A DNA stretch of 64,000 nt. Origin: Halosolutus halophilus (GTDB taxonomy: Archaea; Halobacteriota; Halobacteria; Halobacteriales; Natrialbaceae). Below the pieces are notes generated by a model. It ran no database searches. It was not told the origin of the DNA and saw only the letters and a program-made list of their open reading frames with translations. The DNA lies in assembly GCF_022869805.1 (NCBI RefSeq), contig NZ_CP094974.1, forward strand, positions 1,240,001 through 1,304,000, given 5' to 3'. Below, piece by piece: positions 1 to 64,000 of the stretch; position 1 is the first letter of the stretch, and every line of letters starts with the position of its first letter. Both the position numbers and the translations under genes were made by a program.

Positions 1-80
1 AGTCCCACCCGGGCGGCGGACCGGACGGTGCTGTGGAACGCGGAGCGGACTCGTTCGATTCGATGGAGCTTACACGATGA
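1..80 (+). CDS. 3' end of an upstream cobalamin-operon gene (partial)
   Basis: The third forward frame is open from the left edge and ends with TGA at 78-80. The last residues read PDGAVERGADSFDSMELTR. The stop overlaps the ATG of cbiG in an ATGA arrangement, as expected for coupled genes in one operon. In haloarchaeal cobalamin clusters the gene before cbiG is often a methyltransferase such as cbiF, so that is the likely identity, but the visible tail carries no diagnostic motif. The identity is inferred only from position. Confidence 0.5.
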   Translation, partial: SHPGGGPDGAVERGADSFDSMELTR

Positions 81-1075
81 GTTCAGGAACCGAGAACGCG
101 GATACGACGGACGATGCGGAATCGGACTCCGACGGTGGACACTGTTCCACGCCGGATTCGGACGGCGAAGTCGCCGAGGAGATCGCGATCGTCTCCTTCG
201 GACGGAAGATGGAAACCGCCGAGGAGATCAGGGACGAGATCGGTGATCGCTACGAGGCGATCGAGATCCTCGAGTACCACGGCGACGTCTTCGAGGAGTA
301 CTGGGGGAAGTACGACTGTTTCGTCGGCCTGATGGCCTCCGGGATCGCGATGCGAAAGACGGCCCACCTGCTCGAGGACAAGTGGGACGACCCCGCGATC
401 TGCGTCGTCGACGAGGAACTGACGTGGGCCATCCCGATCACGGGCGGCCACCACGGTGCGAACCAGGTCGCACGGGACCTGGCGACGATGGGTGCCGTCC
501 CGGCGATGACCACCGCCTCGGAGGCGGCGGGCAAGCAGGGCGTCGAGTCCCGCGCGAAGGCGATGGACGCCCACGTCGTCAACGGCGACTCGACGGTGAA
601 GACGAACCTCGCCGTCCTCGACGAGAACCTCGGTCCTGTGGCCCGACTCGACGGGCCGAAGGCCGTCCTCGTCGGGGACGACGTGACCGTCCTCAAGCGC
701 AACGAGGACGAGGGGTGCGTCCTCGGTACCGGCAGCGTCTCCGGCGCGAGCAAGGAGTCGTTCATCGCCGCGTGGGAGGATGCACTCGATCGGACCGACT
801 ACGACTTCGAGGACGTGGAGTTCGTCGGAACTGCAACCCGGAAGGAAGACGAGGAGGGACTGTTCGAGGCGGCCCAGGAACTCGATCTCGGCGTGGTCGC
901 GTTCGACAAGGAGACCCTGCTCGACCACGAGGGGCCGACGCCCTCCAAATCGAAGGAGTTGATCGGCTGGCCGGGCGTCTCCGAGGCCTCCGCTATCGCG
1001 GGCGGGGCCGAACAGGAACTCGTCCTCGAGAAGATCAGCTACGAGAACGAGGTCACGGTGGCGATCGGTCGATGA
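77..1075 (+). CDS. cbiG: Cobalt-precorrin-5A hydrolase CbiG
   Basis: A 332-residue protein. CbiG opens the delta-lactone of cobalt-precorrin-5A and releases acetaldehyde during anaerobic corrin-ring contraction in the cytosol. Visible support: the N-terminal domain segment IAIVSFGRKMETAEEI, the GLMASGIAMR and ITGGHHGANQVARDLA segments typical of the central region, and a C-terminal CbiG domain with GTGSVSGASKE, VGTATRKEDEEGL and ELIGWPGVSEASA. The first 35 residues are an acidic Ser/Asp/Glu extension of haloarchaeal type. The start at 77 is supported by the ATGA overlap with the preceding frame. The stop overlaps the start of the next gene, so translation is probably coupled through the cbi operon. 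Confidence 0.93.
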   Translation: MSSGTENADTTDDAESDSDGGHCSTPDSDGEVAEEIAIVSFGRKMETAEEIRDEIGDRYEAIEILEYHGDVFEEYWGKYDCFVGLMASGIAMRKTAHLLEDKWDDPAICVVDEELTWAIPITGGHHGANQVARDLATMGAVPAMTTASEAAGKQGVESRAKAMDAHVVNGDSTVKTNLAVLDENLGPVARLDGPKAVLVGDDVTVLKRNEDEGCVLGTGSVSGASKESFIAAWEDALDRTDYDFEDVEFVGTATRKEDEEGLFEAAQELDLGVVAFDKETLLDHEGPTPSKSKELIGWPGVSEASAIAGGAEQELVLEKISYENEVTVAIGR

Positions 1076-1953
1076 GCGGGAGTGAGAGCGAGTCGACGGG
1101 CCCGACGGCCGGCGGCACCCCCGACGACCACGGCACCCTCTACGTCGTCGGCATCGGACCCGGCCTGCCGGACCACATGACCGCGAAAGCAAAGCGGGTC
1201 ATCGAATCAGCGGACGTCGTTATCGCCTCGAGTCTCTACCAGGAGTTCCTGCGCGACGACGGGACCGTCCCGTCGGAGGAGGCGACCGACGAGGACGGCA
1301 TCGCGACCCGAGACGACGGCTTCGAACAGGAGATCGTCCGCTCGACGATGGGCCGACAGATCGAACTCGCCCGTGCGGCGTTCGACTACGTCCGCGAAGG
1401 GAAGGACGTCGCCCACGTCTCGGGTGGCGATCCCTCGGTCTACGGCAAGTCGGACCTGATCTTCAAGATGGCCGAGGAGGACGACGCGACGGACGTGCCG
1501 ATCGGGATCGTCCCCGGCCTCACCGCTGCGCTGGGCGGGGCGGCCAACGTCGGCGCGCCGCTGTGCAACGACTTCTGTACGGTCTCGCTGTCGGACAAGT
1601 GGCGCGGCTGGGACGAGATCGAGGAGAAACTGCGGGCGGCCGCAGTTTCGGACTTCGTGATCGTCCTCTACAACTGCTGGCGAAACTACGAGAAAGCGGT
1701 CGAGATCGTCCGCGAGGAGCGGACCGACGACGCCTACGTGGCCATCGTCAACGACGCCGGACGCGAAGACGCCGGCCGGAACGGCGAGAGCCAATTCGTC
1801 ACCACCCTCGGCGAGGCCGCCGACCACGACGACAGGGTGTCGGGGATGGGGACCTCGCTGATCATCGGCAACCACGAGACCGAAACCTGGCGCAACGACG
1901 ATCGAACGTACCTCGTCACCCCGCGCGGCGGGCGCGACGTCGACGATTTCTGA
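1072..1953 (+). CDS. cbiH: Precorrin-3B C17-methyltransferase family protein (first CbiH copy)
   Basis: A 293-residue SAM-dependent methyltransferase of the tetrapyrrole (CbiH/CobJ) family, which methylates C17 and drives ring contraction of the cobalt-precorrin. Motifs: VVGIGPGLPDHMTAKA near the N-terminus (SAM-binding P-loop-like segment), VAHVSGGDPSVYGKSD, IVPGLTAALGGAANVGAPL with a following SLSDKW segment, and a C-terminal RTYLVTPRGG. The open frame extends far upstream inside cbiG, but the ATG at 1072 overlaps the cbiG TGA and gives the normal family N-terminus after a short acidic leader. A second CbiH-type gene follows 14 bp downstream. The two are diverged paralogues, so one may act on a different precorrin; which one is the true C17 enzyme cannot be told here. 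Confidence 0.88.
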   Translation: MSGSESESTGPTAGGTPDDHGTLYVVGIGPGLPDHMTAKAKRVIESADVVIASSLYQEFLRDDGTVPSEEATDEDGIATRDDGFEQEIVRSTMGRQIELARAAFDYVREGKDVAHVSGGDPSVYGKSDLIFKMAEEDDATDVPIGIVPGLTAALGGAANVGAPLCNDFCTVSLSDKWRGWDEIEEKLRAAAVSDFVIVLYNCWRNYEKAVEIVREERTDDAYVAIVNDAGREDAGRNGESQFVTTLGEAADHDDRVSGMGTSLIIGNHETETWRNDDRTYLVTPRGGRDVDDF

Positions 1954-1967
1954 GAAACCAGACGATC

Positions 1968-2924
1968 ATGAGCACGGACACCAACGCGGACGCTGACGCC
2001 GAATCGACATCCAAATGCGGCGCGTCTTCGAACGGCGAGAGCAGCGAAGCGAGCGCCGAGAGCTCGAGTTCGAAGTGCGGGGCCGCGAGTGCCGACGACG
2101 AGACCTCGAACGAGCAGGAGGTCGGCGCGACGATCGACGACTTCGACGCCGAACCCGGCCAGCTAACGGCCGTCGGGCTCGGTCCCGGTCATCCGGAGGG
2201 AATGACCGAGCGGGCGAAGACCGCACTGCTCGAGGCCGATCACATCGTCGGCTACACGACTTACATCGAACTGATTCCGGACGAAATCACCGAGGCGGCC
2301 GATGACATCTACGACACGCCGATGTGCGGCGAAGTCTCCCGCACGGAGGAGTCGATCGATCGCGCGCTCGCGGGCAACGACGTGGCGATCGTCGGCAGCG
2401 GCGACCCCAACGTCTACGCACTCGCGGGCCTCGCGCTCGAGATCCTCGAGTCCAAGGGGGCGACGGCGTCGATGGTCGACTTCGACGTGGTGCCGGGCGT
2501 CCCGGCGGCCCAGTCCTGTGCGGCTCGGCTGGGCGCGCCGCTCGTGAACGACACCGTCTCGGTCTCGCTGTCGGACCACCTCGTCCCGATGCCGGAGATC
2601 GAGTCGCGCCTCCACGCGGTGGCCAGCGAAACCTTCACCATCACGATCTACAACCCCTGGAGCCGCAAGCGCCGGGAGAACTTCGAGAAGGCCTGCGAGA
2701 TCCTGCTCACCCACCGCGATCCCGACACGCCGGTCGGCATCGTCCACGGGGCCGGCCGCGAGGACGAGCAGGTGATGCTCACCGAACTCGGCGACCTCGA
2801 GGACCTGGGCGAACACGAAATCGTCGACATGACGACGACGATCGTCGTCGGCACCGAGGACACCTACGTCTGGGACGACCGGATGGTCACGCCGCGCGGC
2901 TACGAGACGAAGTACGAGTACTAG
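1968..2924 (+). CDS. cbiH: Precorrin-3B C17-methyltransferase (second CbiH copy, Cys-containing N-terminal extension)
   Basis: A 318-residue paralogue of the gene just upstream. Family motifs: TAVGLGPGHPEGMTERAK, VAIVGSGDPNVYALAG, VVPGVPAAQSCAARLGAPL, then SLSDHLVPMPEIESRL, FTITIYNPWSRKRRENF and a C-terminal RMVTPRGYETKYEY. These match canonical CbiH/CobJ more closely than the first copy. The start is the ATG at 1968, right after the upstream stop. The open frame upstream of it overlaps the first copy and is not needed. Residues 1-60 form a Ser/Glu/Asp-rich extension with two SKCG tetrapeptides, outside the methyltransferase fold; these cysteines could bind metal or be redox active, which is inference. 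Role: C17 methylation and ring contraction in anaerobic cobalamin synthesis. Confidence 0.88.
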   Translation: MSTDTNADADAESTSKCGASSNGESSEASAESSSSKCGAASADDETSNEQEVGATIDDFDAEPGQLTAVGLGPGHPEGMTERAKTALLEADHIVGYTTYIELIPDEITEAADDIYDTPMCGEVSRTEESIDRALAGNDVAIVGSGDPNVYALAGLALEILESKGATASMVDFDVVPGVPAAQSCAARLGAPLVNDTVSVSLSDHLVPMPEIESRLHAVASETFTITIYNPWSRKRRENFEKACEILLTHRDPDTPVGIVHGAGREDEQVMLTELGDLEDLGEHEIVDMTTTIVVGTEDTYVWDDRMVTPRGYETKYEY

Positions 2925-2926
2925 CC

Positions 2927-3193
2927 ATGCCACGATACGAAGTCACCATCGAGAAGGAGGCCTGCGACGGCATCTTCGCCTGCCTGACCCGCGATCCGCG
3001 GTTCGTCGAGGGCGACGACGGTCTCGCGACGATCGAGCCCGGAGCGGATCCGGTCTACGACTGCGAAGGCACGGTCACGGACACCGACGATCGCGTCGTC
3101 GCGACGTTCGACGACGATCGGATCGACGAGGCGAGACAGGCCGCGGCGGCCTGTCCGACGGACGCGATCGTCGTCGAGGAGGCGGGCGAATGA
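2927..3193 (+). CDS. Small [3Fe-4S]-type ferredoxin in the cobalamin operon
   Basis: An 88-residue soluble ferredoxin. The cluster motif reads CDGIFAC followed near the C-terminus by CPTDAI. The second cysteine of the usual CxxCxxC is replaced by Ile, leaving the C-x5-C ... CP pattern expected for a [3Fe-4S] cluster. A further Cys sits mid-protein (VYDCEG) and could instead act as a fourth ligand. The start ATG at 2927 lies 2 bp after the cbiH stop, and the gene overlaps the next one by 4 bp. The position inside the operon suggests electron donation to a corrin-pathway step, such as cobalt reduction or a CbiH-type reaction; this is inferred from context only. Confidence 0.8.
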   Translation: MPRYEVTIEKEACDGIFACLTRDPRFVEGDDGLATIEPGADPVYDCEGTVTDTDDRVVATFDDDRIDEARQAAAACPTDAIVVEEAGE

Positions 3194-3903
3194 GCGACGT
3201 CGTAGCGGACGGGCGTGACCGCGAGATCGAGGTGCCCGCCGACCCGCTCGCGGGCCACCCTGCGACGGCGTACTTCTGGGGTCACGTCGCGGGCAGTGGC
3301 GAGGTGTCCAGTACAGGTATCGGCGTCGTCACCGGCGACGAGGAGTCGGCACAGGTACTCGCGGCGATCGCCGGCGGCGACGTCGAGCAAGAGACGACCA
3401 CTCGCGAGTACGCCCGCGACACATCGATTACTCGCACCGAAGACGAGTACACGCTCTCGATCGGCGCTAATGAGGGCGAGGACGACGACCCCGCCGGACT
3501 CCTCGGCCGCGGCGGCGGGATCGGCCTTCCAGTCGACGGACGGGGTAACTACCGCTTCGGGGCCTTCGCCGAGTACGATCGGGAACTGCTCCGGGGCCTG
3601 TTCGAGGGCTGTGGAACGATCTGTTTCAAGTCCTCCAGCGGCACTGTGGGAATCTCGTTCGTCCACGACGATCGCGACCTGCTCGAACTCGTCCAGGAGT
3701 TGATCGCCGACTGTCCGATTTCGGCCCCGATGGGCGACCTCTCGGAGACCTCCTCGGGTGGCTCCTGGTTCGGCATCGACGACGACGCCGCACCCGAGTT
3801 CGGAACGTGGCTGTACGAGAACTGCGAAGAGACCGGCCTGTTCGCACCGAGCCGCCGCAAACTCGAGCGGAGCCTCGAACGGGCCGAGTCTGACGACCCA
3901 TAG
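3190..3903 (+). CDS. Cobalamin-operon protein with two degenerate LAGLIDADG-like motifs
   Basis: A 237-residue protein without an assigned function. Two segments resemble LAGLIDADG helices: YFWGHVAGSGEVS near residue 26 and LLRGLFEGCGTICF near residue 136, each followed by strand-rich sequence and a helix (DRDLLELVQELIADCPI after the second). The acidic residue that coordinates the catalytic metal is Ser in the first motif and Cys in the second, so nuclease activity is not expected. The start overlaps the ferredoxin stop (ATGA), placing it firmly in the operon. By analogy with WhiA, a domesticated LAGLIDADG protein, it may bind nucleic acid, or it may be a pathway protein on the same scaffold. 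The fold assignment is my inference from motif spacing. Confidence 0.75.
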   Translation: MSDVVADGRDREIEVPADPLAGHPATAYFWGHVAGSGEVSSTGIGVVTGDEESAQVLAAIAGGDVEQETTTREYARDTSITRTEDEYTLSIGANEGEDDDPAGLLGRGGGIGLPVDGRGNYRFGAFAEYDRELLRGLFEGCGTICFKSSSGTVGISFVHDDRDLLELVQELIADCPISAPMGDLSETSSGGSWFGIDDDAAPEFGTWLYENCEETGLFAPSRRKLERSLERAESDDP

Positions 3904-3914
3904 CGTATTCCACG

Positions 3915-5138
3915 ATGAGCACACCCGACGACACCACGTCCACGACGTTCGACGACGAGGCAGTCCTGCTGGTGGGACACGGCTCCCGCAGGGAGAGGTC
4001 CAACGAACAGGTACGTGAACTGGCCGCCGACCTCGAGTCGCGCCTGGGAATCCCGGTCGACGCGGCGTTCCTCGAACTCGCGGAACCGGCGCTCGACGAT
4101 GCGTTCGCCGAACTCGCGACGATCGCCTCGCAAGTCACGGTCGTCCACTGTTCGCTGTTCGCCGCGAGCCACGTCAAGAACGACGTGCCGCTGGCGATCG
4201 ACCAGGCTCGCGCGGCCCACGACGTCGAGATCAACAACGGCTCGCACCTGGGGATCCACCCCGCGATCGTCGACCTGCTCGACGATCGGGCCGCCGCGGT
4301 CGAACGCGAACTCGGCGTCGATCGCGAGGCCGACGACGTCGCGGTCGTCCTCTGCGGGCGCGGGTCGAGCGATCCGGACGCGAACGGGGACGTCCACAAA
4401 CTGGCTCGCCTGCTGTACGAGGGACGCGACTTCGATCGCGTGGAGGCGTCGTTCGTCGGCGTGACGGAGCCGACGCTCGAGGAGACGCTGCACGGGCTCT
4501 CGAAACACCGGCCGGACGCGGTCGTCGTCCTGCCGTACATGCTCGGCGACGGCGTGCTCACCGGGCGCGTCCGCGACTGGACGGCGGACTTCGACGACGG
4601 CTATCCGTACGTCGACGCGCTGGCCGGCGATCCGCTCGGGACCGACTCGCGGCTGCTCGACGTCTTCGCCGATCGGTGGCAGGCGGCCCGGACGGGCAGC
4701 GTCGAAATGTCCTGTGATACCTGCAAGTACAAAGTCGACCTCGAGGGCTACGAGGAGGACGTCGGCGGCGCACGCGCGATGTTACGCGCGCTCGCCCATC
4801 AGGAGGCTCACGCCGATCGGGACGACGTCGACGACGAGCCGCACAGCCACGACGCGCCGGCGAACCACGTCGCGGTGTGTACGAACCGGACCTGCGCCGA
4901 GATGGGATCGCCAGCGGTGATCGAACGACTCCGGCAGGCGGCCCGCGACTCCGACCACTGCGACGCCCGCATCGCGCGATCGTCCTGTCTCGGTCGCTGC
5001 GGCGACGGGCCGATGGTCGCGGTCTATCCCGACGGGATCTGGTACGGCGACGTCGGCCCCGACGACGCCGAGCGGATCGTCGCCGACCACCTCGATCGCG
5101 ATCGGATCGTCGGCGATCTCGTCGATCAGACGCTGTAG
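3915..5138 (+). CDS. cbiX: Sirohydrochlorin cobaltochelatase CbiX (CbiXL-like) fused to a [2Fe-2S] thioredoxin-like ferredoxin
   Basis: A 407-residue multidomain protein that inserts cobalt into sirohydrochlorin at the start of anaerobic cobalamin synthesis. Residues 12-250 hold tandem chelatase halves. The first keeps VGHGSR and FAASHVKND histidines; the second has CGRGSSD and MLGDGVLTGR and lacks them, so one active site is expected. Residues 264-269 read MSCDTC, the MxCxxC iron-sulfur motif known from long CbiX (CbiXL). A His/Asp-rich linker follows. From about residue 315 there is a thioredoxin-like ferredoxin domain with VCTNRTC and SSCLGRC cysteines, DGIWYGDVGPDDA and a terminal helix. 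The ATG at 3915 lies 12 bp after the previous stop, so it is probably cotranscribed. Fusion of chelatase and ferredoxin suggests redox control or electron delivery at the cobalt step. Confidence 0.9.
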   Translation: MSTPDDTTSTTFDDEAVLLVGHGSRRERSNEQVRELAADLESRLGIPVDAAFLELAEPALDDAFAELATIASQVTVVHCSLFAASHVKNDVPLAIDQARAAHDVEINNGSHLGIHPAIVDLLDDRAAAVERELGVDREADDVAVVLCGRGSSDPDANGDVHKLARLLYEGRDFDRVEASFVGVTEPTLEETLHGLSKHRPDAVVVLPYMLGDGVLTGRVRDWTADFDDGYPYVDALAGDPLGTDSRLLDVFADRWQAARTGSVEMSCDTCKYKVDLEGYEEDVGGARAMLRALAHQEAHADRDDVDDEPHSHDAPANHVAVCTNRTCAEMGSPAVIERLRQAARDSDHCDARIARSSCLGRCGDGPMVAVYPDGIWYGDVGPDDAERIVADHLDRDRIVGDLVDQTL

Positions 5139-5193
5139 GAGGAGCATCGCTCCCCTGACACACGACCACCGACACGAATTACCACAAACACAC

Positions 5194-5565
5194 ATGAGCT
5201 GTCACGAAATCGAAGCGCTACGACTCGGACTGATGACCGTCCTCGGCGTCGGGGACGTTAGCACCCGCGACCACGCGGAGAAGGAACTCGAGGGCCACCT
5301 CGAGGGACCGATCGAGGGCCTCGCAAACGCCGAGAGCCTCACCGAGATCCAGCGCCACCTCGACGCGGCGCTGGTCGACCTCGAAGCGGAGGTCGCGACG
5401 ATGGATAGCCAGGACCCGGCGTACGACTACACCCGCGGCAGATTGCTCGAGGTCCGCAACGCCGAGCGGACGGTCCGGCGACTGATCGTGCAGGGGGAGA
5501 GCATCGTCGACGGCCTCGGCGAGACCCACGACACCCTCCACGAAACGTTCCCCGTAGCGGAGTGA
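5194..5565 (+). CDS. DUF3209 family protein
   Basis: A 123-residue protein that begins MSCHEIEALRLGLMTVLGV and is almost entirely helical in character (long runs of Leu/Glu/Arg/His without membrane segments). I recognise it as the haloarchaeal DUF3209 family, which has no known biochemical role but repeatedly accompanies cobalamin genes. The early Cys-His pair (SCHE) could be a metal ligand, but that is speculative. The gene lies 55 bp after cbiX and its stop is followed 2 bp later by the beta-propeller ATG, so the three are probably one transcript. A helical accessory subunit or cobalt/corrinoid carrier would fit the position. Confidence 0.75.
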   Translation: MSCHEIEALRLGLMTVLGVGDVSTRDHAEKELEGHLEGPIEGLANAESLTEIQRHLDAALVDLEAEVATMDSQDPAYDYTRGRLLEVRNAERTVRRLIVQGESIVDGLGETHDTLHETFPVAE

Positions 5566-5567
5566 CC

Positions 5568-6878
5568 ATGGCGAGATCCGAATCCGACACCGAAGCCGGG
5601 ACCGATCGCGTCGGGGAATTCCGTCGAATCCCCCTCGGCGACGTCGAGACCGCGCGGAGTCGCCACATGTGGACCCGATCGGCCGTCCACGTCACCGACG
5701 AGGTCGTCCTCGCGGGGGAGTGGGATGGCACCGTCACCGCGTTCGATGCCGGCTCGCTCGAGACGCGGTGGACGACTGTCCACCCCGATCACGCGGTCGG
5801 GATCGCGACGCTCGCTGGCGGGGACGGGACCGAGAACGTGAGCGACGCCGACACGGTCGTCGTCGCCGGTCGCGGTGACACGGGGGCGATCGTGGCCTAC
5901 GACGCCGAAACCGGGAGCCAGCAGTGGCGCTACGACACCGTCGACGACGTCGGCGACCCGATCATGAATACCGTCTTTTACCTGCCGTACGTCGTCGCGA
6001 TCGAGACTGCCGGAACGGGCGAGGACGCACGGTTCTACGCCGCGACTCGACGGTACGAACGGGATGGCGATGATCGGCGCTGGTACAGCACCGTCCTCGC
6101 GATCGGCGTCGACGGTACCGTTCGCTGGCGGTACGAGACCGACGCGTCCCCGATCGCGATCGATCTCGACGACGCCGGAGAACAGTTGGCTGTCGGCTAC
6201 AACCGCTGTCTGGGCGACCACGATCACGGGCTGGTCGTCCTCGACGCGGCGACCGGCGACCCCGAGTGGTCGTGGGACCCCGGCACGCCGTGCGATCGGC
6301 GCGTCGGTGACGTTTCCTTCGACGGCGATCGGATCGCGGTCGCGAGCCACGGGGACAAGCGCGGCTACCTGCTCGGGCCGGGCGGTGCCGAGCAGTGGCG
6401 GGTCGACCTCGGGGTCGAGACGGACGTCGACGGGGAGACGCTGTACGCCTATCCGAACCACGTTTTCGCCAACGACGGCCGCGTCGCGTTCGTGACCGGC
6501 AACACCTACGCTGAAGAGAGTCGGGAGACCGAGAACCGGCATCCGAACGAACACCGCATCGCGGCCTTCGACGTCGAGGGGGACCCCGCGTGGGACGACG
6601 CGGTCCGCGGCTTCGTCCACGGACTCGACGTCGGCGATGGGACGATCGTCGCGCCCTGCGCGCAGAATTTCCGAGTGCGGGACCCCGAGACTCACGCCGT
6701 CCGCTGGTTCGACCTCGAGACGGGAACCGGCGGCGACGGTCGATTCGACGGAATCGCGACCGCGGCCGCCGTCCATGACGGGACGGTCGCGGTCATCGAG
6801 GAACCCGTCGGGTACCACGACGAGGGCGAGACGCGCGGCGAGTACGTGCTTCACGTCGGCCCGATCGAAAGTAACTGA
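5568..6878 (+). CDS. PQQ-type beta-propeller protein at the end of the cobalamin operon
   Basis: A 436-residue protein built of repeated strand blocks with a Trp-containing repeat of the PQQ/BamB type: VVLAGEWDGTVTAFDAGSLE, AIVAYDAETGSQQWRYDT, GLVVLDAATGDPEWSWDPG, and others spaced about 45-60 residues apart. No signal peptide or membrane segment is visible, so it is predicted to be cytosolic, unlike BamB. A GTG at 5562 overlaps the DUF3209 stop, but the ATG at 5568 is the better start. Its role in cobalamin synthesis is unknown; a scaffold for the pathway enzymes is one option. The N-terminal RIPLGDVETARSRHMWTRS segment comes before the propeller. Transcription probably ends in the following 160-bp gap. 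Confidence 0.75.
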   Translation: MARSESDTEAGTDRVGEFRRIPLGDVETARSRHMWTRSAVHVTDEVVLAGEWDGTVTAFDAGSLETRWTTVHPDHAVGIATLAGGDGTENVSDADTVVVAGRGDTGAIVAYDAETGSQQWRYDTVDDVGDPIMNTVFYLPYVVAIETAGTGEDARFYAATRRYERDGDDRRWYSTVLAIGVDGTVRWRYETDASPIAIDLDDAGEQLAVGYNRCLGDHDHGLVVLDAATGDPEWSWDPGTPCDRRVGDVSFDGDRIAVASHGDKRGYLLGPGGAEQWRVDLGVETDVDGETLYAYPNHVFANDGRVAFVTGNTYAEESRETENRHPNEHRIAAFDVEGDPAWDDAVRGFVHGLDVGDGTIVAPCAQNFRVRDPETHAVRWFDLETGTGGDGRFDGIATAAAVHDGTVAVIEEPVGYHDEGETRGEYVLHVGPIESN

Positions 6879-7158
6879 CCCGTTCGATCGTCGCGGGAGT
6901 CCGTTTCACTCTCGACACGGTCACCCGTTCCGATAGCCGATCTATCAGGCCGTCGAGGAGGTCCGGATCTCGAGTTTTTCGAACAGTCGCACACGCAAGG
7001 GAAACCACCACAACGCTGTCTCTCGTCTGTGTTCTCGAATAATGACAGCGGGACTAGAAGATAACGGCAGCGAGGAATGTCCGGATCCCGTGGAGGTCGG
7101 ATCCACCTCGAGCCGTCACGACGAGGCCGATCGGTGGGCCCAGTCTTCCCGACGGGTA

Positions 7159-8274
7159 ATGACCGACGGAGGGCAGGCACAGACCGAGCCTGAGGCAGAC
7201 GACGAGAGCGAGGCAGACGACGAACAGGAGGCCGAAGAAGTCGAAGAAGAGACAGAAGAGGAGGCTGATGAAGCTGAAGAGGAGACCGAAGCAGCCGAGG
7301 AGGAAGCTGAAGAGGAGAGCGAAGAATCGGAGGAAGAGACTGCGGAGGAAGCCGAAGAAGAGGGAGAAGACCAGGCCGAGGAAGAAGCTGAAGAAGCCGA
7401 AGAAGCCGAAGAAGCCGAAGAAGCCGAAGAAGCCGAAGAAGCCGAAGAAGCCGAAGAAGAGGGAGAAGACGAGCCTGAGGAAGCCGAAGAAGAAGCCGAA
7501 GAGGGACTTGACGTAACCGGGGACCTCGTCGAAGACGATCGCGCGGAGGGTCACGCCGACGACGCCGAAACCGTGTACGAGGGTGACGACGCCTCCGGCG
7601 TTTTGCACCTCGATCTCGACGGTCTGTTCTTGGATCTGCTCGGGCTCGAAGTCAACCTGAACCCGGTCACGCTCGACGTTTCGGCCCGGCCCGGCGGGGG
7701 CAATTTACTCGGGAACCTGCTCTCCGCCGTAACAGGGCTACTGGATGGCCCGAGCGCGGTGCTGGACAAGGTAACGTCGCTGCTGAGCAAACCGATGGAG
7801 TTCCTCGGATCGCTGACGGACAAACTCAAGTCGGTACTCGGCAAGCCGAAGGAGTGGCTCGGGTCCCTGTCGGAGAAAGTAAAGAGCGTGCTCAGCAACT
7901 TGCTCGGGAAACCGGGAGCGTTCCTCAGGAGTCTCTTCGGCCGAGGTGAAGCGGAGGATCTCGAAGAAGAAGCGGAGGAAGAACCGGCCGAGGAGGAAGA
8001 ACCGGCCGAGGAGGAAGAACCGGCCGAGGAGGAAGCGGAGGCAGAACCTGGACGGATCGCCTCGGCGGTCCAGTGGGTCCGATCGAAACTGTCGGGTGCG
8101 GCGGGCTGGCTGAAGGAGAAACTCGTCGGTCTCGTTCCCGAGTTGCCGATCGAGGAGGTCATCGCGACGATCGTTCGCAGCGCGATCCGACAACTCCTCG
8201 AGCAACTCGAACCGGAGAGCGAACGCGAGGAAGGGGACACACAGGAGCAAGAGGGCGCACCAGCGGAAGCATAA
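7159..8274 (+). CDS. Acidic Glu-Glu-Ala repeat protein with amphipathic-helix repeats (unknown function)
   Basis: About 371 residues (410 if the upstream in-frame ATG at 7042 is used; that extra stretch has atypical composition, so I prefer 7159). Order of parts: a Glu/Ala low-complexity region with exact EEA repeats; a short segment DLDGLFLDLLGLEVNLNPV leading into GGGNLLGNLLSAVTGLLD, which resembles a motif I recall from many bacterial proteins of unknown function; three amphipathic repeats (KPMEFLGSLTDKLKSVL, KPKEWLGSLSEKVKSVL, KPGAFLRSLF); a second acidic block of EEEPA repeats; and a C-terminal amphipathic helical domain (IASAVQWVRSKLSGAAGWL, then PIEEVIATIVRSAI). No signal peptide is seen. 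It heads a co-directional cluster of similarly acidic proteins; a surface- or membrane-associated structural role is an inference. Confidence 0.72.
   Translation: MTDGGQAQTEPEADDESEADDEQEAEEVEEETEEEADEAEEETEAAEEEAEEESEESEEETAEEAEEEGEDQAEEEAEEAEEAEEAEEAEEAEEAEEAEEEGEDEPEEAEEEAEEGLDVTGDLVEDDRAEGHADDAETVYEGDDASGVLHLDLDGLFLDLLGLEVNLNPVTLDVSARPGGGNLLGNLLSAVTGLLDGPSAVLDKVTSLLSKPMEFLGSLTDKLKSVLGKPKEWLGSLSEKVKSVLSNLLGKPGAFLRSLFGRGEAEDLEEEAEEEPAEEEEPAEEEEPAEEEAEAEPGRIASAVQWVRSKLSGAAGWLKEKLVGLVPELPIEEVIATIVRSAIRQLLEQLEPESEREEGDTQEQEGAPAEA
7381..7452 (+). repeat. 9-bp tandem repeat, (GAAGAAGCC)n encoding EEA
   Basis: One variant unit ending in GCT (7381-7389) is followed by seven perfect GAAGAAGCC units from 7390 to 7452. 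Repeats this exact are prone to slippage in steps of three residues, so copy number may differ between strains without breaking the frame. Confidence 0.95.
7981..8034 (+). repeat. 18-bp tandem repeat, three perfect copies
   Basis: The unit GAACCGGCCGAGGAGGAA occurs three times in a row (7981-7998, 7999-8016, 8017-8034) and encodes EPAEEE repeats in the second acidic block. Nucleotide identity, not only amino-acid similarity, indicates recent duplication. Confidence 0.95.
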
Positions 8275-8276
8275 CC

Positions 8277-8744
8277 ATGAGTCAGGAATCCGAATCGATG
8301 ACCCAGCGGATCGACTACGAATCGATCACCGAGAACATCAACCTCAACGAACTGATCGAGGGAACCCAGTGGGAAGACCAGATCGACGAGGACGAACCCC
8401 TCGGCGAGGCACTCGGTGCGATGATCGGAGCAGTTATCGGCCGAAAGCTCGGCGAGACCCTCGGTCGATCGATCGGCCACCTCGTCGTCGAGGAACTCTT
8501 CGGGAAGAAAGACGAGGCCGAGGCGGACGAGGCGGAAGAAGCTGAGGAGGAAGCGGCGGAAAGCGAGGAAGAAGAGACCGACGAGGCCGAGGAGGAAGCG
8601 GCCGAAGAAGCCGAAGCGGAGACCGAAGACGAGAGTGACGAGGCGGAAGCCGAGGAGGAAGAAGACGCTGCCGACGAGAGCGACGAAACAGCGGCCGAAG
8701 CCGAGGCGGAAGAGGACGACAACGACAGTGATGAGGAGGCCTAA
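8277..8744 (+). CDS. Glycine-zipper protein with acidic tail (first paralogue)
   Basis: A 155-residue protein. Residues 1-40 include INLNELIEGTQWEDQIDEDE. Then residues 43-67 place Gly at 43, 47, 51, 55, 59, 63 and 67, seven glycines with exact four-residue spacing, in the core GRKLGETLGRSIG. From residue 77 onward the protein is nearly pure Glu/Ala/Asp. Glycine zippers pack helices tightly, often in membranes or oligomers; here the hydrophobic part (ALGAMIGAVIG) is short, so a peripheral or oligomeric assembly is as likely as a true transmembrane helix. The ATG at 8277 comes 2 bp after the upstream stop. A clear paralogue with the same zipper core follows. The function is unknown and no database family name comes to mind. 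Confidence 0.75.
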   Translation: MSQESESMTQRIDYESITENINLNELIEGTQWEDQIDEDEPLGEALGAMIGAVIGRKLGETLGRSIGHLVVEELFGKKDEAEADEAEEAEEEAAESEEEETDEAEEEAAEEAEAETEDESDEAEAEEEEDAADESDETAAEAEAEEDDNDSDEEA

Positions 8745-8797
8745 CTCCGTGACAACGCACCGTTCCATCGACGGCCGATCGACGCGAGGTGACGACG

Positions 8798-9571
8798 ATG
8801 AGTAACGAGTCGGGGCTGACGGACGTCGTGACTGAAGAGGTCACGAACCAGGTCGGAATCTCCGAACTGCTCGGCGACGGCAACCTCGAAGACGAGATCG
8901 ACGGCGACGAGATCGGGGCCGCAGTCGGTCGCAAGTTCGGCGAGCAGATCGGCCGGGAACTTGGCGGCTCGATCGGCCGCGAGGTGCACGAGGCGCTCGC
9001 CAGGGGAGTCGAGGAGGGAAAGAGCCTCTCGGAACTCCGATCCGACGTCACGTCGGGGGTCCGAGACGGGGTCGGCGACGCACTGGACGAAATCGGCGGG
9101 CGGGAGGCCCTCGAATCGCTAGCCGGGTCGGCCGCCGACGGGGGCCGGCTGGGAGGGCTGCTCGATCGAGACGAGTCAGCGGGGGAGCAGGAGGTCGAGG
9201 ATGAGGAAGAAGCGGAGGAAGACGAAGCGACCGAAGATGAGGAAGAAACGGAGGAGGACGAAGCGAGCGAAGACGAGGAAGAACCGTCGGAAGGCGAGGA
9301 GTCGGCAGACGAGGCGGACAAAGCCGAACCCGATTCCGAACCGTCGGCCGAAGACCTCGAAGATCTCAGGCGGGAAACGCTTTCGGACTTCCTCGGGGTG
9401 ATGTCCTACCAGGACCTCCAGTCGATCGCCAAGGACGTCGACGTCAAGGCGAACCTCAGCCGGGAGGAGATGACGGACGAGATCATCGAGACGGTGTCGG
9501 GCAAGGAGGACGAGTCGGAAGGCACCGATGGGGAATCGGCGGACGATGAGGCGACACAGGAAGCGGAGTAA
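8798..9571 (+). CDS. Glycine-zipper protein with acidic linker and SAP/Rho-N-like C-terminus (second paralogue)
   Basis: A 257-residue protein paralogous to the preceding one: VGISELLGDGNLEDEIDGDE precedes a zipper with Gly at residues 40, 44, 48, 52, 56 and 60 (core GRKFGEQIGRELGGSIG). A helical segment EVHEALARGVEEGKSLSEL follows, then a Glu/Asp-rich linker, then a compact C-terminal module MSYQDLQSIAKDVDVKANL with SREEMTDEIIETVS, which looks like the helix-extension-helix of SAP or Rho N-terminal domains that bind nucleic acid. The ATG at 8798 is chosen because GAGGTGA at 8785-8791 is a good Shine-Dalgarno; a GTG at 8789 lies inside that site. The combination of zipper, acidic spacer and possible nucleic-acid-binding module is unusual. 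Function unknown. Confidence 0.75.
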   Translation: MSNESGLTDVVTEEVTNQVGISELLGDGNLEDEIDGDEIGAAVGRKFGEQIGRELGGSIGREVHEALARGVEEGKSLSELRSDVTSGVRDGVGDALDEIGGREALESLAGSAADGGRLGGLLDRDESAGEQEVEDEEEAEEDEATEDEEETEEDEASEDEEEPSEGEESADEADKAEPDSEPSAEDLEDLRRETLSDFLGVMSYQDLQSIAKDVDVKANLSREEMTDEIIETVSGKEDESEGTDGESADDEATQEAE

Positions 9572-9618
9572 GCACTGCATTCGACTGCGAGCGTCGCGCG
9601 ACGGAACCCAACGAACAC

Positions 9619-10458
9619 ATGAGCGAAAATCTTACCGAACGAGTCGACGAACTGCTGGCCGAGGCCGACGCCGCGAGCGGGGCCGCCCTCTCTCACGAGT
9701 CCGATGGCGCCGACTCGTCAGGCGAACCGTCGCTCGGCGAGACGGCCCGGGAAGCGAGCGATCTCGTCGAATCGACCGACCCGCAGGAACTGCTCGCCGC
9801 GGTCGGCCTCGACACGCTTCCCGACGGGTCCGAACCGGACACGATCCCCGAAGCGATCGCGCGCGGGGATCCTGAGCAGGTGGACGATCTCAAGCGGTTG
9901 TTGAATCTCGCAAACCTCGCCGATCGGTCCGACGACGGTGGCCTCGACGACGCAGTCGGGAGTCTCAAGGAGTCGATCGAGACGGGGGGCGGGACGGCGG
10001 AGTCGTCCGAGAGCGAGGACGGGGCAGCATCCAGCGACGAAGCCGGGGCAGGGGCGGACTCCGACGAAGCCGAGTCCGAGGACGCGGAGTCTGGTGGCCT
10101 CGAAGACCGGGTACGATCGTCCCTGTCCGATCGGGTGGCCGACTTCGGCGACGACGTCTCGTCGCTCCAGGAGCAACTGAAAGCGGCGGCTACCGACGCG
10201 ACTGGCGACGGTACGGCAGGGGACGACGAGGCGGATGAAGACGCGGCGGCCGACGACGAAACGGGAGGAGAGTCGGCCGAAGCGGACGACGCCGAGGACG
10301 AGGAAACGGCGGACGAGGACGGCCTTCTCGGCGGGGAACAGGACCTGCGGAGCGGTCCGAGCGAGTCCTCGAGACACTCCACGATGGCACCGCCACCGTC
10401 CGAGCGAGCGGACATGCGCGCCGTCAGGCGATACTCGACGATGCCGGACAAGAACTGA
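9619..10458 (+). CDS. Acidic Ser/Asp/Glu-rich protein of the glycine-zipper cluster
   Basis: A 279-residue protein starting MSENLTERVDELLAEADAAS. A structured N-terminal half (ETAREASDLVESTDPQELL, TLPDGSEPDTIPEAIARGD, then DDLKRLLNLANLADRS, GGLDDAVGSLKESIE) is followed by a long Ser/Asp/Glu/Ala linker interrupted by one amphipathic segment (DRVRSSLSDRVADFGDDVSS, LQEQLKAAA), and ends in a short basic tail SERADMRAVRRYSTMPDKN. It has no zipper but shares the acidic architecture and follows the zipper genes after 47 bp, so it is probably in the same operon. The basic terminal tail contrasts with the acidic body and might be an interaction tag. I cannot assign a function. Confidence 0.7.
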   Translation: MSENLTERVDELLAEADAASGAALSHESDGADSSGEPSLGETAREASDLVESTDPQELLAAVGLDTLPDGSEPDTIPEAIARGDPEQVDDLKRLLNLANLADRSDDGGLDDAVGSLKESIETGGGTAESSESEDGAASSDEAGAGADSDEAESEDAESGGLEDRVRSSLSDRVADFGDDVSSLQEQLKAAATDATGDGTAGDDEADEDAAADDETGGESAEADDAEDEETADEDGLLGGEQDLRSGPSESSRHSTMAPPPSERADMRAVRRYSTMPDKN

Positions 10459-10575
10459 CGGGCGCGTCAACGGCGGCGACGGACGCCCTCGATTCCGACG
10501 GAACGGTGGCCTGGCGGTCGAGGATCTCCTCGGTCGCCGAGACCCGATCGCGACGGCAGGATAGCGCGCGCTGAA

Positions 10576-10584
10576 GCCTTATCG
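10576..10584 (+). promoter_or_regulatory. TATA box of the 10607 gene
   Basis: GCCTTATCG is centred about 27 bp before the ATG at 10607, the spacing for a leaderless haloarchaeal mRNA. It suggests that this gene has its own promoter rather than depending on the acidic cluster upstream. Confidence 0.5.
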
Positions 10585-10606
10585 GCCCGTCGATCGTGGC
10601 ACCCCT

Positions 10607-11083
10607 ATGTCGAGACACATCAGCGAGAAACAGGTCCGCGACTGGCTGGACGACACGGCTATCAAGGACGTCACGCGCCACGCGGACGAGGATACCGCGT
10701 TCAACTTCCAGATCGAACTCTCGCGGCTGCCGGTACACGTGATCCAAGAGGAGCCGTTCGGACCGATTCGGATCGTCGGTCGGAGCGGGTTCGACACCGA
10801 TCGAGCGAAGGATCTGCTCCGGGACGATCGACGACGGAGCGAATTACTGGAGTACGTCGGGCCGATGCTCGCGTCGACGCCCGGGTTCTACACGTTCCTC
10901 GACCCTGAGGGAGCCGCCTGTCAGTTACGGGACGCGGAGACGATACAGGTCGAGTACCGGGTCTATCCCGACGGGGCGAGTCAGCAGCGGTTGATGGACG
11001 GCGTCATGTCGATCGCGACGAGCATGCGGTACGTCCAGAACGTCGTTGCGGCAGTGTCAGCGGGCGAGGAAATCGACGATTAG
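10607..11083 (+). CDS. Conserved archaeal protein, possibly DUF2299-like
   Basis: A 158-residue protein, much less acidic than its neighbours: HISEKQVRDWLDDTAIK, then NFQIELSRLPVHVIQEEPFG, PIRIVGRSGFDTDRAK, a mid-section ELLEYVGPMLASTPGFYTFL and a C-terminal helix. The alternation of an N-terminal helix, a beta-sheet and helices resembles YbjN or type-III-chaperone-like folds, and the sequence is reminiscent of the archaeal DUF2299 family; I am not certain of that name. A leaderless promoter lies upstream. A chaperone-like fold next to sticky amphipathic proteins would make sense, but this is inference from context. Confidence 0.65.
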   Translation: MSRHISEKQVRDWLDDTAIKDVTRHADEDTAFNFQIELSRLPVHVIQEEPFGPIRIVGRSGFDTDRAKDLLRDDRRRSELLEYVGPMLASTPGFYTFLDPEGAACQLRDAETIQVEYRVYPDGASQQRLMDGVMSIATSMRYVQNVVAAVSAGEEIDD

Positions 11084-11149
11084 GGAACTGACCGGCCGGG
11101 GCGAGCGCAGGACTACTGGCTCGTTGCAGGTCCCACGAGTGGGTATGTG

Positions 11150-11157
11150 TCTTTAGT
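11150..11157 (+). promoter_or_regulatory. TATA box of the 11180 Usp gene
   Basis: TCTTTAGT is centred 26-27 bp before the ATG at 11180, consistent with a leaderless transcript and with choosing 11180 instead of the GTG-type start at 11147, which would lie upstream of the box. Confidence 0.55.
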
Positions 11158-11179
11158 GTCGGGCCCCCTATCGTCGCGT

Positions 11180-11605
11180 ATGTACGACGCGATCCTCGTC
11201 GCCACTGACGGCAGCGACGCCGCGATGGACGCGACCGAGCACGCGATCGAACTCGCGACCCGGTTCGATGCCTCGCTGTCCGGCATCGCCGTCGTCGAGA
11301 CCCGGACGGCCTACGACAACGCGATCGTCGATCCCGACGAGGCCGAACGCGCGCTTCGCGAGCAGGCCGAGGAATCGATCGAGGCCGTCGAATCCGCCGC
11401 CAGCGACGCCGGAATCCCCGTCGAGACGACGATCCGATCGGGCGTTCCCCACGAGGAGATCGTCGCGTATGCGAGCGAGCGCGACGTCGACGTCATCGTC
11501 GTGGGTGCGGAGGGGCGATCGAACCTCAGACGAGCGCTGCTCGGGAGCACCGTCGACGGCGTCGTCAGATTCGCCGATCGGCCGGTCCTCGTCGTCGGAA
11601 CCTGA
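11180..11605 (+). CDS. Universal stress protein, UspA family
   Basis: A 141-residue single Usp domain. It starts MYDAILVATDGSDAAMDA, the classic first strand and Asp-containing loop, and ends with the nucleotide-binding signature VVGAEGRSNLRRALLGSTV followed by VVRFADRPVLVVGT (the G-x2-G-x9-G-S/T pattern), so ATP binding is likely. The open frame extends 11 codons upstream, but the TATA-box position and the family N-terminus favour 11180. Usp proteins bind nucleotides and modulate responses to starvation or stress. The next gene is a divergent second Usp-like protein, and five Usp loci occur in this window. Confidence 0.9.
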   Translation: MYDAILVATDGSDAAMDATEHAIELATRFDASLSGIAVVETRTAYDNAIVDPDEAERALREQAEESIEAVESAASDAGIPVETTIRSGVPHEEIVAYASERDVDVIVVGAEGRSNLRRALLGSTVDGVVRFADRPVLVVGT

Positions 11606-11650
11606 GAACCCGTTCCGGGTTCATACATTCGTTCGAGAAGAGAAGGGCGA

Positions 11651-11659
11651 ACATTTACC
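11651..11659 (+). promoter_or_regulatory. TATA box of the 11684 gene
   Basis: ACATTTACC is centred 29 bp before the ATG at 11684, a leaderless arrangement separate from the preceding Usp gene. Confidence 0.5.
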
Positions 11660-11683
11660 ACCGCCCTCGTACGAGATAGCGCC

Positions 11684-12184
11684 ATGACACTCCTCGTCCC
11701 TTTCGACGGATCGGAACTCGCGACGAACGCACTCGAGAAAGCGTCGACCTTCGGCGATCTGCTGGACGAAGACGTCGTCGTGCTGACGGTGATCCCCGAC
11801 GACGCGGACTACGCCGTGGACCGTGGCTGGATCACCCAGGGTGAACCGTTCGATTCGGAACGGATCGCCGCGGGGATCCAGACGCGTGCCAGCGAGGTCG
11901 CACCGGAGGCGTCGTTCCGGGTCGAACGGGTCAGTTCCGACGAACCGACGGCGACGGCGACGACGAACGTCGTTCGGGAGATCCGTCGCATCGCCGCCGA
12001 AGTCGAGGCGTCCGTCGTGTTCATCGGGTCGGAGAACGCCGGGTCGGTGATCGCACCGCAGTCGAGCGTCGGAAGCCCGGTCGCGAACGACCACCGCTAC
12101 GACGTCTACGTCGTTCGCCACCCCACTGCCGAGGTCGATCCGGAGGAGATTTCCGACGTCGACTCGACGACGGATCCGTTCTAA
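11684..12184 (+). CDS. Divergent universal stress family protein
   Basis: A 166-residue Usp-fold protein: MTLLVPFDGSELATNALEKA opens the domain, and VVREIRRIAAEVEASVVFIG is the late helix-strand. The ATP-binding G-x2-G-x9-G-S signature is not intact: the loop reads SENAGSVIAPQSSVGSPVA, with the spacing altered. It may therefore bind a different ligand or none. An acidic C-terminal tail (EVDPEEISDVDSTTDPF) follows. The gene is downstream of a canonical Usp gene but has its own promoter; the pair may form heterodimers, which is inference. Confidence 0.78.
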   Translation: MTLLVPFDGSELATNALEKASTFGDLLDEDVVVLTVIPDDADYAVDRGWITQGEPFDSERIAAGIQTRASEVAPEASFRVERVSSDEPTATATTNVVREIRRIAAEVEASVVFIGSENAGSVIAPQSSVGSPVANDHRYDVYVVRHPTAEVDPEEISDVDSTTDPF

Positions 12185-12353
12185 CCCGGTGCGGGACGGT
12201 CAGACGCGACAGATGAGTCAGTTCTCACGATCGTTCAAGGTTCCGCGGCGACGCGGCCGACGCTCGACGATTCTAGATCGGCAAACGCGGTCCCGATCAG
12301 TCGGGGGCGACCGTCGCTCACCTCGACCGCCGATTTTCGGACCGCTGGAGGAA

Positions 12354-12362
12354 CGTTTATTC
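12354..12362 (+). promoter_or_regulatory. TATA-like element of the first acs gene
   Basis: CGTTTATTC is centred about 33 bp before the ATG at 12391, close to leaderless spacing. Confidence 0.45.
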
Positions 12363-12390
12363 GTCTGACTGTCCTCGATTCGTACGACAC

Positions 12391-14382
<1,992 letters not shown>

Positions 14383-14518
14383 TCCCGTTTCGCCGTTTCA
14401 ACAGTTACGAAACGAGACGCCGGTCATCGTCCGCCACCGAATTCGCAGAGATCCCGAAATCGTCGACGGCAGGCGATACAGTTATGTTCGCGTCGCCAGA
14501 AGAGGCGAACCGGACGCC

Positions 14519-16732
14519 ATGAGTCTCGAGGGGACTACGGGGGTGATTCTCGGGCGGCGAGAGTACGAGTCTCTCCTGAACGCCGCGGAAACGTACCGCG
14601 AGGCGCTGGTGATTCGGCTCTGTGGGGACGCCGGGCTCCGGCCGGCCGAGCTGACGCGGGTTACGATCGACGACGTCGAGCAGGTGCGGATCGATCCGCC
14701 ACGGTACCTGATACGGGTACCAACCGGTGACGGTGACAGGGGCCGAACTGCATACCTTCCGACCCGCGTCGAACGCGAACTCCGGCGCTACGCCCGCAGT
14801 AACGGCCTCTCGACCGACGATCCGATCTTCACCGTTACGCCCCGTCGGCTCCAGATGCTGGTCTCGGACGTCGCCGATCGCGCGAGCGACCTGTTCGACG
14901 ACCCCGACCTCGCCCACGTCTCCACGAGCGACCTTCGGCAGTACTTTGCGCGGACCGCGCTGGTCGACCACGACGTCAACCCGCGGGTCGTCAAAACCGT
15001 CGGCGGCTGGCGCAGCTTCGAAGCCCTCGAGTCCTATCTACCCGAGCCGACGGACACCGAGATCGTCGACGCGTTCGACGCCGTCGAGGGGGCGACCGGT
15101 CCTCGCGCCGGCGATCACCAGCCCGGTCCTGCGGTGAGCGACGACAGCGTCGTCCGACTGTTGCTGGCCGCCAGCGATCGGTACGCGCTCGTCCGCCTCG
15201 ACGCGGACGGTTACGTCGAACAGTGGAACCGTAGCGCGGCCGCGATGTTCGGGTACCGGGCCGGCGAGATAGTCGGCACCCACGTCTCGGCGTTCTACAC
15301 CGACGAGGCCGTCGAAGACGGCGTTCCCGAACGGACGCTCTCGACTGCGCTCGACGAATCCGGCTGCGAAACCGACGGCTGGCGGGTTCACAAGGACGGA
15401 TCCCAGTTCCGAGCGACCGAAGTCGTCTCGCCGCTACGAGACGACCAGGGCCACCACCGCGGGTTCGCCGTCTTCGTCCGCGACGTGACGGCCGCCCACG
15501 AGGAACTCGAGTCCGTTCGCGAGCAACGGGACGAACTCGATCGGCTCTATGCAGTCTCCCGGCGACACCGACACGTGACCGACGCGTTGCTCGAGTCGAC
15601 CGACCACGAGGAAGTCGAGACGGCGACGTGTACCGCACTCACCGAGGGCGAGGCCTACGAGTTCGCCTGGATCGATCGGGCGACCATCTCGGATCGCCGC
15701 CGGGAGTGGCGCGCGTCCAGCGGTATCGCCCCCGGCGCGGTCGAACGAGTCGTGCCGGACGAGTGGCGTACGGACGGTTCGGCTGGCGCGCTCGAGCGTT
15801 CGGAATCGGCAGCCGACGTCCGGCCCGAAGACGGAACGCTGACGGTCGCGGAAGACGTCACGGCGACGCTCGACGACGACGTGTTCGAGGGAGCCATCGC
15901 GAAAGTCCCGCTCGCATACGGCGATACCGTCTACGGGACGCTCTCGGTGGCGACCGAGCGCACGGGCGCGTTCGAGGACGACGAACGGGCGTGGCTCGCG
16001 ACGATCGGCCATCAGATCGGCTACGCGATCGCCGCCATCCGGCGGCGGAACCTCCTGCTGTCCGATCGGGTGGTCGAACTCGAGGTCGCCTGTCGCGACG
16101 ATCGATCGTTCTTCGTCGACGCCTCGCGCCGGCTCGATTGCCGGTTCGAACTCGATTCGCTGGTTCCGATCGGGGAGTCGACACAGCTCTACTACGTCCG
16201 GCTCGAGGGGGCGTCGCCGGCCGACGTCTTCGACCTCGCCGACGCTGCCCCAGGAATCGAGGACTGTCGGTTGGTCGAAACCGACGAGGAGGGGTGGCGC
16301 GTCGAGTTCGTCATCGAGGGCTCCTGTCCGATCGTCACGCTGACCGAGTACGGCGTTACCGTCCACGAGGCGGTCTTCGAGACCGGTTCGGCGACGATTA
16401 CCGGCGACTGTGCTGCCGACGCCGACCTCCGGACGATCCTCGACGGGCTTCGCTCCGCGTTCCCGAACTCCGAACTGCAGGGAAAACGCGAGGCCGAACG
16501 GACCGTCCAGACCGCTCGCGAGTTTCGGGAGGGTCTCGAGGATCGGCTGACGGACCGCCAGGAGGCCGCACTTCGGGCGGCCTACTTCGGCGGCTACTAC
16601 GACTGGCCCCGAGAGAGTACGGCCGAGGAAGTCGCCGACGCGATGGGGGTTTCCTCGCCGACGCTCCACAACCATTTGCGGAAGGGCCAACACGAGTTGC
16701 TCCGAACGTTCTTCGACGATCCGGACGGGTAG
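14519..16732 (+). CDS. Bacterio-opsin-activator-like regulator: integrase-like domain, PAS, GAF, HTH_10
   Basis: A 737-residue multidomain regulator. Residues 10-185 resemble a tyrosine-recombinase catalytic domain, with GDAGLRPAELTRV (Arg41), STSDLRQYFAR (Arg140, with the box-II His replaced by Ser137), GGWRS (Trp164) and Tyr173 in ESYLPEPT. A PAS domain follows at about 200-310 (RLDADGYVEQWNRSAAAMFG, then VFVRDVTAAHEEL), a GAF domain at about 345-500 (IGHQIGYAIAAIRRRN at its end), a strand-rich Bat region, and a C-terminal HTH_10 at about 690-737 (LTDRQEAALRAAYFGGYYDW, STAEEVADAMGVSSPTLHNH). In this family HTH_10 binds DNA and PAS/GAF sense redox or small molecules. Its place between two acs genes suggests control of acetate metabolism, which is inference. 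Confidence 0.88.
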   Translation: MSLEGTTGVILGRREYESLLNAAETYREALVIRLCGDAGLRPAELTRVTIDDVEQVRIDPPRYLIRVPTGDGDRGRTAYLPTRVERELRRYARSNGLSTDDPIFTVTPRRLQMLVSDVADRASDLFDDPDLAHVSTSDLRQYFARTALVDHDVNPRVVKTVGGWRSFEALESYLPEPTDTEIVDAFDAVEGATGPRAGDHQPGPAVSDDSVVRLLLAASDRYALVRLDADGYVEQWNRSAAAMFGYRAGEIVGTHVSAFYTDEAVEDGVPERTLSTALDESGCETDGWRVHKDGSQFRATEVVSPLRDDQGHHRGFAVFVRDVTAAHEELESVREQRDELDRLYAVSRRHRHVTDALLESTDHEEVETATCTALTEGEAYEFAWIDRATISDRRREWRASSGIAPGAVERVVPDEWRTDGSAGALERSESAADVRPEDGTLTVAEDVTATLDDDVFEGAIAKVPLAYGDTVYGTLSVATERTGAFEDDERAWLATIGHQIGYAIAAIRRRNLLLSDRVVELEVACRDDRSFFVDASRRLDCRFELDSLVPIGESTQLYYVRLEGASPADVFDLADAAPGIEDCRLVETDEEGWRVEFVIEGSCPIVTLTEYGVTVHEAVFETGSATITGDCAADADLRTILDGLRSAFPNSELQGKREAERTVQTAREFREGLEDRLTDRQEAALRAAYFGGYYDWPRESTAEEVADAMGVSSPTLHNHLRKGQHELLRTFFDDPDG

Positions 16733-16967
16733 CGCCGAAGCGATCCCGATCGACTCGGTACTAGATCTCTAGACGTTCCGATCGGGTCGACCAGTTCCGG
16801 GACGCGATCCCACGCGAGTCGTCCTAGTCCGTCGAGAATCGACGCGTCGCGCCGCGGATATTCCGGACAAAACGGGCGTCACGAAGAGCAATCATGTCTT
16901 AATATCGTCAATACATGCTAGATGATCTTCCGAGAATCGGGTCGATTTTGCACAACTAGAGGCCGGC

Positions 16968-16975
16968 TTTACTAA
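16968..16975 (+). promoter_or_regulatory. acs: TATA box of the second acs gene
   Basis: TTTACTAA is centred about 31 bp before the ATG at 17003 and so supports that start over the in-frame ATG at 16976, which touches the box. Confidence 0.65.
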
Positions 16976-16982
16976 GTGGGTA

Positions 16983-16992
16983 CTCAATTGAG
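16983..16992 (+). promoter_or_regulatory. 10-bp palindrome at the second acs start site (candidate operator)
   Basis: CTCAATTGAG is a perfect palindrome between the TATA box and the ATG, where a bound regulator would interfere with initiation. The Bat-like regulator encoded immediately upstream is an obvious but unproven candidate to bind here. Confidence 0.4.
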
Positions 16993-17002
16993 AGGGTGTA
17001 CC

Positions 17003-18979
<1,977 letters not shown>

Positions 18980-19039
18980 TCGATCGATTGATTTTTATGG
19001 GGTTAACCGAGATACACGAGAACATATAACACGAAAAAT

Positions 19040-19480
19040 ATGGCAGATAATACCAACCAAGATTCGAACGATACCGTGGAAACGGACGGTGGCGTGGCCG
19101 GCCAGGCCGGCCAGGCCCACCGAAACACCGACTACCTCGGTTCGGAGGTGAACCTCCTGAATCCGAGTACGCCGTTCATGCGCGATCACCTGCGGGTGGT
19201 CTGGACGGGCTTTATCATCTGGGTACTGGCGGTGTTCGGGCCGGTGACGCTGACGTACCTGGCGACCGACGCGATGACGACCCAGATGCCGGTGCTCGGC
19301 TTCCCGCTTCACTACTTCCTGGTCGCGTTCGGCGCACCGACCAGCGCGCTGATCCTGTCGTTCTGGTACTCGCGCAAGCGCGACGCGCTCGACGAGAAGT
19401 ACGGCATCGATCACAAGACGGTTGAAGAGGCCGGTCGCGGCAGCGAGGCCGCGGCCACGGACGGGGGTGTCGACGAATGA
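19040..19480 (+). CDS. DUF4212 small subunit of a sodium/solute symporter
   Basis: A 146-residue membrane protein. After a hydrophilic N-terminus (residues 1-50, with NTDYLGSEVNLLNPSTPFMR) come two transmembrane segments (VVWTGFIIWVLAVFGPVTLT and PLHYFLVAFGAPTSALILSF), then the YSRKRDALDEKYGI cytosolic end and an acidic/Gly tail. This is the DUF4212 pattern, a small subunit almost always encoded just before an SSS-family symporter. The next gene overlaps it by 4 bp (ATGA), as expected. The AT-rich leader TTTTTATGG (18992-19000) and ACATATAAC (19022-19030) provide candidate promoter elements, so the pair may also be transcribed separately from acs. Confidence 0.88.
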   Translation: MADNTNQDSNDTVETDGGVAGQAGQAHRNTDYLGSEVNLLNPSTPFMRDHLRVVWTGFIIWVLAVFGPVTLTYLATDAMTTQMPVLGFPLHYFLVAFGAPTSALILSFWYSRKRDALDEKYGIDHKTVEEAGRGSEAAATDGGVDE

Positions 19481-21168
19481 CCGGCGTCCCGATCGTTCCG
19501 CTGCAGGAGAGTCTCCTTCCCGAGTCGCTCAACATCTCGTTTAAGTTGCTCCCCGCCATCCTCGTGCTGGGGATGCTGGGGCTATTCCTCGCCATCGGGT
19601 TCGTCTTCCGCGTGGCAGACACGGAAGACATGTGGGTCGCCGGCCGTTCCATCGGGAACGTCGAGAACGGGATGGCCATCGGTGCGAACTGGATGTCTGC
19701 CGCCTCCTATCTCGGGATGGCGGCCTCGATCGCGCTGGCCGGTTTCTACGGGCTGGTGTTCGTCGTCGGCTGGACGACGGGCTACTTCATCCTGCTCATC
19801 TTCCTGGCGGCGCAACTGCGCCGGTTCGGGAAGTACACCGCGCCGGACTTCGTCGGCGACCGCTTTAACTCCGACACCGCACGCGCCATCGCGGCCGTCA
19901 CGACGTTCCTCATCGGCTTCGTCTACGCCATCGGCCAGGCGAAGGGTATGGCACTCGTCGGTCTGTACGTCTTCGGGGATTACGGCGGTATCATCCCCGG
20001 ACTGGACGGCTACCAGGTGATGGTCGTCTTTATGATGGCGATTACCGTCGGCTACCTGACGCTGTCCGGAATGCTCGGTGCGACGAAGAACCAGGCTGTC
20101 CAGTACGTCATCCTCATTTCAGCGTTCCTGTTGGGCCTGTTCGTCGTCGGCTACACGAACGGCTACTCGACGGTGCTGCCGCAGATGGAGTACGGCATGC
20201 TCATCAGCGAACTCGGCAGCGAGTTCTCCGAACCGTTCGTCACCTCGAGTTACTACCTGTGGATCGCGACCACGTTCTCGCTCATCGTCGGCACCTGCGG
20301 GCTCCCGCACGTGCTGGTGCGGTTCTACACGGTCGAGAGCGAGCGGACGGCCCGCTGGTCGACCGTCTGGGGGCTGTTCTTCATCTGCCTCCTGTACTGG
20401 AGCGCACCGGCGTTCGCGGCGTTCGGGACCGACCTCTACAGCTCGAACGTCCGCCCGACGTACGGTGACCCCGGCATGGCCAGTGCTGCCAGCGAGGTCA
20501 TCGTCGTGCTGGCGGCCCAGCTGTCGAATCTGCCGCAGTGGTTCGTTGGGTTCGTCGCTGCCGGCGGTATCGCCGCGGCCATCGCGACGGTCGCCGGGCT
20601 GTTCATCGCCGGCTCGTCGGCCATCAGCCACGACATCTACACGAACATCGTCAACGAGGACGCGACCCAGCGCCAACAGATCCTCGTCGGTCGCCTCTCG
20701 ATCGTCGCACTGGGCGCGCTGACCACGCTGGCCGCACTCAATCCCGCGTCGTCGATCGCCGCGCTCGTCGGTTACGCGTTCGCGCTGGCCGGGTCCGTGC
20801 TGTTCCCGATGTTCTTCATCGGGATGTGGTGGGAGAACGCCAACCGGCAGGGTGCTCTCGCCGGCATGACCACCGGGCTGGTCGGCTGGTCGATCCCGAT
20901 GATCAACGAGATCGTCCCGACGTACATGTCCTCGCTCGAGGCACCGCTGTCGGCGGGACTGGCACAGTGGATGCCGGCCATCGGCTCGGCGCTGATCACC
21001 CTGCCGATCGTCTTCGCCGTCACCATCATCGTCTCGCTGGTGACCGCCGAACCGGACATGGAGACGAAACGCGTCGTGCGCCAGTGCCACAGCCCTGAAC
21101 CGATGGGCCAGCACAGGACCGCAGAAGACGTTGTGACCGACGGGGGCGAGACCCCCGCGGACGACTAA
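19477..21168 (+). CDS. SSS-family sodium:solute symporter, probable acetate/monocarboxylate permease
   Basis: A 563-residue integral membrane protein with about 13 predicted transmembrane segments. Diagnostic parts: FLAIGFVFRVADTEDMWVAG with SIGNVENGMAIGANWMSAAS (start of the SSS core), a QAVQYVILISAFLLGLFVVG helix, TFSLIVGTCGLPHVLVRFYT, ATVAGLFIAGSSAISHDIYT and a C-terminal MITAEP-like end. The DUF4212 partner gene overlaps its start, the pairing typical of ActP-like acetate or other short-acid transporters. With two acs genes immediately upstream, acetate is the likely substrate, driven by the sodium gradient. A Usp gene begins 2 bp after the stop and is probably cotranscribed. The substrate is inferred from context only. 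Confidence 0.88.
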   Translation: MTGVPIVPLQESLLPESLNISFKLLPAILVLGMLGLFLAIGFVFRVADTEDMWVAGRSIGNVENGMAIGANWMSAASYLGMAASIALAGFYGLVFVVGWTTGYFILLIFLAAQLRRFGKYTAPDFVGDRFNSDTARAIAAVTTFLIGFVYAIGQAKGMALVGLYVFGDYGGIIPGLDGYQVMVVFMMAITVGYLTLSGMLGATKNQAVQYVILISAFLLGLFVVGYTNGYSTVLPQMEYGMLISELGSEFSEPFVTSSYYLWIATTFSLIVGTCGLPHVLVRFYTVESERTARWSTVWGLFFICLLYWSAPAFAAFGTDLYSSNVRPTYGDPGMASAASEVIVVLAAQLSNLPQWFVGFVAAGGIAAAIATVAGLFIAGSSAISHDIYTNIVNEDATQRQQILVGRLSIVALGALTTLAALNPASSIAALVGYAFALAGSVLFPMFFIGMWWENANRQGALAGMTTGLVGWSIPMINEIVPTYMSSLEAPLSAGLAQWMPAIGSALITLPIVFAVTIIVSLVTAEPDMETKRVVRQCHSPEPMGQHRTAEDVVTDGGETPADD

Positions 21169-21170
21169 CC

Positions 21171-21632
21171 ATGTACGAAAAAATACTCGTTCCGACTGAT
21201 GGTAGCGAGACGTCCGAAGTAGCCGTCGATCACGCGATCGACCTCGCCGAGATGTACGGGGCCGATATCCACACCCTGTACGTCGTCGACACCGACTCGA
21301 TGAGCCTCACCCTCGGCGGTGAACAGCTCGATCGCATCGAACAGGGCCGGTACGGCGAGATGGACGAGGTGCGGGAGCGTGCCGAACGCGCCACCGGCCA
21401 CGTCGCCGACCGCGCTAGCGAGCGCGGACTCGACACCGTCGAGCACGTCTCGGCGGGCAAACCCCACACGCAAATCGCCAACTACGTCGAGGACAACGGG
21501 ATCGATCTCGTCGTGATGGGGTCGCACGGTCGCTCGGGGGTCACGCGGGCGCTGCTCGGCAGCGTTACCGAGCGAACCCTTCGATCGACGCACGTGCCGG
21601 TCCTCGTCGTCGACGTGAACGGAAACGACTAG
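21171..21632 (+). CDS. Universal stress protein, UspA family
   Basis: A 153-residue Usp domain: MYEKILVPTDGSETSEVAVD at the N-terminus and VMGSHGRSGVTRALLGSVTE near the end, a fully intact ATP-binding signature (G-x2-G-x9-G-S), followed by STHVPVLVVDVNGND. The start follows the symporter stop by 2 bp, so it is in the same transcript. Pairing of a Usp with an acetate-type symporter suggests nucleotide-dependent tuning of the transporter, as Usp domains are found fused or linked to many haloarchaeal transporters. That role is inference. Confidence 0.92.
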   Translation: MYEKILVPTDGSETSEVAVDHAIDLAEMYGADIHTLYVVDTDSMSLTLGGEQLDRIEQGRYGEMDEVRERAERATGHVADRASERGLDTVEHVSAGKPHTQIANYVEDNGIDLVVMGSHGRSGVTRALLGSVTERTLRSTHVPVLVVDVNGND

Positions 21633-21653
21633 CGAATCAGGGACCGCGGCTCG

Positions 21654-21659
21654 TTTTTT
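21654..21659 (+). terminator. T-run terminator after the symporter/Usp operon
   Basis: A run of six T at 21654-21659, after a GC-rich stretch and 22 bp past the Usp stop, fits the oligo-T termination used by archaeal RNA polymerase. Confidence 0.5.
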
Positions 21660-21789
21660 GTGACGCCACGCCGGACAGCGACGGCGCCGTTGGGAAGGGG
21701 AACTCCGAGACCGGTTCCGACCGATCCCGAGAGAGCGGTGTTCGTTCGACAGTTTCGGGGGACGGTGGTCGAACCGCGACTGTCGGAGA

Positions 21790-22008
21790 CTACCGGTTCT
21801 GCTTGGTCGCGAGTTCGAAATTCCAGACGAATCCGAAATACGCGAGGATCCCCGCGAGCATGAGCATGTAGTACACCCAGGTCGGGGTCTCGAGCAGGTA
21901 GTCGATGACCTCGACCATCGTCACCCAGACGATCGCGAACGCGAGATCGGTCAGTATCCCCCATCGCTCCTCTCGTGCGGTCTGGAGCCACTCGCGAACG
22001 CCACTCAT
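21790..22008 (-). CDS. Small two-helix membrane protein
   Basis: A 72-residue protein, MSGVREWLQTAREERWGILT, then two hydrophobic helices (DLAFAIVWVTMVEVIDYLLE and WVYYMLMLAGILAYFGFVWN). Short charged ends flank the helices. It lies 79 bp downstream of the cupin gene on the same strand and may share its transcript. I do not recognise a named family, but codon usage and helix pattern support a real gene; such small membrane proteins are common in haloarchaea. Confidence 0.65.
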   Translation of the reverse strand: MSGVREWLQTAREERWGILTDLAFAIVWVTMVEVIDYLLETPTWVYYMLMLAGILAYFGFVWNFELATKQNR

Positions 22009-22087
22009 CGACTGCTCACCCGTCCGCTCCCGGAATCGATCATCACGCGAGTGTTTCGCAGGGGGCCCGAAAAAGCCTATCGTCGAA

Positions 22088-22573
22088 CTACTCCCAGTAC
22101 TCCGTCTCGTCGTCGATTCGATAGTATCCCTCGAACGATCGATCGTCGCGTCCGCCCGGCGGCGATCCGACGAAGACGCCGAATTTGTTCATCTCCGGGT
22201 AGATCGTGACGTCCGGTTCGGTCATCGTCGAGACCATCAGGTACCGGAGCGGGTCCTCGCCGTCGTTGACGACCCGGTGGCCGCCCCGCTCGTTCGCCGG
22301 GAGAGTCACGTAGTCCCCGGCAGTCAGCGACTCCTCGCCGTCGGCGACCCTGAGCAGTCCCTCGCCGGACAGCACGTACATCGCCTCCTCGTTGGCCGTG
22401 TGGTAGTGATAGGGCCACGATCGCGTTCCCGGGGGCAGTTCGTAGAGGCTACAGCCGAGGTCGTCGGCGTCGACGGCGTTCGCGAGTTCCTTTCGGCGAA
22501 AGGCGGTTTCGCCGTCCGTGTCGTCGCGATCGTACTCGTCCCATTCGAGGTCGGAGTCGTTGATTTTCTCCAT
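22088..22573 (-). CDS. Cupin domain protein
   Basis: A 161-residue single cupin. Motif 1 is WPYHYHTANEEAMYVLSGEG (two His and a Glu), and the second motif region is GDYVTLPANERGGHRVVNDG with a further His, the expected metal-ligand set. The domain is preceded by a charged helix and followed by a short acidic end. The substrate cannot be read from the sequence; such proteins range from sugar-phosphate isomerases to sensors. On the minus strand a GTTATTGAT element lies about 28 bp before the ATG at 22573, a leaderless promoter. Confidence 0.88.
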   Translation of the reverse strand: MEKINDSDLEWDEYDRDDTDGETAFRRKELANAVDADDLGCSLYELPPGTRSWPYHYHTANEEAMYVLSGEGLLRVADGEESLTAGDYVTLPANERGGHRVVNDGEDPLRYLMVSTMTEPDVTIYPEMNKFGVFVGSPPGGRDDRSFEGYYRIDDETEYWE

Positions 22574-22705
22574 AGTTCACCGCACGGAGACCGGATCAAT
22601 AACGGTTGGCGCCACCGGAGCGATCGCACTGTCGGTCCGATCGCGCCATCTGGAGTCGGGGACGAAAACGAAATCCCCTAACCTCCCGCCGCAGTGGGTA
22701 GCGTC

Positions 22706-23272
22706 ATGCAGGAGTTTCCCGAGGTCGCCGTCCTTCGACTCGGCCACCGGCCCGGCCGGGACGAGCGGATGACGACCCACGTCGGGCTGACCGCGCGGGC
22801 GCTCGGGGCCGATCGGGCCGTCTTCCCCGACAACGCGGGCCAGTCCCACGAGACGGTCGCGGACATCACCGATCGGTTCGGCGGCCCGTTCGCGGTCGAA
22901 CGCACCGACTCGCCGCGGGCCTCGATCCGCGACTGGGACGGCCGGATCGTCCACCTCACGATGTACGGCGAGCGCGTCCAGGACGTCGAGGGCGAAATCC
23001 GATCGGCCCACCGCGACGACGGCGAACCGCTGTTGGTCGTCGTCGGGGCGGAGAAGGTCCCGTTCGACGTCTACGAGGCGGCCGACTGGAACGTCGGGAT
23101 CACCAACCAGCCCCACTCGGAGGTGGCCGGCCTCGCGGTCTTCCTCGATCGGCTCTTCGAGGGTCGGGAACTCGACCGCGACTGGGCTGACGCCGATCGG
23201 CGCGTGATCCCGATGGAGACCGGCAAGCGGGTCGAATCGGTCGACGAAGACGCCGAGTCCGACGCGGCGTAG
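22706..23272 (+). CDS. trm56: tRNA (cytidine-56-2'-O)-methyltransferase aTrm56
   Basis: A 188-residue archaeal SPOUT-class methyltransferase that 2'-O-methylates C56 in the tRNA T-loop. Diagnostic segments: VAVLRLGHRPGRDERMTTHV at the N-terminus, GLTARALGADRAVFPD, the SAM-binding knot around LLVVVGAEKVPFDVYEAADW and the closing knot GITNQPHSEVAGLAVFLDRL. A GTG at 22694 is in frame, but the ATG at 22706 gives the normal N-terminus. It stands alone between a divergent cupin and a ligase gene, with CCCTAACC about 29 bp upstream as a possible TATA box. A short acidic tail ends the protein. Confidence 0.93.
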   Translation: MQEFPEVAVLRLGHRPGRDERMTTHVGLTARALGADRAVFPDNAGQSHETVADITDRFGGPFAVERTDSPRASIRDWDGRIVHLTMYGERVQDVEGEIRSAHRDDGEPLLVVVGAEKVPFDVYEAADWNVGITNQPHSEVAGLAVFLDRLFEGRELDRDWADADRRVIPMETGKRVESVDEDAESDAA

Positions 23273-23347
23273 CGAGTCGGGCCGTCTATCGGCCGCGGAG
23301 AGGGGCGTTCCGGGTCGATCGCTCGCGAAGAGCCGTCCGGACGTGTG

Positions 23348-23355
23348 ACTTTATG
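23348..23355 (+). promoter_or_regulatory. TATA box of the acyl-CoA ligase gene
   Basis: ACTTTATG is centred about 28 bp before the ATG at 23379. It supports that start over the in-frame GTG at 23370. Confidence 0.6.
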
Positions 23356-23378
23356 GGTCGGGGCAGTGTGTGTCGGCC

Positions 23379-24965
23379 ATGAACCTCGGTGACGTCCCGC
23401 ACGATTCGCGGACGGGGACCGTCGCACGGTTGTTCGACGAAACCGCGGCCCGCCACGGGGACGCGCTGGCGATGGAACACCACGGGACGCGGTGGACGCA
23501 CGCCGACCTCCGGGATCGGACCGCCGCGTTCGCGGGCGGTCTCCACGATCTCGGGCTCGATCCCGGCGATCGGCTGCTGTGCTTCTTGCCGAACTGCCCC
23601 GAACACCTCGTCGCCTCGATCGGCGCGTTCAGGGCCGGCGTCGCGATCTCGCCGGTCAACCCCCAGTACAAGCGCCGCGAGGTCGCCCACCAGCTCTCGG
23701 ATACGGACGCCGCCGCGATCGTCACGCACCCGGCGCTGCGACCGATCGTCGACGAGGCCCGTGACGAGACGGGACTGGACCCCACGGTCATTACCGTCGC
23801 GTCCGAGGCAGTGGACCGGGATTCCGACGACCACGCCTTCGAGGACGTGACGGGGGAGCCGACGCTGATCGATCGTGCGGACGACGACGTGGCCCTGTTG
23901 CCGTACACCTCGGGCACGACGGGCGACCCGAAGGGAGTGAAGCTGACCCACCGGAACACCCGGGCACAGCTCTCGTGGGTGCTCGCGGCTCCGAACGACG
24001 ACCTCGCGCCGACGGAGATCCGGAGTCTCATCTGGCTCCCGCTGTATCACATCACCGGCTTCACCCACGCGGCGCTCCAGCCGCTGGTCCGTGGCGGCGG
24101 GCTCTTCTTCCGGAGCGCGCTAGAGTGGGACCCGGAGGCGTGTCTCGACCTCATCGAGGCCGAGGGGATCACCCACTTCGTCGGCGTCACGACGATGTAC
24201 GCCGACATGGTCGAGTCCGAGTCGTTCGCCGAGGCCGACCTGACGAGTCTCGAGATGGCCGCCGAGGGCGGCGCGAAGCTCTCCGCAGCCGTCCAGGAGC
24301 GGTTCGAGGAGACCGCGGCCGTCGACATCGAGGAAGGGTACGGACTCACCGAGACCCACGGTGCGACCCACACCCAGTCGGCGGCGACGTTCGGCCTGCG
24401 ACACGGGACGGTCGGCCAGCCGCTCCGGATGACCGACTGCAAGATCGTCGACGAGGACGGCGACGAGGTCCCGCCGGGCGAGGAGGGCGAACTCCTCGTC
24501 CGCGGCCCGCACGTGATGGCGGGTTACCACGACATGCCTCGTGCGACCGACGCCGCGTTCACCGATCGGGGCTACCTCCGGACCGGCGACGTCGCCAGGC
24601 GAGACGGGTCCAACTACTACGAGATCGTCGATCGCAAGAAACACGTGATCGTCAGCGGCGGCTACAACATCTACCCCAGCGAACTGGAGGCCCTGCTCGT
24701 CGACCACGAGTCGATCGCGGACGCGGCGGTGATCGGCGTTCCCGACGATCGGCGCAACGAGGTACCGGTGGCGTTCGTCGTCACCGCGCCGAACGTCGAC
24801 CCGGGTGAGAACGTCACCGCCGAGGCCATCACGGAGTACTGTCTCGATCGAATCGCCGAGTACAAACACCCCCGAGAGGTGACGTTTGTCGACGAACTGC
24901 CCCGGACGACGAGCGGTAAGGTCCAGAAGTACAAGCTCGAAGCACACCACGAAGCGGGCCCGTGA
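23379..24965 (+). CDS. AMP-forming acyl-CoA synthetase (medium/long-chain acid ligase type)
   Basis: A 528-residue member of the ANL superfamily that activates a carboxylic acid via an acyl-AMP to the CoA thioester. Motifs: LLPYTSGTTGDPKGVKLTHR (P-loop), IEEGYGLTETHGATHT, YLRTGDVARRDGSNYYEIVD, RKKHVIVSGGYNIYPSELEA, and a C-terminal PRTTSGKVQKYKL with the catalytic Lys. The spacing matches fatty-acid or aromatic-acid CoA ligases rather than Acs. It is monocistronic by its promoter. The T5 run at 24971-24975 just past the stop is a likely terminator. The exact substrate cannot be inferred; a fatty acid fits the acyl-CoA dehydrogenase elsewhere in the window. Confidence 0.9.
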   Translation: MNLGDVPHDSRTGTVARLFDETAARHGDALAMEHHGTRWTHADLRDRTAAFAGGLHDLGLDPGDRLLCFLPNCPEHLVASIGAFRAGVAISPVNPQYKRREVAHQLSDTDAAAIVTHPALRPIVDEARDETGLDPTVITVASEAVDRDSDDHAFEDVTGEPTLIDRADDDVALLPYTSGTTGDPKGVKLTHRNTRAQLSWVLAAPNDDLAPTEIRSLIWLPLYHITGFTHAALQPLVRGGGLFFRSALEWDPEACLDLIEAEGITHFVGVTTMYADMVESESFAEADLTSLEMAAEGGAKLSAAVQERFEETAAVDIEEGYGLTETHGATHTQSAATFGLRHGTVGQPLRMTDCKIVDEDGDEVPPGEEGELLVRGPHVMAGYHDMPRATDAAFTDRGYLRTGDVARRDGSNYYEIVDRKKHVIVSGGYNIYPSELEALLVDHESIADAAVIGVPDDRRNEVPVAFVVTAPNVDPGENVTAEAITEYCLDRIAEYKHPREVTFVDELPRTTSGKVQKYKLEAHHEAGP

Positions 24966-25000
24966 CTGCTTTTTGAATGCTGTATTGATGGTGCGTAACG

Positions 25001-25007
25001 TATATCC
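25001..25007 (+). promoter_or_regulatory. TATA box upstream of trkA
   Basis: TATATCC is centred about 32 bp before the ATG at 25035, not before the trkA GTG (52 bp away), so the transcript appears to start at or near a tiny upstream reading frame. Confidence 0.5.
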
Positions 25008-25034
25008 CCGCGCTACGAAAACCCCAAGCTAGCA

Positions 25035-25064
25035 ATGATTCGCGAGGGATCATCGTGCGCGTGA
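25035..25064 (+). promoter_or_regulatory. Nine-codon upstream ORF overlapping the trkA start
   Basis: ATG at 25035 opens a frame encoding MIREGSSCA and stops with TGA at 25062-25064, ten bases past the beginning of the trkA GTG at 25055 and in another frame. With the TATA box 32 bp upstream it would be the first codon of a leaderless mRNA. Whether it is translated is unknown. Confidence 0.35.
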
Positions 25065-26389
25065 TCGTCGTCGGTGCCGGCGAGGTCGGGCGCACGATCG
25101 CCGCCAACCTCGAGGACTCACACGACGTCGTGGTGGTCGATCAGGACAGCGGCGTCGTCGAAGATCTGACGTACTCGCTCGACGTCCTCGCGATCGAAGG
25201 GGACGGGACGGACATCGAGACGCTCGAGGAGGCAGGGATCGAGTCGGCCGGCCTGGTCATCGCCTGTACGGACGACGACGAGACCAATCTCGTCGTCTGT
25301 GGTGCGGCGAAGACCAGAAGCGACGCGTTCACCATCGCCCGCGTCAAGCGGCGCACGTTACTCGAGACCTGGCAGGGCTCACAGGGGGCGTTCGGCGTGG
25401 ACTTCATGGCCTGTACCGATCTCCTTACTGCGCAGGCGATCTTCCGAATTTCGGGCCTGGAAGCGGCCCAGGACGTCGAGATGTTCGCCGGCGGATTGGT
25501 CCGGATGGCCGAGTTCGACATCGGGCCGAAGAGCCCCGTCGCCGGCCTGTCCGTTCGCGAGGCCGACCAGTACGACTCGCTGACGTTCGCCGGCATCTTC
25601 CGCGACGGGGAGATGATGGTCGTGACCGGTGACACGATGATCCGCGCCGGCGACAAGATTGTCGTGATCGGCAGCCCCGACTCAGTCAGGGGATTCGCGG
25701 CCGACATCGTCACGGCCGAGTCGAACGGCTCTAAGGAGGTCGTCATCGTCGGAGCGAGCGAGATCGGATTCCAGGTCGCCCGCCTGTTCGAGGAACAGGG
25801 TCATCGGTCGCGGCTGATCGAGCAGGATCCCGATCGCGCCCGAGAGGTCGCAGAGAAACTGCCGAACACGATGGTGATGGAAAGCGACGCGACTGACGCG
25901 GAGTTTCTGGCCCGAGAGCACGTCGACAAGGCCGACATCGTCATCGCCGCGCTCGACAGCGACGAGAAGAACCTGCTCGTCTCGCTACTGGCCCGTCGGC
26001 TCGGGGTCGATCGGACCGTCGCCGTCATCGAACACCCCGAGTACGCCGACGTCTTCGAGACCGTCGGGATCGACGTCGCCGTCAACCCGCGGGAGGAGAC
26101 CGCCGAGGACATCATCCGCTTTACCCGCGCCGACCACACCGAGAAGGTGGCCATGCTCGAACACGATCGAGCCGAAGTGATCGAGATCGAGGCCGGCGTC
26201 GACAGCATCCTGACGAATCGACAGATAGCCGATACGACGTCCGACCTGCCAGACGGGGTCGTGATCGGCGCGATCTCCCGCGGCGGCGAACTCGTGACGC
26301 CCCGCGGGACGACGGTCGTCGAACCGGGGGATCACGTCGTTCTCTTCGTCGACGCGAGGGTCCTCGACGACGTCCTCGACGTCCTGTAA
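25055..26389 (+). CDS. trkA: Trk potassium uptake regulator TrkA, two RCK domains
   Basis: A 444-residue cytosolic regulatory subunit of a potassium channel or transporter. Two tandem Rossmann/RCK units: VIVVGAGEVGRTIAANLEDS with conserved Asp in VVVDQDSGVV, and VVIVGASEIGFQVARLFEEQ with its own TrkA-C domain after it (DSILTNRQIADTTSDLPD, GDHVVLFVDARVLDDVL). NAD(H) or ATP/ADP binding to the first motif gates the associated TrkH. The start is GTG at 25055; GAGGG at 25044-25048 is a reasonable Shine-Dalgarno six bases upstream. trkH is 440 bp downstream on the same strand, separated by a convergent small gene, so the two are probably separately transcribed. Confidence 0.93.
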   Translation: MRVIVVGAGEVGRTIAANLEDSHDVVVVDQDSGVVEDLTYSLDVLAIEGDGTDIETLEEAGIESAGLVIACTDDDETNLVVCGAAKTRSDAFTIARVKRRTLLETWQGSQGAFGVDFMACTDLLTAQAIFRISGLEAAQDVEMFAGGLVRMAEFDIGPKSPVAGLSVREADQYDSLTFAGIFRDGEMMVVTGDTMIRAGDKIVVIGSPDSVRGFAADIVTAESNGSKEVVIVGASEIGFQVARLFEEQGHRSRLIEQDPDRAREVAEKLPNTMVMESDATDAEFLAREHVDKADIVIAALDSDEKNLLVSLLARRLGVDRTVAVIEHPEYADVFETVGIDVAVNPREETAEDIIRFTRADHTEKVAMLEHDRAEVIEIEAGVDSILTNRQIADTTSDLPDGVVIGAISRGGELVTPRGTTVVEPGDHVVLFVDARVLDDVLDVL

Positions 26390-26459
26390 TCCGGCACGAT
26401 CCGCTATCGACGCGTGGGTCACCGGGTCGCGTCCGCGGCAGCGATCGACGGGGCTGCGA

Positions 26460-26708
26460 TCAGCGCCGCCACTCCCGGTTCTGTCCCGACTCTCGTTCGG
26501 CACTCTCGACCGATCGCTCGAGTATCTTGTCCACTGCCCACGCCGCCCAGACGAACACCAGGACGACGAACGCCACCATCTCCAGCCGGACGATCGTTCC
26601 GTGCCAGACGGTCAGTACGGCGGCCATCAGCCCGATCGAAATGACGACGACCCCGAACACATCGAAAAACGTTCGAGGGTGGCGGACACTGGGCAGACGT
26701 ACGTGCAT
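26460..26708 (-). CDS. Small membrane protein between trkA and trkH
   Basis: An 82-residue protein with two hydrophobic helices (DVFGVVVISIGLMAAVLTVW and VRLEMVAFVVLVFVWAAWAV) and a charged C-terminal end (KILERSVESAERESGQNREW). It is divergent from trkH, whose mRNA starts about 60 bp away. The position between the two trk genes suggests a role in potassium transport or membrane charge regulation, but there is no motif to prove it. I regard it as a real gene because of the consistent membrane pattern and codon use. Confidence 0.6.
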   Translation of the reverse strand: MHVRLPSVRHPRTFFDVFGVVVISIGLMAAVLTVWHGTIVRLEMVAFVVLVFVWAAWAVDKILERSVESAERESGQNREWRR

Positions 26709-26733
26709 TCGTGGAACGCTACGAGACGAAGCC

Positions 26734-26741
26734 CTTTAGAC
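26734..26741 (+). promoter_or_regulatory. TATA box upstream of the trkH leader ORF
   Basis: CTTTAGAC is centred about 30 bp before the ATG at 26768 and about 90 bp before trkH, so the mRNA is predicted to begin at the small upstream reading frame. Confidence 0.5.
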
Positions 26742-26767
26742 ATCTCCCCGAGTCGGTCTCGGACAGT

Positions 26768-26827
26768 ATGACGGACGTGCGATCGAAGGGGAGGACGACG
26801 AGCGCCCGGTCGGGGGGACGGCGCTGA
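26768..26827 (+). promoter_or_regulatory. 19-codon upstream ORF coupled to trkH
   Basis: ATG at 26768 encodes MTDVRSKGRTTSARSGGRR and ends in TGA at 26825-26827, whose last base is the A of the trkH ATG (TGATG). This arrangement would couple translation of trkH to the small, highly basic peptide. The TATA box position supports it as the leaderless first ORF. Confidence 0.4.
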
Positions 26828-28368
26828 TGGTGCGGATCGACTGGCGCGCGAGCGTCGCGCTCACCGGGACGACCCTCAAGTATCTCGCGTTGACGATGTT
26901 CGTCCCGCTGGTCGTCGCGCTCGTCTATCGGGAGGAGATCCTCGTGTTCGCGGTGACGATCGCGTTCACGGTCACGCTCGGAGGCGCCCTCGAACGGCTC
27001 CATCCGGATCGGAATCCGGACCTGCAGCCGCGAGAGGCGATGCTGCTGGTAGCGATCTCCTGGCTCGCGGTCGCGATCGTCGGGGCGGTCCCGTACGTGC
27101 TCGCGGGGTACGGAACCGCGTCGACCCTCTCACACCCGGTCAATGCGCTCTTCGAGTCGATGTCCGGGTTCACGACCACCGGGGCGACCGTGCTCGGTGA
27201 GATCTCGTTCGAACGGCACTCCCACGCGCTGCTCATGTGGCGCCAGCTCACCCAGTGGCTCGGCGGGATGGGGATCATCGTCCTGATGATCGCCATCCTC
27301 CCCGAACTGGCGGTCAACGGCGCGCAGTTGATTCGCGCCGAGGCACCCGGGCCGGAACTACAGAAACTCACGCCGAAGATCGCCGAGACGGCGCGGATCC
27401 TGTGGCTGGTCTACTTCGCCTTCACGATCCTCTATATCTGCCTGCTCTACGGGCTCCACCTCGTGGGTCTCGCGCCCAATATGGGGTTCTACAACGCGGT
27501 CGCCCACGGGTTTACGACGCTCCCGACCGGCGGGTTCTCCCCCGAAGCGGACAGTATCGCGGCGTTCTCCGCCGTCGTCCAGTGGGCCGTCATCCCGTTT
27601 ATGACGGTCGCGGGGATGAACTTCGCACTGTTCTGGTACGTCCTTCGCGGGGAACCGCGACGGCTCATCCGCAACACCGAATTTCGCGCCTACGCTGGCG
27701 CGATCGCCGTGCTCACCGGGATCGTCGGTGTGTTACTCTACAGCGGTGCGGCGCCGCCGCTCGAGAACCTCGGCGGGACGACCGAAGGAACGACCGAGCC
27801 TGCGCTCCGACAGGCAGCCTTCCAGATCGTCTCGCTGTTGAACTCGACCGGGTACGCGACCAGCGACTTCGCAGAGTGGGAGACGAACGGCCAGATCGTG
27901 CTCCTGTTCGCGATGTTCATCGGTGGGAGCGCCGGATCGACCGGCGGCGGAGTCAAGATCATCCGCTGGCTGATCGTCCTGAAGGTCGCCCACCGGGAAC
28001 TGTTCACCGCCGCCCACCCCGAGGCCGTCCGGCCGATCAGACTCGGCGGCTACGTGGTCGACGAAGACGCCGTTCGGGGAATCCTCGGATTCACGTTCAT
28101 ATACTTCCTCATCTTCGGCGTCTCGGCGGTCCTGATCGCACTGGACGCGTCCCGCGTTGGCTACGAATTGAGTACGCTCGAGGCCATCAGCGCGAGCATC
28201 GCGACGATCGGAAACATCGGACCGGGCTTTGGCTCGCTGGGACCGTTCGGAAGCTACCTCGAGTTCCCGTACACGTCGAAGTTGCTGATGACCTTCCTCA
28301 TGTGGGTCGGCCGCCTCGAGGTCATTCCCGCGCTCGTGCTGTTCACCGGCGCGTTCTGGCGGCGGTGA
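26827..28368 (+). CDS. trkH: Trk/Ktr-type potassium transporter membrane subunit TrkH
   Basis: A 513-residue membrane protein of the SKT superfamily. Four M1-P-M2 repeats can be located by their pore loops: MSGFTTTGATVLGE, VAHGFTTLPTGGFSPE, LLNSTGYATSDF and IGNIGPGFGSLGPFG, each carrying the filter Gly that defines potassium selectivity. About 10 hydrophobic helices are visible, starting with LKYLALTMFVPLVVALVYRE. TrkH works with TrkA to import potassium, essential for a salt-in haloarchaeon. A short upstream ORF overlaps its start. The C-terminus ends VLFTGAFWRR. The gene is convergent with an APC permease gene, with a hairpin between them. Confidence 0.94.
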   Translation: MVRIDWRASVALTGTTLKYLALTMFVPLVVALVYREEILVFAVTIAFTVTLGGALERLHPDRNPDLQPREAMLLVAISWLAVAIVGAVPYVLAGYGTASTLSHPVNALFESMSGFTTTGATVLGEISFERHSHALLMWRQLTQWLGGMGIIVLMIAILPELAVNGAQLIRAEAPGPELQKLTPKIAETARILWLVYFAFTILYICLLYGLHLVGLAPNMGFYNAVAHGFTTLPTGGFSPEADSIAAFSAVVQWAVIPFMTVAGMNFALFWYVLRGEPRRLIRNTEFRAYAGAIAVLTGIVGVLLYSGAAPPLENLGGTTEGTTEPALRQAAFQIVSLLNSTGYATSDFAEWETNGQIVLLFAMFIGGSAGSTGGGVKIIRWLIVLKVAHRELFTAAHPEAVRPIRLGGYVVDEDAVRGILGFTFIYFLIFGVSAVLIALDASRVGYELSTLEAISASIATIGNIGPGFGSLGPFGSYLEFPYTSKLLMTFLMWVGRLEVIPALVLFTGAFWRR

Positions 28369-28467
28369 TCTCGCGGTCGTCTCGTTCCGCGTGACGACGT
28401 GAATACGGGCGTCGCGCCGGACCGTCGGCTCTACGACTGATTCGAGTGGCCAGCAGAATGCGTGAGG

Positions 28468-28500
28468 ACTCCCCTCGTCTCCGCCTCGGAACGGGGGAGT
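28468..28500. terminator. Hairpin between convergent trkH and permease genes
   Basis: ACTCCCC at 28468-28474 pairs with GGGGAGT at 28494-28500 around a 19-base loop. It lies between the trkH stop and the permease stop and could serve as a barrier or terminator for both transcripts, though no T-run follows. Confidence 0.35.
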
Positions 28501-28502
28501 TC

Positions 28503-30812
28503 CTACGCTCTCGTCTCCGCCTCGCTCTCCGATTTGTTCTCTCCGGTAGCGCGATCGCGGGTGCCGAACACCCGTTCCCGGAGGCCACGCTTGTGCTGCG
28601 TTTCGGCGAGCAAGACCGAGCAGTCGACGTCGTCCAGTACGTCGAGGACGAGCGAGCCACGGACCAGCCGTGAGAGCAGCCCCTTCTCGGTCGCACCGAT
28701 GATGAGCAGCGTCGCATCCGTCGCCGCTTCCGCGATACGGCTCTCGACGTCGCCGGTCTCCACGCGAAGGGTCGCGTCTTCGAGGTCGTGCTCGGCGGCC
28801 CACTCTCGGAGGAACGCCTGCCCGGCGTCGGTATCGTCCGCGACGTGAAGGAGGGTCACTTCGGCGTCGAACTCCGCTCTGAGCGTCTGTGCGACCGCTG
28901 CCGAGAGGGCCGAATCCGGACCACCGGCGGTTGGCACGAGAATCCGCGACGGGTCGAAGTCGCGGTGCTTGTAGACGAGGAAATCGCTGGGCAGGTTGTG
29001 TGCGAGTTCGTCGATCGCGGACTCCGCACGGCCCGGCGACCCGTGGGAGTTTTCACCCCATCCCATCACCGTCATATCCGCGTCGTACATCGTCGCTGCG
29101 TCGAACACCTCTTCGAAGGCTCGGTGTGAGAGGATGACGTGCGTTTCCACGTCGACGCCGAACGTCTCGGCGTCGGTTTTCGCGCGATCGAGCAGTTCGT
29201 TGGCGGCGTCGTACGCGCCGCGGTCGCGGGCCGCTTCCAGTGACGTCTGGTCGGGCACGTTCGCGACGTTGACCGCGACGACCGTGCCGTCTCGCTGCTT
29301 CGCGATCGCCGACGCGAGCGTGATGAGGTGTTTTTCGGTCTCCGGGTTCGCCAGCGGCACCATCACGCGATAGGTGCTTTTCTCCGGCTGGACCGACGTC
29401 GCCGCGGAGACTGCAGCGTCGGGCATCGTCTCCGAGCGATCGAGGATCCAGTTGGCGAGAATCCCGGACGATTCGACTTTCCGGCGCGCGTACAGCAGGT
29501 ACCACAGCGCTGCGAAGCCGACGAAGAGGACCGAGAGGATGATAACGACCGGTTCGATGTACGCGATCAGGGCGAACGAGACGATGGCGCCAATAATCGG
29601 GACGAACGGGTAGAACGGAACCTCGAAGTCGGGTTCGTAGTCCTCGGGGTCGGCCTCTCGCATCACGATCAGCGCGATGTTGAGCAGTCCGTAGACGATC
29701 AGGTGGAGGACCGAGCCGGCCGTCGCCAGCAACTCGAGATTGCCGACGACCAGGAAGAGGAGGATGAGGCCGCCGGTGATCGCGATCGATTTGTACGGCG
29801 TGCCAAAGCGCGGGTGGATCTCGTTGAGTTTCGGCGTGACGATCTTTTCACGGCCCATCGCGAAGTTGATCCGGGACGAGGAGAGGATCGACGCGTTCGC
29901 GGAGGAGGCGGTGGCCAACAGTCCGCCGATCAGGAGCAGGCCGGCACCGATCGCGCCGAATCCGAATCCGAGTGCGCCGTACTGTCCGAACAGGAGCTCT
30001 GCTGCGTCGACGACCGCCGTATCGTTGTCGGCCACGAGTTCGTTCGGGACCGCCGCGAGGAGAACGAGGAGGAACAGCGCGTAGACCACCGTGACGATGA
30101 CGACGGAACCGATGACCGCCCGCGGCAGGTTTCTACCGGGATCCTTTATCTCTTCGGCGACCGACGTGATCTGGACGAAGCCGAGAAAGGAGACGAAGAC
30201 GACGGCGGTCACCGGTAACACTTCCGCCGTCGTTCCCGGTGGCGCGATCGGTCTGAGCGAGGCGAGGTCTGCGTTCAGGAGTCCGACGACGGTAAAGAGG
30301 CCCAGAATCCCGAGCAACGTCATCACGATGAGGATCTGGAGCGTCCCGGTCTCCTTGGCGCCGAAGTAATTGACGCTGATGAATAACAACGCCCCGACGA
30401 AACCGATCAACTGGCCGGCCGACAGCGTCAGTGGCCCGAGTGCGAGTCCGCCGATGCCGACCAGCGCGTTGACGTACTCGCCGAAGCCGTACATGTAGAA
30501 GGCGGACGCGAAGGCGAGTCCGATCCAGTTCGCCCAGCCGGTGATCGACCCGAACAGCGGGCCGAGCGCGTGATTGACGTAGAAGTACGCGCCGCCGGAC
30601 TTGGGCATCGCCGTCCCGAGTTCGGAGGCAGACAGCGCCGTAAAGAGTGCGATGATTCCGCCGAGAACGAACGTCGCGGCAGCGAGCGGCCCGGCACGTG
30701 CGACTGCCGTCCCTGGCAGGACGAATATTCCGGCACCGATCATCGTCCCGATCCCGATCGTCAGCGCGGCGAGCGGTCCGAGGTCCTTCGCGAGTTCTTC
30801 CTCTGTACTCAC
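28503..30812 (-). CDS. APC-family amino-acid permease fused to two Usp domains
   Basis: A 769-residue fusion. Residues 1-440 form a 12-helix APC permease, with the first-helix motif LTIGIGTMIGAGIFVLPGTA and the SVAEEIKDPGRNLPRAVIGS loop typical of cationic-amino-acid/APC transporters. Residues 470-610 and 620-745 are two universal-stress domains (STYRVMVPLANPETEKHLIT; SRILVPTAGGPDSALSAAVA) with the second carrying IIGATEKGLLSRLVRGSLVL. The Usp signature is only partly intact. The start is GTG at 30812 (MSTEEELAKDLG). It imports amino acids; the cytosolic Usp pair probably senses nucleotides or energy state. Fusion of a transporter with Usp domains is common in haloarchaea; the role here is inference. 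Confidence 0.9.
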   Translation of the reverse strand: MSTEEELAKDLGPLAALTIGIGTMIGAGIFVLPGTAVARAGPLAAATFVLGGIIALFTALSASELGTAMPKSGGAYFYVNHALGPLFGSITGWANWIGLAFASAFYMYGFGEYVNALVGIGGLALGPLTLSAGQLIGFVGALLFISVNYFGAKETGTLQILIVMTLLGILGLFTVVGLLNADLASLRPIAPPGTTAEVLPVTAVVFVSFLGFVQITSVAEEIKDPGRNLPRAVIGSVVIVTVVYALFLLVLLAAVPNELVADNDTAVVDAAELLFGQYGALGFGFGAIGAGLLLIGGLLATASSANASILSSSRINFAMGREKIVTPKLNEIHPRFGTPYKSIAITGGLILLFLVVGNLELLATAGSVLHLIVYGLLNIALIVMREADPEDYEPDFEVPFYPFVPIIGAIVSFALIAYIEPVVIILSVLFVGFAALWYLLYARRKVESSGILANWILDRSETMPDAAVSAATSVQPEKSTYRVMVPLANPETEKHLITLASAIAKQRDGTVVAVNVANVPDQTSLEAARDRGAYDAANELLDRAKTDAETFGVDVETHVILSHRAFEEVFDAATMYDADMTVMGWGENSHGSPGRAESAIDELAHNLPSDFLVYKHRDFDPSRILVPTAGGPDSALSAAVAQTLRAEFDAEVTLLHVADDTDAGQAFLREWAAEHDLEDATLRVETGDVESRIAEAATDATLLIIGATEKGLLSRLVRGSLVLDVLDDVDCSVLLAETQHKRGLRERVFGTRDRATGENKSESEAETRA

Positions 30813-31081
30813 GACCGATCACCACGCCTGAAATTGGCCAGTATTCGCCTGTGACTCGGCATGCGGAGCAGGCCGCGATCCTGATCGTCTCACGCTTTCG
30901 TGTCGACGACTAGGGGTATCCATCTGAGGAGTCAACATATCTATTCGATAGGCGAGGTGAATTTGAACCTTTTGCATTCGCCGTGCGTTAGACCCGCGTA
31001 ATTTCCAGTCGATACGGAACCGATACCGTAGTTTCGCCGCATCCCCGTGCAGGGGATCGTCCCCCTCGGCGGGGTCACGGC

Positions 31082-31525
31082 TCAGTCCTCGCCACCGTCG
31101 GCGCGCGGAAGCGCGATAACGGGCCGATCGGCCCGTGTAACGAGCTTCAGTGACAGATCGCCGGACAGGAACCTCGCGAGCCGACCGCCCTCGCGCGCCC
31201 GGTACGCGATCGCACTCGCGTCGACCTCGTCGGCGGCGTCGAAGATCGACTCGGCGACGTTCCTGTCGTACGCGACGTGATCGTCGGCGTCGGGAAACAC
31301 CTCTCGTACGGCGGCGAACGAGTCCGCAGCCAGTTCCTCGGACTGTTCGACCGGGGTCTTGTCCGGCACGCCCTCGCCCTTTTCGACGACGTGGAGTGCC
31401 GTGACGTGGGTCGGGTCGTACGGTTCGAGCGCGCGGGCCGTGACCCGAGCGTCCTCGTCGTTTGCGACCGGGACGAGGACGTGAGCGAGCAGATCACGGG
31501 CAGGGGTCTCCTGTGGGTGGACCAT
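31082..31525 (-). CDS. Universal stress protein-like protein
   Basis: A 147-residue Usp-fold protein. From the ATG at 31525 it begins MVHPQETPARDLLAHVLVPV, then VTARALEPYDPTHVTALHVV. Its late segment YRAREGGRLARFLSGDLSLK with LVTRADRPVIALPRADGGED corresponds to the ATP-binding loop, but the glycine pattern is changed (SGDLS instead of GS-V-x), so nucleotide binding is uncertain. The open frame extends 36 codons upstream of this ATG; I reject that extension because it is basic and lacks family similarity. It neighbours the APC-Usp fusion, suggesting a functional pair with the permease. Confidence 0.8.
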   Translation of the reverse strand: MVHPQETPARDLLAHVLVPVANDEDARVTARALEPYDPTHVTALHVVEKGEGVPDKTPVEQSEELAADSFAAVREVFPDADDHVAYDRNVAESIFDAADEVDASAIAYRAREGGRLARFLSGDLSLKLVTRADRPVIALPRADGGED

Positions 31526-31765
31526 ACCGAACGGAGGCGCACGACTGTCAAAACGGTTTGGTGATTCGACCCGCCGGCTGGCTCCGCGATCGGACGAGAC
31601 CGCGCGACGGAGTTCACGAGTCGCCCCGATCACGTCGTCCGATAGTATCGGACGCCGTCGTCTCGTTCGAACGTCACCTCGTCCTCCACGTCGGCGTCGA
31701 TTCCGTCGATTTCGATGGCGGCGCTTCCGACGATCGGTGATCCGTGAGCCGGATCCGGACCACTC

Positions 31766-32275
31766 CTACCGTCGTTCGTCTGCGCTCGGGAATCGCTCGT
31801 CGGCCGGCTTTTCGACGTACTCGACGCCTGCATCCGAGAGGATTTCACGGATTCGCTGGACGCCTTTCGAGTTGTCGACCTCGCGGGCCCGGTAGTGGCG
31901 AATCGGGTGTCGGATCCACGACGGCTCCCAGTGAGCGTATACGTCGGTCGTCTCCCCGTTCGGACCGACGTAGAGGGCGACGTGGAGCTGGTGCGTGCTG
32001 AACAGCGCGTTGTCGGGGTACCACACCCAACTGGCCACCGAGACCTCGGGCGGGGCATCGTACTCGCGGCGTTTTAGCGACGAGACGAAGTTGCGGACGA
32101 ACCCGAGGCGGTGTAGCGTCGCTTCGAACTCACCGTTCGGCGCTCGGACCGTGAGGGCGTACTGGTCACGGGGCGTCTTCCGTTCGGCATAGAGGCCGAC
32201 TGCGGAGAGCGGAAGGTGAATGATCGAAGCGATCGTCTGTCTGAACCGTTCGAAAAACCGAAGCCGGTGCGTCAT
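31766..32275 (-). CDS. Conserved haloarchaeal hypothetical protein under an inverted repeat
   Basis: A 169-residue protein with a basic start (MTHRLRFFERFRQTIASIIH) and a compact mixed alpha/beta body: RKTPRDQYALTVRAPNGEFE, VSVASWVWYPDNALFSTHQL, HVALYVGPNGETTDVYAHWE, PSWIRHPIRHYRAREVDNSK and a final helix DAGVEYVEKP. I do not recognise a family. The body suggests an enzyme-like or ligand-binding domain with conserved aromatic residues (Trp/Tyr/His). The promoter has a perfect 10-bp inverted repeat that overlaps the TATA box and the start codon; a DNA-binding product that regulates itself would fit, but no HTH is visible. Function unknown. Confidence 0.75.
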   Translation of the reverse strand: MTHRLRFFERFRQTIASIIHLPLSAVGLYAERKTPRDQYALTVRAPNGEFEATLHRLGFVRNFVSSLKRREYDAPPEVSVASWVWYPDNALFSTHQLHVALYVGPNGETTDVYAHWEPSWIRHPIRHYRAREVDNSKGVQRIREILSDAGVEYVEKPADERFPSADERR

Positions 32276-32310
32276 AGATTAAAACATCCTGGGAGCGACT
32301 TTAATCTATC
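32274..32310 (-). promoter_or_regulatory. 10-bp perfect inverted repeat spanning promoter and start codon
   Basis: ATAGATTAAA (32274-32283) and TTTAATCTAT (32301-32310) are exact inverted copies with a 17-bp spacer. Read on the minus strand, the distal arm contains the AGATTAAA TATA box about 30 bp from the ATG at 32275, and the proximal arm touches the start codon. A dimeric repressor bound to both arms would block transcription. Confidence 0.6.
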
Positions 32311-32487
32311 CTCCCGTTCCGCGTGACCCGGCCGGCGAGAGATCGAACATCGTCGGGCGACGAAAGCCGGTTCGAGAGCGGTTAGATCGACTCGAAACGC
32401 GTCGAACCTCTCACCCGGAGTTCGAAGTCACGCCCTCGAATCATCTGACCGCCGTCCGGAAGTCGACTTTGCGAACGAGTACACAAC

Positions 32488-32694
32488 TCAGACGACACTG
32501 TTCGTGATACTGATTCGATACCGTTCTCCCTCGTAGCGGACGTACTCCACCGGTTCGGGAGCGCCCTCGTCGTAGTCGGCCTTCGCCTCGAGGGAGTCGA
32601 GCACGGCCTCGAGTTCGTCGGCCGCCTCCCGCCGTTGCTCGACCGTTTCCTCGTCTACATCCTCGTCGTCTACGTCGTGATCGCAGATGCTCAA
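32488..32694 (-). CDS. Small acidic protein, 68 residues
   Basis: MSICDHDVDDEDVDEETVEQ then RREAADELEAVLDSLEAKAD and a C-terminal EYVRYEGERYRISITNSVV with beta-strand character. A short helix-strand protein of this type is common in haloarchaea, but I cannot name a family. The composition is acidic and the codon use typical, which supports a real gene. It sits alone between a hypothetical gene and the lectin-lipase gene. No function can be assigned. Confidence 0.5.
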   Translation of the reverse strand: MSICDHDVDDEDVDEETVEQRREAADELEAVLDSLEAKADYDEGAPEPVEYVRYEGERYRISITNSVV

Positions 32695-32874
32695 GTGGCT
32701 CTCGTTCTCCCTCGCTTCCTCGAGAAGCTATCCTGACGAAGGAACGGGGCTCGACGGTATTTTTGCGGCACCAACACGCACTCACGCTACTGTCTGAGTA
32801 TCGTCCCGGCCAACATACGACTATTGCCGAGAACCGGCGAGGCGACGCGTGGGCGATCGAATACCCCTGCCGAC

Positions 32875-34173
32875 TCACCAGTTGGCGACGACGTGGTGCA
32901 TGCAGCCGTCGCGCTTGAAGTACTCGCAGTGCGAGCCGACGTCGTCGGAGACGTCGTGATCGTAGTAGTTGCCGGGCGTCCAGCCCTCGGCACCGGAGTA
33001 CCCCAATGCATCGTCCCACTCGCCGACCTCGTAGATGACGTCGAGGACGCCGTCGTTGTAGCTGTGGTAGTTGTGCACCTCGCCCGCGGCGTTCTGGACG
33101 CCGTCGGCCCAGGTGTCCTCGATGGAGTCGTGGTCGACCGCGCCGCCCACCAGGTCGAGGGTGGCGATGCGCTTCCCGTGGTCGGACAGCCGGTTCAGCG
33201 CCGTCAACGTCATCATCGCACCAAGGGAGTGGCCCATGACACGAATCGTCACGTTCGGATTCCGGTCGATGAACCCCGAGAGCCAGTCGCCGAAGTAGTT
33301 CCCGGCGTTCTTGGCCTCCTCCTTGGCATCCCACCAGTCTAACGTCTTGGAATCGTACTTGTTGCCGATGACGGGGACGTTCACGCCCTCGTTCCTGAGG
33401 GCGTCCTCTGCCGTGTAGGCCTGGTCCTGGGCGGTGCCGCCGATCTCCTCGAGCCACCCGTGCGTGAAGATGACCAACGTCCCGTCGTTGTCGACGAACT
33501 CGGGGGACCACTGCTGGTTCTCGCCACCCCACCAGTCCCACTGGAAGATTTTGGTGCCGTTATCGCCTTCGTAGTTGTCGGCGTCGACCACCTTGCCGCT
33601 GTGTTGGGCTTCGAGTCTGAGGTCGCCGTTGCCGTCCGTGAGGAAGATGTCGAACTTCTGGTTATCGTTGTCCAGCCACTCCCACTGCTGGACGTTCGCG
33701 CCGTCGTCCTGGGAGGAGGCTTCCACCTCCAACACTTTTCCGCTGTGCTGGGCGGTCAATCGCCAGCCATCGCCGGCCCAATCGATCTGCCACTTCTGGT
33801 TGTCGCCGCCGTCCCAGTCCCAGAGGTGAACGTCGGCCCCGTTGTCGGTAGACGCCCCTTCGACGTCCATCACTTTGTCCGGGTAGTCCGAATTCACGAG
33901 ACGGTAGGTCATCCCGCCCCGAACGCTGTTGAGGCGTCCGTAGTACAGGTGGGGGTAGCCAGTCCAAGCGTCGAGATAGTCGCCGCAGCTGAGCGCCGCC
34001 GCGTTCCCGGAGAACGCCGCGATACCGGTCGTCGCCGCCACGGTCGTTCCGGCGAGCTTCAGGACCTTCCGTCGCGGCGGGCCGTTGCCCCCGCTGTCGT
34101 CGGCCGCCGTGTGGCCCGCGACTGAGTCCGCCTTCGATTCCATTGCTGCTGGTGGTGTGTTAGGGTTTGTCAT
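32875..34173 (-). CDS. Tat-exported lipase-like alpha/beta hydrolase with ricin-type lectin domain
   Basis: A 432-residue secreted protein. Residues about 34-60 form a Tat signal (RRKVLKLAGTTVAATTGIAA) followed by an Ala-rich cleavage region. A ricin B-type beta-trefoil follows at about 88-230, with three QxW-like sites (NQKWQIDW, NQKFDIF, NQQWSPEF). The hydrolase domain starts near residue 235 (TLVIFTHGWLEEIGGTAQDQ) and carries a nucleophile elbow GHSLGAM with Ser, a later Asp region (TLDLVGGAVDHDS), and a C-terminal His (MHHVVANW). It probably cleaves esters or lipids outside the cell while the lectin binds glycans. The leader upstream is AT-rich and contains the promoter. The domain order lectin-then-lipase is unusual. 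Confidence 0.85.
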   Translation of the reverse strand: MTNPNTPPAAMESKADSVAGHTAADDSGGNGPPRRKVLKLAGTTVAATTGIAAFSGNAAALSCGDYLDAWTGYPHLYYGRLNSVRGGMTYRLVNSDYPDKVMDVEGASTDNGADVHLWDWDGGDNQKWQIDWAGDGWRLTAQHSGKVLEVEASSQDDGANVQQWEWLDNDNQKFDIFLTDGNGDLRLEAQHSGKVVDADNYEGDNGTKIFQWDWWGGENQQWSPEFVDNDGTLVIFTHGWLEEIGGTAQDQAYTAEDALRNEGVNVPVIGNKYDSKTLDWWDAKEEAKNAGNYFGDWLSGFIDRNPNVTIRVMGHSLGAMMTLTALNRLSDHGKRIATLDLVGGAVDHDSIEDTWADGVQNAAGEVHNYHSYNDGVLDVIYEVGEWDDALGYSGAEGWTPGNYYDHDVSDDVGSHCEYFKRDGCMHHVVANW

Positions 34174-34503
34174 TCATACGCACCGTCCGTAAACTATGTA
34201 TCTAATTATTAAAAATTTTGGATCGGTCACGTCGTTCAATATGGACGTTCCGGAGCGCCGTGCTCGACGGCAGCCGGATCCGGTACTTCGTCGCTGAACA
34301 GCCCGCCACTCGAATCGAAGCGGTGTTCGTATTTACAGTCGGAACCGCCGTTCCATCGGATCGTCTCGAGTCACGGTCTTGCCCAGTACGGACCCATTGT
34401 GGTTCCGCGGACGGTGACGGTAATGACGGAGGTCGCTGCCGAGTCCCGCGCCACCGCGAGCAGTTGACAAGACTTAATGGCCGGATGGCGTTATAGACAG
34501 GTA
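34174..34503. other. 330-bp intergenic region, divergent promoters
   Basis: No gene is supported here. Positions 34191-34219 are AT-rich and carry the minus-strand lipase promoter; the tfe TATA box lies at 34472-34479. A short open frame at 34218-34496 has random composition and is not retained. Confidence 0.6.
34472..34479 (+). promoter_or_regulatory. tfe: TATA box of tfe
   Basis: ACTTAATG is centred about 29 bp before the ATG at 34504. A second AT element (GTTATAGAC) sits too close to the ATG to be the main box. Confidence 0.55.
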
Positions 34504-35028
34504 ATGGCTTTTGAGGACCTGCTCGAGGATCCAGTCATCCAGAAGTACTTGCACGAGCTGGTCGGTCCCAAAGGGATGCCCGTCGCGGCGGCACCGCCGG
34601 ACGGGGAAGTAACCGACGAGGAGCTCGCCGAGGAACTCGACCTCGAGTTGAACGACGTGCGCCGGGCGCTGTTCATTCTCTACGAGAACGACCTGGCGAC
34701 GTACCGTCGGCTCCGGGACGAGGATTCGGGGTGGCTCACCTACCTCTGGACCTTCGAGTACGACAACATTCCGGAGAATTTAGAAGAGGAGATGTACCGG
34801 CTCCACGAGGCCCTGGAGGACCGCCGGGAGTACGAGCGCAACCACGAGTTCTACCTCTGTGAGATCTGCTCGATCCGCTTCGAGTTCGGCGAGGCGATGG
34901 ACTTCGGCTTCGAGTGTCCCGAGTGTGGCTCGCCGGTCGAATCGATGGACAACGACCGACTCGTCAACGCGATGGACGATCGACTCGAGGCACTCGAGGA
35001 CGAACTCAACATCGACGCGGAAGCCTGA
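34504..35028 (+). CDS. tfe: Transcription initiation factor TFE alpha
   Basis: A 174-residue general transcription factor that stabilises the open complex with TBP, TFB and RNA polymerase. It has an extended winged-helix domain (MAFEDLLEDPVIQKYLHELV; DEELAEELDLELNDVRRALF) and a C-terminal zinc ribbon with CEIC and CPEC pairs (FYLCEICSIRFEF; FECPECGSPVESMD), followed by an acidic helix. The frame extends nine codons upstream, but the family N-terminus and the TATA box fix the ATG at 34504. The stop overlaps the next gene start (TGATG), a coupling often seen for tfe with DUF2110 genes in euryarchaea. Confidence 0.95.
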   Translation: MAFEDLLEDPVIQKYLHELVGPKGMPVAAAPPDGEVTDEELAEELDLELNDVRRALFILYENDLATYRRLRDEDSGWLTYLWTFEYDNIPENLEEEMYRLHEALEDRREYERNHEFYLCEICSIRFEFGEAMDFGFECPECGSPVESMDNDRLVNAMDDRLEALEDELNIDAEA

Positions 35029-35714
35029 TGGTCGTACTCGCAACCAAACTGTACGTCGAGGGTGACGCCCGTGATCGAGCACTGGACTCGCTGCGATCGC
35101 TCGTCGACAACGAGATCGGCGACCTCGACGTCGAGTACGAGGTCGGGATCCGCCACGACGACTTCCCGTCGGTGACGATCGACGGCGACGACGCGGTCGT
35201 CGCACGAAACGTCCTGCGGGAGGAGTTCGGCGAGATCGTCCCCGACCTCGAGGCCGGCGAGACCTACGTCGGCACGCTCGAGTCGTGGGACGACGACGGG
35301 TTCGCCCTCGACGCCGGGCAGGGCGAGGGAGTCCGCATTCCGGCGGCCGAACTCGGACTCGGTCCCGGGTCCCCGGGCCAGATCCGGGAGCGGTACGGAC
35401 TGGTCCAGCACGTGCCGCTGCGGTTCGTGTACGAGGATCCGGACGCGGAAGGGAAATCGCGGCTCGCCGACGAGGAAGTCGATCGGCTCTACGAGTGGAC
35501 TCGCGGCACCGGACGGCTCAACGTCAACAGCGCGACGCGCGCGGAGGTGCGGGCCACGCTCAACCGGGCCGGACACGCCCAGGACTACGTCACCGTCGAG
35601 CGACTCGGGTTGCTCGAACAGAGCGTCCTCTGTACCGAAGATACCGATCCGCCGGGCCTCCTCGCGAGCGTCGGCGAGTACCTGCCGGCGGAACTGCGAT
35701 GTGTCGTCCCCTAG
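35028..35714 (+). CDS. DUF2110 family protein
   Basis: A 228-residue protein, MVVLATKLYVEGDARDRALD, with a strand-helix layout and segments SLVDNEIGDLDVEYEVGIRH, GETYVGTLESWDDDGFALDA and RTRGTGRLNVNSATRAEV-like helix-turn-helix content (nearer the C-terminus: YEWTRGTGRLNVNSATRAEV, followed by RATLNRAGHAQDYVTVERLG). I recognise it as the euryarchaeal DUF2110 family, which accompanies tfe and may be RNA- or DNA-binding; the C-terminal part looks like a winged helix. Function not established. The start overlaps the tfe stop, so they are one transcript, and the DUF5803 gene follows 1 bp after. Confidence 0.88.
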   Translation: MVVLATKLYVEGDARDRALDSLRSLVDNEIGDLDVEYEVGIRHDDFPSVTIDGDDAVVARNVLREEFGEIVPDLEAGETYVGTLESWDDDGFALDAGQGEGVRIPAAELGLGPGSPGQIRERYGLVQHVPLRFVYEDPDAEGKSRLADEEVDRLYEWTRGTGRLNVNSATRAEVRATLNRAGHAQDYVTVERLGLLEQSVLCTEDTDPPGLLASVGEYLPAELRCVVP

Positions 35715-35715
35715 C

Positions 35716-36492
35716 ATGAACCGACGGTTCGCTCTCGCCATCCTCGCGGTCGCACTCCTCGTGTCGATAGCCGGCTGTTCGACGATCTTCGGCGGTATCT
35801 CCGACGAGGAACTCGACCGCGACGAGGAGTACGACGACCTCAGGGACAGCGACGCCGACGTCGCGATCGACGTCGAGGGTGGCGGACTGATCGGGGACGG
35901 CGAGTTCCGCGCGGTCTACGATCTCAACGAGACCGACGAACTCTCGCTGTACCGCTCGTCGTTCTACCGGGACGAGGCCTTCGATATCCACAGCGTCCGG
36001 TACTGGTATCCCAACGGGACGGTACTGACGGGCTCGGAACTCGACGTCGACCAGGGCCGATCGAGTACCGAGGTCGCCGTGCCGGACGGTAACGGCACCC
36101 TCGCGTTCTCGGGAGACGCGGGCAGCAAGACCTTCCGTCTGCCGGCGTTCGTGACGGGATCCTACGAGGTGACGCTCCCGGAAGACCACCGGACGACGAA
36201 CTTCCTGTTCGGCGACGTCAATCCGGGCGGCTACGAGCGTGAGACGGTCGACGGCGACCGGGAACGACTGGTCTGGGAGGAGGTGGATAGCACGATCTCG
36301 ATTCGGTTCTATCACGCCCGGGACATCACGCTGTTCGCCGGGCTCGTGGGAACGGTCGTCCTGCTCGGCGGTGTCGGGATCGGCTACTACTACCGGAAGG
36401 TCAAACGACTCCGCGAACAGCGAGAGGAACTGGGGTTAGACGTCGACGTGGAGGACGATTCGGACGACGGCCCGCCGCCAGGCTTGCGGTAG
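35716..36492 (+). CDS. DUF5803 family putative lipoprotein
   Basis: A 258-residue membrane-anchored protein. It begins MNRRFALAILAVALLVSIAG and has a lipobox SIAGC, so an archaeal lipoprotein with Cys21 as lipid anchor is likely. The extracytoplasmic domain is beta-rich (VAIDVEGGGLIGDGEFRAVY; YWYPNGTVLTGSELDVDQG; FVTGSYEVTLPEDHRTTNFL) and a single C-terminal transmembrane helix (ITLFAGLVGTVVLLGGVGIG) leads to a charged cytosolic tail. This layout is that of DUF5803, a haloarchaeal family of unknown role. It follows the DUF2110 gene by 1 bp and is probably cotranscribed with tfe. Confidence 0.85.
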   Translation: MNRRFALAILAVALLVSIAGCSTIFGGISDEELDRDEEYDDLRDSDADVAIDVEGGGLIGDGEFRAVYDLNETDELSLYRSSFYRDEAFDIHSVRYWYPNGTVLTGSELDVDQGRSSTEVAVPDGNGTLAFSGDAGSKTFRLPAFVTGSYEVTLPEDHRTTNFLFGDVNPGGYERETVDGDRERLVWEEVDSTISIRFYHARDITLFAGLVGTVVLLGGVGIGYYYRKVKRLREQREELGLDVDVEDDSDDGPPPGLR

Positions 36493-36686
36493 CCCGTCGG
36501 TCTTCGACGACCCGGACCCGTTCACGGCGACGGTGGCGGTGCCGGCGGTCCACGGATCCGCTGCTGACGTCGGCGTCTCCACCCCGTTCACGCCGAGGAC
36601 GGTCGCGGGATCGCCGCTGCGACGCCAGAATCGATCGGAGCGATCGATCGGTTCTGTCAGCGATCTCGACTGCGTTGGGAGTCAAC

Positions 36687-36695
36687 GTTTTATTG
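36687..36695 (+). promoter_or_regulatory. TATA box of the chemotaxis operon (cheW)
   Basis: GTTTTATTG is centred about 31 bp before the ATG at 36722, a leaderless start for cheW and perhaps the whole che block. Confidence 0.6.
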
Positions 36696-36721
36696 ATGGA
36701 ATGTGATAAACGGATAGGAAC

Positions 36722-37504
36722 ATGGCCCCGGATCTGCCTGAAAAGCTTCTCGGAATCAATATCGACGACGCCGACGAGCAAGGTGGGGAGTCGGACGGAT
36801 CGGAGGACGAGGATTCACACCAGCGGTTCGTCTTCGTCGGAATCGGTGAACACAGATTCGCACTCCCGGTCGACGAGGTGAAGACGATCACGAAGGTCCC
36901 GGAGGACCTGACACGGGTGCCCCGCTCGCCGCCCGCGATCGAGGGCGTGACGGATCTCCGGGGCGACATCACTGTGGTGGTCGAACCGCGCGTCCACTTC
37001 CCGGTGACGGACGATCGACCGGAACGCGAACGGTTGCTGGTCTTCGATCGGACCGCGGACCAGCAGTCGGCGGCGATCCGGATCGACGAGGTGATCGGAG
37101 TCGATAGCATCCCGGAACGGGACGTCCTCGACGAGACGGTCGTCGAGGAGCGTGACCTGTCGGGCGACGCCCTCGAACATCCGCTCGTCGAGGCGCTGGT
37201 CGAACAGCAGCGCGAACCGGAGATCACTGCCGGGAACGTGGTCGCCACGGAGGCGACGGCCGACGAGGGAAGCGGCATCGACACCGGGGCTCCGACCGGG
37301 CCGGGTGGTGTAACCGCGCTGTCGTCGCGGGGCCAATCGGTCGGGAGGGGAATCGACGCTATCGGTGAGACGTTCGATATCGACGCCGAGGAGGGCGAAG
37401 AAGAGACAGTCGAGTCGGAGGAACGGACCCGGGAGATTCTCGTCGAGGTGACTGCAGTGATCGACGTGGACAAACTCCTGTTAGCGTCGGGCCACACCGC
37501 ATGA
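36722..37504 (+). CDS. cheW: Chemotaxis adaptor CheW with acidic insertion
   Basis: A 260-residue coupling protein linking Htr transducers to CheA. The CheW beta-barrel is seen in RFVFVGIGEHRFALPVDEVK, EGVTDLRGDITVVVEPRVHF, then LLVFDRTADQQSAAIRIDEV and the C-terminal ILVEVTAVIDVDKLLLASGH. Normal CheW is about 160 residues; here a roughly 70-residue low-complexity insertion (VVATEATADEGSGIDTGAPT to DIDAEEGEEETVESEE) separates the last strand from the rest. A leaderless promoter lies just upstream. A 134-bp gap with AT-rich sequence then separates it from cheY, which may have its own promoter. Confidence 0.92.
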   Translation: MAPDLPEKLLGINIDDADEQGGESDGSEDEDSHQRFVFVGIGEHRFALPVDEVKTITKVPEDLTRVPRSPPAIEGVTDLRGDITVVVEPRVHFPVTDDRPERERLLVFDRTADQQSAAIRIDEVIGVDSIPERDVLDETVVEERDLSGDALEHPLVEALVEQQREPEITAGNVVATEATADEGSGIDTGAPTGPGGVTALSSRGQSVGRGIDAIGETFDIDAEEGEEETVESEERTREILVEVTAVIDVDKLLLASGHTA

Positions 37505-37638
37505 GGCCCAGAGATGGTAGCTCAGATGTCGGGGTTTGAGGCGGCTCTCTCAGCCGTATTCGACGTTTATCACGACTGATAATCGAGAGACAGCATTTAT
37601 GGTAGTTGTATTTCTATCAGCGGTTGGTGTACTACTGA

Positions 37639-38001
37639 ATGTCGACAGGGGTGCTCATCGTGGACGACTCTCATTTTATGCGGAATTTACTCCGTCAGAT
37701 CCTCGAACAGGATTACCGCATTCTCGGAGAGGCGTCCAACGGCGCTGAAGCAGTCAAACTGTACAAAGAACACGATCCGGACATCGTGATGATGGACATC
37801 GTGATGCCGAAATGTAACGGCATCAAGGCTACCGCGGCGATCAAGAAACTCGATCCTGACGCGCGCGTCATCATGTGTACGAGTGTCGGTCAGCGAGAGA
37901 AGATGAAACTCGCCGTGAAAGCCGGCGCGGACGGCTACGTCACGAAACCGTTCGAAGAACCCAGCGTCAGAAAGGCCCTCTCCGACGTCGTTGCTGCATG
38001 A
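37639..38001 (+). CDS. cheY: Chemotaxis response regulator CheY
   Basis: A 120-residue single receiver domain. Phosphoacceptor Asp lies in DIVMMDIVMPK, with acidic DD in VLIVDDSHFMRN, Thr-like CTSVGQREKM and Lys in VTKPFEEPS, the complete receiver set. Phosphorylated by CheA, it acts on the archaellum through CheF. GCATTTATGG around 37593-37602 may be its TATA element. The stop overlaps the cheB ATG (ATGA), so they are coupled. As a single-domain protein of normal length it looks canonical. Confidence 0.95.
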   Translation: MSTGVLIVDDSHFMRNLLRQILEQDYRILGEASNGAEAVKLYKEHDPDIVMMDIVMPKCNGIKATAAIKKLDPDARVIMCTSVGQREKMKLAVKAGADGYVTKPFEEPSVRKALSDVVAA

Positions 38002-39200
38002 CGGGAGTACTCGTTGTCGACGACTCGCAGTTTATGCGGACAGTCATCGGCAACGCGCTCACCGACGCTGGCTACGACGTCGAAACGGCATCGAACGGCT
38101 CGCAGGCGATCGAGGCTGTCGCGGAGTACGATCCGGACGTCGTGACGATGGACGTCGAGATGCCCGAACTGGGTGGGATCGACGCCGTCGAGCGGATTAT
38201 GGCGACGAACCCGACGCTGATTCTCATGCTCAGCGCGTATACCGAATCGGACTCGGAAGCGTCCCTCGACGCGCTAGAGCGCGGTGCAGTGGACTTCCTG
38301 CACAAGCCGGATCCCGGCAACCCGGAGTCGAAGAACATCGCACACCTCGCGGAGGAAGTCGTCGACAAGGTCGACGAACTCGCGGGCGCGGACGTGTCGT
38401 CGCTCGCTCTCGCCCGGGCCGCGGCAGCCGTCCACTCGACGGGCCGCGCCGGTACGACGGAGGCCGGTGGCGGTGTAGCGTCCGCGCGCACTGCAGGCAC
38501 CGCCACCGAAGCCGGTCCGGCATCGATTCCCGAACCCGGTCCCGATCCGGGACCGGCGGGTGCCGACGAGGAGACCGAACCGGTTCCGATCGGCGGCGAT
38601 CCGGAAGCCGATCCGACCATCGTGATCGGTGCGTCCACCGGCGGTCCGAAGATCGTCGAACGGCTGTTCACACGGTTTCCGGCGGCCCTGGGTGCGAAGA
38701 TTCTCGTCGTCCAGCACATGCCAATCGGCTTTACCGGCCGGTTCGCCGATCGACTCGACTCGCTGAGCGAGTACGACGTCGGTGAAGTGTCGGACGGCGA
38801 TCGAATCGGACCCGGCGAGGCGGTCGTCGCACCCGGCGATCACCACCTCGAAGTGACGGGAAACACCGACGGCACCGTCGGACTTCGACTGGACGACGGG
38901 CCGCGGATTCACGGCGTTCGGCCGGCTATCGACGTGACGATGGAGACGGCCGCCGAAGCGGTCGACGGCCCGCTCTGTGGCGTTGTGCTGACCGGAATGG
39001 GGCGTGACGGTGCCGCCGGCGTCGAGGCGATCAAGACTGCCGGTGGCTACACCATCGCCCAGGACGAGGCGACGAGTCCGGTCTTTGGCATCCCCTGTCA
39101 GGCGATCGAAACAGGTTGTATCGACGACGTCGCCCCCGCAGACGAAATCGTCGAACAGATCGTCGACGCGTTTGCAACGGACGGTGAGAACGATGACTGA
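37998..39200 (+). CDS. cheB: Protein-glutamate methylesterase CheB
   Basis: A 400-residue two-domain protein. The receiver is at 1-125 (VLVVDDSQFMRTVIGNALTD; phosphoacceptor in VVTMDVEMPE). A Gly/Pro/Ala/Glu linker follows at 150-205, then the methylesterase at about 208-395 with catalytic Ser in VIGASTGGPKIVERLF, His in VVQHMPIGFTGRFADRLD and Asp in LTGMGRDGAAGVEAIK. It demethylates or deamidates Htr glutamates for adaptation. The frame before 37998 is noncoding overlap; the start is the ATG that overlaps the cheY stop. Confidence 0.95.
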   Translation: MTGVLVVDDSQFMRTVIGNALTDAGYDVETASNGSQAIEAVAEYDPDVVTMDVEMPELGGIDAVERIMATNPTLILMLSAYTESDSEASLDALERGAVDFLHKPDPGNPESKNIAHLAEEVVDKVDELAGADVSSLALARAAAAVHSTGRAGTTEAGGGVASARTAGTATEAGPASIPEPGPDPGPAGADEETEPVPIGGDPEADPTIVIGASTGGPKIVERLFTRFPAALGAKILVVQHMPIGFTGRFADRLDSLSEYDVGEVSDGDRIGPGEAVVAPGDHHLEVTGNTDGTVGLRLDDGPRIHGVRPAIDVTMETAAEAVDGPLCGVVLTGMGRDGAAGVEAIKTAGGYTIAQDEATSPVFGIPCQAIETGCIDDVAPADEIVEQIVDAFATDGENDD

Positions 39201-42200
39201 TTATGTGACCGACTTCGTTCAGGAGAGCGACGAACAAATCACGGAGTTGAACAACGCACTGCTCACGCTGGAACGCGATCCCGACGACGACGAGGCGATG
39301 GAGAACATCTTCCGTATCGCCCACACGCTCAAGGGGAACTGCGGTGCGATGGGCCTCGAGTCGGCCAGCGATCTCGCCCACGCGATCGAAGATCTCCTCG
39401 ACGCAGTCCGGACCGGCGCCCTCGACGTGACGCCGGAGTTGATGGACGTCGTCTTCGACGCCGTCGACGAACTCGAGACGATGATCGACGAGGTCGAGGC
39501 GACCGGCGAGATCGAGACCGATCCGTCGGCGACCATCGAGGCGCTCCGGAGCCAATTCGAGAAGCCGTCCGGGTCCCCGTCGATCGACCCGCCGAGCGAG
39601 AGCGAGATCGACGACGTCCTCGCGCGGTTCGATCCGCCGGCCGACGATGACCACGATGCGTATTTCGTACGGCTCGCGATCACTCCGGACGACGAGGTCA
39701 ACAACGGGGCGCTGGTCGTCGAGGCACTCATCGACGCGTTCGACCTGATCGGGACCGATCCCGGGCGCGATCGGATCGACGCCGACAGGTACGGCGGGAG
39801 CTTCGACGCCGCCTTCGGCAGCGCCGTCGGCGAGAGCGCGATCAGGTCCGGGCTGGAACCGGTCGACGAGGTCGCTGACTTCGAAATCGTCAACGTAACC
39901 GGTCGATTCGACGCGGCCGGCGCATCCGGGTCCGACGCGAGGGCCGAAGGCACCGCTCTCGGGTCCGGGACCGACGCCGAAGACGGGGACTCCTCCGACG
40001 AACTCTCCAACGAAGAGGCCCAGAATCTCGACGTCGACGAACTGCTCGACGAGTTCGACGAGTTCGACGACCTGGACGAGAAGGTCGAAGAACTCGAGGA
40101 CGACGACCTGGAGCCGTTCGAGAATATGGGCGACGCCGGGTCCTTCGACGACCTCCTCGACGAGCACGACACCGACGCGGGGCCAGGCGAGCCATCGGTC
40201 GATGCCGGGCCCCAGGAAGACGGATCGGCGGTCGACGACGCGGCCGAGGGGGCCGACGACGAAGTCGACGACGCCAGTGCGGTCTTCGAGGAACTGAAAG
40301 ACGAGGTCGAGATGGTCGGGTTCGACGAACTCCAGGACGAACTCGAGGAACTGGAGTTCGACGAGTTCGACGACGAAGACGAGGTCGAGATGGACGACCT
40401 GCTCGGTGACGACGTCGACCTCGACGACGACTCGTTCCTTCTGGACGACCCGTCGGACGAGGCGATCGACGACGTGCTCGTCGACGCGGATTCGTCGGTC
40501 GAAGCCGACGACGCACTGGTCGCTGACTCGATCGAGTCCGCGGACAGCACAGAGACTACGACCGAATCTGACGGCGCGGTCGACGAATCCGGACCGGATC
40601 CGGATCCCGCCTTCGACGGTGACGAGTCCGCGGAAGCGGAGGCGTCGGCCGATCGATCGATCGACGATGCCTCGGCCGAAGACGACTCCGAACCGACAGC
40701 CGACGAGCAGACGGCCGACGAATCGGCCGAAGACGACTCCGCCCAGGACGACGGACCCGAAGACGCACCGACAGCCGACGAAACCCACGACGCACCTGCC
40801 GCCGGTTTCGACGATGCGGACGACGAGTTCGCGGGTACGACGGCTGTCGCGGACGACGCCTCCGGAACCGCGGACGAAGACGATGGGGATGCCGTCGCGG
40901 ACGACGACCCCTTCGAAGACGACGCCGCTGGGACGGATTTCGACGACGAAGTCGCGGAGTACGATGACGGATCCTTCGAGACGACCGGGGCCGACTTCGA
41001 GGGGGCCGACGCGAGCGCGATCGATTCGACGGACTTCGCGGTCGACGAGGAGGACGAGTTCGGCACCGATGCGGCCGACGACACGTTCGCCGACGAGCCG
41101 TTCGAGGACGACACGGCCGACCAATCGATCGCGGACGACGAGTTCGATACGACGGAGGCGTCGTTCGACGCGGCCGACGCGTCGGTCGATTCCTTCGGGG
41201 CCGACGCAGTCGACACGGACGGCGACGACGTCGTCAGGATCGTCGACGAACCGGACCTCGAGATTCCGGACATCACCGTTCCGGAACCGTCCGATCGGCC
41301 GGACGCCGAGGAGCAGACCGGCGAAATTCAGTCGATCCGCGTCGACGTCGAACAGATCGACTCGCTGCTGACGCTCGTCGAGGGACTGGTCACGAGTCGC
41401 GTCCGACTCCGGCACGCGATCGATGAAGGGGAGGACTTGCAGACGATCGCGAAGGAACTCGACGATCTGGAGGACCTGACGACTGACCTCCAGGAGACGG
41501 TGATGGACGTCCGTCTCGTGCCGCTGGAGACGGTCGCAAACCGTCTGCCACGCGTGGTGCGCGACATCGCGCGCGAACAGGACAAGGAGGTCGCGTTCGA
41601 GATGACCGGCGAGAACGTCGAACTCGATCGCAGCATCCTCGATCGGATCGGCGACCCGCTCATTCATCTGGTTCGCAACGCCGTCGACCACGGGATCGAG
41701 CCACCCGAAGCGCGGGAGGAAGCCGACAAGCCCCGGGAGGGGACCGTGGCGGTGACCGCCGATCGATCGCGTGACCGGGTCACGATCACGGTCTCCGACG
41801 ACGGGAGTGGCCTCGATCCGGATCGCCTGCGATCCGAAGCCGTCGCGGCGAACCTCCTCTCCGAGGACGAGGCGGCCGACCTCTCGGACGACGAGGTGTA
41901 CGAACTCATCTTCCATCCCGGCCTCTCGACGGCCGACGAGGTGACGGACGTCAGCGGCCGCGGCGTCGGGATGGACGTCGTCAACCGGACGATCGAGGAC
42001 CTGGAAGGGACGGTCGAGATCGACAGCGAGGAAGGTGCCGGGACGACGGTGACGATGACGCTGCCGGTGTCGGTCGCGATCGACGACATCCTCTTCGTCG
42101 AGTGTGGCGGCGAGGAGTTCGGCGTCCCGACCAAGGCGGTCGACGACGTCGAAGATGCGACCGTGATCGAGATCGTCGACGGGGAACCCGTCCTCTCCGA

Positions 42201-42474
42201 CGAGGGCGACGAGGGTGAGGGCGATGACTGTCCCGTCGTGCAACTCGACGAGTTGCTCGACACCCCACGTGCCGGTGCCAACGGCAACGGAATGGTCGTT
42301 CGGATCCGCGACGAGGTACGGCCGATCGCGCTACACTGTGATCACGTACACGGCCAGCAGGAGGTCGTCGTCAAGCCCTTCGAAGGCTTCATGCGTGACA
42401 TCCCCGGACTCAGTGGGGCAACGGTGCGGGGTCGGGGAGAGGTAGTCAACATCTTGGACGTGACGACACTATGA
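39193..42474 (+). CDS. cheA: Histidine kinase CheA with a giant acidic linker
   Basis: A 1093-residue kinase, well above the usual 650-700. P1 (1-120): phospho-accepting His44 in IAHTLKGNCGAMGLES. P2-like domain around 155-245 (AYFVRLAITPDDEVNNGALV). Then an approximately 475-residue Asp/Glu/Ser/Ala linker without structure (residues ~236-711). P3 dimerisation at 712-780 (IRVDVEQIDSLLTLVEGLVT); ATPase with N box near 825 (HLVRNAVDHGIEPPE) and G1 DDGSGLD near 868, G2 RGVGMDVVN; P5 CheW-like regulatory domain to the end. It overlaps cheB by 8 bp. Enormous linker expansion is the odd feature, probably a haloadaptation or a spacer controlling P1 reach. Confidence 0.95.
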   Translation: MTDYVTDFVQESDEQITELNNALLTLERDPDDDEAMENIFRIAHTLKGNCGAMGLESASDLAHAIEDLLDAVRTGALDVTPELMDVVFDAVDELETMIDEVEATGEIETDPSATIEALRSQFEKPSGSPSIDPPSESEIDDVLARFDPPADDDHDAYFVRLAITPDDEVNNGALVVEALIDAFDLIGTDPGRDRIDADRYGGSFDAAFGSAVGESAIRSGLEPVDEVADFEIVNVTGRFDAAGASGSDARAEGTALGSGTDAEDGDSSDELSNEEAQNLDVDELLDEFDEFDDLDEKVEELEDDDLEPFENMGDAGSFDDLLDEHDTDAGPGEPSVDAGPQEDGSAVDDAAEGADDEVDDASAVFEELKDEVEMVGFDELQDELEELEFDEFDDEDEVEMDDLLGDDVDLDDDSFLLDDPSDEAIDDVLVDADSSVEADDALVADSIESADSTETTTESDGAVDESGPDPDPAFDGDESAEAEASADRSIDDASAEDDSEPTADEQTADESAEDDSAQDDGPEDAPTADETHDAPAAGFDDADDEFAGTTAVADDASGTADEDDGDAVADDDPFEDDAAGTDFDDEVAEYDDGSFETTGADFEGADASAIDSTDFAVDEEDEFGTDAADDTFADEPFEDDTADQSIADDEFDTTEASFDAADASVDSFGADAVDTDGDDVVRIVDEPDLEIPDITVPEPSDRPDAEEQTGEIQSIRVDVEQIDSLLTLVEGLVTSRVRLRHAIDEGEDLQTIAKELDDLEDLTTDLQETVMDVRLVPLETVANRLPRVVRDIAREQDKEVAFEMTGENVELDRSILDRIGDPLIHLVRNAVDHGIEPPEAREEADKPREGTVAVTADRSRDRVTITVSDDGSGLDPDRLRSEAVAANLLSEDEAADLSDDEVYELIFHPGLSTADEVTDVSGRGVGMDVVNRTIEDLEGTVEIDSEEGAGTTVTMTLPVSVAIDDILFVECGGEEFGVPTKAVDDVEDATVIEIVDGEPVLSDEGDEGEGDDCPVVQLDELLDTPRAGANGNGMVVRIRDEVRPIALHCDHVHGQQEVVVKPFEGFMRDIPGLSGATVRGRGEVVNILDVTTL

Positions 42475-42502
42475 ACGAACACGAACACCTACGGAGGAAT
42501 CT

Positions 42503-43108
42503 ATGACGATGAAAGTCGACATTCGGAAGCTGAGTTTCATCAACGAAATGGCAAAGGTCGGTACGAACGGCGTCGCCGACAACATGAGCAAACTGACGGG
42601 CGAGGACGCCCAGATGGAGGTCACGAAGACGAACTTCATCGACGTCGACGACATCGGGAGTCAACTCGAACCCGGGAAACGGGTCGGCGTCCGCGTCCGA
42701 CTGCTCGACCCGCCCCACGGCCACATCCTCGTCCTGTTCCCTGAGGCGAGCGCGAAGAAGATCACGGCGATCATGCTTCGAGACGTCGTCGACGACATGT
42801 CCGACGTCTCCGGCAAGATGGCCAGAAGCGCCGTCGAGGAGATGGGCAACATGATGGCGAGTGGCTTCATCGACGGCTGGGCCGACGTGCTCGGGCGTGC
42901 GATCGATATCGCTGCACCGCAACTGGTGTACGCGCCGGCGGGTGATATCGTCACCCGGACGGCCAGTCTCGGCGGTGACGACCTCGCGCTGTTCTTCGAC
43001 TCCGATCTGACCGTGCCGAGCTACCAGATCGAAGCGGAGATCTACGCGTTCCCGGACCTGGGAGAGTTCGTCGAAATGGTCAACGGTATCGAAGTCCAGC
43101 CCGCATGA
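42503..43108 (+). CDS. cheC: Chemotaxis phosphatase/adaptation protein CheC (single domain)
   Basis: A 201-residue CheC-type protein with one CheC/CheX-like unit. The family signature is SAVEEMGNMMASGFIDGWAD, the E-x2-N active-site pattern of CheY-P phosphatases. The N-terminus MTMKVDIRKLSFINEMAKVG and C-terminus LGEFVEMVNGIEVQPA flank it. ACGGAGGAAT at 42491-42500 is a good Shine-Dalgarno for the ATG at 42503. It probably dephosphorylates CheY-P and, with CheD, links to adaptation. The stop overlaps the following gene by 4 bp. Confidence 0.92.
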   Translation: MTMKVDIRKLSFINEMAKVGTNGVADNMSKLTGEDAQMEVTKTNFIDVDDIGSQLEPGKRVGVRVRLLDPPHGHILVLFPEASAKKITAIMLRDVVDDMSDVSGKMARSAVEEMGNMMASGFIDGWADVLGRAIDIAAPQLVYAPAGDIVTRTASLGGDDLALFFDSDLTVPSYQIEAEIYAFPDLGEFVEMVNGIEVQPA

Positions 43109-44340
43109 AACTCGACGTCAACGCGCTCGGGACGTTCTACCGAATGGCTCGCGAGGGCGCGGGCCTTGCTGCCGGCCGGCTGACACACATGACCGACGTC
43201 GAGACGCAGGTCGGAGTCACGAAACTCAACTTCATGCGCGGGCGGGAGATCCGTCGTGATTTCGACGACTCGACCGAGAAGGTCGGCATTCGCGTCAAAC
43301 TCACGGGTGCCATCGAGGGCTACTCCGTGGTGATCTTCGAACGCGAGAACGCGCTCCGACTCGTCGAGACCCTTCTCTCGGAGGCCGACGGCGTCGAGTT
43401 CGACGAGATGACCCGCAGCGCCGCCACCGAGGTCGGCCACATCATGAACAGCGGGTTCATCGACGGCTGGGCCGACGTGCTGGAGGCCGTGATCGACGTC
43501 TCGACCCCCACGTTCGTCGAGGGCCAGTCCGCGGAACCGTTCTTCGGCGACGTCACGGGCGTCCCCGCCGACGACGACCTCGCCTTGCTCTTCCAGAGTC
43601 GGATCGAGACGGTCGGCACCGAGGTCGGGTTCAGCCACTACCTGTTCCCGAAACGGGAGTCGATGTCCCGCCTCTTGGAACAGCTTCGGACGAGCGACGG
43701 GATCGATTACGACAAACTCGACGGCTTCGATCGGATGGCGGAGCGTGGTGCCGAAGAGGTCGCCAAGACGGCGACGACCCTGACCGGGATCGACACCAGC
43801 GTCGAGATTCGCCAGTTGAACTTCGTCTCGCTCGAGGCGATCCCCGAGCAGGTCGCGGACGAGAAACTCGTCGGCGTCGCCTTCGAGTTCGACGGGATGC
43901 CGAGTGGCTATCTCGTCTTCATGTTCGACGAGGAGTCGGCACACGAGATCGTCGACGCGATGGTCCCGACGGAGGTCGACGAGGACGGCTTCGGCGAGAT
44001 GGCGATCAGTGCGATCACGGAACTGGCAAACATCATGGCCAGCGGCTTCCTCGACGGCTGGGCGAACGTGCTCGATACGACGATCGACCACTCGACGCCG
44101 GAGTTCATCCACGACATCGGCGCGGCAGCAGTCGATCCCGTCATCATCCAGCTCGGGGAGAATCAGGACTTCGCGTTCGTCTTCGATACCCTCGTCGTGG
44201 CCGACGGCCGCAAGTTCAACTGCCAGGTGTACGCCATCCCCGACGAAGACGACCTCGAACGGGCGCTGAACGATCTCGACGTCGATCGAATCGAGGAGGC
44301 ACCGACGACCGCGGAGTTTCAGGAAGTCGATAACGTATGA
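43105..44340 (+). CDS. cheC: Tandem-domain CheC protein
   Basis: A 411-residue protein with two CheC units. Unit 1 carries SAATEVGHIMNSGFIDGWAD and unit 2 SAITELANIMASGFLDGWAN, both with the E-x2-x-I/N catalytic pattern, though the first has His where N is usual (VGHIMN), so one site may be weaker. N-terminal MKLDVNALGTFYRMAREGAG and the mid-joining IDYDKLDGFDRMAERGAEEV lead into each unit. It is the second CheC in the operon, the tandem form seen in haloarchaea (sometimes called CheJ). Role: tuning CheY-P level or CheD binding. The ATG overlaps the preceding stop, and its stop overlaps cheD. Confidence 0.9.
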   Translation: MKLDVNALGTFYRMAREGAGLAAGRLTHMTDVETQVGVTKLNFMRGREIRRDFDDSTEKVGIRVKLTGAIEGYSVVIFERENALRLVETLLSEADGVEFDEMTRSAATEVGHIMNSGFIDGWADVLEAVIDVSTPTFVEGQSAEPFFGDVTGVPADDDLALLFQSRIETVGTEVGFSHYLFPKRESMSRLLEQLRTSDGIDYDKLDGFDRMAERGAEEVAKTATTLTGIDTSVEIRQLNFVSLEAIPEQVADEKLVGVAFEFDGMPSGYLVFMFDEESAHEIVDAMVPTEVDEDGFGEMAISAITELANIMASGFLDGWANVLDTTIDHSTPEFIHDIGAAAVDPVIIQLGENQDFAFVFDTLVVADGRKFNCQVYAIPDEDDLERALNDLDVDRIEEAPTTAEFQEVDNV

Positions 44341-44855
44341 AGACGTACGGCACAGAACCAGGTGCACCGACGCCGGTCCAGGTCGGCATCTCCGAACTGG
44401 TGGTCAGCGAAGGCGACGACACGCTCAAGTCCTACGGGCTCGGTTCGTGTCTCGCGATCGCACTGTACGACGGTGACTCGGAAATCGGCGGCCTCGCACA
44501 CACCATGTTACCCGACGGCGACGAGGCGGAAAACAGCGACGTCAAACCCGGGAAGTACGCAGACACCGCGATTCGCGCGCTGTTGCGCCGGATGGTCGAG
44601 CAAGGGGCCAACTACACGACCGTCGAAGCCAAGATCGCGGGTGGCAGTGACATGTTCGAGTTCGAAAGCTTCGGCGACGGTGTCGGACAGCGAAACATCA
44701 CCGCCGCCAGGGACGAACTCGAGAAACTCGGGGTCCCTCTCGTGGCGGAGGACGTCGGCGGTGACCACGGCCGCACCGTCGAATTCACGCCGGGATCGGG
44801 GGCACTCGTCGTGAAGACCTCCGCCGACAGCGAGAACGGAGTGACCGAACTGTGA
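44337..44855 (+). CDS. cheD: Chemoreceptor glutamine deamidase CheD
   Basis: A 172-residue CheD. The active-site Cys lies in LKSYGLGSCLAIALYDGD, with His in GLAHTMLPDGDEAENSD and Thr/Ser further on; KIAGGSDMFEFESFGDGVG is the second conserved region. It deamidates Gln in Htr signalling domains and is stimulated or controlled by CheC. The ATG overlaps the tandem CheC stop and its own stop overlaps the cheR GTG (GTGA), so the block is tightly coupled. Length is normal for the family. Confidence 0.94.
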   Translation: MKTYGTEPGAPTPVQVGISELVVSEGDDTLKSYGLGSCLAIALYDGDSEIGGLAHTMLPDGDEAENSDVKPGKYADTAIRALLRRMVEQGANYTTVEAKIAGGSDMFEFESFGDGVGQRNITAARDELEKLGVPLVAEDVGGDHGRTVEFTPGSGALVVKTSADSENGVTEL

Positions 44856-45718
44856 GCGACGATCGCGACAGGGCCTTCACCGAACTGCTCGAGTACGTCG
44901 AAGACGAACTGGCGTTCGCGACGAGCCACTACAACGATAGCTATCTGGATCGGCGCATCTCCTCTCGGATGCGTCGCTCGCAAACCGACACGTACGACGA
45001 GTATTTCGATCTGTTACGGGACGATCCGGACGAACAGGAGGCGTTGCTCGATTCGATGAGCATCAACGTCACCGGCTTCTTTCGCAACCCCGACGTCTGG
45101 GCCGGCATCCGCGAGGTGCTCCGATCGCTGTCGGCGGCCAACGACACCGTCCGTATCTGGAGTGCCGCCTGCGCAGACGGTCGGGAACCGTACTCGCTGT
45201 CGATGCTCGCCCACGCCGATCCCGACATCGACGAAGCCGCCGTCAGCATCCTCGGCACCGACATCAGCACGCCGGCGCTCGAGACGGCACGGCAAGGCGT
45301 GTACGAAGAATCCCGGACCATCGATCTGGCCGATCAACTCGACTTTCTCGACGAGTACACCGAGTACGTCGACGTCGACGGCAGACGGTACGAGATCGGG
45401 GCCGGCGTGAAGAAAACCGTCACCTTCGAACGCCACGACCTGATCAACGACGAACCCAAGTCAGGGTTCGATCTCGTCGTCTGTCGGAATCTGTTTATTT
45501 ACATCGACAACGCGTACAAACAGCCTATGCTCAGGACGATCTCGCGATCCCTCCGCCCGGAAGGCTACCTCGTCATCGGCAAGGCGGAGACGATCCCGCC
45601 GAACCTCAAGTCGGCGTTTTCCGTGCGCGATGCTCGACTCCGCATCTACCAGCGTGACCCCGCCGACGCCGAGGCCGAACCCAGCAGGGGCCGTGCCGAC
45701 ACCAGTTCAGGCTCCTGA
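44852..45718 (+). CDS. cheR: Chemoreceptor methyltransferase CheR
   Basis: A 288-residue SAM-dependent methyltransferase. N-terminal helix domain (LLEYVEDELAFATSHYNDSY; RRISSRMRRSQTDTYDEYFD) is followed by the catalytic domain with VRIWSAACADGREPYSLSML (SAM motif, GxEPYS-like with DGREPYS), ILGTDISTPALETARQGVY and DLVVCRNLFIYIDNAYKQPM (CRNxxIY). It methylates Htr glutamates. The start is GTG at 44852, overlapping cheD. A short acidic tail with repeats of Ala/Glu ends the protein. It closes the che block; the next 230 bp contain no gene. Confidence 0.94.
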   Translation: MSDDRDRAFTELLEYVEDELAFATSHYNDSYLDRRISSRMRRSQTDTYDEYFDLLRDDPDEQEALLDSMSINVTGFFRNPDVWAGIREVLRSLSAANDTVRIWSAACADGREPYSLSMLAHADPDIDEAAVSILGTDISTPALETARQGVYEESRTIDLADQLDFLDEYTEYVDVDGRRYEIGAGVKKTVTFERHDLINDEPKSGFDLVVCRNLFIYIDNAYKQPMLRTISRSLRPEGYLVIGKAETIPPNLKSAFSVRDARLRIYQRDPADAEAEPSRGRADTSSGS

Positions 45719-45952
45719 CTCGTTTTCGGCCCCGGAGACAGACGTCCGGTGGGCCTGTGACCCGATCGTCGATAGCGTCGCGGCAGGCGGTAATCAGTAC
45801 GTCGCGTCAGACCGATCGACCCGTCGAGAGACGCGTAGAGCCGATCGATCCGGAGCCGTGAGCCCCCGGAGGGCCGTCCGCGGCTATACGTGAATCGAGT
45901 CGCCGGGAAAAACGCCGACACGTAGCTGACTGGCCGACCGGTCGCGTGCTGG

Positions 45953-48499
45953 CTACTGGTCGTCCTCGGGGGTTCCGAAGGAGAAGACCTCGTCCGACTC
46001 GGTCGGTTCGTCGGAGCTATCGAGGTCGTGGGCACCGGTTTCGGCCGAGGTGTCGGCCGTGGAGTCGTCGCCACTGCCGAGGGGTATTGGATCCCCGGCT
46101 TCGGACTCGAGCGGTGTCGAGTCGCCGGCTGCGAGCCCGTTTCCGCTCGTTGTTCCGTCGGCATCCAGCTCCGGCTCGGTATCCGTGTCGAACCGGTCCA
46201 GCGCCTCCGAGAGCTGTGCTGCCTGACTCGCGAGGTCGCTGGCGCTCTCGGATACCTCGGTGAGTGCGGACGTCTGCTCTTCGGCTGCGGCGGCCACGTT
46301 GTCGGTCTCGGTGGTCGTCTCCTCCGAGATCGTCGCGACTTCGTCGACCATTGCCACGACTTCCTGAGTCGATGCGGCCTGCTCTTCAGTCGCGGCCGAG
46401 ATCTCCTGGACGCCGTTGTTGGTTTCCTGAGCGTAGTCGGCGATCTTCTCGAGCGCGTCCGCGGCTTCTTCGATCGAGTCGGTGTGTTCGGCGACGCGCG
46501 AACTCGTCAACTGGACCTCTTCGGCGGTCCGCTCGGTCTGTTCCTGGATGCGTTCGAGGCGGCCCTCGATGTTCTCCGCCGCCTCTTTCGTCTCATCGGC
46601 GAGATCCTTGACCTCACCGGCGACCACCGAGAACCCTTCGCCGGAGTTCGACGAGCGCGAGGCCTCGATGTTGGCGTTCAGCGCCAGCATGTTCGTCTGC
46701 TCCGCGACTTCGGAGATGAACTCGATCAGTTCGTCGATCTGGGCCATCTCCTCCTCGAGACGTTCGATCTCCGTGACGGCCTGTTCGGACTCGTCTTCGA
46801 TCTCGTTCATTCCCTCGATCGCCTCCTGGGCGGCCTGTTGCCCACGGCGACCGGTCGTGGCGGTCCGTTCGGCGATGTCGGCGACCTGGTTCGAGGACGC
46901 CGCGATCTGTTCGATCGTCGTCGAGAGCCCGTTCATCTCGTGGTTGACCGACTGCAGGCTTTCGTTCTGGCGATCGGCACCGCGGGCGATCTCCTGGACG
47001 GAGTCGGTGACCTGCTCGGATGCGGATCTGACCTCCTCGCTGGAGGCCGTCACCTGCTCGGATGCCGTCGCGACCCTGGTGGCGAAGGCCTTGAGTTGCC
47101 CCGTCGTCCGTTCGATCTCCCCGATCATCTCGTTGAACTCGCGGGCGATCGCTTCCATCGCCTCGCTCTCGCTCTCGGGTTCCATCCGGGCGGTGAGGTC
47201 GCCGTCGGCACACTCCCGCATGACGTCGCTGTACTCGTCGGCTTTCGACTCGAGGTGGCGGTTGATCGCCTCGGTCTCGGCGCGGGCCCGTTCGGCTTCC
47301 TCGCGTGCCTCGTGGGCCGTCTGGATCTGGGTTTTCAGCGAGTCGCGCATGCTACCGAAGCCGGCGTACAGCCGACCGATACTGTCGATGCGGTCGGACT
47401 GGAACTCGACGTCGAGATCCCCCTCTTTCATCCGTTCGGCTTTCGAGGTCAGCCGATCGATCGACCGGGACGTGTTCCGTCCCATCACGCCGCCGACCAG
47501 CATGACGAGGAAGATGCCGGCGATCGAGGCGAAGATGCCGTAGGTACTCACGTCGTTGACGATCCCGTAAGCGTCGGGCTTGGAGGAGTGGATCACGACG
47601 TAAAAGTTGCTGTCCTCTTTGACCTGGGCCGTCGTCGCGAGGAACTCCTCGTCGTGGTGGTCCTCGTCGACCGACCGGGTCAGCGGCTCCACCGGGGTCC
47701 CCATCTCGTACAGTTCGGCCTCCAACCCGACCTCGTTGAAGTCGATCGCGTCGTTCTCGTAGTTCTCGAAGAAGGCCTCGCCGGACGTGTCCATGACGAC
47801 GACGTCCTCGGAACGCGCGATCGGTTCGTCGTCTCTCGCTCGATTCTCGTCGATCATAGCGCTCGCATCGCCGGCGTAGACCGCGTAGGTGGCGCTCCCT
47901 TCGCCCGTGATCATCTCGTTGACGTAGTCGTACGTGTCGATGACGACGATGACGATCTCTCCTTGCGATTTGTTGACGTACGACGCATAGAAGAGGGCCG
48001 CCGTCTCGCCGTCGTGTGCGTATCCGATGATCGGTTCGGACTCGAGTCCGCCCTCACGCTGTTGGACGGCCGCGGGATCGATCGCCGCCCACGTCTCGTT
48101 CGTGTCGAGGATCGTTCCCCCGTCGAGTTCGTCGTTGGTGCTGTGTGGAATCGTCCCGGTCGACATATCCACGTGGTGGATATCGACGATTCCCTCTTCT
48201 TCGGCTGCTCTCGAGTCGAGATACGCGTTTACGTCGTCGGCGTTCTGAACGCCGCTGGCGACGTCACTGGCGAAGAACTCGTTCCGTTCGCTCCACTGTT
48301 CGATGTTCCGCGCCTCCTGTGCTGCGAGTTGTTTCTGGTCATCGTGGACCTGTTCCTGGACCTCTCCTGCGACCAGTTCCGTCCCAACGTACCCGATCGC
48401 CCCCACCGATAGGCCCAGAAGAAGCAACACCAGTGCGAACTTGAGTGCGTAGCTCTTCCGGACGAAATCAGGTACGACGCTCCGAACCGGGCCAGACAT
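45953..48499 (-). CDS. Htr/MCP-type transducer
   Basis: An 848-residue methyl-accepting transducer. TM1 at about 14-40 (ALKFALVLLLLGLSVGAIGY), an extracytoplasmic sensor of about 270 residues (double-Cache-like, with many acidic residues), TM2 at 310-335 (YGIFASIAGIFLVMLVGGVM), HAMP, a second HAMP-like coil, then the cytosolic signalling helix bundle with hairpin AEQTNMLALNANIEASRSSN. The tip has NIEASRS instead of the frequent NIEAARA. An acidic tail closes the protein. The start at 48499 is supported by ACAATAAA (TATA on the minus strand) at 48524-48531; a frame eight codons longer exists. It faces the che genes and probably signals via CheW/CheA; the ligand is unknown. Confidence 0.92.
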   Translation of the reverse strand: MSGPVRSVVPDFVRKSYALKFALVLLLLGLSVGAIGYVGTELVAGEVQEQVHDDQKQLAAQEARNIEQWSERNEFFASDVASGVQNADDVNAYLDSRAAEEEGIVDIHHVDMSTGTIPHSTNDELDGGTILDTNETWAAIDPAAVQQREGGLESEPIIGYAHDGETAALFYASYVNKSQGEIVIVVIDTYDYVNEMITGEGSATYAVYAGDASAMIDENRARDDEPIARSEDVVVMDTSGEAFFENYENDAIDFNEVGLEAELYEMGTPVEPLTRSVDEDHHDEEFLATTAQVKEDSNFYVVIHSSKPDAYGIVNDVSTYGIFASIAGIFLVMLVGGVMGRNTSRSIDRLTSKAERMKEGDLDVEFQSDRIDSIGRLYAGFGSMRDSLKTQIQTAHEAREEAERARAETEAINRHLESKADEYSDVMRECADGDLTARMEPESESEAMEAIAREFNEMIGEIERTTGQLKAFATRVATASEQVTASSEEVRSASEQVTDSVQEIARGADRQNESLQSVNHEMNGLSTTIEQIAASSNQVADIAERTATTGRRGQQAAQEAIEGMNEIEDESEQAVTEIERLEEEMAQIDELIEFISEVAEQTNMLALNANIEASRSSNSGEGFSVVAGEVKDLADETKEAAENIEGRLERIQEQTERTAEEVQLTSSRVAEHTDSIEEAADALEKIADYAQETNNGVQEISAATEEQAASTQEVVAMVDEVATISEETTTETDNVAAAAEEQTSALTEVSESASDLASQAAQLSEALDRFDTDTEPELDADGTTSGNGLAAGDSTPLESEAGDPIPLGSGDDSTADTSAETGAHDLDSSDEPTESDEVFSFGTPEDDQ

Positions 48500-48523
48500 A
48501 TAGTACCTAGACCCTCTCGACAA

Positions 48524-48531
48524 ACAATAAA
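48524..48531 (-). promoter_or_regulatory. TATA box of the Htr transducer gene
   Basis: Read on the minus strand it is TTTATTGT, centred about 28 bp before the ATG at 48499, a leaderless promoter that fixes this start rather than the upstream codon at 48523. Confidence 0.6.
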
Positions 48532-48633
48532 TCCTCTCCCACGATTATCACGGGTGAGAACTATTCACTAATTTCAACGTGTACTGATAGATGACCGGTC
48601 CTTACATGAACATGCTTCGAGTAACTCCATTGA

Positions 48634-50007
48634 ATGACTGATCTCGACCTCCGCTCGTTTGCGAACCGTTACCGGGCGCTGGTCGACACCTCGCCGCCGA
48701 CCACTCGACGAGAAACGCGTGCCTGGATCGTCGACCCTCTCCTCGAAGCGCTCGGCTGGGACGTCCACGCCGACTCGTGTCTGACCGGCCGGACCGTGGA
48801 CGGAACCCGCTTCGAGTACGTCTGTACGATCGATTCGATCCCTGCCCTGTTCGTCGCCGTCGAACCCTTCTCCGGGTCGCTAGAGCAGGACCGCGCATCG
48901 GCGATTTATCGGACGATGGCCTGGACGGGTGTCGATCGAGCGATCTACACGAACGGCCGTCACGTGGCGTTGCTCGCCCGGTCGAGCGACGTCGGCCAGA
49001 GTACGTATCAGCTCTCTGCGATCGACGACCACGAGTCGTCACTGACACATTACACGACCGATCGGATCGGCCGCCGTCTCGAACGCCACTCGCGTGATCA
49101 CGTCGCCCGACAAATCGCCATCGACCGATCGGCACTGGTCGATTCGATCGTCGACGAACTCGTGGCCATCGGCGGGTCGACCTACGAGAGCGAGTTCGAG
49201 TCCGAAACCGACCGCTTTCTCGAGCGACTCGTCGCCTCGTTCGCCACGGACGCCACGACCCGTCCCGCGGCCGACGGATCGGACGCCGACGCGGGCGTGT
49301 CCATTCAGTTTACCGAACCGACGCCCGAGACGGACGACGCGACCCAGTCCGGTACCTCTCCTCGAGACGACTCGACTGAAGCGTCACAGACGGACGCGGA
49401 CGCCGCCGATCGATCGGGAGACACGGCAGCCACGGACGCGATCGAGGAGGACGATGCACCGTCGAGGTCGACAGCCGCTGCCGACGGCGACACCGCCGAG
49501 GGTACTGAGGGCGACGACGTCGGCAGCGCCACTGACGTCAGTGCCTCCGCCGACAGCGCCGACGTCGGCAGCGCCGCTGACAGCAGTGACGACGGCAGTG
49601 CCGACAACGACAGCGCCGACGTCGGCAGTGATGACGAGGTCAGCGCCGAGGACGGCAGTGGTACCGACTACGTCGTCCGATTCTTCAACGAACGCGGCTC
49701 GATCGGGGCGATCGGTCATTCGACCTCGGACCGCGCACTCGTTCACGCCGCCGAGTACTGTTTCGAACGCGGACTTTCCGGCGTCGACGTTCCCTGGAGC
49801 CCCGACGACAGCGACAGCACCGCGCTGAACGATCAACCGGTTCACGCCGACGGCTCCCCGATGGCTGCGGCCCAGCAACTCTCGAACGGACTCTATCTCA
49901 ACACCGGCGGAAGCGTCGACGATCGCGCCGCCCGCGTCGCGGCGCTGGCGTCCCGATCGGGATTACGGGCGATGCTGACGGGTGACTGGGAGGACGATCG
50001 GAACTGA
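48634..50007 (+). CDS. Protein with restriction-endonuclease-like N-terminus and Ser/Asp-rich linker
   Basis: A 457-residue protein. Residues 20-120 (TTRRETRAWIVDPLLEALGW; VDRAIYTNGRHVALLARSSD) resemble the N-terminal PD-(D/E)xK domain of type I restriction HsdR-related proteins, including the start E..R..vi.plL..LGW and late TNG...lL. The catalytic segment (FVAVEPFSGSLEQ where E-x-K is expected) lacks the Lys, so catalysis is doubtful. A Ser/Asp/Ala/Gly linker (about 200-345, with SADVGSAADSSDDGS-like repeats) joins a C-terminal domain (YVVRFFNERGSIGAIGHSTS; ALVHAAEYCFERGLSGVDVP) of unknown fold. It lies between the Htr gene and the pilus operon. Function unknown. Confidence 0.7.
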   Translation: MTDLDLRSFANRYRALVDTSPPTTRRETRAWIVDPLLEALGWDVHADSCLTGRTVDGTRFEYVCTIDSIPALFVAVEPFSGSLEQDRASAIYRTMAWTGVDRAIYTNGRHVALLARSSDVGQSTYQLSAIDDHESSLTHYTTDRIGRRLERHSRDHVARQIAIDRSALVDSIVDELVAIGGSTYESEFESETDRFLERLVASFATDATTRPAADGSDADAGVSIQFTEPTPETDDATQSGTSPRDDSTEASQTDADAADRSGDTAATDAIEEDDAPSRSTAAADGDTAEGTEGDDVGSATDVSASADSADVGSAADSSDDGSADNDSADVGSDDEVSAEDGSGTDYVVRFFNERGSIGAIGHSTSDRALVHAAEYCFERGLSGVDVPWSPDDSDSTALNDQPVHADGSPMAAAQQLSNGLYLNTGGSVDDRAARVAALASRSGLRAMLTGDWEDDRN

Positions 50008-50201
50008 GAGGGATTCGCGTCGCCACCGGAATTCCGGCTGCTCCTGACTGCGGGCGTTCCTGACTGCTCCCGCTCCTGGCTGCGGATCTCGGTTCCGCGC
50101 GCGACCGTCGCCATCCGGACGCATCTCTCTGTGCGCCACGTGATGAACGGCCGCTAGCCAGCGTAACCGGGAGAAAACTGCCGGACGTGGTGAGCGACGG
50201 A

Positions 50202-50993
50202 TCAGTACTCGATCTCCGCGGTGACGATCTGCACTTCGAGGTCCTCGACGTCGCAGGTGTACCCCGGGTCGTCCTCGTCCCGGGTCCACCCGCCCCGTTC
50301 CAGCGTCTGGTTCCACCCGTCCTGATACGGGCCATCGTCGACGACGATCCGTATCTCGTCGGCAGTCGGGTCGATCTCGGACATGTCGGTGTGTCGCGTC
50401 GTACTCGTTTCGACGATCGTGAACCCGACGCTGTCGCTGCTCTGGAACGATCGTTCGCCGTCGTGATCGAGGACCAGGAGCGAGATGACGGCGGTGTCGC
50501 TCTCGGGAGTACACCGCACTTGCGGTTGTTTGATCGCGAAACTGTAGTCTCCACTCCGGCGGAACACACCACCGCCTTCGTACGCGACCGTGGCCGATTC
50601 GCCCTCATACGCGAGCGCCCCGAGTTCCGTACTGTTTGCCACGGACGTATCGGATCCGTTCCAACCAGTTGCGACGTGTATGGTGGTGTTCTCACCACCG
50701 GTTCTGATCGTGCCGCCACGGAGCGTCAGTTCGCCGTACCGCCGCTCGACGCCGTCGTACCGCAGCACGTCGTTGAAGTTGTCCCCAAGGGAGGTCATCC
50801 CGCGTTGTGCGTTGCTGAGCTGTTCGTTCTCCCGGTAGTCGTCCATCGCCTGGAACCCGGTGGTGTACAACACCCCCACCGAACTGAGGATGATCGCGAA
50901 GACGAGGATGAACGCGATCACCTCCGTGACGCCACGCTCCCTGTCCCCCTGTGCGTCCGCAGCCGTCCCGAGCGGTGTTCCTGGCTCGTTCAT
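50202..50993 (-). CDS. Pilin-like protein, possibly DUF7289 family
   Basis: A 263-residue membrane-anchored protein. The N-terminus carries a prepilin-type signal: ERG then VTEVIAFILVFAIILSSVGV, a hydrophobic helix suited to a pilin core. The rest is a beta-rich extracellular domain (TELGALAYEGESATVAYEGG; DTAVISLLVLDHDGERSFQ) with Cys in QVRCTPE and YTCDVEDLEV, perhaps forming a disulfide. It is the last gene of the pilB/pilC operon and overlaps the preceding gene by 4 bp. The DUF7289 name is from memory and uncertain; a minor or tip pilin role is likely from the signal and operon. Confidence 0.8.
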   Translation of the reverse strand: MNEPGTPLGTAADAQGDRERGVTEVIAFILVFAIILSSVGVLYTTGFQAMDDYRENEQLSNAQRGMTSLGDNFNDVLRYDGVERRYGELTLRGGTIRTGGENTTIHVATGWNGSDTSVANSTELGALAYEGESATVAYEGGGVFRRSGDYSFAIKQPQVRCTPESDTAVISLLVLDHDGERSFQSSDSVGFTIVETSTTRHTDMSEIDPTADEIRIVVDDGPYQDGWNQTLERGGWTRDEDDPGYTCDVEDLEVQIVTAEIEY

Positions 50994-51505
50994 GACGTAC
51001 CACTCTCGATCGTGAGATGGTCCTGACTCTTGTCGTATCTGATCTCGATCAGTCCACCGGATGCCGAACTCTCGTGCTCGACGTCCGTATCGACTTTCAA
51101 CGGCACGTACATCTCCACGTCCGCACTGGAGGCGGTCAGACGCAGACAGTCGGTGCTGTCGGTGAGCAGGGGCGCGTCACCGCAGACGTCCTCTTCCGCG
51201 GCGAGTAACTCGACCGTGTAACCCGATCCTGCAACCGTCCGTGGATGTTCGGTCGTGAGCGTGACGTTCTCGTCGCTGTCCGTCGCGATCGCGTCGACGT
51301 TCGCAATCTCTCCCGCCAGCCGTTCCCCGATCGTCTCGAGGGATCGATCGGCGCTCCGATCGGTCTCCGTGTCCAGCATCGCACCGGAACTCGTCAACAG
51401 CAGGCCGATGAGGATCGTAGTGATCCCGATCGTCAGAACGTGGGTGATCGCGATCGACATCCCCCGTTCGGAGCGAGATCGCTCGCCGAGTAGTGGTCGT
51501 CTCAT
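50990..51505 (-). CDS. Pilin-like protein, possibly DUF7266 family
   Basis: A 171-residue protein with a class III-type N-terminus: RSERG then MSIAITHVLTIGITTILIGL, followed by a polar body (ETDRSADRSLETIGERLAGE; CGDAPLLTDSTDCLRLTASS with two Cys; VDTDVEHESSASGGLIEIRY). It has the length and layout of an archaeal minor pilin. Its stop overlaps the start of the next (minus-strand) gene, and it lies 6 bp from the preceding gene, so the pilin-like genes are tightly spaced. Family assignment is tentative. Confidence 0.78.
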   Translation of the reverse strand: MRRPLLGERSRSERGMSIAITHVLTIGITTILIGLLLTSSGAMLDTETDRSADRSLETIGERLAGEIANVDAIATDSDENVTLTTEHPRTVAGSGYTVELLAAEEDVCGDAPLLTDSTDCLRLTASSADVEMYVPLKVDTDVEHESSASGGLIEIRYDKSQDHLTIESGTS

Positions 51506-51511
51506 TCGATC

Positions 51512-51994
51512 TCACTCCGTCTCCGGACAGTTCTCGGGTTCGATTTGCAGTTCCGTCGAATAGTCGACGTCGTTCGAACTGTACTGGACTGTCACATTTA
51601 CTTGTGTCACGTTGTTACTGCCGTCGGTCTGTGGTTCGTCGACCAGACTGACGTTCCGTATCGCTGGTTCCGAGTTAGCAGTCGTGTTCCGGTACATCTC
51701 ACTGAATTTCTCGACCTGTGTCTCGACTTCGTCACTCGGATTAGTTACGTCGGCGTCCCCGTTCACGTTCTCGGCGAGACACCCGATACCGCGCGCGACC
51801 TCTGCTTCCGTCGTCGCCGCATCGCTCGCACTCTGGCTCGTCGCACTCGAGGAGAGCGTCTCGGTGTAGAGAACGCCGTTGAAGACGACGACGACGCCGA
51901 GAATGATGAACGCGAGCGTGATGGCTCCGATCAGAATTAGCTGTCCACGGTCGCGGTTCCGCCCCTGATCGCTGTGCTGACTCGTCGTTACCAT
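51512..51994 (-). CDS. Pilin-like protein, possibly DUF7261 family
   Basis: A 160-residue protein with a prepilin-like start: DRG then QLILIGAITLAFIILGVVVV. The extracellular part is polar with Asn/Ser/Thr and includes GIGCLAENVNGDADV and a C-terminal ENCPETE, giving two Cys. The N-glycosylation-type sequons (such as NVSL, NVTV, NVTQ) are frequent, as in archaeal surface pilins. It overlaps the preceding gene on the minus strand. Name from memory; the pilin-like role is supported by signal and operon. Confidence 0.78.
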   Translation of the reverse strand: MVTTSQHSDQGRNRDRGQLILIGAITLAFIILGVVVVFNGVLYTETLSSSATSQSASDAATTEAEVARGIGCLAENVNGDADVTNPSDEVETQVEKFSEMYRNTTANSEPAIRNVSLVDEPQTDGSNNVTQVNVTVQYSSNDVDYSTELQIEPENCPETE

Positions 51995-52614
51995 AGTATC
52001 ACCCGAACCTCGACGAGAGTGTAGAGGTACTCGCTGTCGGTCTCAGCCGGTGGGATTGGATATTCGTGGTTGTCGTAGGCGTCCTCGAGAGACGATCCGT
52101 CACCGGCCGTTACGGTGTCGTCTTCGTACAGCGTCACGACGTGACTCGCCGTGAACGCGTCCGACGGCGGCGATCCCTGGTACACCAGATGCGTACTGTT
52201 GAATCCGTCGCCGTCCTCGTTCTCGTAGACGAGTTCGACGTTGTAATTCCAGCCGTCGTTCGTGTACCGATCCTGCAGGAGTTGCCCGAGTCGCGACTGG
52301 TTCGCGAACTCCCCGGGTGTGTACGTCTGCACCTCCTGTCCGGGACTGCTGGGCTCGGTCGCGTTGTGGAACTTCTCCTGGGAGGTGTTCCAGTTGCGGA
52401 CCGTCTCCGACAGGTTTCCGTCCTGACTGGCGACGGAAAGTGCATCCTGTGACTCCTGTTGAAGCTGGGCCTGCACGGTCCGATCGGCCAGTCCGCCGGT
52501 GGTCGGCGTGATCACGACCGCCTGGAGCGCGAAGAGGACCGCAAGCAGGAGGATCATCGCGCCGATGAATCCCTCGAGCGTGTACGCCTGTGCGCGGTCC
52601 GTCTGTCCTCTCAT
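51988..52614 (-). CDS. Pilin-like protein, possibly DUF7288 family
   Basis: A 208-residue protein whose N-terminus reads DRA then QAYTLEGFIGAMILLLAVLF; Ala replaces the usual Gly before the processing site, the odd one in this set. The hydrophobic helix continues to FALQAVVITPTTGG. The outer domain is mixed (VQAQLQQESQDALSVASQDG; DRYTNDGWNYNVELVYENED; THLVYQGSPPSDAFTASHVV). Several sequons (NLSE, NQSR, NSTH) suggest glycosylation. The gene overlaps the next one by 7 bp. Confidence 0.78.
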   Translation of the reverse strand: MRGQTDRAQAYTLEGFIGAMILLLAVLFALQAVVITPTTGGLADRTVQAQLQQESQDALSVASQDGNLSETVRNWNTSQEKFHNATEPSSPGQEVQTYTPGEFANQSRLGQLLQDRYTNDGWNYNVELVYENEDGDGFNSTHLVYQGSPPSDAFTASHVVTLYEDDTVTAGDGSSLEDAYDNHEYPIPPAETDSEYLYTLVEVRVILW

Positions 52615-52618
52615 GATA

Positions 52619-53164
52619 TCACCAGACCCTCACGACGAGCCGACAGCCCGGATCGCAGTCGATACTCCCGTCGTCGTCGTCGATGGTCACGATTCGGGCC
52701 GAACTGGCCGCAGTCTGGTCGTCGTAGACGTGGCCGCCGCTCCAGTCGGCGTCGTCGACCGAGTCGTCGCCGAGCGATTCGATCGTGATATTCACCCGAT
52801 CGAAGACGTCATCATCGTCGTTCGCCCGGAGTCCGAGTTCTGCAATCAGGTTCTCGGGATCGTCTGCGAACCGCTCCTGGTACAGGCTTCCGTTGAGTTC
52901 GTTCGGCGTCGACGAATCGGTCGTGTTCTCGACGATCCGATCCGCGATCCTATTCGCCTGGGCGGTTTCGGCTCCCCCAACCGACGAGTCGTACGGCGTC
53001 ACCAGCGACGGCACGTACGTGAAGATGAACGCGACCGCCAGGAGGAAGACGCCGATCCCGACGGCGAAGTCCTGCGTCGTCTGCCCGCGGTCCGACAGCG
53101 AGACCGAAATCGTCCGTGGTCGACTGCGTCGGGCTGGGGTTCGAGAGCTGTTGCCTCGAGTCAT
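52619..53164 (-). CDS. Pilin-like protein, possibly DUF7287 family
   Basis: A 181-residue protein with a basic N-terminus (MTRGNSSRTPARRSRPRTIS), then DRG and QTTQDFAVGIGVFLLAVAFI with a hydrophobic helix FTYVPSLVTPY. The outer domain includes ANRIADRIVENTTDSSTPNE and a terminal SIDCDPGCRLVVRVW with two Cys. It is the first of five pilin-like genes after pilC, separated from it by 1 bp. The long basic segment before the helix would stay in the cytosol, as in archaeal prepilins before PibD cleavage. Confidence 0.78.
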   Translation of the reverse strand: MTRGNSSRTPARRSRPRTISVSLSDRGQTTQDFAVGIGVFLLAVAFIFTYVPSLVTPYDSSVGGAETAQANRIADRIVENTTDSSTPNELNGSLYQERFADDPENLIAELGLRANDDDDVFDRVNITIESLGDDSVDDADWSGGHVYDDQTAASSARIVTIDDDDGSIDCDPGCRLVVRVW

Positions 53165-53165
53165 G

Positions 53166-55235
53166 TTATGCCACGAGTGTCCAGCCGACGAGTGCGATCG
53201 TCGCGAGGATGATCGCGTATTTCAGCCCGCTCAGCAGGTCCGCATCCCGGATGTAGCCGCTGATGAAGCCGGAGATAATCGCCTGGAGCGTGACGGCGTG
53301 GAAGAACAACATCGACAGCTTGTCGACGTCGATGTTCTCGCTGAGGTTGGCGTCGGCGAGCCCACTACCGACACCACCACCACCTGCGTTGACGTCCGCA
53401 CTGCCACCCTCGAGCCCGGCCATCGTATCGATGAACTGCGTCTTGAGGATCGTGATGACCGCGAGCACCGTCATGAACGTCATGATGATGATCACGACCT
53501 GCATCCGAGTTCGTGATTTGCGTTCCCGCTCGATGTCGTCGTGATTCTCGCTGGCCCGGGCCGCCGTCCGGAGCACGTCGGAGATCTGGTTCGACGCCTC
53601 CTGGGCTTCCGTTATCAACCGCGTCGTCCGTGCCAGTCGCGGGATGTGATACTTGTTGTTGAACTCGATGAGCGACTGTTTCAGGCTCATCCCGTAGTTG
53701 ACCTTCGTGTGCATCATCTCGAACTCGCGAGCCAGTTTCCCGCTCGTGGTGTCCGAGACGGACTTGAGCGACTCGAGCAACGTGAGTCCGGTGTCGTTCG
53801 CGCTCGAGAGCTTCCGGAGGTCTTCGGAGAGTTTGTTCACGACGGCACCGCGGTGGCGAACGTTCCACTCTCGGAAGATCGACAGCGGGACCGCGATGAT
53901 GTACAGCGGGACGTACACGTAGATGAACGTCCCCCAGATCGGATTGGCCACCATCCCGTTCCACGACGTCGGCGCTGAGCCGGAGACCATCGCCGTCACG
54001 ACGATCATCGTCGAGATCGGGACGGTCAACAGCAGGGTCAACAGCGGGTTGTCACGGAAGAAGATGTGCGGCCGCTTGAGGACGCTCACCGTTTCGTAGG
54101 TCCCCTCACGGTTCTTGATGCGATCGAAGACGCTGTGCTCGCCGGTGAACTGTTCGACGAGGCCGAGGTTGAGCAGTCCTTGCTCGTGACTGTTCTCGAC
54201 CCGGCGATCGTCGCCGCCGCCCAGTGTCAGGTAGCCGTCTCCCGGCTCGTCGTGTTTGACCGTCGAGACGAGGACGATGAATCCGACCCCCGTCAGCGGG
54301 ATCAGCCCGTAGACGGTCATGTACAGCATCTGGTCGGTCACGTCGGCGCCAGGGATCATCTGCATGACGACCATGATGATGATCAGGAGGAGCGGGAACA
54401 GCGAGAGCGTCATGTACATCTCTCCGAACAGTTCGAGCGTCTCGAGGGTTAGCTCCTGCTCCTGCTTGGCGGTCCGCATGTGCTTTTCTTTCTTGTCTTC
54501 GAGGAAGCTCTCCATGTCACCGCCGCTGTTGACGATCGAGAGCATGTCGGTCAGGAACTGCGAGAGTTCGTCGCTCGGCGTCTCGAGTGCCTGTTTGCGG
54601 ATCGCCGTCCGGTAGTCGACGTCGAAGTACTCCGTCTCCTTGACGACGCTCTGGAATTCCTTTGCGACCTCGCCGTAAGTGTCGTCGGCCTGAGCCATCG
54701 CCTCGATGATCTCCAGCTGATTCAGGCCGCCGACCGAGAGGGCGTACATGAACGAGACGGAGTCAGTCAGGAGCATATTGATCTCGCGCTTGCGGGCGGA
54801 CGCACGCGAGTAGGGGATCGCGACCAGCGACCCGAAGCCGAGACCGAACCCGATCGTACCGAAGAGGAACCCAGTGAACAGGACCAGTACCGGGACCCGG
54901 AGCAGTTCGATTATCTCGAGGATCGCCTCGCTCCCGATCGGGATGCCGATGATCTCGTCGACCTGAACGACCCCGGTGGCGAACAAGCCGTAGCCGAGCA
55001 TCAGGCCGATCAGCCACAGGCCGATCCCGGCGATCAATCCGATCCCCAGCGCACGGGAGAGGTAGAGTTCGACGGTGTCGGTCATCCGCGCCTGCGCGAG
55101 TTTCTCCTCGAGGTCGGAGACGAACTCGCTTTCCTCGCCGAACAGCCGGTCGTACAGCGGGTAGAACATCTCACCGAGTGCGTCGGAACTCGTCGAGACG
55201 CCGGTTCCCCCGCTATCGTCGGTTTGCAAGCTCAT
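53166..55235 (-). CDS. pilC: Type IV pilus/archaellum-type membrane platform protein PilC (TadC/GspF-like)
   Basis: A 689-residue membrane protein with two GspF-like repeats and about nine transmembrane segments. The repeats contain the conserved cytosolic helices (LTDSVSFMYALSVGGLNQLE; KLSEDLRKLSSANDTGLTLL) and hydrophobic runs ALGIGLIAGIGLWLIGLMLG, MYMTLSLFPLLLIIIMVVMQ, PLLTLLLTVPISTMIVVTAM, LQAIISGFISGYI and LATIALVGWTLVA. PilC anchors the assembly ATPase and pilin extraction at the membrane. It overlaps pilB by 4 bp and is followed by five pilin-like genes. The name PilC is used by homology to the haloarchaeal pilus loci; it could belong to an adhesion pilus rather than the archaellum (no fla genes are here). 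Confidence 0.9.
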   Translation of the reverse strand: MSLQTDDSGGTGVSTSSDALGEMFYPLYDRLFGEESEFVSDLEEKLAQARMTDTVELYLSRALGIGLIAGIGLWLIGLMLGYGLFATGVVQVDEIIGIPIGSEAILEIIELLRVPVLVLFTGFLFGTIGFGLGFGSLVAIPYSRASARKREINMLLTDSVSFMYALSVGGLNQLEIIEAMAQADDTYGEVAKEFQSVVKETEYFDVDYRTAIRKQALETPSDELSQFLTDMLSIVNSGGDMESFLEDKKEKHMRTAKQEQELTLETLELFGEMYMTLSLFPLLLIIIMVVMQMIPGADVTDQMLYMTVYGLIPLTGVGFIVLVSTVKHDEPGDGYLTLGGGDDRRVENSHEQGLLNLGLVEQFTGEHSVFDRIKNREGTYETVSVLKRPHIFFRDNPLLTLLLTVPISTMIVVTAMVSGSAPTSWNGMVANPIWGTFIYVYVPLYIIAVPLSIFREWNVRHRGAVVNKLSEDLRKLSSANDTGLTLLESLKSVSDTTSGKLAREFEMMHTKVNYGMSLKQSLIEFNNKYHIPRLARTTRLITEAQEASNQISDVLRTAARASENHDDIERERKSRTRMQVVIIIMTFMTVLAVITILKTQFIDTMAGLEGGSADVNAGGGGVGSGLADANLSENIDVDKLSMLFFHAVTLQAIISGFISGYIRDADLLSGLKYAIILATIALVGWTLVA

Positions 55236-58200
55236 GCGTCGCTCTCCTCGTCACTGTCTCCGAAGACGGAATCTTCGTCGTCCTCGTCGTCGTCGAAGAT
55301 CGATCCGGAGTCCTCGCCGAACATCGATCCGTCGTCGGCGTCGGGTGGCGCACCGTCCGCCCCGTCCGGACGATCGCTCGTCGAGTCGTCGTCGCGCTCG
55401 TCGGTCTCCATTCCGTCCCCGAGGTCGATCGTCGGGGGGGACGGCTCGTCGTCCCCAGACCCGGCCGTCGCTCCGTCGCCCGCGGTCGGTGACGATTCGT
55501 CGGCGTCGTCTTCCCCGAGATCGATCGTCGGGGGCGTCGGCTCGTCGCGATCGTCCCGTGATTGTGTCTCCGGAGCAAACCCGTCACTCTCGGCGTCCGT
55601 GGTCGCACTCTCCAGTTGATCGCGGAAGTCGGTTTCCGGCGGTTCGTCGTCGGCGCCCGGATCGAAGATCGAGTCGAGGTCGTCGTCGGGGAACATCGCG
55701 TCGAAGCCGGACGTGTCGGGCTTCGCGCCGGTACCCCCGGTTCCCCCGGTGGGTTCGCCACCGGTTTCCGCCTCCATCTTGTCGAGCGTTTCGCCCATAT
55801 CGTTGAACAACCCGCCGAGATCTCCGTCCCTTCCGTCGTCCGAAGGGCGAGCCGACGTCCCGCCCTGTCCACCCGTGTCCGCGGGCCTCGTGGGTACGTC
55901 AGTGGTACCGCCGTCGTCGCCGGCCGCCTCCGCGCCGGCGGCGGATGACTCACTCGCGCCGGACGACGTGACACCACCGCCGGCCGCGTCGGCGTTCGCC
56001 GTCGCATCGCCGTCGGCCGACTCCAGTTGGGGGTCGCCGCCGCCGATGTCGAATCCACTGTCGTCGTCGAGCCACGCCGGTTCGCCGCCCCCGGCGCCGC
56101 TCGTCCCGGCATCGAAGTCCGTCGTGCCGTCACCGAGTTCCCAGCCGTCCGCTCCGACGTCGTCGACGGTACCGGCGAAGTCGAAGTCGTCCGTCTCCGC
56201 GCTGTCGACCTGGATCGTACTCTCTTGTTCCACGTCGCCGAGGGCGCTCGCGAGGCCGCTCGGGACTTTCCCGCGGTACTCCTCGAAAAGCGACTCCTCG
56301 GCCCGTTCCAGGACGTCCATCGAGAGGTTGTACGTCTCGCTCGTCGCCTCCGGCCGTGGGACGAGTTCCTCTTTCTCCTTGTCGACGTCGATCAGCACGC
56401 TCTCCATCTCCCGGAGGTCGTCGAGGCTGTCCTCCAGTTGGCCGTTCGCGATGAGCGTGAGAATCGTGTCGGGATCGTTGATGAACGCCTGGACCGTCGC
56501 AGCAACCTCCGCGTACGTGTTCAGTCCGTTCTTGATGAGGTACGCGAGGATCACCTCCCGCTTGAACAGTTCGTCCTGGAGTTTCTCCGAGTTCCAGCCC
56601 CGATCGAACTGGATCTCTTCTAAGGTGTTGGAGTCCCCCATCTTGAGGAACTCGTCGGTCTCGGCCTGCCACTGGTAGACGTCTTGAACGTTGATCTCGT
56701 CGTGTTCGGCCTCGTAGTGGTTGATCTCGGTCAGTGATTTGTTCCGACGGACCTTGTTCCCCTGGACGCGGGTCTGGGTCTGGATCGACACCAGGTCCAG
56801 CGCGGTGAACATCGTCTTCGAGACGTTGATCGGGTCCGTCGTGAACCGCTTGAGCACCTCGTCGACGGAGTCGGCGTGGAAGGTGGTGTAGGTGGTGTGG
56901 CCCGTCGACATGACCTGGAACAGCGTCCGGCCCTCCTCACCGCGGATCTCACCCATCACGATGTAGTCGGGTCGCTGGCGCAGTGCGGCTTCGAGGAGGT
57001 CGAACTCGTCGACGTCACCCTGCTCGTCGTCGGCGAACGAGGGTCTGGTCACGCTCGCGATCCAGTTGCGCTGTGGGAGTTCGACCTCGCGAGTGTCCTC
57101 GATCGAGACGATCTTCGCGCTGGACGGAATAAAGAGGGAGACGGCGTTCAGGCTCGTCGTCTTCCCGGAGGCGGTACCTCCGGCGAAGATCAGGCTCTTG
57201 TGGTTCTCGATACAGAGCCAGAGGAACGCCATCTCGTCCAGCGAGAAGGTGTTCCAGTTGATGAGGTCGATCGGGGTGAACGGGACGTCCTTGAACTGTC
57301 GGATCGTGTAGTTGGTCCCGTGGTCGGACACCTCCTTCCCCAGCGTCAACTGGGCACGCGAACCGTCGGGGAGGGTCGCGTCGACCTGTGGCAGTCGTTT
57401 ACTGATCCCCTTCCCGGAGCGCTGGGCGAGTTTGACGACGAAGTCGTCGAGTTCGTCCTCGCCGTGGTAGATGTTCGTGATAATCTGTTCGTACTCGGAG
57501 TGGTAAACGAAGACTGGAGAGTTGTAGCCGTCGACGGAGATGTCCTCGACGTTGATGTCGTGTTTGATTCCGTCGATCCGTTCGTAGCCGATGAAGTTCC
57601 GCTTCAGCAGGTACAGCAGTTTCTCCACCTGATACTCGTTCAACGTATCGGGGTCGTCGGCGAGGATATTCGGCTCCGGTCGGACCTCGATCCCATCGAG
57701 CTGGGTCGGACCAACCTCGATCTCCTCGTCGTCCCTGTCGTCGTCCAGCAGGGTCCGCATCGTCTCGAGAATGCCGGCCTTCGCTTTGCTCGAGGTCTTC
57801 TCGAAGAGGTCGTATCGCTTCAACAGCCGTCGCGTCTCGTTCTCGATGACGTCCCGTCGACCGTCTTCGTTCGCTTTCTCCTTGATCCCTTCCTCGGAGT
57901 ACTTGATCGCCGTCCTGAGTTTCCCCGAGAGGAACTCCTGGAGTTCCGTCTCGATGTCGTTCAGGTACGGCTCGATCACGTAGTACTTCTTCTCGTTTTC
58001 CTTCTCGGAGTGGAAGATGACGACGCAGGCGTAGGGTTTGTTCACCCAGTAGCGCTCGACCTCCTGGAAGTGGGTCTTCTTGGCCATCGGAACTGCCTTC
58101 TCGAGATCGTACCGGTTGGTAACGGTAGTGTTCCCCGCGGCCGTCGAGAAGAACTCGTCCTCGTCGAAGTCCTGCTGGACGTTTACCGTCCGTTCCTCGA

Positions 58201-58792
58201 CCACGTCGTCGAGTTCCATCGCGATATCGTCCCCGATCGAGAGGCGGTCCTCGAGCGTGTCGGGGTCGAAGCCGAGCGCCGCCTCTTCGTCGTGGCGAAC
58301 GATCTCGCCGGTACTGTCACGCGGTCGACTGCCGTCGTCCTCGTAGTAGTACTCCCACTTGTAGTGTTCCCACGAGTAGACGTCCTTGGTGACCGGAGTC
58401 GTCTCGGGATCGACGTGATCCAGGAAGATCCGCTGGAGCGTCCCGGCGTTCGGGACCGCAGTATCCGTGACGATCGACTCGAGGTCGTCCGGGTGAAATC
58501 CCAGATAGGACTCGGGATCGAACTCGACCTGGTTCCAGTCGTCTCCGCTCGGAACCGGTTCGTTCGATCCGCCGGTGGTAAGTCCGAGCCGACTCCCCGG
58601 CTTATCGTCGGGGTAGAGCTCCGAGACTTCGTCATCGTGTCCGTGTTCCTCCATGAAGTCCGCCCATGTGTACTCTCCGACACGGACGTTCGAGTCCGAC
58701 TCGTGGGATCGTTGGTCCTCCGACTCAGATTGGGACGCCTCGCCCTCAGAAAATTGCCCGGCATCCGACTGGTCGGCCTCGTCAATAGCCAT
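55232..58792 (-). CDS. pilB: Type II/IV secretion ATPase PilB with acidic C-terminal tail
   Basis: A 1186-residue hexameric assembly ATPase. The N-domain spans about 1-380 and the ATPase core about 380-780: Walker A LIFAGGTASGKTTSLNAV near residue 535, Asp box VSIEDTREVELPQRN, Walker B-like PDYIVMGEIRGEEGRTLFQV and His box TGHTTYTTFHADSVDEVLKR. The last 340 residues (from about 845) are an Asp/Glu/Gly/Ser tail with little structure, unusual for this family. The start is the ATG at 58792; the GTG at 58801 is in frame but less likely. It drives pilin assembly for the five downstream pilins with PilC. The role is supported by motif completeness and operon order. Confidence 0.92.
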   Translation of the reverse strand: MAIDEADQSDAGQFSEGEASQSESEDQRSHESDSNVRVGEYTWADFMEEHGHDDEVSELYPDDKPGSRLGLTTGGSNEPVPSGDDWNQVEFDPESYLGFHPDDLESIVTDTAVPNAGTLQRIFLDHVDPETTPVTKDVYSWEHYKWEYYYEDDGSRPRDSTGEIVRHDEEAALGFDPDTLEDRLSIGDDIAMELDDVVEERTVNVQQDFDEDEFFSTAAGNTTVTNRYDLEKAVPMAKKTHFQEVERYWVNKPYACVVIFHSEKENEKKYYVIEPYLNDIETELQEFLSGKLRTAIKYSEEGIKEKANEDGRRDVIENETRRLLKRYDLFEKTSSKAKAGILETMRTLLDDDRDDEEIEVGPTQLDGIEVRPEPNILADDPDTLNEYQVEKLLYLLKRNFIGYERIDGIKHDINVEDISVDGYNSPVFVYHSEYEQIITNIYHGEDELDDFVVKLAQRSGKGISKRLPQVDATLPDGSRAQLTLGKEVSDHGTNYTIRQFKDVPFTPIDLINWNTFSLDEMAFLWLCIENHKSLIFAGGTASGKTTSLNAVSLFIPSSAKIVSIEDTREVELPQRNWIASVTRPSFADDEQGDVDEFDLLEAALRQRPDYIVMGEIRGEEGRTLFQVMSTGHTTYTTFHADSVDEVLKRFTTDPINVSKTMFTALDLVSIQTQTRVQGNKVRRNKSLTEINHYEAEHDEINVQDVYQWQAETDEFLKMGDSNTLEEIQFDRGWNSEKLQDELFKREVILAYLIKNGLNTYAEVAATVQAFINDPDTILTLIANGQLEDSLDDLREMESVLIDVDKEKEELVPRPEATSETYNLSMDVLERAEESLFEEYRGKVPSGLASALGDVEQESTIQVDSAETDDFDFAGTVDDVGADGWELGDGTTDFDAGTSGAGGGEPAWLDDDSGFDIGGGDPQLESADGDATANADAAGGGVTSSGASESSAAGAEAAGDDGGTTDVPTRPADTGGQGGTSARPSDDGRDGDLGGLFNDMGETLDKMEAETGGEPTGGTGGTGAKPDTSGFDAMFPDDDLDSIFDPGADDEPPETDFRDQLESATTDAESDGFAPETQSRDDRDEPTPPTIDLGEDDADESSPTAGDGATAGSGDDEPSPPTIDLGDGMETDERDDDSTSDRPDGADGAPPDADDGSMFGEDSGSIFDDDEDDEDSVFGDSDEESDA

Positions 58793-58801
58793 TGAATCCA
58801 C

Positions 58802-59153
58802 CCTATCCCTCCCCCTTCAAAAAATTCATGTACACATTACCACTTCTGATAATCCCGTGAACGGTGGTCCGAACCCGTTCTATCCGCCGTCCGGCTCTCT
58901 CGTGACCTGCTTCGAGCATGGGAGGGGCGTACGAACTCCCGGTAAATAATTTCTAGTGCGTTCAGTCTTGGTTTCATAGTAGTCGCTCGATTACCCGATA
59001 CGGGAAGCTACCGGTTCCTACGTCGATCGTAGTGCGTTCGATCGACCCGCGTGACTGCCCGACTGGTACCGGAACTCGGGGGACGGTACGTGTTCAGGAC
59101 GACCACCGGACCGGCAGAAGGATTACGCAAGTGGGCCGACGTGGTGTTGACTG
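58802..59153. other. 352-bp intergenic region between pilB and the SDR gene
   Basis: No gene is supported. The left part (58820-58855) is AT-rich and holds the pilB promoter (TTTTTTGAA on the minus strand about 30 bp from its ATG). The middle has further AT-rich sequence around 58942-58980, and GATTACGC near 59122 may serve the SDR gene. Confidence 0.55.
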
Positions 59154-59921
59154 ATGAGTGATCTCTTCGACCTCTCCGAACGAGTCGCACTGGTGACCGG
59201 TGGCGGACGCGGAATCGGCCGCGCGATCGCCGTCGAACTGGCAAACGCGGGGGCCGCCGTCGTCCCTGCGGCCCGATCGACCGCCGAGATCGAGGCGGTC
59301 GCCGAGACGATCGAGGACGATGGCGGCGATGCGCTGGCCGTCTCCGCGGACGTGACCGATCCGGACGACGTTGCGAACGCGATCGATCGAACAGCGGACG
59401 CCTTCGGTTCCGTCGACGTCGTCGTCAACAACGCCGGCTTCAACCCGGACGACGCACTCGGGCGGCCGGAGGACGTCTCCACCGAGAGCCTCGATCGGGT
59501 CCTCGACGTCAACCTGAACGGCGCCTACGAGGTGACGACGGCGGCCGCCGACGAACTCCTCGAGAGCGACGGCGGAGCGGTCATCAACGTCGCCAGCGTC
59601 GGCGGCCTGGTCGGACTGCCACGCCAGCACCCCTACGTCGCCTCGAAGCACGGCCTCGTCGGCCTCACGAAGAGCACGTCGATCGACTGGGCTCCCGACG
59701 TACGGGTCAACGCGATCGCTCCCGGCTACGTCGCGACGGAACTGACCGACGACCTCCGGGACAACGAGGGGCTCCGACGGTCGATTATCGACCGGACGCC
59801 GCTCGATCGGTTCGCCGATCCGAAGGAGATCGCCGGCCCGGCGGTCTTCCTCGCGAGCGACGCCGCGAGTTACGTCACCGGCGAGGTACTCGCGGCCGAC
59901 GGCGGCTGGACGGCGCGGTAG
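59154..59921 (+). CDS. Short-chain dehydrogenase/reductase (FabG or glucose-dehydrogenase-like)
   Basis: A 255-residue classical SDR. NAD(P)-binding TGGGRGIG at residue 14-21 (VALVTGGGRGIGRAIAVELA), NNAGF in VDVVVNNAGFNPDDALG, catalytic Ser in INVASVGGLVGLP and the YxxxK in HPYVASKHGLVGL, and a C-terminal VTGEVLAADGGWTAR typical of FabG. It reduces or oxidises a ketone/alcohol, the substrate being unknown; 3-oxoacyl reduction fits the neighbouring acyl-CoA genes. It is convergent with the APH-fold kinase gene, 21 bp away. Confidence 0.92.
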   Translation: MSDLFDLSERVALVTGGGRGIGRAIAVELANAGAAVVPAARSTAEIEAVAETIEDDGGDALAVSADVTDPDDVANAIDRTADAFGSVDVVVNNAGFNPDDALGRPEDVSTESLDRVLDVNLNGAYEVTTAAADELLESDGGAVINVASVGGLVGLPRQHPYVASKHGLVGLTKSTSIDWAPDVRVNAIAPGYVATELTDDLRDNEGLRRSIIDRTPLDRFADPKEIAGPAVFLASDAASYVTGEVLAADGGWTAR

Positions 59922-59942
59922 TCGACGGCCTCCGTTCGGCCG

Positions 59943-61031
59943 TTAGATTTCGTACTCCCCGTCGATGAGGCTCGTCGCCTCGTCGAACAGCCGTGAGACG
60001 CCGTCTTCCATTCTCGGGTACAGCGGATCGTCGCTGTTACCCTCGAGGTGTCGACGGAAAAACATCTCTCCGAGGGCGGCCATCTTGTAGATCGCGAGCA
60101 CCACGTAGAACCGGGGCTCGTCGAACTCGAATCCGGTCTGGTCCTCGTAGCGGTCGATCAGTTCCCGTCGCGTGAGATAGCCCTCTCGGGCCGTCAGGGT
60201 CGGATACAGGTCCGGGATCGGCGGTTCGGGATCGTCCGCATCGTGCCAGAACGAGAGCATCCAGCCGAGATCGGTGAAGGGGTCGCCGAGCGTAGCCATC
60301 TCCCAGTCGAAGACGGCGACGACTTCCGGGTCGCCCGCGTCGGTCGCGCCGTCGGCGTTCGCCGGCGCGAGCATCACGTTGTCCAGTTTGTAGTCGCCGT
60401 GGACGAGCGTGTGTGGATGTTCCGCGGGAACGTGCTCGTCGAGCCACGCAGTGACTCGCTCTAGCTCCGGCAGGTCGCGGTGGTCGGCGGTCGTCTCCCG
60501 CGCCCACTCGAACTGTTCGTGCCACCGATCGACCTGCCGCTGGGTGAACCCCTCGGGGTAGCCGAACTCGCCGAGACCGACGGCCTCGTAGTCGACGCCG
60601 TGGATGGCTGCGAGCGTATCCACCAGTTCCGTGCTGACCCGCCCGCGGGCGTCCCGGGTCGCGAGCCAGTCCGATTCTTCGGTGCGGATCACGTCCCCGT
60701 TCAGTCGCCCCATCACGTAGAAGTCGCTGCCGATCACCTCGTGGTCGTCGCTCGCGAGTACCGTTTCCGGGACCGGTACGTCGGTTTCCTGTAACGAGGA
60801 GACGACGCGGTGTTCGCGCAGCACGTCGTGGGCCGTGTCCGCGGTCTTCCCCGGTGGCGGGCGCCTGACGACTAGGTCCTGCTCGCCCCACGTCACGAAC
60901 AGCGTCTCGTTCGAGTGTCCCTCGTCCACCCGTTCGATCTCGAGTCGATCGGCCGGACCCAGCGCGTCGGCGAGGTACGACCGTAACCGGTCTTCGTCGA
61001 CGAGTCGGTCGAGGTACGCTTCGTCGCTCAT
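59943..61031 (-). CDS. APH-fold phosphotransferase (ACAD10/11-like kinase family)
   Basis: A 362-residue aminoglycoside-phosphotransferase-fold kinase. Conserved sites: N-lobe LFVTWGEQDLVVRRPPPGKT (Arg/Arg-Pro), HGDYKLDNVMLAPANADGAT (catalytic loop with HGD and D-N) and VVAVFDWEMATLGDPFTDLG (DWE, metal binding). The ACAD10/11-type family phosphorylates 4-hydroxyacyl-CoAs in acyl-CoA catabolism; an acyl-CoA dehydrogenase gene lies on the other strand nearby. The start is the ATG at 61031 (MSDEAYLDRLVDEDRLRSYL); the open frame upstream has no similarity. An alternative is an antibiotic kinase, less likely here. Confidence 0.88.
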   Translation of the reverse strand: MSDEAYLDRLVDEDRLRSYLADALGPADRLEIERVDEGHSNETLFVTWGEQDLVVRRPPPGKTADTAHDVLREHRVVSSLQETDVPVPETVLASDDHEVIGSDFYVMGRLNGDVIRTEESDWLATRDARGRVSTELVDTLAAIHGVDYEAVGLGEFGYPEGFTQRQVDRWHEQFEWARETTADHRDLPELERVTAWLDEHVPAEHPHTLVHGDYKLDNVMLAPANADGATDAGDPEVVAVFDWEMATLGDPFTDLGWMLSFWHDADDPEPPIPDLYPTLTAREGYLTRRELIDRYEDQTGFEFDEPRFYVVLAIYKMAALGEMFFRRHLEGNSDDPLYPRMEDGVSRLFDEATSLIDGEYEI

Positions 61032-61337
61032 CCGCTCACCCCCGGAATCCCGTCGACCGTCACCATGGTACAACTCACTGTTCCGCACTTCCACGCATGC
61101 GACGTTAAGAACTTCGGGAACCCGTCGCCGGTATCGAGATCGACCGCCCGACGGACCCGTCGGTCGTGGCGACAGGTCTACGACCGATCCCGTTTCCAGC
61201 AGTCACGATTCCTACAATTGAGTTAACATCGTAAGATAAAAGCCAATTATCGGAACCATAGATAAATATATTCGGTCCAGATCTTACCACGTGGGAACGG
61301 CAGATATACCTATCGAGGATCCGAACGAGGAACACAT
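61032..61337. other. 306-bp intergenic region with divergent promoters
   Basis: No gene is supported. Sequence at 61217-61275 is AT-rich (with AGATAAATATATT) and would give the kinase or acyl-CoA dehydrogenase promoter; GATATACC at 61302-61309 is about 32 bp before the acyl-CoA dehydrogenase ATG. Confidence 0.5.
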
Positions 61338-62579
61338 ATGCGATACGATGACTCGGAGCAGGCCCAGGAACTCGCCCAGCGTGCACACGACCTGATGGAA
61401 GAGGTAGTCCTCCCGATGGAGCGAGAGCGACCGGGCGGGATGGCAGTCTCGAGCGGCACGGTGACCAAACTCCGGGAGGCGGCCCGCGAGTACGACGTCT
61501 ACGCCCCACAGATTTCCGAAGCGCACGGCGGCATGGGGGTCGACTTCCGCGACGCACTGCCGGTCTTCGAGGAGGCGGGCCGGAGCCTCCTCGGAGCGAC
61601 CGCGATGCGCGTCGACGCCCCCGACGAGGGGAACATGCACCTGCTCGAACTGGCCGGGAACGACCTTCAGAAAGAACAGTACCTGGAACCCCTCGTCGCG
61701 GGAGACATCAAGTCCGGCTTCTCGATGACCGAACCGATGCAGGGCGCGGGGTCGGACCCGAAGATGATCCGGACCACCGCCGAGAAGGACGGCGACGACT
61801 GGGTCATCGACGGTCACAAGTGGTGGACCACGCAGGGCGTCGAAGCCGACGTCCTCTTCGTCCTCGCCCGGACCAACGAGGACGCTCACCCCTACGAGGG
61901 GTGCTCGATCTTCATCGTGCCCGCGGACGCCGACGGCGTCGATATCGTCCGCAACGTCCCACATATGGGCGGCGGCTCTCGGAGCGAGTCCCACGCCGAA
62001 ATCGTCTACGACGACGTTCGCGTCCCCGAGGAGCACCTGCTCGGCGAACTCGATCGGGGCTTCGTCCACGCCCAGGAACGGCTCGGTCCCGCGCGACTGA
62101 CCCACTGCATGCGTTTTTCCGGGATGGCCCAGCGATCGCTCGACATCGCGAAAGCCTACATGAGCGAACGCGAGGGGTTCGACTCGACGCTCTCGGACAA
62201 GCAGGCGATGCGCCACCGGATCGCCGACGCCGAGACGCGCCTCCACGTCGCCCGGACGGCGATCCGCGACGCGGCCGATCGCATCAGCGCCGGCGAGGAA
62301 GCACGGGTGCCCGTCTCCATGTGCAAAGTCTTCACCGCCAACGTCACCCAGGATGCGATCGACCTCGCCGTCCAGTGCTGTGGGGCCAACGGCATCGGCA
62401 AAGACCTCCCGCTGTCGGACTTCTACGAGTCGGTCCGGCAGTTCCGAATCGTCGACGGGGCCGACGAGGTCCACCGGCGCGTCATCGCACGCCACGCCTT
62501 CGACGACGTCGACGAGGCCGAACTCGAGCCCGTGACCCGGTTCGGCCAGCCCACCAGACGGTCCGGCGACGGTCACTGA
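61338..62579 (+). CDS. Acyl-CoA dehydrogenase
   Basis: A 413-residue flavin enzyme that oxidises an acyl-CoA to the 2,3-enoyl form. Signature segments: FSMTEPMQGAGSDPKMIRTT (FAD-binding), DGHKWWTTQG, MGGGSRSESHAEIVYDDVRV and CCGANGIGKDLPLSDFYESV; the GADEVHRRVI segment near the end contains the catalytic Glu-region of ACAD10/11-like proteins. The gene shares a divergent region with the APH-fold kinase, which in the ACAD10/11 pathway acts before dehydrogenation. An ETF and an enoyl-CoA hydratase would be needed; neither is in this window. Substrate specificity is not determined. Confidence 0.93.
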   Translation: MRYDDSEQAQELAQRAHDLMEEVVLPMERERPGGMAVSSGTVTKLREAAREYDVYAPQISEAHGGMGVDFRDALPVFEEAGRSLLGATAMRVDAPDEGNMHLLELAGNDLQKEQYLEPLVAGDIKSGFSMTEPMQGAGSDPKMIRTTAEKDGDDWVIDGHKWWTTQGVEADVLFVLARTNEDAHPYEGCSIFIVPADADGVDIVRNVPHMGGGSRSESHAEIVYDDVRVPEEHLLGELDRGFVHAQERLGPARLTHCMRFSGMAQRSLDIAKAYMSEREGFDSTLSDKQAMRHRIADAETRLHVARTAIRDAADRISAGEEARVPVSMCKVFTANVTQDAIDLAVQCCGANGIGKDLPLSDFYESVRQFRIVDGADEVHRRVIARHAFDDVDEAELEPVTRFGQPTRRSGDGH

Positions 62580-62633
62580 CGGATCGGCGCGGACGACGCG
62601 GCCCGTTTTCGGAACGGACCGATCGACGGACGA

Positions 62634-62978
62634 TCACTGATCCGGTCGATAGCAGCACTCCTCGGCCAGGTCTGCGGGCGTGACGATCGAGACCGCTCCA
62701 TCGGCTTCGCGCTCCGTGAGGTGATCGACGAGGTCAGCGAGCACGGTTTCCGAGTCGTCGAGTTCGTGGAAGACGAACGAGGTGATTCCGCCACGGTCCG
62801 CCGTCAGATCGATCGCGTCGCGGACCGTCTCGACGTCGGGATCGACGACGCGCGGAATCCGGTGTGGATCAGTGACGTGCCCGTGGGCGGTCCCGTTCCC
62901 GCTCGTATCGCCGCCAGTCCCCAGACAGCCACCGGTCGAGACCGCTGCCGCCACTGCGACGTACCTGCGCCGTGTCAT
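62634..62978 (-). CDS. Truncated lipoprotein with the C-terminal part of a polysaccharide deacetylase
   Basis: A 114-residue protein. MTRRRYVAVAAAVSTGGCLG gives a lipoprotein signal with Cys18. After a short Gly/Thr linker, RIPRVVDPDVETVRDAIDLT and GGITSFVFHELDDSETVLAD, ending SIVTPADLAEECC, match the last third of haloarchaeal polysaccharide deacetylases (NodB). The catalytic NodB core with its metal-binding Asp/His is absent, so it cannot deacetylate. It looks like an internal deletion that fused the signal to the end of the gene. It may be a pseudogene or a reused fragment; it lies beside tRNA remnants. Confidence 0.6.
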   Translation of the reverse strand: MTRRRYVAVAAAVSTGGCLGTGGDTSGNGTAHGHVTDPHRIPRVVDPDVETVRDAIDLTADRGGITSFVFHELDDSETVLADLVDHLTEREADGAVSIVTPADLAEECCYRPDQ

Positions 62979-63076
62979 CCGGCTATGCGATCGCCACCGA
63001 GAAACGGATTCGTAATGCGTCTGTTACAGCGATCGGTTCCTCGGACTGGTGTTGTAACGGGACCGTTGGGCGGAAA

Positions 63077-63104
63077 GGGGCGACGCGGGGTTCGAACTAC
63101 GCCC
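63077..63104 (-). repeat. tRNA 3'-end remnant, more diverged
   Basis: The forward sequence GGGGCGACGCGGGGTTCGAAC resembles the 3' acceptor and T-arm of tRNA-Arg (63292-63312 equivalent), 15 of 20 positions matching in my hand alignment. No D-arm or anticodon arm follows, so it is not a tRNA gene. It may be an old attachment-site half. Confidence 0.45.
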
Positions 63105-63188
63105 GAGAACCTACTTGTGACGCTCGCAGAACCTCGGTCTGTTTCGAATCGACGGGCCCTCGCTCGTCGCGTCCGCTCCTCGTAGAAC

Positions 63189-63216
63189 GGGCGTGGCGGG
63201 ATTCGAACCACGGTCG
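63189..63216 (-). repeat. tRNA 3'-end remnant, well conserved
   Basis: GGGCGTGGCGGGATTCGAACC matches 19 of 21 bases of the tRNA-Arg 3' end at 63292-63312. The neighbouring sequence does not fold into the rest of a tRNA. It lies 103 bp from the intact gene and shares its orientation, as expected for a duplicated attachment site of an integrative element. Confidence 0.6.
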
Positions 63217-63291
63217 TTCCGCCTCGGTTCACTCCCCGATTCAAATCCGACAATTTCCGTTTACACGACTCACTGTCGTTCGTCGGGAAAC

Positions 63292-63363
63292 GGGCGTGAC
63301 GGGATTTGAACCCGCGATCAGAAGGTTAGGAACCTCCTGCCCTATCCGCTAGGCCACACGCCC
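63292..63363 (-). tRNA. tRNA-Arg, anticodon CCU
   Basis: A 72-nt cloverleaf on the minus strand: acceptor GGGCGTG/CACGCCC, D-stem GCCT/GGGC, anticodon stem GGAGG/CCTTC with loop TTCCTAA (anticodon CCT, reading AGG), and T-arm GCGGG TTCAAAT CCCGT. CCA is not encoded. Its 5' end is 10 bp after the tatA stop on the same strand, so it may be cut from the tatA transcript. The 3' end flank contains two similar 3'-end remnants. Confidence 0.93.
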
Positions 63364-63373
63364 CGCAAAAGCG

Positions 63374-63676
63374 TCAGTTGGATTCGGTCTCGGTTTCGGC
63401 CTCCTCCTCGCGGGTGACCGGTTCCGTGTCGACGAATTCCTCGTCGTCTTCGTCGAATTCGTCGTCTTCCTCGAATCCCGATTCCCGCATCTCTTCGAGT
63501 TCCGTTTCGACCTTTTCACGCCCCTTCTGGAATTCGCCCATCGCCTCGCCGGTCGAGCGAGCCAGTTTCGGGATCTTGTTGGCCCCGAACAGCAAGATGG
63601 CGATGAAAAGGATGATCAGTAGTTCCGGTCCCCCGGGTGCGCCGGGGATGAACAGCGGTGCAATTTCGGCTACCAT
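63374..63676 (-). CDS. tatA: Twin-arginine translocase subunit TatA
   Basis: A 100-residue protein of the TatA/B type: short N-terminus MVAEIAPLFIPGAPGGPELL, one transmembrane helix IILFIAILLFGANKIPKLAR with the conserved FG-x-K-P motif, an amphipathic helix STGEAMGEFQKGREKVETEL, and an acidic tail (EDDEFDEDDEEF). It forms the protein-conducting oligomer of the Tat pathway, heavily used in haloarchaea. The frame extends nine codons upstream of the ATG at 63676; the TATA box AATTATAAC (63702-63710), about 30 bp away, supports the shorter start. tatC is not visible here. Confidence 0.92.
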   Translation of the reverse strand: MVAEIAPLFIPGAPGGPELLIILFIAILLFGANKIPKLARSTGEAMGEFQKGREKVETELEEMRESGFEEDDEFDEDDEEFVDTEPVTREEEAETETESN

Positions 63677-63701
63677 CTCTATGCGTGGCTTACCGACTGG
63701 C

Positions 63702-63710
63702 AATTATAAC
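63702..63710 (-). promoter_or_regulatory. TATA box of tatA
   Basis: On the minus strand it reads GTTATAATT, centred about 30 bp before the ATG at 63676, a leaderless promoter. Confidence 0.6.
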
Positions 63711-63929
63711 CTTTTTGGAGCGAGCAGGGTGACAATACCCGAATCAAACACCTTTCAGCCTGATAACAAGGCGTCTCGGCGAGCGGTTCCCTGACGCGAC
63801 GTCCCCGCCGATCGCGACCTGTCGCCCCGATTGCAGGTGGTGTTCGGGCACCGTACACTGACCCTGATCGAGACACTCCGACCGACTCGATCCTCGGCGC
63901 CGTCGCCGGACGGGTGCCGTAGCGATCGG

Positions 63930-64000
63930 TCAGATCCAGTCCTCGTCGCTCGTACTCCGCGTTTCGCGGCACGCGTAGCACAACCCCAGTCGTCGATCCG
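63930..64000 (-). CDS. 3' end of a gene with a CxxC-type C-terminus (partial)
   Basis: One minus-strand frame is open from the right edge to a TGA at 63930-63932 and reads DRRLGLCYACRETRSTSDED then WI. The CYAC pair resembles half of a zinc ribbon, common in small haloarchaeal proteins. The composition fits a coding C-terminus better than the competing frames, but only 23 codons are visible, so this is tentative. Confidence 0.35.
   Translation of the reverse strand, partial: DRRLGLCYACRETRSTSDEDWI

Follow-up and report, generated by a model that had tools for sequence, protein, structure and literature searches.

We know of only a few domesticated LAGLIDADG proteins, such as WhiA and yeast HO, and of none in a cofactor pathway. 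Among solved structures, that of WhiA (DUF199; 3hyi, 3hyj, 8dy7) is closest to the protein described here, a product of a cobalamin operon of the haloarchaeon Halosolutus halophilus. Both are degenerate and non-cutting, but WhiA has a C-terminal helix-turn-helix, whereas the haloarchaeal protein ends after the second repeat. Furthermore, WhiA belongs to Gram-positive bacteria and Mollicutes, while in the samples that we searched our protein turned up in Halobacteria alone. The monomeric archaeal LAGLIDADG homing endonucleases I-DmoI and I-Tsp061I resemble it in their two-repeat fold and similar size; they differ in that here the paired catalytic acids are lost, there is no intron or intein, and the gene is fixed in an operon.

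In Haloferax volcanii, the corresponding slot of the cobalamin cluster is, by locus numbering (HVO_B0054 is cbiX1, HVO_B0057 is cbiH2), that of HVO_B0055, which a 2021 paper labels "function unassigned" (Pfeiffer and Dyall-Smith, PMC8305020). Together with HVO_B0052, HVO_B0053, and HVO_B0056, it was proposed as a candidate for the consecutive missing steps EC 2.1.1.195 and EC 1.3.1.106 (PMC8305020). A search by locus tag found no paper besides this one in the library searched, in agreement with the first-pass annotation of our locus, which knew of no described role. Since the numbering and the gene order in Haloferax elongans (L093), where fdx and cbiX flank the LAGLIDADG-fold gene, agree, synteny indicates that our gene is the orthologue of HVO_B0055. 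In annotated plasmid records, its relatives appear as "cobalamin biosynthesis protein" or "hypothetical protein." A search of the main text of PMC8305020 found neither the fold nor the distribution nor any link to the CbiX tail; new here are the distribution of the gene in relation to CbiG, its mutual exclusion with a His-tailed CbiX, and the CTAnnnCAAnCnnAATTGTTTTA box.

Two systems are related in function rather than in fold. The His-rich C-terminal region of Bacillus megaterium CbiXL, proposed to serve in metal storage and delivery (PMC7689651), is the suggested functional counterpart of our protein, and a similar tail is present on CbiX of haloarchaea that lack the gene. However, it is part of the chelatase itself and has no homology to the LAGLIDADG-fold protein. 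The cobalt metallochaperone CobW (COG0523) has a role of the kind proposed below, cobalt supply for B12, but it is a GTPase of another fold and serves the cobalt-late pathway.

The gene occupies a constant slot in the cobalamin operon

The window analyzed here is a stretch of 64,000 nucleotides (contig NZ_CP094974.1, positions 1,240,001 to 1,304,000); positions are given within it, and the features described between 77 and 6878 lie on the plus strand. The open reading frame at 3190-3903 is a real gene, which runs from ATG to TAG and encodes 237 amino acids. Its ATG overlaps the stop codon of the 4Fe-4S-type ferredoxin gene fdx (2927-3193; Fer4_15, E = 5.5e-14) in the sequence ATGA, and the cobaltochelatase gene cbiX (3915-5138) begins 11 bases after its end. 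The product of the latter matched CbiX in two stretches and contains an MSCDTC (MXCXXC) motif and a 2Fe-2S thioredoxin-like domain (4860-5087; PF01257, E = 3e-7), the position of which corresponds to that of the His-rich tail in gene-less genomes. The genes cbiF, cbiL, and cbiT lie 5′ of the window start and are followed within the window by cbiG (77-1075; CbiG_N and CbiG_C matches in Pfam), cbiH1 (1072-1953; start set at the ATG overlapping the cbiG stop), and cbiH2 (1968-2924), the last two named by order after PMC8305020. Downstream of cbiX are the gene of a DUF3209 protein (5194-5565; E = 2.3e-49) and a PQQ-like beta-propeller gene (5562-6878; same annotation in locus L223), the last gene of the conserved module.

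The order fdx, LAGLIDADG-fold gene, cbiX was found in 80/80 loci from public genome records. The first-pass annotation had placed the gene in overlap with the ferredoxin start-stop, between ferredoxin and cbiX, and had taken it for a member of the cobalamin operon rather than a selfish element. Both statements hold: homing endonuclease genes reside in introns or inteins or are mobile and free-standing, while this gene keeps one and the same operon slot in all 80 loci.

Farther downstream (7042-9571), three adjoining genes encode very glutamate-rich, low-complexity products, two of which share a glycine-rich motif like GAxxGRKxGExxGRxxG.

The protein is predicted to have a two-repeat LAGLIDADG fold

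The 237-amino-acid protein matched Pfam LAGLIDADG_3 below the cut-off (E = 0.0047; residues 128-172) and had no match in NCBIfam. When 52 homologues were scanned singly (E up to 1), 33 matched LAGLIDADG_3, the best at 4.5e-5. PHROGs yielded a single weak endonuclease match (E = 0.38), and a PDB sequence search with the family profile yielded a chance match only, so a comparison of folds was needed. An AlphaFold2 model based on 52 aligned relatives (pLDDT 86.4, pTM 0.84) has helices at residues 24-36 and 123-141, each leading into strands. In a Foldseek search against the PDB, ranks 1-49 were all LAGLIDADG proteins: WhiA held ranks 1 and 2 (3hyi, 3hyj; best 1.9e-6), followed by I-DmoI (7e-6), I-Tsp061I, and bI3 maturase. 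The TM-scores lay in a moderate range (0.4-0.55), as is to be expected when relatives are distant. Among the viral matches with names, many were homing endonucleases, LAGLIDADG proteins, or proteins with an intein.

Since the Pfam matches, the AlphaFold2 model, the Foldseek ranks, and the viral matches agree, the predicted two-repeat LAGLIDADG fold is well supported. With two LAGLIDADG helices, each opening a helix-and-strand repeat, the protein belongs to the superfamily. Thus, the two helix motifs from which the first-pass annotation had recognized a two-repeat LAGLIDADG protein both correspond to LAGLIDADG-fold helices according to AlphaFold2 and Foldseek, and the structural comparison brought up WhiA and I-DmoI as best PDB matches, so that the unrelated fold which would have refuted the first-pass annotation did not appear.

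The catalytic acid pair is missing throughout the family

In homing endonucleases, each of the two LAGLIDADG helices ends in an acidic metal ligand. According to AlphaFold2 and conservation, these slots are Ser36 at the end of the first helix (residues 24-36; 3259-3297) and Cys141 at the end of the second (residues 123-141; 3556-3612). Counted over 66 nonredundant homologues, the N-terminal slot is occupied by Ser in 38, Asp in 21, and Gly in 4, and the C-terminal slot by Cys in 65. The acid pair is therefore missing throughout the family, while roughly one third of its members retain one acid. This refines the earlier view that the metal-binding acid had been replaced by Ser and Cys: the loss of the pair stands, but the first slot is variable. 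Invariant in all 66 homologues were Cys145 (codon 3622-3624), Arg135, Glu139, Trp30, Trp193, Asp198, Tyr209, and Lys224. We conclude that this two-repeat LAGLIDADG protein has been domesticated, is nuclease-dead, and is linked to B12 synthesis.

The gene co-occurs with de novo B12 synthesis

Of 292 Halobacteria genomes, 146 have the LAGLIDADG-fold family and 151 have CbiG. All listed carriers of the gene are CbiG-positive, and the gene was absent from all 141 CbiG-negative genomes. A larger draw added 59 CbiG-positive genomes, 4 of which had been matched earlier; of the other 55, 52 matched. Altogether, the gene is present in 202/210 CbiG-positive haloarchaea, and its co-occurrence with de novo B12 synthesis is strict. 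In a phylum-wide search, all matches among those listed were in genomes of the window's order; all carriers found fall, together with the window's genome, in this one order, and the named public-record loci are from Halobacteria.

In two genomes, G069 and G534 (L175, L222), the gene is present, no ferredoxin match was obtained between it and cbiH2, and the CbiG matches are weak and partial only.

The gene and a His-tailed CbiX are mutually exclusive

Eight CbiG-positive genomes lack the gene: G015, G047, G063, G045, G286, G538, G579, and G539. Each of the eight has a CbiX in which a long His-rich tail follows the MSC/MPC-D-x-C motif. By comparison, of the 185 CbiX ends that were parsed from loci with the gene (some genomes being counted twice), not one reached the His threshold, and the 2Fe-2S domain was found there instead. 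Only one long CbiX per genome was found when 12 gene-positive genomes were searched in full, and the same held for 7 others. Three of the eight gene-less genomes were found, among the 55 further genomes, after the prediction had been written down, and all three have a His-tailed CbiX. The LAGLIDADG-fold gene and the His-tailed CbiX are thus mutually exclusive, which suggests an exchangeable function.

In G015, a second, His-tailed cbiX occupies the exact slot between fdx and cbiX (L141, 11703-12644); its genus-mates G120 and G192 have the LAGLIDADG-fold gene in this very slot. Only in G015 was the gene exchanged alone. In a CbiG tree, six gene-less operons group as a single lineage whose gene set is reduced, G015 being a separate event; in a CbiX tree, G539 groups with G286. 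Accordingly, the independent evolutionary contrasts behind the exclusion are two (one operon lineage and G015), not eight. The reduced lineage changes several genes together, since it is also without fdx, the DUF3209 gene, the beta-propeller gene, and the 2Fe-2S domain of CbiX.

Haloarchaeal cobalamin operons thus also come in a second type with fewer genes, represented by this lineage (L142, L143, L144, L145, L220, L221). A gene-by-gene reading showed that L142, L144, and L145 extend from cbiX to cbiF/cbiL without fdx, the LAGLIDADG-fold gene, and the DUF3209 and propeller genes; cbiT of these compact operons was identified by similarity. A similarity search revealed the same reduced set in L143, L220, and L221, with cbiX at a distance in the latter two. 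Three genomes with the reduced operon (G047, G063, and G045) have no COX1 and may be anaerobes. A link of the gene to aerobic life was considered and dropped: all three B12-making genomes without COX1 are gene-less, yet 5/8 gene-less genomes have COX1, and therefore aerobic life does not explain the pattern.

A proposed role at cobalt insertion

Because of the distribution of the gene and of the His-tailed CbiX, we favor the cobaltochelatase step. Our best guess, offered tentatively, is that the protein is a nuclease-dead accessory of this step in haloarchaeal cobalamin synthesis. It would help CbiX to obtain or choose Co(II), as a metallochaperone or as a chelatase partner, and would do the job that the His-rich tail of CbiX does in the few gene-less relatives. 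This tail probably binds cobalt. From the exclusion we infer an equivalent function with cobalt as the ligand, perhaps at the old metal site, which now ends in the near-invariant Cys. More speculative, and in our judgment doubtful, is the full conversion of the catalytic metal site to a thiolate-bearing cobalt site, which would make the protein the cobalt-supply partner of the cobaltochelatase, evolutionarily interchangeable with the His-rich tail of CbiX. We know of no LAGLIDADG metallochaperone, and this counts against a cobalt accessory. So does the finding that cobalt insertion was unaffected when the C-terminal region of CbiXL was deleted (PMC7689651).

A conserved upstream box and alternative explanations

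A very conserved box, CTAnnnCAAnCnnAATTGTTTTA, is located 5′ of the cobalamin operon in 69/80 named loci. It was matched 73 times with up to 2 mismatches in the 1.27 Mb of the 80 loci, and 0 times in shuffled copies of 40 loci; the mononucleotide shuffle is a weak control, and the conserved position before a start codon speaks for itself. In our genome, the box (L147, 7631-7653; contig C1, about 1237631-1237653) lies some 2.4 kb before the window start. It is positioned about 20 to 25 bases 5′ of the cbiT start or, where the operon is split, before cbiH1, and in L142/L143 it also precedes cobalt-transport-like genes. It looks like an operator or promoter of the haloarchaeal cobalamin regulon. 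It was also found, with 1 to 3 mismatches, before the operon in 7/7 gene-less clusters examined. Since the box is kept with or without the LAGLIDADG-fold gene, its regulator is therefore not the LAGLIDADG-fold protein, or not this protein alone.

These data bear on a WhiA-like transcription regulator, which ranks next after the cobalt-insertion accessory and which we consider possible, if on the unlikely side. Such a protein would contact promoter DNA or RNA polymerase through its saddle-shaped sheet or through a partner such as the neighboring Fe-S ferredoxin and tune the cobalamin genes. WhiA is the best structural match; it does not cut DNA but serves as a LAGLIDADG transcription factor together with the Fe-S protein WhiB (8dy7). 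Moreover, R72, R82, R135, K147, and K224 are conserved basic residues, and a second, unnamed activator of the cob/cbi genes besides TrmB was inferred in Halobacterium (PMC3794607). However, of the LAGLIDADG and helix-turn-helix domains of WhiA, our protein has the former only (LAGLIDADG_3 being the sole domain in Pfam), and neither Pfam nor AlphaFold2 revealed a helix-turn-helix. Its net charge of -31 also speaks against a regulator, although it is in itself ordinary for a haloarchaeal protein, and the swap of a regulator for a His-tailed chelatase is not obviously expected. A riboswitch link was dropped, as Rfam gave no match to a known riboswitch family in the operon stretch, box included. 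The operon regulator proposed in the first-pass annotation has so far not been borne out, and regulation of the box by this protein is disfavored by its presence in genomes with and without the gene.

Two further readings keep the protein within the pathway. As a tetrapyrrole-binding escort or scaffold, it would hold sirohydrochlorin or a cobalt-corrin intermediate between enzymes on a concave sheet with conserved Arg, Lys, and Trp. Consistent with this are several basic and aromatic residues that vary little or not at all (R72, R82, R122, R135, K147, W193) and the constant slot between ferredoxin and cbiX (80/80 loci), but the residues were placed on the sheet by secondary structure, not by coordinates, and we consider the idea improbable. 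A still smaller chance is given to an enzyme that fills the gap of the CbiD methyltransferase (EC 2.1.1.195) or the CbiJ reductase (EC 1.3.1.106). The gap exists, as CbiD was found in 0/292 and CbiJ above the cut-off in 0/292 Halobacteria, and the gene is one of the four unassigned genes of the cobalamin cluster (PMC8305020). However, no methyltransferase or reductase is known to have a LAGLIDADG fold, and a Pfam scan of the protein gave no match to PF01888 (CbiD) or PF02571 (CbiJ). Furthermore, the same gaps occur in the three gene-less operons for which every gene was read, and which have known cbi/cob genes only there, three further members of the reduced lineage are without the LAGLIDADG-fold gene, fdx, and the DUF3209 gene in the same stretch, and G015 also manages without the LAGLIDADG-fold gene; 7/8 gene-less clusters, as read, run the same pathway without CbiD and CbiJ. 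That gene-less operons share the gap argues against the gene filling it, and together with the CbiD/CbiJ searches this disfavors a gap-filling enzyme. Finally, the degenerate catalytic motifs would suit a decaying homing endonuclease remnant kept in the operon by chance, but to this we assign practically no probability. The open frame and the invariant residues are conserved across whole families of Halobacteria, the gene is present in 202 of the 210 B12-making genomes, and its losses are confined to cases in which the pathway was lost too or the gene was replaced; this conservation therefore refutes a decaying remnant.

Implications of a possible cobalt-insertion accessory

A published candidate for the missing haloarchaeal B12 steps now has a fold, and gap filling is unlikely to be its function. 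The cobalt-insertion role that we prefer is testable and comes with a natural exchange partner, the His-tailed CbiX in the same slot. If it is true, a DNA-cutting fold has been turned into a metal-handling protein, and the finding would bear on how B12-making archaea put cobalt into the right tetrapyrrole.

One divergent homologue (30% identity) was found outside the cobalamin cluster, in G046 (L146, 8826-9422), beside a rhodanese-like gene; CbiX and DUF3209 of this genome are encoded on a third contig (L169). The homologue is apparently flanked on both sides by genes of cation-efflux (CDF)-like transporters. Judged from these neighbors, its location would fit a metal role, as one case.
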